From positions 1 to 23,772 of IMG/VR virus record IMGVR_UViG_3300031576_000618: a stretch of 23,772 bases of DNA; one strand, 5' to 3'. Numbering within the stretch: the first letter of the stretch is position 1; the number at the start of each line of letters is the position of its first letter. The notes below the pieces were generated by a model, which worked only from the letters and a program-made list of their open reading frames with translations, did not search any database and was not told where the DNA came from. A program made the translations under genes and the position numbers. This document shows positions 1 through 23,772 of this stretch, piece after piece. This stretch comes from a virus.

Positions 1-552
1 ATTTCCGCTACCCGGGCCGCCTTCGATGATGCTCCCGTTTGTGCTATTCATCCGGGAGTCAATCGCAAACTCTGCTCGCCCGTTGGTCTTGGTCGCCAAT
101 GTCCGGGCATCAGCCTCATCTATCGCGATCGTGAATGTGGGCGCGGCATCGCTTCCGGTCCTCACGCCCCACCACCCCTTGCCGCCGGGCCCATCCTGAA
201 TCAGCGACTCGGCCGTCGTAGGCTCCCAGAATGCTTGTCCGAGCTTCCGGTTTACGACAAGGGTTCCGCGCATCTTTTTGCCGAGCATGCGTAGTCGCAG
301 GACGCCAACGGGGTCGTCGTCCAGAACCTCGCCGCCGAAGACGCTCTCTAGTACGTCGCCGGACAGAATCGGTGGTGGAATCAACTCCCTCGTCGGGATC
401 TCCTCTCGGGTGATAATCGGATCGGCCCCTAGCCGGAGTACGCGCTCGGTCACGTCTGTCCCATTAATGTAGATGTCCCAGCCGGTGCCTACCTTGGCCA
501 GGTAGGCGAAGAACCGGCGCGGAGTCGCCGCGGCGGGGACGCGCTTGCTCAT
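1..552 (-). CDS. Phage hypothetical protein, structural-type (3' end beyond window)
   Basis: An open frame of 184 codons begins with ATG at 552 (MSKRVPAAATPRR...) and runs off the left edge with no stop, so the C-terminus is missing. I recognise no family. The visible part is soluble and mixed alpha/beta, with no signal peptide or membrane segment, and contains short beta-like stretches (YLAKVGTGWDIYINGTDVTE, residues about 17-36). It lies just downstream of the preceding gene, whose stop codon is one base away, on the same strand as the portal and head genes. By position it could be a head-completion, decoration or tail-related protein. That role is inference only. Confidence 0.7.
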   Translation of the reverse strand, partial: MSKRVPAAATPRRFFAYLAKVGTGWDIYINGTDVTERVLRLGADPIITREEIPTRELIPPPILSGDVLESVFGGEVLDDDPVGVLRLRMLGKKMRGTLVVNRKLGQAFWEPTTAESLIQDGPGGKGWWGVRTGSDAAPTFTIAIDEADARTLATKTNGRAEFAIDSRMNSTNGSIIEGGPGSGN

Positions 553-553
553 C

Positions 554-910
554 CTAAATGCTATCTCCATCGGATGACGTGGGCATCTGAGCAGGTGCCC
601 GTCTGGACCTGCGCTTGACTGGCCGCGGCTTATCGGCCCCGGCCTCCGGCTGTTCTGGCGGTAGCGGCGGAGGAATTGGCGGGGGCGACGCGGTTGGTGC
701 CGAGTCGGGTTTGGCGTCCTGCGGTGGCGGCGCGGGGTTGGGAGAGGCCGACACGATCGCGCGGCTTACGCGCAGTTTTCGCCCCTCGGTTGTCACCAGT
801 GACCATCCGTCCGGGAGCTCACGCACGGATAGCACGTTCTCCGGCCGGAGCCCCAGGGCTACGAATTCGTCGGGGAACCGCTCACTGAACCGTTCACGCG
901 CTTGGTCCAT
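554..910 (-). CDS. Small phage protein with Pro-rich, basic C-terminus
   Basis: 118 residues. I chose the ATG at 910 rather than the ATG at 967 because GGAGGG lies about six bases upstream. Residues 1-50 form a compact domain (DQARERFSERFPDEFVALGL, then a strand-rich stretch ending in GRKLRVSRAIV). From about residue 57 the chain becomes Pro/Ala-rich (PAPPPQDAKP..., then PPPIPPPLPPEQPE) and ends in a basic patch with KRRSRR, so the second half is probably disordered. I recognise no family. The gene overlaps the end of its upstream neighbour by 17 bases, consistent with a co-transcribed late operon. Confidence 0.7.
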   Translation of the reverse strand: MDQARERFSERFPDEFVALGLRPENVLSVRELPDGWSLVTTEGRKLRVSRAIVSASPNPAPPPQDAKPDSAPTASPPPIPPPLPPEQPEAGADKPRPVKRRSRRAPAQMPTSSDGDSI

Positions 911-1277
911 GGAACCCTCCGTATTGATTGCTGAGGAGATCGATGTCGCGCCCGCGATGGAACTCATTGAGCCGTTCGCATGTCACGCGCGCCTGGGCAA
1001 GCGCGGCCGACAGTTTCGATTGCAGGGTGCGACCCAGTAGCGCGCGCTCCCACCATGCGGGCAAGTCCACTACCCACGGCGGGCTCCCTCGCTCGATAAA
1101 CACTCGCCCGGTGCTCGGGACCGGCTCCCCGACGTCAAGATCCATCTGCATTGCGAATTCCGCATCCACATACTCAAGCTCCACCACGTAGCCGCCGGTG
1201 AACGGATTCTCGTAGACGCCGGGACGAAAGAAATATCGCCCCGCCGACTGCCCCGACTGGGCTGTCGCGCGCTTCAC
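894..1277 (-). CDS. Phage hypothetical protein (GTG start, start uncertain)
   Basis: 127 residues if read from the GTG at 1277. The frame stays open to a GTG at 1415, but that 46-residue extension is Arg-rich and looks like a shadow frame. The core runs GRYFFRPGVYENPFTGGYVV... to LLSNQYGGFHGPSA and contains a Trp-rich stretch (PPWVVDLPAWWERALLGRTL) followed by a helical segment. The GTG overlaps the TGA of a possible 48-codon ORF as GTGA, and GGAGG lies directly before it, closer than is usual. Family not recognised. Its position among head genes suggests a virion or assembly role, unproven. Confidence 0.65.
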   Translation of the reverse strand: MKRATAQSGQSAGRYFFRPGVYENPFTGGYVVELEYVDAEFAMQMDLDVGEPVPSTGRVFIERGSPPWVVDLPAWWERALLGRTLQSKLSAALAQARVTCERLNEFHRGRDIDLLSNQYGGFHGPSA

Positions 1278-1420
1278 CCTCCAACCACCCCGCGCAGTGC
1301 GAAGGAGCCACGGCCGATCGGGCGGATGCGTGCGCAACGAGGGAGACGACCGCGCGCGCCACCGGGCGCAAGCCCGTCCGCACAATCGACCGGGTGCTCC
1401 AGAGCCATATCGCACACCAT
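1274..1420 (-). CDS. Possible 48-residue ORF coupled to the next gene
   Basis: ATG at 1420, TGA at 1274-1276; the TGA overlaps the GTG of the following gene as GTGA. The translation (MVCDMALEHPVDCADGLAPG...) has three Cys and is Arg/Gly-rich later. No Shine-Dalgarno is evident. The only support is that it fills the gap between two genes with the stop/start overlap used throughout this genome. It could equally be non-coding. Confidence 0.3.
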   Translation of the reverse strand: MVCDMALEHPVDCADGLAPGGARGRLPRCARIRPIGRGSFALRGVVGG

Positions 1421-1423
1421 GAG

Positions 1424-1768
1424 TCAGGCCGCGCCGCCGACTCGCAGGTCCGCGTTTGGGTTATCGGCGTCGCGTTCCCGCTCGCGCTCCGTGCGTGCCG
1501 GTCCTACATATCCGCGGCCGCCAGCGCGCGCCTGCTTCTCGCCTGGCGGGATGGCTGTCGGCGCGGCCCGCGGGATGATATTGCCCGCGGAGTCCACCAG
1601 CAGCCTGCGCCCATCTGCGGTAACCACCCGGTGATATCCGGCCTGCTCGTAGAACCGGTAGCCGATAGGCCGTGCGGTCACGCCAGCGGCGGCAAGCGCA
1701 TGCGCTACCGCATCCGGGACCTTGACCTCGGGTGGAGTCCCCGCCGAGTCGTCAACTCCAGTAGCCAT
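1424..1768 (-). CDS. Phage hypothetical protein
   Basis: 114 residues from the ATG at 1768, chosen because the upstream gene ends at 1786 and the longer frame would overlap it. The N-terminal half forms a small domain (VPDAVAHALAAAGVTARPIG, then YRFYEQAGYHRVVTADGRRL) resembling the visible pattern of the protein at 554-910: a short helix, then strands ending in a GRxLxV-like turn. The C-terminal third is low-complexity, basic and probably disordered (a run of alternating R and E). I recognise no family. It sits between the secreted protein gene and other small late genes. Confidence 0.65.
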   Translation of the reverse strand: MATGVDDSAGTPPEVKVPDAVAHALAAAGVTARPIGYRFYEQAGYHRVVTADGRRLLVDSAGNIIPRAAPTAIPPGEKQARAGGRGYVGPARTERERERDADNPNADLRVGGAA

Positions 1769-1785
1769 GGAGTCGCCTAGCCTTG

Positions 1786-2286
1786 CTAGTCGAGGTTCGC
1801 GTACCAGGCTTCGAGCCACCGGCCGGCCCCGCTGTCATAGCAGAGCTGGATCATGTCGTTGAAGCCGAGGGTGCGCGAGCTCGCCCCAAGCTCCAGCCTG
1901 GTACCGGATACCGAATCGTCGTCCTGCAAGACCACAGAGTTCGCGTCGGACGAGCCGCGGAGGATGATGCACGTCCCGCGCGAGACCGCGCGCCCGCTCG
2001 GCCATGTGGACTTGACGCTCGGCGCGCTGGTCACGGGGACCACGCCCCCGGTGCTGAAGACGACCAGGTACGCACTGGACAGGACGACCTGGGTGCTGGC
2101 CCCGACCGCCGCGTGAGTACTGGCCGAGTTCTCGAACGGCTTCGCCATCCTGATCTGGCCGTCCTGGCCGACGCAGGCGTCGTCGTTTCCGACGCACCAC
2201 TTGTCGTCGATGCCCGCCCGCGCCACGCCCGCACCCAGGCTCAGGAGAGCCACGGCCACCGCCAACGCCTTCATGGACTTCGTCAT
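1786..2286 (-). CDS. Secreted beta-rich phage protein with N-terminal signal peptide
   Basis: 166 residues. The ATG at 2286 is chosen over an upstream extension because it has GGAGG eight bases upstream and begins a classical signal peptide: basic MTKSMK, a hydrophobic core (ALAVAVALLSLGAGV) and an ARA-G cleavage-like site near residue 23. The mature part has an early Cys pair (DDKWCVGNDDACVG) and then beta-type repeats ending in SSRTLGFNDMIQLCYDSGAG and RWLEAWYANLD. From general knowledge, that C-terminal pattern (a strand with residues like LRGSSDANSVVLQD, then a loop and a Trp-containing strand) occurs in many tail-fibre-like and surface proteins. A secretion signal is unusual in a head/tail block. 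It could be a surface or exclusion protein, or a virion protein of unknown topology. Confidence 0.75.
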   Translation of the reverse strand: MTKSMKALAVAVALLSLGAGVARAGIDDKWCVGNDDACVGQDGQIRMAKPFENSASTHAAVGASTQVVLSSAYLVVFSTGGVVPVTSAPSVKSTWPSGRAVSRGTCIILRGSSDANSVVLQDDDSVSGTRLELGASSRTLGFNDMIQLCYDSGAGRWLEAWYANLD

Positions 2287-2428
2287 CTTCACTGCCTCCT
2301 CGCGGCTTGATGTTCGGGAGTCGCGGGCTTGCCGTCCACCCGGTCGGTCTCCAGATCTGTTTTTTGGCCCTGTGTCTTGGCCACGGTCGCCATCATGGCC
2401 CGGTGTAGGCGGAGTCTCTGCGCGGCTG

Positions 2429-4189
2429 TCATGCGAATTGAACCCCTCTGAGCTCGGCCGCCACCTTGGCACCGAGGCCGCGCAACGGTTCTCTCACCGG
2501 AGGCAACTCCTCCAGCGTCATGCCCGGCTCAGGGACCGGCTCGGCGTCCTCGAACGACGGGAGTACGACGCACCGGCAGTTGGAATTAAAGATGCCATTT
2601 GCTACAATCCATCCGGTTATAGTCTGGAGATCATAGACATGACCCGAAAATTGGAACTCCCGAATCTCGGCGATCTTGTCCAACGCTACCAAGCCGGTGC
2701 CTCGCTTAAGAAGCTGGCCGATGAGATCGGCATCAGTCGGACGGCACTCGGTCGCGCACTCGTAACGACTGGCATTGAGCTTAGAAGCCAGTCCGATGCG
2801 GAGCGGCTGAAATGGAAGGCCATCAAACGACGCGGTCGTGCGGCCATCGTCCGCCAGACGGCTAAGGCGTGGCAAGCCAGGACGGGAAACCGAGACCCGA
2901 TTGAACGCCAGATGGCCCGAGCCAGAACTCGATTTCTTCGTATCACCCACCGCGGCTACTTCGAGGACGATTTGGCTCGTAGACTTAGATCCGTTGGCAT
3001 ATGCATCGCTCAACAGTTCCCCCATGGGCCCTACAATATCGACATCGCCGTTGAGAAACTCGCCGTCGCCATAGAAATCTCCAACTCCAGCAGCTTGCCG
3101 ATGAGCCCCAAATGGAGAAAGCGCACTAAATATATCCTCGATAGTGGCTGGTCGCTCATACATATCATTGCTGCTAGATGCGTTTTCGACTGTCGAACCA
3201 TGGCAGAGCAAATTGTCTCCCTTGCTAAGATTCCGCGCGGCCACGAATCCAGACGCGGTCAGTATTGGGTGTTGCGCGGTGACGGCAAGATGCCTCCCAG
3301 ATGCGGTGATGACCTCGATAGCGGGACCGTAGTAAACAGCCCTGGTCGCGCCAACGATTAGACCCTCGACCATACTCCCTGGAAGAAGACAGTTGATCGT
3401 CTCGGCCGGAGAGTCTGCCCCTGGATCTCGCGGGAACATGAGCTCCGCATCCCCCACCTGAAAAGGCTCATCGACAGGCACGGTCTGCAAGTGCGCTTCC
3501 TCATGCGTCGGCCGCGTGCGAGAATCGAGGACCGCGACCCACTGCTTCTTGAGCCCGCGCGTCCGCGTCGCCATGTCGTTGAGGCCCGCCATCTGCGCCT
3601 GGCCCATGATGCCCAACATCTCGGTCCTGGCGATGGTCTCCATGCGGGAGTAGCCCTTATCGAACTCCTCGGCCAGGTCACGCGCGACCTCGGATACCGA
3701 GCGACCACTGATGACGCCCCGGTTGATAATGTCGTTCGCGCGCCCGAGTTGGCGCGCGCTCAAGCTGGTGATTAGGTCGGCCGAGCGATCCGTCGCGTTT
3801 AGCAAGAGCTCCCGGCTGATCCTCAACTTCGGCGGCGGGTAGCCCTGAGTGGCGACCGTCTTGTCGATGAACGTACTGCCCAGTTCCGCGAACTCGGACT
3901 GCGAGTCCTTCAACAGGCGTTGCGCCGCACCCTCGAAGTCGCGGAGTTCGCGTGCCAGCAGGTTCTTGATCGCGGCCGCCTGTTGGCGCGAGAACGAACC
4001 CGTGGGTAGGCGCACGAGCCTGCGCTCGACATCGGCGGTGGCCTGGCGTAGGAGGTCGATCGCGGCATCCACCTTATCGCGCTCTAGTCGCGCGGTGCCC
4101 GCGATGAGGTCGTGGATCTGGCGGGCGAAAGCGCGGCGCTCCGCCGGGGTCAGCCGGCGTCGCGCCTCCAGCAGGGTCTGGTAGATCAC
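2429..4189 (-). CDS. Mu F-like (SPP1 gp7-type) minor head protein interrupted by an intein
   Basis: 586-codon frame from a GTG at 4189 that overlaps the portal stop codon (GTGA). The exteins, residues 1-266 and 538-586, join into a 315-residue minor capsid protein needed for head morphogenesis. The N-terminal half is helical. The signature region starts near residue 183 (METIARTEMLGIMGQAQM), continues through a DSRTRPTHEEAH motif at about 222-233, and ends AETIN followed by CRCVVLPSF at 538-546, the classic phage head morphogenesis fingerprint. The intein (residues 267-537) sits exactly between the Asn and the Cys of that N-C-R-C motif. Being directly downstream of the portal is the usual family position. 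Splicing must restore the signature, otherwise the head protein would carry 271 extra residues. Confidence 0.93.
   Translation of the reverse strand: MIYQTLLEARRRLTPAERRAFARQIHDLIAGTARLERDKVDAAIDLLRQATADVERRLVRLPTGSFSRQQAAAIKNLLARELRDFEGAAQRLLKDSQSEFAELGSTFIDKTVATQGYPPPKLRISRELLLNATDRSADLITSLSARQLGRANDIINRGVISGRSVSEVARDLAEEFDKGYSRMETIARTEMLGIMGQAQMAGLNDMATRTRGLKKQWVAVLDSRTRPTHEEAHLQTVPVDEPFQVGDAELMFPRDPGADSPAETINCLLPGSMVEGLIVGATRAVYYGPAIEVITASGRHLAVTAQHPILTASGFVAARNLSKGDNLLCHGSTVENASSSNDMYERPATIEDIFSALSPFGAHRQAAGVGDFYGDGEFLNGDVDIVGPMGELLSDAYANGSKSTSQIVLEVAAVGDTKKSSSGSGHLAFNRVSVSRPGLPRLSRLADDGRTTASFDGLPFQPLRIGLASKLNASRYECATECRPTDADLIGQLLKRGTGLVALDKIAEIREFQFSGHVYDLQTITGWIVANGIFNSNCRCVVLPSFEDAEPVPEPGMTLEELPPVREPLRGLGAKVAAELRGVQFA
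2580..2608 (+). promoter_or_regulatory. Candidate promoter for the antisense endonuclease
   Basis: TTGGAA at 2580-2585, a 17-base spacer and TACAAT at 2603-2608 give a plausible sigma70 promoter on the plus strand. A transcript would start near 2615 and reach GGAGA at 2626-2630 and the ATG at 2639. The element lies at the intein's C-terminal coding edge, so it would travel with the intein. The -35 matches consensus at only four of six positions. Confidence 0.4.
2639..3361 (+). CDS. Antisense putative homing endonuclease (HTH plus Vsr/DUF559-like nuclease)
   Basis: 240 residues, ATG at 2639 with GGAGA eight bases upstream, TAG at 3359-3361, wholly inside the intein but on the opposite strand. 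Residues about 10-48 form a helix-turn-helix (LVQRYQAGASLKKLADEIGI followed by SRTALGRAL), then a basic linker. Residues 105-180 look like a PD-(D/E)XK-type Vsr/DUF559 core: Y-F-E-D-D-L at 107-112, GI at 120-121, PYNIDIAVEKLAVAIEI at 131-147 with D135 and E146, and RTKYILDSGWSLIHI at 162-176. The usual Lys or His after the second acidic residue is not evident (EISNSSS), so activity is uncertain. The expected job is cutting intein-free copies of the head gene to spread the intein; that role is inferred. It is the only convincing plus-strand gene here. It could be a fortuitous antisense frame, but the family-like sequence over most of its length argues against that. Confidence 0.8.
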   Translation: MTRKLELPNLGDLVQRYQAGASLKKLADEIGISRTALGRALVTTGIELRSQSDAERLKWKAIKRRGRAAIVRQTAKAWQARTGNRDPIERQMARARTRFLRITHRGYFEDDLARRLRSVGICIAQQFPHGPYNIDIAVEKLAVAIEISNSSSLPMSPKWRKRTKYILDSGWSLIHIIAARCVFDCRTMAEQIVSLAKIPRGHESRRGQYWVLRGDGKMPPRCGDDLDSGTVVNSPGRAND

Positions 4190-5757
4190 CTGGACGGGCT
4201 CCCGGCCGTGGCCGCGAATGCGGGCGCGGGCATGGGGGTGGGCGTTGGGGAATGGGCGGGCATCGAGGCGGCCGCGGGTTGGTTGGGCGCCGGGCTCTTT
4301 GGAGCAGGACGAATCGAGCGGTAGACCTCGCCCTCCACGCCATCGGCTTTGGTCGCGCGCGCGGCGGCCTGGGCGGCCTGGGCGGCCGAGGACTCAGCGT
4401 CCGTCATGGGCTTGACCTCGACGCCGAGCTCCGTAGCCTGGGATGCCCACAACTTGATCGCGTCCTCACGGCGGGCGAACCCGGCGTCAACCGCGGCGAT
4501 CAGCGCGTCGGTCAGGCTGACCAGGGCCCCGGCCGCGTCCTTGACGGCCCGGGGGCTGATCTCCGATGGCTTGATCTCGAACTCGCGGTTTACGTCCGCT
4601 GGGAGTGTCCCGTACAGAATCGCCTGGTCGATCTGGAAATCGACGAGCGTGCTCAGGACCTCCACCCAGTATGCCTGGCGACGCTTCAACTTCCGGAAGA
4701 TCGGCGTCCCCATCTCGATCGAGGCGGCGCGGTTCACGTCCCCGCCCTGGCCGAACCAGTGCTCGGGGATTCCTGCTGTGCCCAGGATCAGCATCTTGAC
4801 CATGCGACCCATTTCCTCGACTTCTGCACTGTTGATCTTCGGTGCGAGTGCTTCCCACTTTTCCTTTTCGTCGTGGACGCGGAAGCCACCTGACTTGGGG
4901 GGGTTTTGCGCGAGCTCCTGCGCGCGCTTCTTCACCACGCCATCGCCGCCGCCAGTGATCGTGATTTCGTAGAGATGCGCGTTGAGGAACACGATGCGCT
5001 CCAGCGCGTGGAACAGGAACTGGTCGAAGGCGTCGATCCAGTCGGCTTGCCGATAAATGTCGCTAATGCCCTGCACGGTGTACGTCAGTTTGTTGACCGG
5101 GAAATAGAATACGTCGCCGGACAGCATCCCGAAATCCTTGGCGTTCGGGTTCTGGTCCTGGGGTGAGATCACTTTCCAGGTTCCCGGTCCGCTGCCTACC
5201 CCAATCACGACTTCCACAGAGTACGCGCGCCCCGCGCGGTCCTTGTCGGGCACGATCTTAGTCACCCACGCCGGATCGACAGGCGAGAGCTTGACGTCCC
5301 CGTTCACCTTGTTGACGAAGGGCTTGACCATCCAGGTGCCCATCAGCCCGAGCTCCTGCGCGCGCTCGAACATGAGCATGTCCATCGCGTTGTCCGGGTC
5401 GTCCCAAAATCGGTCGATGCGTTCCTGGACCCGCGGGTCCTTTGCCGTGACTGTCACCCCGTCGCCGACAACGAAATCTGTGAACAACTCGATGATCCGA
5501 TAGGCAACGGGATTGTTCTGCCAGAGATAGTGCGCGATCGACATCTGGCGTTGCCACTCGACATGCGTGAGCTCCTTCTCGCTCACGGCACTCAGGCGCC
5601 GGAATCCGGTCTGGCCCTCACTGTCCACGGTGACGCCGTAGGGGATCGCCTCGCGCGTGCCCAGCACGTAGCCCACCGCCTCGCGGACGCGCCCGAGGAG
5701 TGACCGGGTCGGCGTCTTGGGCGCGGTGGTGGCCTGCTCGTCGGGATTGCCGGTCAT
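4186..5757 (-). CDS. Phage portal protein
   Basis: 523 residues, ATG at 5757. Portals form the dodecameric ring at the head vertex through which terminase pumps DNA and to which the tail attaches. The sequence has a portal-like layout: an N-terminal segment before residue 70, then LWQNNPVAYRIIELFTDFVV near 80-97, central VDPAWVTKIV and DVFYFPVNKL stretches, and a helical stem region with GTAGIPEHWFGQGGDVNRAA about residue 329-348. The C-terminus is a Pro/Ala-rich tail. Length is typical. The ATG shares its A with the stop of the nuclease-like gene upstream (TGATG), and its own TGA overlaps the GTG of the minor head gene, so the three are translationally linked. Confidence 0.9.
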   Translation of the reverse strand: MTGNPDEQATTAPKTPTRSLLGRVREAVGYVLGTREAIPYGVTVDSEGQTGFRRLSAVSEKELTHVEWQRQMSIAHYLWQNNPVAYRIIELFTDFVVGDGVTVTAKDPRVQERIDRFWDDPDNAMDMLMFERAQELGLMGTWMVKPFVNKVNGDVKLSPVDPAWVTKIVPDKDRAGRAYSVEVVIGVGSGPGTWKVISPQDQNPNAKDFGMLSGDVFYFPVNKLTYTVQGISDIYRQADWIDAFDQFLFHALERIVFLNAHLYEITITGGGDGVVKKRAQELAQNPPKSGGFRVHDEKEKWEALAPKINSAEVEEMGRMVKMLILGTAGIPEHWFGQGGDVNRAASIEMGTPIFRKLKRRQAYWVEVLSTLVDFQIDQAILYGTLPADVNREFEIKPSEISPRAVKDAAGALVSLTDALIAAVDAGFARREDAIKLWASQATELGVEVKPMTDAESSAAQAAQAAARATKADGVEGEVYRSIRPAPKSPAPNQPAAASMPAHSPTPTPMPAPAFAATAGSPSR

Positions 5758-6116
5758 CAGATGCGTTTGCCCCCTGCGTAAGGCTGGGCGAGCCCGTAGC
5801 GGATAAGTTCCTCGTTCAGGGACTCGCGCGGATCTGCCAGAGTCGCCCCCTCGCGGAGTACGGTGGCCAGCATGCGCCCGAACTTCTCGACCCGGTCGCG
5901 TTCCGTGCGCACGATGAGTCGGCGGCCCTGCGTCCAGGTCTCGACGAAACGCACGGCCTCCGCGGCTTTGTCGGCCTCGGGGCCATGACGCTCCGGCGTA
6001 TTGATCCCGACTAGGCGGAGGCGCTTGGTCACTCGGACGTAGAAACCAAGGTCTAACTCAAAATCCGCGGTGTCACCATCGACAACCTTCAGTATCCGCC
6101 CCTCGTACTCGTACAT
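5757..6116 (-). CDS. Staphylococcal nuclease-like (thermonuclease, SNase) protein
   Basis: 119 residues from the ATG at 6116. The SNase fold is clear: VVDGDT at residues 11-16, RLRLVGINTPE at 32-42 and VEKFGRMLATV at 76-86, corresponding to the Ca-binding acidic pair, the catalytic Arg and Glu, and the second catalytic Arg. The usual Asp of IDTPE is Asn here (N39), a tolerated variant in some relatives. The family hydrolyses DNA or RNA phosphodiester bonds. No signal peptide is visible from this start, so it probably acts inside the cell, for example in host DNA breakdown or trimming. It is wedged between a small membrane protein and the portal, and its stop shares a base with the portal start. 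Confidence 0.85.
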   Translation of the reverse strand: MYEYEGRILKVVDGDTADFELDLGFYVRVTKRLRLVGINTPERHGPEADKAAEAVRFVETWTQGRRLIVRTERDRVEKFGRMLATVLREGATLADPRESLNEELIRYGLAQPYAGGKRI

Positions 6117-6124
6117 GGCCGTCG

Positions 6125-6343
6125 TCAGATCTCCGAACCGGGTGGCAGTCGCTGTCCCCATAGCAAGTGCCCGCATACGACCCCGAGTGCGAACGGGATG
6201 ACGGGATGCCGACGTGCGTAGAACATAGTGATCTCGCTGATGGTGTCGCCCGGGGTCGGCTCGATCACCACCCAGATGTCCCAGGCGATGAGCGCGAGGA
6301 TGATTGATACGAGGATGCCAATAGTCGCCTTCCGGGTGCTCAT
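6125..6343 (-). CDS. Small two-TM membrane protein, holin-like candidate
   Basis: 72 residues, ATG at 6343 with GGGAG ten bases upstream. Two hydrophobic segments are visible: about residues 8-27 (IGILVSIILALIAWDIWVVI) and about 48-62 (VIPFALGVVCGHLLW), separated by a polar loop (EPTPGDTISEITMFYARRHP). That size and topology suit a class II holin or another small inner-membrane phage protein. No endolysin is recognisable next to it, so the lysis role is only a suggestion. A possible promoter lies 40 bases upstream. Confidence 0.75.
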   Translation of the reverse strand: MSTRKATIGILVSIILALIAWDIWVVIEPTPGDTISEITMFYARRHPVIPFALGVVCGHLLWGQRLPPGSEI

Positions 6344-6381
6344 GCGCTATCGGCTCCCGCGGCGCCCATGTTGGCACGCGC

Positions 6382-6410
6382 ATTGTACCACGCTTTTGCG
6401 GAAATCGCCA
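6382..6410 (-). promoter_or_regulatory. Possible extended -10 promoter
   Basis: On the minus strand TGG precedes TACAAT (the -10 occupies 6382-6387), an extended -10 arrangement, followed by GCGC. The -35 region (6405-6410, TGGCGA) is poor. It lies in the 87-base gap upstream of the two-TM protein and could boost the SNase-portal-head genes. The TACAATGCGC string also occurs in the strong promoter at 16645-16673. Confidence 0.4.
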
Positions 6411-6430
6411 GGGTATGTGCCTTCAGACGC

Positions 6431-7192
6431 TCAGTAAAGGAGTTCTATCGAGAACGGAAACCGTCGTGGGCCGGAGTGCTTGATGTTCTTGTAGATGACT
6501 CGGATGACCGTGTTCGCCGGCATGTACGAGCCGCCTATCTTGGAATCGCCGACCACCATTGGGAGGTCCGCGCTGATGATCTTGCGCGGCATCATCTTCA
6601 CCGTCATCTTCACGAGCGTGCCGGCGGACTTGTCGGCCGCGAGAGCAGTCTCGACCTTGATGGTCCCGGCCGTGACGCTAATTTCCAAGCAGCGTCCACA
6701 ATCCTGGCCGCCGACATCGACCCAATAGCCGACCGCGATGTTGGCGGTTACAGTCGAGCTCGCGCGCAAGGTGACCGCGCCCGCAGTCTCTGGGTTGGTG
6801 AGGGCACCGATAACCGTCCCGGGGGCGACTTGGACCTCCAACTCGTCTTCGAGGCAGAAGCCCGGGGCACTGAACTTGGCCGCCAAGATCGAGACCGGGA
6901 ATGGCCACGATATATTCTTGACCGGCGGATCGCTTTGCCCTGCGGGGACGTCGATGACAAAGTCATCGGCTTGAAAGTGCCCACCGGTCTTGGAGTCCTT
7001 CGCCTCCTCGCGGATAGTGACCACCGCGTCTGCATAGATCGTGCTGTCGAGGACACGGGTCTTGGCGCGGTCGAGTGCGTGCGCCGGATTGTGAGGGCAG
7101 ACGTCGGGCTCGGCCTCGGCCCAGAAATCGGCCAAGTACCCGTTCTCGGCCTGGCACCAGACGCGGAATAAGTAGATTCGGCGATCAGCCAT
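6431..7192 (-). CDS. Phage structural-type hypothetical protein
   Basis: 253 residues from ATG 7192 (MADRRIYLFRVWCQ...), chosen over an Arg-rich upstream extension. The N-terminal 65 residues include DVCPHNPAHALDRAKTRVLD; the remainder is beta-rich and low in charge (AGAVTLRASSTVTANIAVGY; CGRCLEISVTAGTIKVETAL), like surface or decoration proteins. Cys residues appear as CGRC near residue 177. It ends with VIRVIYKNIKHSGPRRF. I do not recognise a family. Location just before the portal group favours a virion component. The gene overlaps the upstream Cys-rich gene by eight bases. Confidence 0.7.
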   Translation of the reverse strand: MADRRIYLFRVWCQAENGYLADFWAEAEPDVCPHNPAHALDRAKTRVLDSTIYADAVVTIREEAKDSKTGGHFQADDFVIDVPAGQSDPPVKNISWPFPVSILAAKFSAPGFCLEDELEVQVAPGTVIGALTNPETAGAVTLRASSTVTANIAVGYWVDVGGQDCGRCLEISVTAGTIKVETALAADKSAGTLVKMTVKMMPRKIISADLPMVVGDSKIGGSYMPANTVIRVIYKNIKHSGPRRFPFSIELLY

Positions 7193-7433
7193 GGGAACTG
7201 GCCTCACTCCCATTCGGCATGGACCCCGCGCGGACAGGTATCGAGGTCGGAGCACGGAAACCGCGGCAACGGCAACCGTTGGCGGTACACGCGCCGGTCA
7301 TGAAGTCGTGCGATACATCGCCTTGATGTGTGCATGCGCAAGTCCCAACGGAGCATCGGAGATGAACGGGATAGCCGGAGAAAATCCCGGGGGCACCGCA
7401 CGCGACGCAGGGAATTAGTCTCGCGGTGGCCAT
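7185..7433 (-). CDS. Small Cys-rich, putative zinc-binding protein
   Basis: 82 residues, ATG 7433. Eight Cys are visible in the first 56 residues (C-V-A-C, then C, C-A-C, C, C-R-C), with a His, suggesting one or two Zn knuckles. The motif IPCVACGAPGIF near the start and CTANGCRCRGF in the middle support a metal site rather than disulphides in a cytoplasmic protein. Function unknown. It is one of many such small proteins in this phage. Confidence 0.7.
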   Translation of the reverse strand: MATARLIPCVACGAPGIFSGYPVHLRCSVGTCACTHQGDVSHDFMTGACTANGCRCRGFRAPTSIPVRAGSMPNGSEASSHG

Positions 7434-7437
7434 GGGC

Positions 7438-7617
7438 TCAATTACAGCCGACTCTCCGGTCCCTGGTATGACGGCAGACGGGACAGCGCACGCTCATCTG
7501 TAGGCCATCGCAGGCGAAGTCGAGCCATGAAAATTCACAGTCCACGCAACGGACGCGCTCAAGTATGACCGTGGCCCAAAAGGATGCGGCCAAGATCCCC
7601 GCTGGCGTCAGTCCCAC
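7438..7617 (-). CDS. 59-residue Zn-ribbon-like protein (GTG start)
   Basis: GTG at 7617 with a G-run upstream; the start overlaps the end of the DUF2786 gene by 10 bases. The sequence VGLTPAGILAASFWATVILE gives a short hydrophobic N-terminus that could be a membrane segment. Residues 24-27 (CVDC) and 45-48 (CPVC), with a further Cys at 36, form a likely four-Cys Zn ribbon. Longer upstream readings of this frame are Arg-rich shadows of the DUF2786 gene. Function unknown. Confidence 0.65.
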   Translation of the reverse strand: MGLTPAGILAASFWATVILERVRCVDCEFSWLDFACDGLQMSVRCPVCRHTRDRRVGCN

Positions 7618-7928
7618 CCAGATGCCCCCGTGCTCGTTATCGAATCCTCGGCGAACATGCGGCCGAAGCTGGAGAATACGTTTACTCGGATCACGAACTC
7701 GCGAGACAGTCCCACGGTAGGTGTGATTGGCACTATCGGCGCGGGCGGCCTCGGCCGCTCGACGACGCGGGCGGGCACGTCCTCCGCGCGCAGGCCGTGT
7801 TCCGCCATGAGCTTGTCCGCCAGGGCGGCCGCGCTTGTGCGTTCGGCCTCGGTGGCTCCGCTGTCTGCGGCGGCGAGTGCGCGTAGGCCCTGGAGCTTGC
7901 GCACTGCGTCGGCGCGAGAGAGGGCCAT
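7608..7928 (-). CDS. DUF2786 domain protein
   Basis: 106 residues, ATG 7928 directly after the upstream TAG, with a G-run seven bases upstream. The N-terminal 45 residues (DAVRKLQGLRALAAADSGAT, then ALADKLMAEHGLRAEDV) match the DUF2786 signature: a helix with RKLxxLRxLA, an Ala/Glu-rich helix and the KLMAEHGL turn. The family occurs in phages and bacteria and its function is not established, although members are often linked with DNA or protease-like partners. The remainder (residues 50-106) is Pro-rich and then strand-like. Confidence 0.8.
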   Translation of the reverse strand: MALSRADAVRKLQGLRALAAADSGATEAERTSAAALADKLMAEHGLRAEDVPARVVERPRPPAPIVPITPTVGLSREFVIRVNVFSSFGRMFAEDSITSTGASGWD

Positions 7929-8126
7929 CTACTGACCCCCCGAACCCGATGGCGGAGATGCGGTCCCTGCACGCATCGCGCGCCGGATCGCCTGGTACCG
8001 GTGGACGTGGCAGAGCCAACGCCGACCGAATCGGTGCACGCGGTTCGGGGGCTGTTCGCACCTGCCGGCTGCGCGGTACGTCCCGCGCGCACTCATCGCC
8101 TGGCACCGGAGATTATTTTGATTCAT
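7929..8126 (-). CDS. Small Cys/His protein, putative zinc-binding
   Basis: 65 residues if started at ATG 8126 (MNQNNLRCQAMSARGTYRAA). Cys at 8 and 22 plus a CHVH motif near 39-42 (RWLCHVHRYQAI) give a likely Zn site, a layout common in small phage proteins with a C..C..CxxH pattern. No Shine-Dalgarno decides the start; ATG at 8096 is an alternative. The stop TAG abuts the ATG of the DUF2786 gene. Confidence 0.6.
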   Translation of the reverse strand: MNQNNLRCQAMSARGTYRAAGRCEQPPNRVHRFGRRWLCHVHRYQAIRRAMRAGTASPPSGSGGQ

Positions 8127-8136
8127 CGTTCGCGAA

Positions 8137-8457
8137 TCAGTAGGGTCTCTTGTAGAATACGCAGGACTCCACGCACAAATAGCCCTGATGAAACCCATTG
8201 CGGACGCCGAATAGCAACGGGACGATCTTTGTGGCCGCGAGTAGTCTTGCCCTAGAAAATGGCGGGCCTACGAAGGCCATCCCATCTGGAAGCCGACGCA
8301 GTACGCCATTCCAGGTCGGCCATACTGGACTCGCCTCTGGCTTGTACCAGAGGCCGACCCGCGTGCTCATTAAGCAGAATGGCAACCAGAGCCTACAGAT
8401 GAGTAGGTGCCGCAAGACGCCTAGCGGGTGGCTCAGTACCGGCGCCACCATGATCAT
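8137..8457 (-). CDS. Phage hypothetical protein
   Basis: 106 residues, ATG 8457 forming an ATGA overlap with the upstream gene, with GGGGTGAT just upstream. The first 30 residues are hydrophobic (MIMVAPVLSHPLGVLRHLLI), possibly a membrane anchor; an internal ATG (MSTRVGLWYK...) is the alternative start. The rest includes KPEASPVWPTWNGVLRRLPD and a Cys pair near the end. Base composition is less GC-rich than its neighbours. No family recognised. Confidence 0.55.
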   Translation of the reverse strand: MIMVAPVLSHPLGVLRHLLICRLWLPFCLMSTRVGLWYKPEASPVWPTWNGVLRRLPDGMAFVGPPFSRARLLAATKIVPLLFGVRNGFHQGYLCVESCVFYKRPY

Positions 8458-8651
8458 ATATCACCCCGGAGAGTGTTGCGTGGTGGTATCGGCGTCCCCG
8501 CATTGACCGCGAGGACCATCAGACTCAGCTCCTTGATCGACAGGCTCACCGCTCGATAGCCGACCAGCCCGCCGGTGCGAACTTCCTCCTCAATAATGAA
8601 TCGGCTGCCACTCCAGCCGAAGCGGAGGCCGCGGTCATCAGCCTCGTTCAC
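8454..8651 (-). CDS. 65-residue hypothetical protein (GTG start)
   Basis: GTG 8651 overlaps the upstream TGA as GTGA and has GGGGAGG nine bases before it. The translation VNEADDRGLRFGWSGSRFII continues into EEEVRTGGLVGYRAVSLSIK and a hydrophobic stretch (ELSLMVLAVNAG). No family recognised. The longer frame up to 8900 is an Arg-rich shadow of the next gene. Confidence 0.6.
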   Translation of the reverse strand: MNEADDRGLRFGWSGSRFIIEEEVRTGGLVGYRAVSLSIKELSLMVLAVNAGTPIPPRNTLRGDI

Positions 8652-9127
8652 TTGCGGCGGCCTCCCCTGGGCTCGATGCCAACGACCTCGCCGTCGCATA
8701 CGGTTACGTCTACATCCCGGCGGGTCTCTTTCGAGCAGGCGACCCGGCCATCGCGGATGCGTTGCCGCTCCGGTGCCGGATTCTGCCGCCTCCAGGTGAG
8801 TAGGCCATCCGCGCGTAGACCGATGGTCAGGTCCTCCAGGTGCCCGCATGCCTGGCCGTGCCCGGTCTCGGGACCGCATAGCCATGGTTCGATAAGCCAC
8901 TCGGCGTCAACCGCCTCGGCCGTCGGCTGGGGTGCGAGACCATTCGCATCCCAGCGATGGAGTGCCCGGTGCATTCCTCGGTATGCCAGGCTCGACGCGG
9001 TGATCCCTAGAGCTACCAGTGCCAGGAGTGCCATCGCCGCGACCGAAAGGGGTATCCGATCTATAAGGGGGGGCATCCGGACTGCGGGGATTCTCGCGTC
9101 TGCCCAGCGGCTTACCTGCGGAAACAT
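8648..9127 (-). CDS. Single-TM phage membrane protein
   Basis: 159 residues from ATG 9127. A single hydrophobic segment lies at about residues 28-50 (LSVAAMALLALVALGITASS); the rest is a soluble domain with two Cys near residue 84-93 and a beta-like C-terminal portion (DVDVTVCDGEVVGIEPRG). It might be a spanin-like or minor membrane protein, but no family is recognisable. The ATG lies only 12 bases past a strong -10 element, so the predicted transcript would have an almost absent leader; ATG at 9076 is the alternative start. Confidence 0.65.
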   Translation of the reverse strand: MFPQVSRWADARIPAVRMPPLIDRIPLSVAAMALLALVALGITASSLAYRGMHRALHRWDANGLAPQPTAEAVDAEWLIEPWLCGPETGHGQACGHLEDLTIGLRADGLLTWRRQNPAPERQRIRDGRVACSKETRRDVDVTVCDGEVVGIEPRGGRRK

Positions 9128-9139
9128 ATTGGCCCCCGC

Positions 9140-9168
9140 ATTATAGACCGAGATTTCGCGCGCGTCAA
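9140..9168 (-). promoter_or_regulatory. Strong sigma70-type promoter after the terminase
   Basis: On the minus strand TTGACG (9163-9168), a 17-base spacer and TATAAT (9140-9145) match the sigma70 consensus at 11 of 12 positions. The -35 overlaps the terminase stop codon. It would drive the block from the single-TM protein down to the head genes. The -10 is followed by GCGG, as in the other candidate phage promoters. Confidence 0.7.
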
Positions 9169-10745
9169 CGTCTCCGACGGCCGGTGATGCCCTGGCCTAG
9201 GCCGCCGAGTGAGCTACCGCCACCCTGACCGAGCCCGCGCCTCCAGGCAGCCATTTGGCCGCCGCGGATGCGATCGATGGCGCCCCGCCCCGCGCCGCCG
9301 GGGTTTACGGTCTCGGCTTCACTCGGGCGCATCGCCTCGCGGATCAGGTCCTCCGCATAGGACACGGCGTCCACCTGGTCGTCGTAGCCCTTGCCTGGCT
9401 TGACCTGGAACGCGCAGCACTCCTTCAGGAACTCGCGCGCCCAGTCCACGCGCTCGGGATCCGGCACCCAGAACTTGCCGGCCTCAACCCTGGCCTGCCA
9501 CGGGCGCGCGTGGCTAACCTTGTCGGTCTTGGCGGTCGATCCCTCAATGGGGTGCACGCTCGATCTTGCGGTCTCCACGAACGCCTTCTGGTACGCCTGC
9601 GCTTCTGCCCGTCGTTTGATTGGTTGCCACTCCTGTGCCTCCGCCTCCGCGACTTCGAGTTGTTTCCCGAACTGCCAACGCCCGCGCCGGATATGGAGCA
9701 AATAGTCGTGGCCGCTTTTTCGGTGGTGGCCCATGGTGGCGATCACCGTGTAGTGCGCCTTCTCCCTCTCCGAAATCGCGAGGTCGATTCCCTGGTAGAC
9801 ATCAAACTCATCCCGCGGCGGAGGCTCGTGGTATATCTGGAACTGATTCCACTTAAAGAAATCGCCCTCCAGGGCCGATGAATTCTGGTTCCACTGGAGC
9901 TCGAATAGCGGGGTACCGAGCTCTATGCGCTTGGCAGTCAGCTCCTCCACGTTGAGGATGCTCGGGTCGAGTGCCTTCCCTTTCCGAAGTGCCTGCGCGA
10001 TATAGACCTCGAATCCGAGGTCGCGTGCGCGCCGCTCTACGACGCCGTACAAATCATCCTCATGCCAACGCTGGCCCACGATGATGATCTTGGCTCCCTT
10101 GGTCATCGCGCGCAGGAAGCTCTGCAAGAACCATTGGATGGTCGCCTCTCGGGCGGCCTGGCTGCGTTGGTCCTCCTGGTCTACCAGGTCATCGAGGATC
10201 GCCCAGTCCGCGTGCGACTTGACGAGAGATGCGCCAGGTGCCACGGTCTTGATCGACGGGTCGTGTCGGCGGCTATGTCGCCGGACGGTGAATCCCTCGT
10301 TTGAGTCTTGGGCGTGCGGATCGTGGAGGATGGCACGCAAGGCGGGTATCTCGCGAATGGAATTTCTGATGGCGCGTGCAAAATCCTCCGCCTTCGGGAG
10401 CGTCTTCGACCCGATGAATCCGCAACACTCTGGGTCGATGAGCAACATCAGGAGCGGCAGCACCACCGACAACGTCGTGGACTTGAAGTGCTGTGGCGGG
10501 CCCAGGAAGAGCCCGCGCCTGGTGTTCAGCGCCCAGGAGAGCCAGTCGATGTTGAGATCCGTCAGCTTGCCGTAGCCTAGGACCTTGTGGGGGAGGAACA
10601 GCGGATCGGACAGGACCTGCGCGCGAAATTCTAGGAGGAGTTGGTCCTCAAGCGTTCCCTGATTGCTGGCCGCCGCCGAGGTCTCCCTCTGCGGGTCCGG
10701 CAGGGCTTCCTGAGCCGAGCGAACCGCCTGCGCCGTCTCCGCCAC
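9165..10745 (-). CDS. terL: Terminase large subunit
   Basis: 526 residues, GTG 10745. The protein is the ATP-driven DNA packaging motor and headful or site-specific nuclease. A Walker A-like GPPQHFKST lies at 82-90, Walker B WAILDDL at 181-187, and the sequence GQRWHEDDLYGVV follows at 224-236. The RNase H-like nuclease half has D321 in YQGIDLAIS and the late acidic pair in GYDDQVDAVSYAEDL (453-467). The C-terminus is Gly/Arg-rich. The P-loop departs from classical GxxxxGKS, as in several phage terminases. The N-terminus overlaps the small-subunit gene by 98 bases; no later in-frame ATG avoids this. Confidence 0.93.
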   Translation of the reverse strand: MAETAQAVRSAQEALPDPQRETSAAASNQGTLEDQLLLEFRAQVLSDPLFLPHKVLGYGKLTDLNIDWLSWALNTRRGLFLGPPQHFKSTTLSVVLPLLMLLIDPECCGFIGSKTLPKAEDFARAIRNSIREIPALRAILHDPHAQDSNEGFTVRRHSRRHDPSIKTVAPGASLVKSHADWAILDDLVDQEDQRSQAAREATIQWFLQSFLRAMTKGAKIIIVGQRWHEDDLYGVVERRARDLGFEVYIAQALRKGKALDPSILNVEELTAKRIELGTPLFELQWNQNSSALEGDFFKWNQFQIYHEPPPRDEFDVYQGIDLAISEREKAHYTVIATMGHHRKSGHDYLLHIRRGRWQFGKQLEVAEAEAQEWQPIKRRAEAQAYQKAFVETARSSVHPIEGSTAKTDKVSHARPWQARVEAGKFWVPDPERVDWAREFLKECCAFQVKPGKGYDDQVDAVSYAEDLIREAMRPSEAETVNPGGAGRGAIDRIRGGQMAAWRRGLGQGGGSSLGGLGQGITGRRRR

Positions 10746-11265
10746 CTTCGCGATTTTGTATCCCGTACTGCCTCCTGACGGCGTCGAGCACTACGTGGTT
10801 GCGCGGCGTCTCCGGGATCTTGTCCAAGATATCCTGCATCAGAGCCCGCATCTCCGGCTTGCTCGTGTTGCCGCCTTTGTTGATGTGCTCCTCGCGCCGC
10901 GTGGCCTCGCCGACCAGGAGCAGGAGCAGCGAACCCAGACGCTCCAAATCGTTGGCCGCGAACTTGATCTCGTTGTTGCGCAATGCCTGCGCGTACTTGG
11001 CGAGTGACGCGCGCGCGAGCTTGATAAGCACCCGCCGCGCCTTCACCGCTTCGCGCACGTTTTGTTTCGTGGCCAGGTCGGCGATCTGCGCGTCGCGGTC
11101 TATTAATCGCTGTCGCCAGCCGAAGGCCGTGCTCCAGTTCTTGATCCCGTTCGTTGAGACGCCTATCTTCTCGGACAGGAGCTCGAAACTGCGGTCACTT
11201 CCGAGTGCCCAATAAATCTCGAAGGCTTCTCGGTGGCGTAGCGTCTCTCGGGTAGGGAAGGCCAT
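10648..11265 (-). CDS. terS: Terminase small subunit (putative)
   Basis: 205 residues from ATG 11265. The N-terminus (TRETLRHREAFEIYWALGSD, then SFELLSEKIGVSTNGIKNWS) is a helix-turn-helix typical of small terminases, which recognise packaging sites and stimulate the large subunit. A long helical region follows (VREAVKARRVLIKLARASLA; ALMQDILDKIPETPRNHV), fitting the oligomerisation core. The last 40 residues are Gly-rich and overlap the large-subunit start. A TTG at 11301 is a less likely start. Its position directly upstream of the large subunit supports the call. Confidence 0.8.
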   Translation of the reverse strand: MAFPTRETLRHREAFEIYWALGSDRSFELLSEKIGVSTNGIKNWSTAFGWRQRLIDRDAQIADLATKQNVREAVKARRVLIKLARASLAKYAQALRNNEIKFAANDLERLGSLLLLLVGEATRREEHINKGGNTSKPEMRALMQDILDKIPETPRNHVVLDAVRRQYGIQNREGGGDGAGGSLGSGSPAGPAEGDLGGGQQSGNA

Positions 11266-11278
11266 CGCCGTCAGTGTA

Positions 11279-11329
11279 TCAGACGCCCGACATGAGCGCA
11301 AGAGTGCGAGCGTCGATATTCAGTCTCAT
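11279..11329 (-). CDS. Possible 16-residue micro-ORF with a strong ribosome binding site
   Basis: ATG 11329 overlaps the DUF4326 stop (ATGA) and is preceded by AGGAGGAG four bases upstream, the best Shine-Dalgarno of this part. It would encode MRLNIDARTLALMSGV, ending 13 bases before the small terminase ATG. It may be a leader that feeds ribosomes to terS by re-initiation. It shares frame and stop with the longer Cys-rich frame described for 11279-11932. Confidence 0.4.
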   Translation of the reverse strand: MRLNIDARTLALMSGV

Positions 11330-11932
11330 GGTTCTCCTCCTGCGGCCACCCTGGCCAGAACATCTGCGTGGCATGGCTTTGGCGCGCACCAACAGACCAG
11401 CACCTTGCCGGCTAATTCCAGCCGGGCTTTGTCTATGAGGTATGGTTTGCGCAGCAAGTAGACTCGGTAACACTCGATGGCTCGCAATCGCATAGATTCC
11501 GACGCCATTCGGAACGGGTTCCCCCAGGGCGTCCGGCGGTCCACACGGACGGCCCCGGGCGGAGGCTGGCCGTTGCGTAGATTCCAGACCCAACCGGTCA
11601 TGCCGCGCCCCCGCCGTCTGACGCCGTGCGCGGACCAGCATCTGGGTCCGGCACGGCCAGTGGCGCGGCGGCCCCGTGCTTAAATCGAGCGTCAAGTTAC
11701 TGGACGCAAACAGTAGTTCGACGTGCTTACGACATGGCGCGAAGTCGGCGCGGCCACGGTCAATCTCATACAACACGCAACCGCAGGGAATGGCATTATG
11801 CCGCCCGCAGGGCAAGAAAGTCAGTGGCCCGTTCGGGTCCCCGGATGCGGCCTGCCGGCCGCCCAACCATTCCATTTGGCAGTCCCGGCAATCCCGGCGA
11901 TCCTGCGGCCAACGGATTGTGTCATCGTTCAC
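11279..11932 (-). CDS. Cys/His-rich hypothetical protein with a suspicious overlapping C-terminus
   Basis: GTG 11932 overlaps the upstream TGA as GTGA. Residues 1-85 look genuine: CRDCQMEWLGG, FLPCGRHNAIPCGCVLYEID and APCRKHVELL, a probable Zn-binding protein. After about residue 85 the frame becomes Arg/Pro-rich and runs 320 more bases across DUF4326 in another frame down to 11279. A real protein would probably stop near 11690. Either the gene uses the long overlap, or a small indel in the sequence or in evolution has removed the natural stop. The true 3' end is unresolved. Confidence 0.5.
   Translation of the reverse strand: MNDDTIRWPQDRRDCRDCQMEWLGGRQAASGDPNGPLTFLPCGRHNAIPCGCVLYEIDRGRADFAPCRKHVELLFASSNLTLDLSTGPPRHWPCRTQMLVRARRQTAGARHDRLGLESTQRPASARGRPCGPPDALGEPVPNGVGIYAIASHRVLPSLLAAQTIPHRQSPAGISRQGAGLLVRAKAMPRRCSGQGGRRRRTMRLNIDARTLALMSGV
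11326..11601 (-). CDS. DUF4326 domain protein
   Basis: 91 residues, ATG 11601. It carries the DUF4326 fingerprint: GAVRVDRRTPWGNPF near residues 16-30 and GKVLVCWCAPKPCHADVLAR near 65-84, with the C-W-C...C-H cluster that probably binds metal. Length is normal for the family. Its biochemical function is not established. It lies between a Cys-rich hypothetical gene and the terminase pair, and its stop overlaps a micro-ORF start. Confidence 0.85.
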   Translation of the reverse strand: MTGWVWNLRNGQPPPGAVRVDRRTPWGNPFRMASESMRLRAIECYRVYLLRKPYLIDKARLELAGKVLVCWCAPKPCHADVLARVAAGGEP

Positions 11933-12198
11933 TTCTTTGGCTCCAGAAAAAGCCGCTCGCATTCCTCGGCCACCGCCTGATAAAGATCCGCTGACCACGA
12001 AGTCACATGGTCGGCCTCGGCCATCTGACCAAGGTGGCCACGGATACACATGTAGGTATCCTGTTCGGGGGTATAGCCACCCATCCACGACTGCTTCGGT
12101 TTTGTTCCGAAAATCTGCATGCCGACCCCACACGTGAGGATAAGGAGGATAAATATGATTACTGACCAGAAGAAGACCAAAAACAATTTTTCTTTCAC
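11929..12198 (-). CDS. Single-TM small membrane protein (GTG start)
   Basis: 89 residues. GTG 12198 has GGAGGGG six bases upstream and overlaps the previous stop as GTGA. After a basic start (VKEK) a strong membrane helix spans about residues 5-29 (LFLVFFWSVIIFILLILTCG). The cytoplasmic or periplasmic tail of 55 residues includes TYMCIRGHLGQMAEADHVTS and ends EECERLFLEPKK. AT-richer than its surroundings. No family recognised. Confidence 0.7.
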   Translation of the reverse strand: MKEKLFLVFFWSVIIFILLILTCGVGMQIFGTKPKQSWMGGYTPEQDTYMCIRGHLGQMAEADHVTSWSADLYQAVAEECERLFLEPKK

Positions 12199-13031
12199 GC
12201 TCGCCCCTCCTTCGGGTGGCAACCATAGGCTTCGCAGCCAACGACGGTTACGAGTGCCCCGTGCGCCTTCGCCATCAGCAGCGGGTCCCACACGTAGGCG
12301 CGCGCCAGCGCGCACGCGGCGCCGAACGTAACGGGATCGTGCTCGGGGCTCAGAGCCGGGAGTTGACGAAGTCTTTCGCGCAACGGCGCGCGCATCCACG
12401 CCGCAAGTGCCTTGGCTCCGCGCAGGCGGAAGTGGTCGCCGATGAGACGCGCCTGCTCGCACACGAATATCTCGATCGCCTCGAACCGCCAGCGGAAGTC
12501 AGCGTTGCCGACGCGGAAACGCTCGATCCGCCGCTGGAAGACCGGCGGTAGGTTCGCGACTCGGGCGTCGAGGTTGGCGCGTTCGTGCTCAAACTGCTCG
12601 CGCATCTGCTCATCGATCGCCGCGCGCGCCTGGCGCTCCTTATCGGCCTGCTCGGCGACAGTTCGGTAGAGGAGTCTCTGCCCGGCCAAGAACAGGCCGC
12701 GCATGTTGCCCTCTGGTGTGAGACCGTAGAGCCGGAGCACCTGCCCGACTTCGGGCTCAGTGCCTGGAGCCAACGCGATCTCTATGCTACCGCCAGGCCA
12801 GGCGACAGCCCACGCGCGGGCAGATGTGTCTGGCGGATTGGCAGCCGGAGCGGTGGATGCGTCCCTGGCCTGGACCGCGTCTTCGCTGGGCCCGCCCCAT
12901 CGGATGTGCCGCGGGGTTGGTTTGATTAATAATCCAGTTGCGTTGAGCGTGAACTCCACCCAATCGTCATCGTCTTGTGGATACTCCGACGCAATGGGCA
13001 CCGACGGCTCGGCCTGCACCTGCTCGCTCAT
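12195..13031 (-). CDS. Phage hypothetical protein with central coiled coil
   Basis: 278 residues, ATG 13031 in an ATGA overlap. Three zones: an acidic N-terminus with a small beta domain (DDDDWVEFTLNATGLLIKPT), a Glu/Arg-rich helical stretch at about 125-165 (AEQADKERQARAAIDEQMRE), and a C-terminal alpha domain with NADFRWRFEAIEIFVCEQAR and TFGAACALARAYVWDPLLMA. From memory, similar C-terminal domains occur in uncharacterised phage proteins, but I can give no function. The last residues include GCEAYGC. Confidence 0.75.
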   Translation of the reverse strand: MSEQVQAEPSVPIASEYPQDDDDWVEFTLNATGLLIKPTPRHIRWGGPSEDAVQARDASTAPAANPPDTSARAWAVAWPGGSIEIALAPGTEPEVGQVLRLYGLTPEGNMRGLFLAGQRLLYRTVAEQADKERQARAAIDEQMREQFEHERANLDARVANLPPVFQRRIERFRVGNADFRWRFEAIEIFVCEQARLIGDHFRLRGAKALAAWMRAPLRERLRQLPALSPEHDPVTFGAACALARAYVWDPLLMAKAHGALVTVVGCEAYGCHPKEGRA

Positions 13032-13264
13032 GGACGTTGACTACCCTCGTCCTGGATTTTCCTCGCGTATCGCGACGCCGCTAGGAGTTGGCGGAACATC
13101 TCCTCGCCGACCGAAATCGCTTCTGTGATGGAGTCTTGTACCGATGCTCGCTTGCGTTGGCGCAGAATCTCCGGAAGACAAGCGATCGCTGTATCGTGTA
13201 CGACGCGCGCGCGCCAGATTAGGTCGGTTGCGTCCAGCTTTTCTGATTCGACAGAAGGCATCAT
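13028..13264 (-). CDS. 78-residue helical hypothetical protein
   Basis: ATG 13264 with AAGGAGA six bases upstream. Largely helical (DLIWRARVVHDTAIACLPEI; DSITEAISVGEEMFRQLLAA) and soluble. The frame upstream of this ATG overlaps the neighbouring gene and is rejected. Overlaps both neighbours by four bases. No family recognised. Confidence 0.7.
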   Translation of the reverse strand: MMPSVESEKLDATDLIWRARVVHDTAIACLPEILRQRKRASVQDSITEAISVGEEMFRQLLAASRYARKIQDEGSQRP

Positions 13265-13503
13265 GACGTCTCCTTTCGGCGGCCAATACGCCCACGGCGC
13301 GCAGGTGGCCGACGGGCATAGGATCGCTGAGCGGACGCTCCGCCGGGCAATGCCCCCCGATACGGTCCCCAGGCGATGCGGTGGCATTTCCTGCACGCGA
13401 CCAACTCGCGCACGATCGTCCAGTTTAGCGATGAGCGAATTTTTCCCCCGCAGGCGATCCGGAAATCGCCATTGCGCATCTCCGCGAAGTGCATCTTCAT
13501 CAT
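13261..13503 (-). CDS. 80-residue putative Zn-binding protein with basic tail
   Basis: ATG 13503 overlaps the upstream stop as ATGA. A Cys at 18 (IACGG) and a CRKCH motif at 37-41 suggest a Zn site; the second half is Arg-rich (RRPPARRGRIGRRKE), fitting nucleic-acid contact. Function unknown. Confidence 0.65.
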   Translation of the reverse strand: MMKMHFAEMRNGDFRIACGGKIRSSLNWTIVRELVACRKCHRIAWGPYRGALPGGASAQRSYARRPPARRGRIGRRKETS

Positions 13504-13631
13504 CGGCCCCAGAGCCTCGACCAGACGCGGAGAGGCAATGCGGCGAGGCGGTCGATCTCGTCCAACAGCGGCTTGCCGCCGATGGCCCCGATTAGGAGAC
13601 CAATGACGACCGCCTCGCCGCAGGAGATCAC
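13500..13631 (-). CDS. 43-residue small membrane protein (GTG start)
   Basis: GTG 13631 has AGAAGGAG five bases upstream and overlaps the previous TGA as GTGA. The sequence VISCGEAVVIGLLIGAIGGK has a short hydrophobic segment at 7-19, then an amphipathic tail (LLDEIDRLAALPLRVW). It may be a membrane micro-protein. The strong ribosome binding site is the best support. Confidence 0.6.
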   Translation of the reverse strand: MISCGEAVVIGLLIGAIGGKPLLDEIDRLAALPLRVWSRLWGR

Positions 13632-13954
13632 AATTTCTCCTTCTGGCACACGAGCTCCGTCGTGTCCTCGACGTGGTAAACGTAGATGCGGCGCCGGGTC
13701 TGCACGCGCACCATCGGAGCCAACACCCGGTTCTCGACCAACACGTGCGCCAGATCGCTCTTCATCTCGGTCGCCCGGTTCTGGAGATCCTCGATCTTCT
13801 CCAGCAGCGTCACCAGGTCGAACGCGCGCTCGAAGGCCAGCGGATGTGGTGCCGACTTCAACACCTTTCCGCCGTCGATAGTGCGTTGCGTCCCCGCCAC
13901 TTGCTGGCCCTTCAAGGCCAGGGCCCCGTCGTCTCCGTTTTGCTTGTCGCTCAT
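13628..13954 (-). CDS. 108-residue phage hypothetical protein
   Basis: ATG 13954, ATGA overlap with the nuclease gene upstream, GGGGGAG about ten bases before it. The central part is a coiled-coil-like helix (FDLVTLLEKIEDLQNRATEM, KSDLAHVLVENRVLAP), followed by a strand pair (RIYVYHVEDTTELV). Neighbours are DNA-processing genes. No family recognised. Confidence 0.7.
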   Translation of the reverse strand: MSDKQNGDDGALALKGQQVAGTQRTIDGGKVLKSAPHPLAFERAFDLVTLLEKIEDLQNRATEMKSDLAHVLVENRVLAPMVRVQTRRRIYVYHVEDTTELVCQKEKL

Positions 13955-14433
13955 GTTTGTGGTTCTCCCCCTGCGTCTTGGTCTTGCGCGCCCAGCGTGG
14001 GCGAAATCGTGGCGACCGACGGGCCGGAGACGGCGGCGAGTGGAGCTGGCCGGGGTCCCGTGAGCGATGAGCCGCGCATCTGGGCGGCAGTCGCCTGCGC
14101 CGGCCCGTAATCCTCGTCGGCAAGGCGGACGATAACGTCGCGCACGTTGTCCGCCCAGAAAGCGACCGCGCCTGCGGACGCCATCTCGACCAGGAAGGTG
14201 CGCTGATCTGGCGTCGGCGCCTTGCCCGGGGCCTTGAGTTCCAGGAACAACGCGCGGCCCGTCGGTGGGAGGACGCCGATGATGTCGCTGACGCCGCGCT
14301 TGGATCCGAGCGTCGCGAAGTTCTTGAAGTGTGGGACTCGGAGTAGCTTCAGCATGGCGCGCACGCTCTTGGTCACGTCCGCCTCGGTAATCCCGCCACT
14401 GGCTCGGCCGCGGCCCAGCTTCCAGCGGCTCAT
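13951..14433 (-). CDS. VRR-NUC domain nuclease
   Basis: 160 residues, ATG 14433. VRR-NUC proteins are small PD-(D/E)XK nucleases, some acting as Holliday-junction or flap resolvases. The motif set is intact: GVSDIIGVLPP with D50, FLELKAPG with E65 and K67, and Q77 in TPDQRTFLVEMASAGA, ending VAFWADNVRDV. The C-terminal 50 residues are Pro/Ala-rich and probably disordered. The gene follows the helicase loader by one small gene, fitting a role in phage DNA recombination or branch processing. Confidence 0.88.
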   Translation of the reverse strand: MSRWKLGRGRASGGITEADVTKSVRAMLKLLRVPHFKNFATLGSKRGVSDIIGVLPPTGRALFLELKAPGKAPTPDQRTFLVEMASAGAVAFWADNVRDVIVRLADEDYGPAQATAAQMRGSSLTGPRPAPLAAVSGPSVATISPTLGAQDQDAGGEPQT

Positions 14434-14690
14434 GCCTGGGCACCCCGGAAGGCATATATAATACTCGTAAGTGTAAACGATGACGCGCTAGGATGCGATT
14501 TAAGCGATTCCGGGCCACTTGGGCGCGTGCCGGGCTCGTAACGCGCATCCTGCGCGAACGTAGGCAGAATGGCGGGTACTCCAGCGAGGCGGCCTCGGCG
14601 CACGCGGCCGTCCGCCATATATACGTTTTTGAGTGATACAGGCTTGGCGGGTGCTGTATCGCACGCGGGGCAGGTCGGTGCCATGCTCAT
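14430..14690 (-). CDS. 86-residue CxxC protein
   Basis: ATG 14690 (MSMAPTCPACDTAPAKPVSL), ATGA overlap with the helicase-loader stop. A single CPAC knuckle lies near the start, followed by a basic middle. The last 45 codons are less protein-like and include an AT-rich stretch (14454-14480), so the functional part may be short, but the stop still overlaps the nuclease start as ATGA. Function unknown. Confidence 0.55.
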   Translation of the reverse strand: MSMAPTCPACDTAPAKPVSLKNVYMADGRVRRGRLAGVPAILPTFAQDARYEPGTRPSGPESLKSHPSASSFTLTSIIYAFRGAQA

Positions 14691-15502
14691 GATGCCGCGC
14701 CCTCGATTCGGTGGTCTGGGCCCGTCATGTGGACAACCAATGCCCCGCGCATACCCGCCAGCCAGGACGCGATCCGCTCGTCGAGGTTCTTCGCGACCCA
14801 CTTCAGGTCCCTGTTCGACGTGACGATTAGTCCGGTACGTCCTCGGCGGGCCCACCGGTCTACGATGAGGTACAGAGCCTCAAGCGCGTACCGACTCGGG
14901 CGCTCAACGCCGAGGTCGTCGAGTACAAGACCAGCAGGCGCGGAAGTCAGCTCGTAGATGATCGCGGCGTCGTCCCCGCTCTTGACCGCGGCGCGGAGCC
15001 GAAGCATGAGCTCTGGGACGATCCGCAAATAGCCCGATGCGCCAGTAGCCTCAATCCGGCGCCGCAGGATTCCGACGGCGAGATGCGTCTTGCCAGTCCC
15101 CGTCGGTCCGAAAAGAAATAAGTTGGCCTTTCCGGCCGCGGCCGAGTCGATGACCGCCCGCTGGGTAAAGTCCTTGGGTGCTCGCCAGGTATCCAGCGTC
15201 ATGTGCTGGTGCTCGGGCTCCAGACCCGCACGTGCGAGCGCGATCTCAACGGCCTTCCTGCGTTCGGCCGCCGCGTGGACACCGTCGGCATCCACACCGA
15301 TGCGGTCGAGAGACGACCGACAAGATCGGCACTGACCTGGGACAACCCAGACGCCGGTCTCGTGGAGTGCTCGCCCCTGCCAAAAGACGGGCTTGACGTA
15401 CACGGGTGGCTCGGCCGGTGCGCCGCATCGGCAGAATGAGCACGGGGGCTCCTGTGGGTCCACCCAGTCGGCCGGCCGCTCCGTCGCTGATTCGCTTCTC
15501 AT
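14687..15502 (-). CDS. DnaC/IstB-like AAA+ helicase loader
   Basis: 271 residues from ATG 15502, which overlaps the stop of the initiator-like gene (ATGA). It probably loads the replicative helicase at the phage origin, as lambda P or DnaC do. N-terminal Cys at 21, 24, 26, 58 and 61 form a likely Zn site. The AAA+ core has Walker A GPTGTGKT (132-139), Walker B LVLDDLG (192-198), sensor I VTSN (227-230) and a DERIASWL arginine-finger region (241-248). Upstream frame extension to 15787 is a shadow. The pairing with the preceding gene is the classic initiator-loader operon. Confidence 0.9.
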   Translation of the reverse strand: MRSESATERPADWVDPQEPPCSFCRCGAPAEPPVYVKPVFWQGRALHETGVWVVPGQCRSCRSSLDRIGVDADGVHAAAERRKAVEIALARAGLEPEHQHMTLDTWRAPKDFTQRAVIDSAAAGKANLFLFGPTGTGKTHLAVGILRRRIEATGASGYLRIVPELMLRLRAAVKSGDDAAIIYELTSAPAGLVLDDLGVERPSRYALEALYLIVDRWARRGRTGLIVTSNRDLKWVAKNLDERIASWLAGMRGALVVHMTGPDHRIEGAAS

Positions 15503-16479
15503 TTTGCCGCGAACTTGTCGTAGTGCTCGTAGCCGCGGCCGTGGTCGGATGCGGCTCCGGCCGGTTGGTTGTTCGCCTGCGGGGGCGGCGGTGCATCGCT
15601 CTCCCATCGTCGCTGGTTCAGCCAAGTCGATGGGTACGGGATAAATTGTGGGTCTTGCCATTGCGAACTCAGCTTGTGGGAGGCAAGAGACTGCATAATC
15701 GCCTGCTCGGTTTCGGGGGTCGGGTGGATTTTCCCCCACGCCTTCTGTGCCATGAGCTTCGAATCCTTCCGCGGGTAGGCGGCCCAAAAGAGTGCGAACC
15801 CGTTATTCGGTACGGCTCCGGCATGGGGCGGGTACAAATCGGGATCGGGATCGGGATCGGGATCGGGATCGGGATCGGGATCGGGATCGGGATCGGGTAC
15901 GGCTACGGCTACGGTAGGGGTACATCCGGCAGACAATGTCCGGACAACGGCGGACGCATCGGTATTACCGTCTAAGGACGGCGGATTTTTTGGCGATTCG
16001 GGATCGACCTTGTTACATTTCGGGATATCCCGATTCCTTCCCGATTCCTTCCCGATTCTTCCCGATTCTTCCCGATTCGTTGTCAACAGAATGTCACATC
16101 CTTCCCGATTCGAGATGCGTTTCGCCCGCTTCGCCTCCCGATCCAGCCGCTTATTTACTACTTCGCCAGCCCGCTCAACCCACCCATGGAGCACAAATCC
16201 ATCCATGTATCCGCTCTGCCGCAGGGCCGCAATCAGGGCGCCGGGTGTGCGCTTCCAGCGCGCGGCGCGTTCGATGCCGGACTCCCCCCAAGGTTCGAGG
16301 CTCGCATTCCGCCAGGCGTTTTTCAGCGCGAAGTGCCAGAGCCGGTGGAGGATGCCGGCCACGAAAGTCCGTACCTCGTCCTCATCAAGCACACCCTTGA
16401 ATACCGGAGCCAAGATCTCGACCATGCGATCGGTCTTGAAGTGATCCCACAATTCCTCATGGCTCTCAATCCACGGCAT
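15499..16479 (-). CDS. Replication initiator-like protein (candidate origin inside the gene)
   Basis: 326 residues, ATG 16479 with AGAGGT five bases upstream. The N-terminal 110 residues are helical and may form a DNA-binding domain. Residues 125-215 are a low-complexity linker carrying nine Pro-Asp pairs from a hexanucleotide repeat. Residues 228-292 (FWAAYPRKDSKLMAQKAWGK ... FIPYPSTWLNQRRWE) match a C-terminal domain common in phage replication proteins. Gene order, initiator then helicase loader, parallels lambda O-P. DNA repeats at 16029-16111 and 15841-15894 lie inside the linker-coding part, as the lambda origin lies inside O. Initiator activity is inferred. Confidence 0.78.
   Translation of the reverse strand: MPWIESHEELWDHFKTDRMVEILAPVFKGVLDEDEVRTFVAGILHRLWHFALKNAWRNASLEPWGESGIERAARWKRTPGALIAALRQSGYMDGFVLHGWVERAGEVVNKRLDREAKRAKRISNREGCDILLTTNREESGRIGKESGRNRDIPKCNKVDPESPKNPPSLDGNTDASAVVRTLSAGCTPTVAVAVPDPDPDPDPDPDPDPDPDPDLYPPHAGAVPNNGFALFWAAYPRKDSKLMAQKAWGKIHPTPETEQAIMQSLASHKLSSQWQDPQFIPYPSTWLNQRRWESDAPPPPQANNQPAGAASDHGRGYEHYDKFAAK
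15841..15894. repeat. (GGGATC)9 hexanucleotide microsatellite
   Basis: Nine perfect tandem copies of GGGATC on the plus strand, followed by a GGGTAC variant and GGCTAC units. Read on the coding strand it gives alternating Pro and Asp. It also places nine GATC sites six bases apart, a very dense cluster of potential Dam sites next to the iteron-like repeats. Confidence 0.95.
16029..16111. repeat. Iteron-like CCCGATTC repeats
   Basis: Plus-strand CCCGATTC occurs at 16029, 16040, 16051, 16061, 16071 and 16104 (start positions). Spacings are 11, 11, 10, 10 and 33 bases, all near whole helical turns. Because 10 and 11 are not multiples of three, the repeats are conserved as DNA and not as a repeated peptide. 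Location inside the initiator-like gene suggests binding sites for that protein and a replication origin. Confidence 0.7.
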
Positions 16480-16482
16480 CGT

Positions 16483-16611
16483 CTACCTCTGGGCGCGGAA
16501 ATCAAGAGGCCGGCGCGGCAGCTCTGGGACCTGGGAAGGAGCCCGGAGGACGCATGGCGTCGGGAGGACCGCGCCGACCAAAATGAGGGAGCGATTCGAT
16601 TGCGTGTTCAT
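16483..16611 (-). CDS. Possible 42-residue ORF between promoter and initiator gene
   Basis: ATG 16611 to TAG 16483-16485, the first start codon about 27 bases after the predicted transcription start. It encodes MNTQSNRSLILVGAVLPTPC and a Pro/Arg-rich tail. Its stop falls in the initiator's ribosome binding region. No convincing Shine-Dalgarno, so it may instead be an untranslated leader. Confidence 0.35.
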   Translation of the reverse strand: MNTQSNRSLILVGAVLPTPCVLRAPSQVPELPRRPLDFRAQR

Positions 16612-16644
16612 GCGTCCGTCCGCTGACCTTCCCAGGCCGTGCGC

Positions 16645-16673
16645 ATTGTAACCCCGAAAAAAACTTTTGTCAA
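16645..16673 (-). promoter_or_regulatory. Near-consensus sigma70 promoter of the replication block
   Basis: Minus-strand TTGACA (16668-16673), a 17-base spacer containing a T-run, and TACAAT (16645-16650) match the consensus at 11 of 12 positions. Predicted start near 16638, firing into the initiator, helicase loader and VRR-NUC genes. It sits in the 103-base gap after the methyltransferase gene. TACAAT is followed by GCGC. Confidence 0.8.
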
Positions 16674-16714
16674 GTGGCCGCCACGGATTCCTTTCGATGT
16701 GAATTTCGTCCCCA

Positions 16715-17515
<801 letters not shown>

Positions 17516-17523
17516 ATTCCTCC

Positions 17524-17733
17524 TTATGCCCCGCGGTGCTCTGGCCCCGAAACTAGGCGAAGCATCCTCGCTGGACGTGGTTGGCGCACAATTTTCCATA
17601 CACGCCCGCACGCGCCGCAGGTGATGAGCTCGCCGAGACGGAGATTGCTCCCGTCATAGGTCCCAGACGGGCACTCAAAGCCGTCGCCCCCGCACGTGCA
17701 CACCAGTACGGCTATGCTCGTCTCAACTTTCAT
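17524..17733 (-). CDS. 69-residue Zn-ribbon-like protein
   Basis: ATG 17733 chosen because GGAGG lies eight bases upstream; an ATG at 17769 would extend it by 12 residues. Cys pairs CTC and CGAC, with a further Cys between (GFECPSG, ITCGACGRVWK), form a likely four-Cys Zn ribbon. The gene ends nine bases before the methyltransferase start, over its ribosome binding site. Function unknown. Confidence 0.65.
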   Translation of the reverse strand: MKVETSIAVLVCTCGGDGFECPSGTYDGSNLRLGELITCGACGRVWKIVRQPRPARMLRLVSGPEHRGA

Positions 17734-17908
17734 CGCACGAACCTCCGCGTGGCCGATTCCACTTGACACGTAAAGCCCCTGCGATCACCCTATTTGTACC
17801 AGGAAATTGTGGACGCCACTAAAGCAACATTCATCCATCACGATGCCTCCAACTGTTCAAATGCACTCATCCTCGTATGCCTGCCGACAGAATGAATCGA
17901 CTTCGCCA
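17734..17908 (-). other. Gap without a convincing gene; tiny ORFs only
   Basis: 175 bases of lower GC. On the minus strand there are a possible 23-codon GTG ORF overlapping the upstream stop and a 17-codon ATG ORF (MDECCFSGVHNFLVQIG) seven bases after GGAGG. Neither is long enough to judge. I see no terminator hairpin or good promoter. Confidence 0.4.
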
Positions 17909-18511
17909 CTAACCGCTTGGCCGCCGACCGTCGGCAACCTTCTCACTCATGGCGTCGAATTGGCCGGTCGTTATTTGGCCATTGGCAAGTCCGGCCAGTA
18001 GGTTCCGGCCATCATTGAAACCATCGACGCGAGCGCGGGCTAATGCATTGAATACCGCCGCCACGATCTTAGCCATTGCGACGGCTCTCGACTCGGGAAC
18101 TTGCACTAACTCGCTTCCGCCGATCATCCAATGATGCCGCTCCGACATCCCAATATTGATTGCCCCATCCGGACGGCTGAATCTTTTATGGAGAGACGTA
18201 CCGCGTAATTTCATGGCCCCCATAGCCGCAATGAGGTCCTTCGACCGAATCTCGAATGGCTTTTCTGGATTTCCGTCCTCCCCGTCAAATTTAAGTTCCA
18301 GGACGACATTCGCATGTCCAAGCCTCCCTTCAGATTTTCCTAACTTCTGGCGCTTGCGGCCGAGCTCCCAAAACTGGAAACAGGAATCGCATACGTGCCG
18401 CCAATGAAGCGGAATTTTATTGCGGCATAGATCGCAGTCCATTGTGGCCTTCGGTTCCCTCCCCACCGGGGATATCCCAGAGTCCGGCCTGCCGCACTTG
18501 TTGCATGTCAT
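17909..18511 (-). CDS. 200-residue phage protein with N-terminal Zn knuckles
   Basis: ATG 18511, ATGA overlap with the upstream gene. Three CxxC pairs occur in the first 50 residues (CNKC, CDLC, CDSC), a likely double Zn site. The central region has VVLELKFDGEDGNPEKPFEI and SKDLIAAMGAMKLRGTSLHK; the C-terminal part is helical (RAVAMAKIVAAVFNALARAR). AT-richer than its neighbours. No family recognised; a nucleic-acid or protein adaptor is possible. Confidence 0.7.
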   Translation of the reverse strand: MTCNKCGRPDSGISPVGREPKATMDCDLCRNKIPLHWRHVCDSCFQFWELGRKRQKLGKSEGRLGHANVVLELKFDGEDGNPEKPFEIRSKDLIAAMGAMKLRGTSLHKRFSRPDGAINIGMSERHHWMIGGSELVQVPESRAVAMAKIVAAVFNALARARVDGFNDGRNLLAGLANGQITTGQFDAMSEKVADGRRPSG

Positions 18512-18669
18512 GCCGCTTTCTCGCCCTCGTTGCGTCCGAGATACCATCGGATGGCATCAAGTTCGGCCCGCAGTCGGGCGTTGTGCGCCGACAGGGACAC
18601 GTTAACGTGTTGTGAATTGTAGAGCTGGTCCGTGAGCTTACGGCAGGATTCGCAGGGTTTTTGTTTCAT
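18508..18669 (-). CDS. 53-residue CxxC plus helix protein
   Basis: ATG 18669 shares a base with the upstream TAA (TAATG); GAGG lies about ten bases before it. A CESC knuckle (residues 6-9) precedes a long helix (VSLSAHNARLRAELDAIRWY), so it is probably a small dimeric Zn-containing protein. The longer frame to 18840 is a shadow. Confidence 0.6.
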   Translation of the reverse strand: MKQKPCESCRKLTDQLYNSQHVNVSLSAHNARLRAELDAIRWYLGRNEGEKAA

Positions 18670-18869
18670 TACTTTATGTCCTCTACGGCTTGAATTCGTT
18701 TCCCCAACCAGACCATGCATGGCACCGCCATCGAGTTGCCGATGGCTTTGTACCTGGGGCCATCGGGGCATTGGTCCTCCGGCTTGCCGCGCCAGGCAAC
18801 AAGCGTGTAGTCGTCGGGAAAGCCCTGAAGCCGCTCGCACTCGCGCGGGGTCAGCCTGCGCACGGTCAT
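18669..18869 (-). CDS. Orphan C-terminal segment of a C5-cytosine DNA methyltransferase (motifs IX-X)
   Basis: 66 residues. The ATG at 18869 overlaps the upstream stop as ATGA, so it appears to be a properly translated stand-alone gene; the frame opens further to 18923. It matches the end of Dcm-type enzymes: VRRLTPRECERLQGFPDDYT (motif IX region), then RYKAIGNSMAVPCMVWLGKR (motif X). The catalytic half with the PCQ motif is absent here, and I find no such fragment elsewhere in the window. It may complement a partner encoded outside the window, be a degenerate relic, or have taken on a DNA-recognition or inhibitory role. Confidence 0.8.
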   Translation of the reverse strand: MTVRRLTPRECERLQGFPDDYTLVAWRGKPEDQCPDGPRYKAIGNSMAVPCMVWLGKRIQAVEDIK

Positions 18870-19069
18870 CCCGGTATTATCACATTCAATGCCGACACTT
18901 GATCCGCGTGTTTTGATGACCATTGTACTGTTGATACCGCCATCGCCTTGATCGCGAGCGTAAGCGCCGTAGTTTCTTGCGCTGTCAGCAATCCGTAGTA
19001 GGTGTCGGCCCGATCGCGGTTGCGCTCCAGCATGCGGAAGATAATCGACTGTGCTTCAATGAGCTTCAT
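18866..19069 (-). CDS. 67-residue helical protein, paralogue of the protein at 22630-22821
   Basis: ATG 19069 (MKLIEAQSIIFRMLERNRDR), overlapping the previous gene by 14 bases; an ATG at 19102 is less likely because MKL aligns with the paralogue's start. The first 40 residues align well with MKLTEAQFILSRLLERNRTR at 22821, sharing the EAQ, LERNR and TAIxA patterns. Soluble and helical. Function unknown. Confidence 0.7.
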   Translation of the reverse strand: MKLIEAQSIIFRMLERNRDRADTYYGLLTAQETTALTLAIKAMAVSTVQWSSKHADQVSALNVIIPG

Positions 19070-19544
19070 TTGTGATTTTACCTCCCCATTCAAGAAGCCC
19101 AACGGTCTCCCCTGTCTTGTAGGCCCGCTCGATTCGCGGCAGGCTCATCTGTCCCATCGTCATCCCGCTCGTCCCGGGCAGTACGATATGCGCCAGGAAC
19201 TCCTCCTCGAAAATCGTGATCCCGGAGTGGACCGCTTCGAGCTTCGCCTTTACGAGTAGCGCGAGCGCCCGCCATCTCTGGCGTGTCGCTTGTTCCCATG
19301 CCTTAAGTATCGCCTCTTGATTCTTTCGGCGTCGTCCGGTCGGGCTCTTCGCGAACTCATCCGCAGTCCGGCTTGGCATCGGCAATAGGAAGCGGAGCAT
19401 CTTACCGTTCATGCAGAAGCCTATCATCGCGCCTTCGTCCCTCCATACGTAGGCAAATTGATTCGCTCCGTAGCACGTGAGAGTTCGCTCAATTTCGGCC
19501 TTTGACTTTTCGACGCTGACTCCGGTATTCGCCGCGTATCTCAT
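19056..19544 (-). CDS. 162-residue phage protein, paralogue of the protein at 21095-21577
   Basis: ATG 19544 (MRYAANTGVSVEKSK...). It shares long blocks with the 160-residue protein at 21095: MNGKMLRFLLPMP versus MNGRQIRFVLPLP, AWEQATRQRWRALALLVKAK versus AWEQACRQRWRALALAVKAK, and the following LEAV-SGI-F--EFLA-IVLP. From memory this type recurs in uncharacterised phage proteins. A basic helical middle suggests nucleic-acid contact, unproven. TATAAT lies just upstream without a matching -35. Confidence 0.75.
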   Translation of the reverse strand: MRYAANTGVSVEKSKAEIERTLTCYGANQFAYVWRDEGAMIGFCMNGKMLRFLLPMPSRTADEFAKSPTGRRRKNQEAILKAWEQATRQRWRALALLVKAKLEAVHSGITIFEEEFLAHIVLPGTSGMTMGQMSLPRIERAYKTGETVGLLEWGGKITNEAH

Positions 19545-19585
19545 AGGATTATCACATTATACACGTCGGGCAGGTAATCATTTTT

Positions 19586-19780
19586 CTACTCCCACAGCCA
19601 ACCTACTTGTATTTGCCACCACCAAAGCTCAAGCAGTAGATATGGCTTCCACAACTTGTTTTCCTCGTTCCAGCCGAGCTGGAATCCGATCTCTCGACTT
19701 GGCTTAATGATTTCCGGCTTTAGGCTTAACTTATTTATGAATCCCTCTGGTCGTTCATAGCCTACGCGCTGCGCCATCAT
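19586..19780 (-). CDS. 64-residue hypothetical protein, Trp-rich C-terminus
   Basis: ATG 19780 (MMAQRVGYERPEGFINKLSL) overlaps the upstream TGA as ATGA and has GGGGAGG about eight bases upstream; the GTG at 19849 is rejected. The C-terminus is aromatic (KLWKPYLLLELWWWQIQVGW). AT-rich. No family recognised. Confidence 0.6.
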   Translation of the reverse strand: MMAQRVGYERPEGFINKLSLKPEIIKPSREIGFQLGWNEENKLWKPYLLLELWWWQIQVGWLWE

Positions 19781-20061
19781 ATGCTTTTCCTCCCCGGCTC
19801 TTGACTCAAAGACAACTTCCCCGGCCGGAAGCCAGGCGATCCGGGGCACACGATCTTAACGTGACCACCGCCCCTGAGTCGAATGTAGCCAGTGCCCATC
19901 CACCATGTTACGGTAGGTTTTGAACCCGGCTGTTCCACGACCACCTTGACGGCCTTCTGCTGATATTCAGCCGGCTCGGACGACGTGGGCCAGCGGAGAT
20001 CGCAACCCTTGTGGTTGCACTCCGATAGGGCGCCTTCTATCAGCTTCGTTTTCCGTGCCAT
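19777..20061 (-). CDS. 94-residue hypothetical protein
   Basis: ATG 20061 with AAGGAGG six bases upstream (MARKTKLIEGALSECNHKGC). Cys at 15 and 20 with a His between, and a later Cys near 76, may bind metal. The middle is beta-rich (AVKVVVEQPGSKPTVTWWMG). No family recognised. Confidence 0.65.
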   Translation of the reverse strand: MARKTKLIEGALSECNHKGCDLRWPTSSEPAEYQQKAVKVVVEQPGSKPTVTWWMGTGYIRLRGGGHVKIVCPGSPGFRPGKLSLSQEPGRKSI

Positions 20062-20062
20062 G

Positions 20063-20374
20063 TCAATCCTCCTTCCTCGCGGCCTCGCGGATGGCGTCCT
20101 CGGCAATGCCTTGTACGCCAGCCTCGACCAGGCAGCACGAATCTTCGTGGCGCAACTGGCATAAGGACTCGTCACTCAGGAAGCGCAACGCCTCAAGCGA
20201 CGCTTTCAATCTCGCCCTCGCCTCGTCGCGCTCGCGTTCGGCCTTCTCACGGGCCGATTTCTCGGCGGCCAACTGCACTTCCAACTCTACTAGACAACGT
20301 GGCGCGAGTTGGCCGCTCTCGTCAACATCGCAGAACTCGCAAGGTTCTTGCATCGGCGGCGTCGGGTCGGTCAT
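20063..20374 (-). CDS. 103-residue coiled-coil protein
   Basis: ATG 20374 with AAGGAG six bases upstream. A CEFC knuckle near the start precedes a long charged helix (ELEVQLAAEKSAREKAERER, then DEARARLKASLEALRFL), a clear coiled coil. The end has a Cys pair (EDSCCLVEAGV). Function unknown. Confidence 0.7.
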   Translation of the reverse strand: MTDPTPPMQEPCEFCDVDESGQLAPRCLVELEVQLAAEKSAREKAERERDEARARLKASLEALRFLSDESLCQLRHEDSCCLVEAGVQGIAEDAIREAARKED

Positions 20375-20384
20375 CGTTGGCTCC

Positions 20385-20636
20385 TTATATCGGCCCAGGC
20401 CCTCGCGGACTCTGGTGTTCCGGACAGTAATCCTTCTGAGGCCCGACACTCACCGCGCAGTTCCAGCAGAGACGCCGATCGCACGTGCCATTCGATTCGT
20501 CGATGAAAAAGTCGCAGAGCTTCGTCGCTTCCCGCTTGTGGCAGACGACGCATCTATAGCGCGGCCCACGCACTCCGGGACCGCAGATGAAGCCAGAGGT
20601 GCCACCCGACTTGTCCTTCAGAAAGTTGCAACACAT
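20385..20636 (-). CDS. 83-residue multi-Zn-knuckle protein
   Basis: ATG 20636 shares a base with the upstream TAA (TAATG). Nine or more Cys: MCCNFLK, FICGPGV, CVVCHKREATKLC, TCDRRLCWNC, YCPEHQ. The spacing fits a cross-brace (RING/B-box-like) or double ribbon fold, with the final C-x-x-H. From memory such proteins recur in phages without a known function. Could bind nucleic acid or a host protein. Confidence 0.75.
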   Translation of the reverse strand: MCCNFLKDKSGGTSGFICGPGVRGPRYRCVVCHKREATKLCDFFIDESNGTCDRRLCWNCAVSVGPQKDYCPEHQSPRGPGPI

Positions 20637-20851
20637 TAGTCGTTCCCAAGAGAAACGAGTGCGTCCGCGAATTGCTCTCTCGCCTTCTCCTGGCGCAAAT
20701 CGCCGCACTCGTGCGTCGCCGTCCAAATCAATTCTTGGATCGCCGCCGCGAGTCCGATGGCTCGGCCTCTCAGAAACCTCCTACTGTGGTCGGTCAGGTT
20801 GCCTTTGGCGTTCATGCTCGAATACGGCATCGTAGTCTGCCGATCATGCAC
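20636..20851 (-). CDS. Hypothetical small helical protein, start uncertain
   Basis: 71 residues from GTG 20851, which overlaps the upstream stop by eight bases. ATG at 20830 or 20815 are alternatives; an 11-codon ORF (MIGRLRCRIRA) ends at the last of these with an ATGA overlap. The body is helical (GLAAAIQELIWTATHECGDL, then QEKAREQFADALVSLGND). No family recognised. Confidence 0.6.
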   Translation of the reverse strand: MHDRQTTMPYSSMNAKGNLTDHSRRFLRGRAIGLAAAIQELIWTATHECGDLRQEKAREQFADALVSLGND

Positions 20852-21098
20852 CCAGCCTCAGCCGGAAGCGCGGGTTCCCATTCGGCGGGCCCATAGGATC
20901 GTCTTCGATGGCGACTTCCGCACGGCCACCTTCAAGCCGACGGAAAATGTCACCCTCGCCCTCCTCCGGTTGGATGTATAGCGTGAGTGCCCCATTTGCA
21001 AAAACAGCATCGGTGCAGATGCCAATACGGCGCCGCACGACGTCTCCGGTCTCGCGCGATGTTGTTCTTGCAACGATGACAATGGAATTATGGATCAT
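20844..21098 (-). CDS. 84-residue beta-rich hypothetical protein
   Basis: ATG 21098 in an ATGA overlap. Sequence MIHNSIVIVARTTSRETGDV, GICTDAVFANGALTLYIQPE, then an acidic stretch and a basic end. The frame upstream is a shadow of the 160-residue gene. Function unknown. Confidence 0.65.
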   Translation of the reverse strand: MIHNSIVIVARTTSRETGDVVRRRIGICTDAVFANGALTLYIQPEEGEGDIFRRLEGGRAEVAIEDDPMGPPNGNPRFRLRLGA

Positions 21099-21577
21099 AG
21101 TCGCTCGGCCCCCTCTCCTCCCCATGGCAAGAGCGCGGGCATGTCCTTCTTGGAGTAGGCGGCCTCGATCTGCGGGAGCATCCACTCGCCAACCGTGCGC
21201 CGATTCGGTAGAACGATATAGGCCAGGAACTCGGTCTCGAACGTAGCGATCCCACTCTCTACTGCCTCCAATTTGGCTTTTACCGCGAGGGCGAGAGCAC
21301 GCCAGCGTTGCCGACATGCCTGCTCCCACGCCATGGTGGCGTCGTCGAGGTGGCGCTCGGTTTCTCGCGCTGGCGTATGGGTGAACTCCCGGCACCGCGG
21401 ATCCGGAAGCGGGAGCACAAACCTAATCTGGCGTCCGTTCATCAGAAATCCAACTAACGCGCGCGTCGGTTCTTCGCCGAATACGAACTGACCTGCTCCA
21501 TAACGTCGGAGGGTGGCCCGTATCTCCTCTTGGCTGCGGGCGCTACTCACACAAGTACTGCGCGCATAGCGGCTCAT
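21095..21577 (-). CDS. 160-residue phage protein, paralogue of the protein at 19056-19544
   Basis: ATG 21577, ATGA overlap upstream. It shares the RYGA-QF, MNGRQIRFVLPLP and AWEQACRQRWRALALAVKAK blocks with the 162-residue paralogue, and ends with PWGG at the same relative place. Two diverged copies 2 kb apart suggest an old duplication or separate acquisition. Function unknown. Confidence 0.75.
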   Translation of the reverse strand: MSRYARSTCVSSARSQEEIRATLRRYGAGQFVFGEEPTRALVGFLMNGRQIRFVLPLPDPRCREFTHTPARETERHLDDATMAWEQACRQRWRALALAVKAKLEAVESGIATFETEFLAYIVLPNRRTVGEWMLPQIEAAYSKKDMPALLPWGGEGAERL

Positions 21578-22119
21578 CGTCGGGTTATCTCCACCGGCCG
21601 GTCGCGTAGAGCATTATCCTCGGCGACGGCCGCGCGGGCGTAACATGTGATGCAGTCGCAGGAGGCGTCGTTCTCAGTCTCGCAGTCGTACTCGGCGAAT
21701 GAATCCATCTGTGCACGTAGCTTAGTGAGCCGTTCACGCAGTCGGTCGGTACACCGCGGACATTCCCACAGCGACTTCGACACTTTGTTATCATGCCCGG
21801 CGTGGCAACGCGATCCGGGGAACTCGTAGATCGTGAGCAGGCGTAGGGCCTCCGTACGCATCATCCTGTCGGTCATGGCATCCAGACGCGCCATCTGCGC
21901 TTCGGGTGCCAGGAGCATGACTTCCGGGCACGGGGCCGTTGGCGTGGCGGGCCGACTCTGACTGTGACGGATAGCCTCGGCCTCCGTATAACGGCCGGCC
22001 TCCGAAATCTGATATGTGTAGCCCCAAGTGTTCGGCCGCCACCAGGCGCCGTGCTCATTCGACCACACGAGCCAAATCCTAGCACCCTCTTCATCCGTCC
22101 GGTCCACCAATTTTTGCAT
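21574..22119 (-). CDS. 181-residue phage protein with C-terminal Cys cluster
   Basis: ATG 22119 (MQKLVDRTDEEGARIWLVWS); the TTG at 22122 is an alternative, and GAGGAGG lies further upstream. Residues 14-50 form a Trp-rich small domain (NEHGAWWRPNTWGYTYQISE) with an adjoining EAEAIRHS helix. The C-terminal part has Zn-type Cys (RCHAGHD, CPRC, CDCITCYA). A two-domain adaptor is possible; no family recognised. Confidence 0.7.
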   Translation of the reverse strand: MQKLVDRTDEEGARIWLVWSNEHGAWWRPNTWGYTYQISEAGRYTEAEAIRHSQSRPATPTAPCPEVMLLAPEAQMARLDAMTDRMMRTEALRLLTIYEFPGSRCHAGHDNKVSKSLWECPRCTDRLRERLTKLRAQMDSFAEYDCETENDASCDCITCYARAAVAEDNALRDRPVEITRR

Positions 22120-22418
22120 CAAGCGCGTAGCCTCCTCATCTCGAACAAGTCGGCGAACTCGGGCCGCTCCGCAACGAGCTTCCTCGCGTAGTGCGCGGTG
22201 AAATTGTTGGAGACCTTGAAGTCCGCCCCCGTGGTCTCGACCGCCATCTCCCAGCGTATGCGCTCGACGATCATCTTGGCGCCGATTCCGGTCTGACCTC
22301 GCGCCCGCAACTCATCGGCGAACCGCTTGAACAGCTCGTAGACGGCCGGATTCTCGGCATCGAAGGCTGCGAAAGCCTCGCTGATGGGCCTGCGCGGCTG
22401 GAAGATAATCTGCATCAT
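22119..22418 (-). CDS. 99-residue conserved phage-type hypothetical protein
   Basis: ATG 22418, ATGA overlap. The pattern FAAFDAENPAVYELFKRFAD, then GAKMIVERIRWEMAVETTG, FKVSNNFTAHYARKL and FADLFEMR is one I recall from uncharacterised phage and prophage proteins, but I know no function. Soluble, alpha-helical. Confidence 0.75.
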   Translation of the reverse strand: MMQIIFQPRRPISEAFAAFDAENPAVYELFKRFADELRARGQTGIGAKMIVERIRWEMAVETTGADFKVSNNFTAHYARKLVAERPEFADLFEMRRLRA

Positions 22419-22633
22419 CCTCGCGGTGCCGACAGATCAAAGGCCGCCCGGAGATCCCTCCCCGAGGCGACCAGATTATGCCCCGATTTTGCCCTCGGGG
22501 CCACGGGTCCACTGGTTGCGGGAGGGATCGCCGGCATCATGCCGCGATCCCGGAGCCCGCGAGCCGTCCCTTGTCCGATGACCTGGGGTCCCGGCCCTTT
22601 TCCGCATTGTGCGGAAATCGTTCCGCCAATCAT
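22415..22633 (-). CDS. 72-residue hypothetical protein
   Basis: ATG 22633, overlapping its upstream stop (ATGA) and with its own stop overlapping the next start (ATGA). Low complexity, Gly/Pro/Arg-rich (ARGLRDRGMMPAIPPATSGP). The double stop/start overlap is the main support. Confidence 0.5.
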   Translation of the reverse strand: MIGGTISAQCGKGPGPQVIGQGTARGLRDRGMMPAIPPATSGPVAPRAKSGHNLVASGRDLRAAFDLSAPRG

Positions 22634-22821
22634 TTGTGGTGGAACCTGCCTGCCGCTCGACGCACTTCGATTCTGGCCTGGTCATAGGCACCGATCGCCT
22701 CGATCGCGGTCGTGATCGCTTCCGTCTCCGACGCGCTCAGGACGCGGAATATTGTTTCCGAGCGAGTGCGATTGCGCTCCAGTAGCCGACTGAGGATGAA
22801 CTGCGCTTCAGTGAGTTTCAT
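22630..22821 (-). CDS. 63-residue helical protein, paralogue of the protein at 18866-19069
   Basis: ATG 22821, ATGA overlap with the DUF1643 stop. MKLTEAQFILSRLLERNRTR and the following ASETEAITTAIEAIGAY align with the copy at 19069. Function unknown. Confidence 0.7.
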   Translation of the reverse strand: MKLTEAQFILSRLLERNRTRSETIFRVLSASETEAITTAIEAIGAYDQARIEVRRAAGRFHHK

Positions 22822-23381
22822 GCCCCAGGCTCAGCAACCCATCGGCGAGGACTCACGTTGTAGCTCACGTAGAGCGGATGCCGAGGCTCCCCGCTCTTGT
22901 TGAGCCCAAGGTGGTGGAGCTTGGGCCCGTGGCCCTCGCCGCGGAGCATGGTCAGCACGTTCTGGCCGCGGTTCATGTGCCGCCCGTGATCGCCCCATCC
23001 CAGGACGGCCATATCGGACTCGGCCACTGCGTGCATGATGGCATCTAGGTTGTGGGTACCGATCGGGTCGTCCGCCTCGTATAGCCCACGCGGATCGGTG
23101 GAACGTAGGCCGAAGATGTTGACGACGACGATCCCGCCAAATCCCATCATGCGTGCGCGACGCTCGCAGCGTTCGACGGTCGGATCGTTCTTTGTGGCGT
23201 CCGCTGTCGATGGGTTGAGCATGCAGAACGTTACCGGAGCTATCGTCGTGTCCCACATACGCCAGAGACTCCAGCGGTAGCGCATGTCCGCAGAGAAGTG
23301 CGCGCCGCGGTCAATGACGGGTAGCGCGAGCGCGGCCACGGGATCGATCAGGCGTTCCCACTTCCAAAGAGGGTCAGTCAT
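22818..23381 (-). CDS. DUF1643 domain protein
   Basis: 187 residues, ATG 23381, overlapping the upstream gene by eight bases. The family signature is clear: RYRWSLWRMWD near 31-41, FCMLNPSTADATKNDPTVER near 49-68, VVVNIFGLRSTDPRGL and a GWGDHG motif. DUF1643 proteins occur in phages and bacteria; their biochemical activity is unknown to me. Residues beyond the upstream ATG are shadow frame. Confidence 0.88.
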   Translation of the reverse strand: MTDPLWKWERLIDPVAALALPVIDRGAHFSADMRYRWSLWRMWDTTIAPVTFCMLNPSTADATKNDPTVERCERRARMMGFGGIVVVNIFGLRSTDPRGLYEADDPIGTHNLDAIMHAVAESDMAVLGWGDHGRHMNRGQNVLTMLRGEGHGPKLHHLGLNKSGEPRHPLYVSYNVSPRRWVAEPGA

Positions 23382-23604
23382 CTGCCTTGGCATCGGTAGC
23401 GTCCATCTGACGAAAAAATCTCGCGGCCACAACTTCCTCCACGATCTTCCCGTCCGCGGTCGCGCGTTGACGCAAGGCGAATACCAGCATGCCGTCCGGA
23501 CTCGGTATGACATCGAAGAAAGGAGGAAGCGCACGCTCTTGCGCCCACGCGGTAACCCTCGCGCGATTTCGGTCGGTCAGGTACTCGGTTCGCGCGTCGC
23601 TCAT
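23374..23604 (-). CDS. 76-residue hypothetical protein
   Basis: ATG 23604 with GGGAG six bases upstream. Residues 1-25 are helical (TEYLTDRNRARVTAWAQERA), followed by beta strands (PFFDVIPSPDGMLVFALRQR) and a final helix. Small alpha/beta protein, family not recognised. Confidence 0.7.
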   Translation of the reverse strand: MSDARTEYLTDRNRARVTAWAQERALPPFFDVIPSPDGMLVFALRQRATADGKIVEEVVAARFFRQMDATDAKADD

Positions 23605-23772
23605 GCATGACTCCCGTCATAAGTGAACACGTGGCCGACTTCGCCACTGACGCGATGACCATGGGCGCGCGCGTGTCTGGCCGCGTTGGCTTGCGCATTC
23701 TTGTAAGACTCCGTGTGCCAGTCGCAGGTCTCGCATGTCGCCAACCCGTGGACGACGCCATAGGATCGTTTC
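23601..23772 (-). CDS. Cys/His-type small protein (5' end beyond window)
   Basis: A frame open to the right edge gives 56 residues ending at the TGA at 23601, which overlaps the next ATG. It contains CETCDWHTESYKNAQANAAR and HARAHGHRVSGEVGH, a CxxC followed by spaced His residues that resembles a classical zinc finger. The start codon is outside the window. Confidence 0.65.
   Translation of the reverse strand, partial: KRSYGVVHGLATCETCDWHTESYKNAQANAARHARAHGHRVSGEVGHVFTYDGSHA

Follow-up and report, generated by a model that had tools for sequence, protein, structure and literature searches.

Can the endonuclease of a mobile intein be encoded on the strand opposite the intein itself, in the same stretch of codons? 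The question is raised by a locus in IMG/VR virus record IMGVR_UViG_3300031576_000618, of which the whole 23,772-nt stretch (the window) was analyzed and supplies the coordinates given below. A MuF-like minor head (head morphogenesis) gene lies on the minus strand at 4189-2429, intein included (Pfam Phage_Mu_F E=1.2e-14, with matches to PHROG head proteins), and its exteins occupy 4189-3392 and 2578-2432. An earlier note had claimed that this minus-strand gene holds an intein at 3391-2579, that a 240-residue helix-turn-helix (HTH) and Vsr/DUF559-like protein with its own ATG and Shine-Dalgarno sequence is encoded on the plus strand inside it, and that the endonuclease has moved to the complementary strand. 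The first claim held on motifs and Pfam Intein_splicing, the second held on Pfam and coordinates, and the third is supported, the finding proving larger than what was claimed. We consider it very likely that we are dealing with a mobile intein that codes on both strands, its nuclease lying on the opposite one; its splicing, cleavage, separate transcription, and homing are inferred, and there is no biochemical or RNA evidence for them.

The intein (271 aa, minus strand, 3391-2579) comprises residues 267-537 of the MuF ORF (CLLPG ... TAQHPIL ... GHVYDLQT ... GIFNSN^C) and carries class-1-type residues, namely Cys1 in block A (3389-3391), the TxxH motif of block B as T38-A-Q-H41 (3269-3280), GHVYDL in block F, and a terminal Ser-Asn before Cys+1, with Asn271 and Cys+1 forming the C-terminal splice junction at 2576-2581. 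In a set of 121 non-redundant complete inteins, C1, T38, H41, and N271 are invariant (121/121). Pfam Intein_splicing was matched by 63/63 intein members, and a PDB profile search with the intein gave matches to inteins. In the AlphaFold2 model, the Hint halves are mostly at pLDDT >90, and the top Foldseek matches of this model are all inteins, with a probability of 1.00 to the GyrA/RecA inteins. The linker, at about residues 130-215 (2747-3004, minus strand; opposite nuclease residues 37-122), is predicted to be mostly disordered (pLDDT mostly <50). By its residues, its Hint fold, and the intein-free alleles found in relatives, the insert meets the criteria for a class 1 Hint intein; splicing activity itself is inferred.

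Three other identities for the insert were rejected. For an intein with an in-frame homing endonuclease domain, no nuclease family was found in the sense frame of the 63 inteins searched, and the linker is disordered. A fractured-gene split intein is at odds with a host gene and intein that form a single open frame (4189-2429), and a self-splicing RNA element (group I intron) with an insert that is an ORF bearing Hint residues, a rejection with no RNA family search behind it. One could also suppose that the nuclease is real and mobile and that the sense insert no longer splices, being retained in the head protein by read-through. The predicted disorder of the linker and the dominance of the nuclease frame over constraint in the center of the element speak for this reading. 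Against it stand the four invariant splicing residues, the presence of Cys+1 in every complete case, the Hint fold with its uniform Intein_splicing matches, and the sense-frame constraint kept in the block A/B region, and we regard loss of splicing as very unlikely.

On the plus strand, an antisense homing-endonuclease-like gene (240 aa and a TAG stop, 2639-3361) lies fully within the intein borders and runs codon-for-codon opposite the intein: from the coordinates, nuclease residue r is exactly opposite intein residue 252-r, and the codons are reverse complements. It begins with ATG, with GGAG 9 nt upstream. An HTH occupies residues 12-56 (2672-2806; Pfam HTH_58 E=1.9e-5; AlphaFold2 helices 10-18, 23-30, and 34-43), and a Vsr-like/DUF559-type nuclease core occupies residues 108-192 (2960-3214; Pfam MTES_1575 REase E=2.7e-6), with core residues E109, Y132, N133, D135, E146, and R162. 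AlphaFold2 with 64 relatives modeled the nuclease at a pLDDT of 90.4, and Pfam nuclease matches were obtained in 53/64 members. An HMM profile search of the PDB matched 3r3p (I-Bth0305I) at 6.1e-5, and the top three Foldseek hits were 3r3p_B, 3r3p_A (I-Bth0305I), and Vsr 1cw0 (probability 0.97-0.99), with weak E-values (0.045-0.22). Of the EDxHD motif, aligned to the core, E109 is found in 114/121 and D135 and E146 in 121/121; the motif H and D were not assigned. We conclude from profile and fold that the core is homologous to the Vsr-like (EDxHD/I-Bth0305I) homing endonucleases, with the reservation that the Foldseek E-values are weak and that site-specific cleavage is inferred. Opposite the core, the intein (about residues 80-120, with the motif DFHGDG) is confidently modeled, and there both strands appear, in these predictions, to encode folded structure.

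An objection to this reading is that the antisense frame is no gene and merely a by-product, left by codon bias together with the conservation of the intein. In its favor, a high GC content helps antisense frames to remain open, as they do in about 14-16% of synonymous shuffles, and the C-terminal YxVIRGxG motif of the nuclease lies opposite intein block B and is partly forced by it. Across the 121 inteins, however, the median open fraction of the intein is 95% in the codon-opposite frame, whereas the other two antisense registers are broken, with a median longest open stretch of 22-31%. In 1000 synonymous shuffles of the window's intein, the 240 codons stayed open in 14%, yet the nuclease-profile score reached at most 156 bits against the real 289.7 bits. 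The window is one of 14 training sequences of the profile, so the independent test was made on 105 sequences outside the training set. Shuffling synonymous codons under a constant intein protein lowered the median nuclease score from 219 to 73 bits, and the real sequence exceeded all 20 shuffles in 105/105; under a constant nuclease protein, the intein score fell from 206 to 97 bits, the real sequence again lying above its shuffles in 105/105.

Substitution patterns bear on the same point. When 14 independent sequence pairs are compared over the nuclease-core region, 192/83/339 differences fall at positions 1/2/3 of the nuclease codons, and nuclease-synonymous, intein-nonsynonymous changes occur at 2.34 times the expectation; the N-extein control gives the reversed pattern (498/113/174) expected of an ordinary head gene, and substitution classes in the block A/B region retain sense-frame constraint. 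Nuclease residues Y132, N133, D135, and E146 are invariant in 121/121 while the intein residues opposite them alternate (V/I, V/I, V/I, and F/L), and R162 is conserved in 120/121; in turn, the nuclease-frame residues opposite the invariant intein C1, T38, H41, and N271 vary. Antisense-frame conservation thus goes far beyond what the intein frame forces, and it is very likely that both proteins are under purifying selection, the nuclease frame being the more constrained in the middle of the element. With the by-product reading refuted by the shuffle test and further opposed by the Pfam nuclease matches, the confident AlphaFold2 model, and the independent start, Shine-Dalgarno, and promoter signals described below, we hold it to be all but excluded. 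Two outcomes that would have refuted the earlier note, an antisense conservation no greater than the intein compels and an absence of nuclease or HTH similarity, were therefore not met: the conservation far exceeds that level by shuffles, substitution classes, and invariant residues, and the similarity was found by Pfam, PDB profile, and fold.

The signals for expression of the nuclease are written across codons of the intein. Its ATG (2639-2641, plus strand) is the complement of the CAT codon of block F His251 on the minus strand. In the family, this block-F His codon is CAT (giving ATG) in 77 cases and CAC (giving GTG) in 13, against 864:1209 at other His codons (p=5e-17), and in variants in which the His lies 1-4 residues earlier, the antisense start in most shifts along with it. 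The Shine-Dalgarno-like GGAG (2626-2629, plus strand) lies opposite Leu-Gln of the block F VYDLQ; the Leu of VY[DN]L[QE] is encoded by CTC, the codon that creates this GGAG upstream of the nuclease start, in 75/93 against a background of about 28% (p=5e-25). A sigma-70-like promoter candidate, TTGGAA-17-TACAAT with TG before the -10 element, is situated within the C-terminal intein codons (2580-2608, plus strand). In a simple-consensus scan that held the amino acids constant, the region upstream of the nuclease scored, class-wide, 1.33 above random codon choice as a promoter (z 15). Five of six other antisense segments, taken as controls, score about zero or negative; the exception, intein codons 100-135, scores +0.69 (z 9.5), an excess that might come from the conserved TAYAAY codons of YN. 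These start, Shine-Dalgarno, and promoter-like signals are stronger than the intein protein alone would compel, and transcription is inferred from them. The claim of the earlier note that intein and nuclease are expressed separately is supported by these signals only, without RNA data.

To learn how widely this layout is shared, we turned to relatives. A tblastn search of phage records with the antisense protein returned 50 records at E<=0.01, those listed being annotated as head, capsid, capsid-protease, or hypothetical proteins (Gordonia, Pseudomonas, Vibrio, Salmonella, Idiomarinaceae, Mycobacterium, Cronobacter, and others), and in 18 fetched stretches the annotated head/capsid gene lies on the strand opposite the nuclease. 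Salmonella phage PK2 (locus L021, 1411-2220, plus strand) is the only fetched record of its kind, the nuclease strand being annotated there, as hypothetical protein XRA40007.1. A scan of IMG/VR with the nuclease as a single protein gave no match; narrower sub-alignments succeeded, three of them yielding 136, 317, and 18 confirmed relatives, from which at most 80 loci each were taken, in overlapping sets. GTDB genomes contributed only 3 further loci. Six-frame profile classification of the 202 loci retrieved by way of the nuclease placed the intein on the opposite strand, in codon-opposite register, in all 202, and no free-standing relative of the nuclease was seen among them. C1 is kept in 196/202 and the terminal N with Cys+1 in 196/202, the rest being mostly cut by the contig or locus end; the Asn and Cys+1 junction is present in all 196 loci whose sequence reaches it.

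These loci are not a random sample, as nuclease searches cannot return inteins that lack a nuclease. To avoid selecting on the nuclease, 80 loci were chosen on the intein, and 80/80 share the layout and register, with the nuclease intact in 78, split by one stop in 2, and absent in 0; these 80 are the loci closest to the window and match the block-F pattern. The antisense frame, which the earlier note had allowed might be broken in homologous inteins, is thus almost never so (2/80). In the two exceptions (L227 and L238), one stop codon breaks the antisense nuclease and the intein frame is intact, and they are likely stages of decay. Inteins of Klebsiella, Haemophilus/Aggregatibacter (Aaphi23), and Vibrio phages seemed at first to lack the nuclease; these candidates were rejected, the nuclease being present and beyond the reach of BLAST. 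In Rhodococcus phage REQ3 (L206, 1134-2912, plus strand), the intein has no obvious Cys1 and a shortened nuclease matches only from profile position 68, that is, without the HTH. The element is not confined to MuF genes: the same element occurs in a deoxycytidylate-deaminase-like gene of Virus Rctr197k. Among loci with non-MuF hosts, the gene in L016 (616-1968) is dCMP/cytidine deaminase-like (PF00383 2.9e-10), and that in L077 has no Pfam match and was taken by eye for a possible glycosyltransferase.

Mobility was approached through intein-free alleles, sought by queries in which the two flanks were joined, in relatives among Gordonia, P. aeruginosa, and Salmonella phages and not in the window's own virus. 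In Gordonia, 50 of 60 listed records are contiguous and 10 have an 825-bp insert. Among the listed P. aeruginosa phages, 23 records are contiguous at 95-98% identity and 14 match at 100% up to the junction and carry the insert; phages of the vB_Pae_CF177c type (with the intein) and phi297/JBD44 (without it) form natural pairs in this species. Both intein-bearing and intein-free states are also present in Salmonella phages. Between Gordonia phages Vivi2 and Keitabear, head-protein identity is 99.3% on the N side and 95.6% on the C side, against only 35% for the inteins. We read presence or absence at exact sites, together with intein replacement in >95%-identical host genes, as footprints of homing, which is itself inferred. 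The claim of mobility in the earlier note accordingly draws its support from relatives in which the intein is missing or has been replaced, and not from a homing assay.

We propose that the head-gene strand encodes a protein that, judged by its conserved splicing residues and fold, would excise itself from the MuF head protein, and that the opposite strand encodes an HTH and Vsr-like endonuclease that would be translated from its own start and Shine-Dalgarno sequence and is probably transcribed from its own promoter near the C-terminal end of the intein, the signals being shown and the transcript inferred. Most likely, the nuclease would cut intein-free MuF alleles of co-infecting phages near the codons of the N^C splice site, and repair from the intein-bearing copy would insert the whole element. 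Cleavage and copying are proposed because of the intein-free alleles, the replacement of inteins, and the relationship of the nuclease to I-Bth0305I; the dual conservation, predicted folds, signals, presence/absence polymorphism, and replacement are shown. A rival hypothesis is that the nuclease is real but is maintained chiefly for harming competitor phages without the intein, or for regulation, with homing secondary or absent. The intact frames in 78/80 suggest stronger upkeep than a simple homing cycle with frequent decay, and HTH domains could serve in regulation. However, presence/absence at exact sites and intein replacement in near-identical host genes argue against this hypothesis, as does a closest solved relative that is a homing endonuclease. 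We judge it unlikely, while noting that harm to intein-free competitors and homing are compatible. Under the homing model that we prefer, the two-strand layout would allow mobility to be expressed without the late head gene.

A different overlap was observed in terminase genes with intein motifs from Gordonia phage Clown (L288, 2122-3063, plus strand) and Synechococcus phage S-EIVl (L290, 1288-2280, plus strand), which are overlapped on the same strand, in the +1 frame, by a zinc-finger and HNH nuclease. HNH_3 was matched in Clown (E=4.4e-6), and the two overprinted nucleases are about 33% alike and in the same relative frame. Inferred from sequence alone, this would be a second way to overprint a nuclease on an intein. 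In Mycobacterium phage Mantra (L291, 1606-2298, plus strand), a related HNH-like frame lies over a DNA methyltransferase gene in the +2 frame, and no clear intein was seen. Elsewhere in the window, a DNA methylase gene (PF01555 2.7e-29; minus strand, 17611-16715) contains 12.7 GCA repeats (17207-17244), read as a run of 12 cysteines and possibly a slippage site; ten exact ATCGGG repeats (15838-15897) give a Pro-Asp dipeptide run in a minus-strand ORF (16479-15499); and a staphylococcal-nuclease-like protein (5757-6383; SNase 2.5e-7) adjoins the portal gene.

A bolder reading, which we think probable, is that overprinting a nuclease on intein codons is a general phage strategy with two or more classes: one antisense, obligate, and of long standing, whose Vsr-like nuclease lies codon-opposite the inteins of MuF and a few further genes, and at least one more, whose HNH nuclease lies in the +1 frame of terminase inteins. 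If this is true, the antisense class is a natural case in which complementary codons encode two enzymes of unrelated fold along almost all of their length, and in which the promoter, Shine-Dalgarno sequence, and start codon of the nuclease are written into the splicing motifs of the intein. The textbook homing intein, a single polypeptide of two domains, would here become a pair of proteins encoded on opposite strands of one stretch of DNA. Long antisense gene overlap is a matter of old debate, both for phage genomes and for models of early coding. Hundreds of viruses conserve the two-strand double coding described here, and its 121 non-redundant cases offer a large, conserved, and testable set of such overlaps. 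The nuclease sits inside the head gene of at least dozens of sequenced phages, almost always unannotated; it may explain exclusion or recombination between related phages, and it is a fresh source of phage inteins and specific nucleases.

Inteins and Vsr-like homing endonucleases are already known, as are antisense nuclease genes in group I introns (PMC9548176). The earlier note had claimed that no described intein has this layout, and none was found in the open-access literature searched. That search, which covered few subscription papers, found no description of an antisense, overlapping, or reverse-strand nuclease in an intein; on this negative alone, the architecture appears undescribed, each of its components, antisense intron nucleases included, being known. 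Homing inteins with an in-frame endonuclease (PI-SceI, TliVMA; PMC8966425) share with the present element a Hint splicing domain, insertion in an essential gene, and a site-specific nuclease expected to drive homing. Their nuclease, however, is an in-frame domain of the same polypeptide, whereas here it is a separate opposite-strand protein that overlaps the splicing blocks and the linker. The I-Bth0305I/Vsr-like (EDxHD) phage homing endonucleases (PDB ID: 3r3p; PMC3943268) have the same nuclease core by profile and fold, likewise paired with separate DNA-binding modules, but I-Bth0305I was described among group I intron homing endonucleases, and the present nuclease was found only antisense inside inteins. 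In the split-intein "fractured genes" of Dassa et al. 2009, gene and intein are reportedly split, with a Vsr-like endonuclease ORF in the break; there too an intein is linked with such an endonuclease as a separate ORF, but the present intein is unbroken, and the nuclease is read from the complementary strand of its own codons. The antisense homing endonuclease genes of nuclear group I introns (PMC9548176) resemble it in that the nuclease is encoded antisense to both the host gene and the splicing element and has expression signals of its own; they differ in that a ribozyme does the splicing, with the nuclease gene inserted in a peripheral stem, and in that they lack the overlap of protein codons on protein codons seen here.
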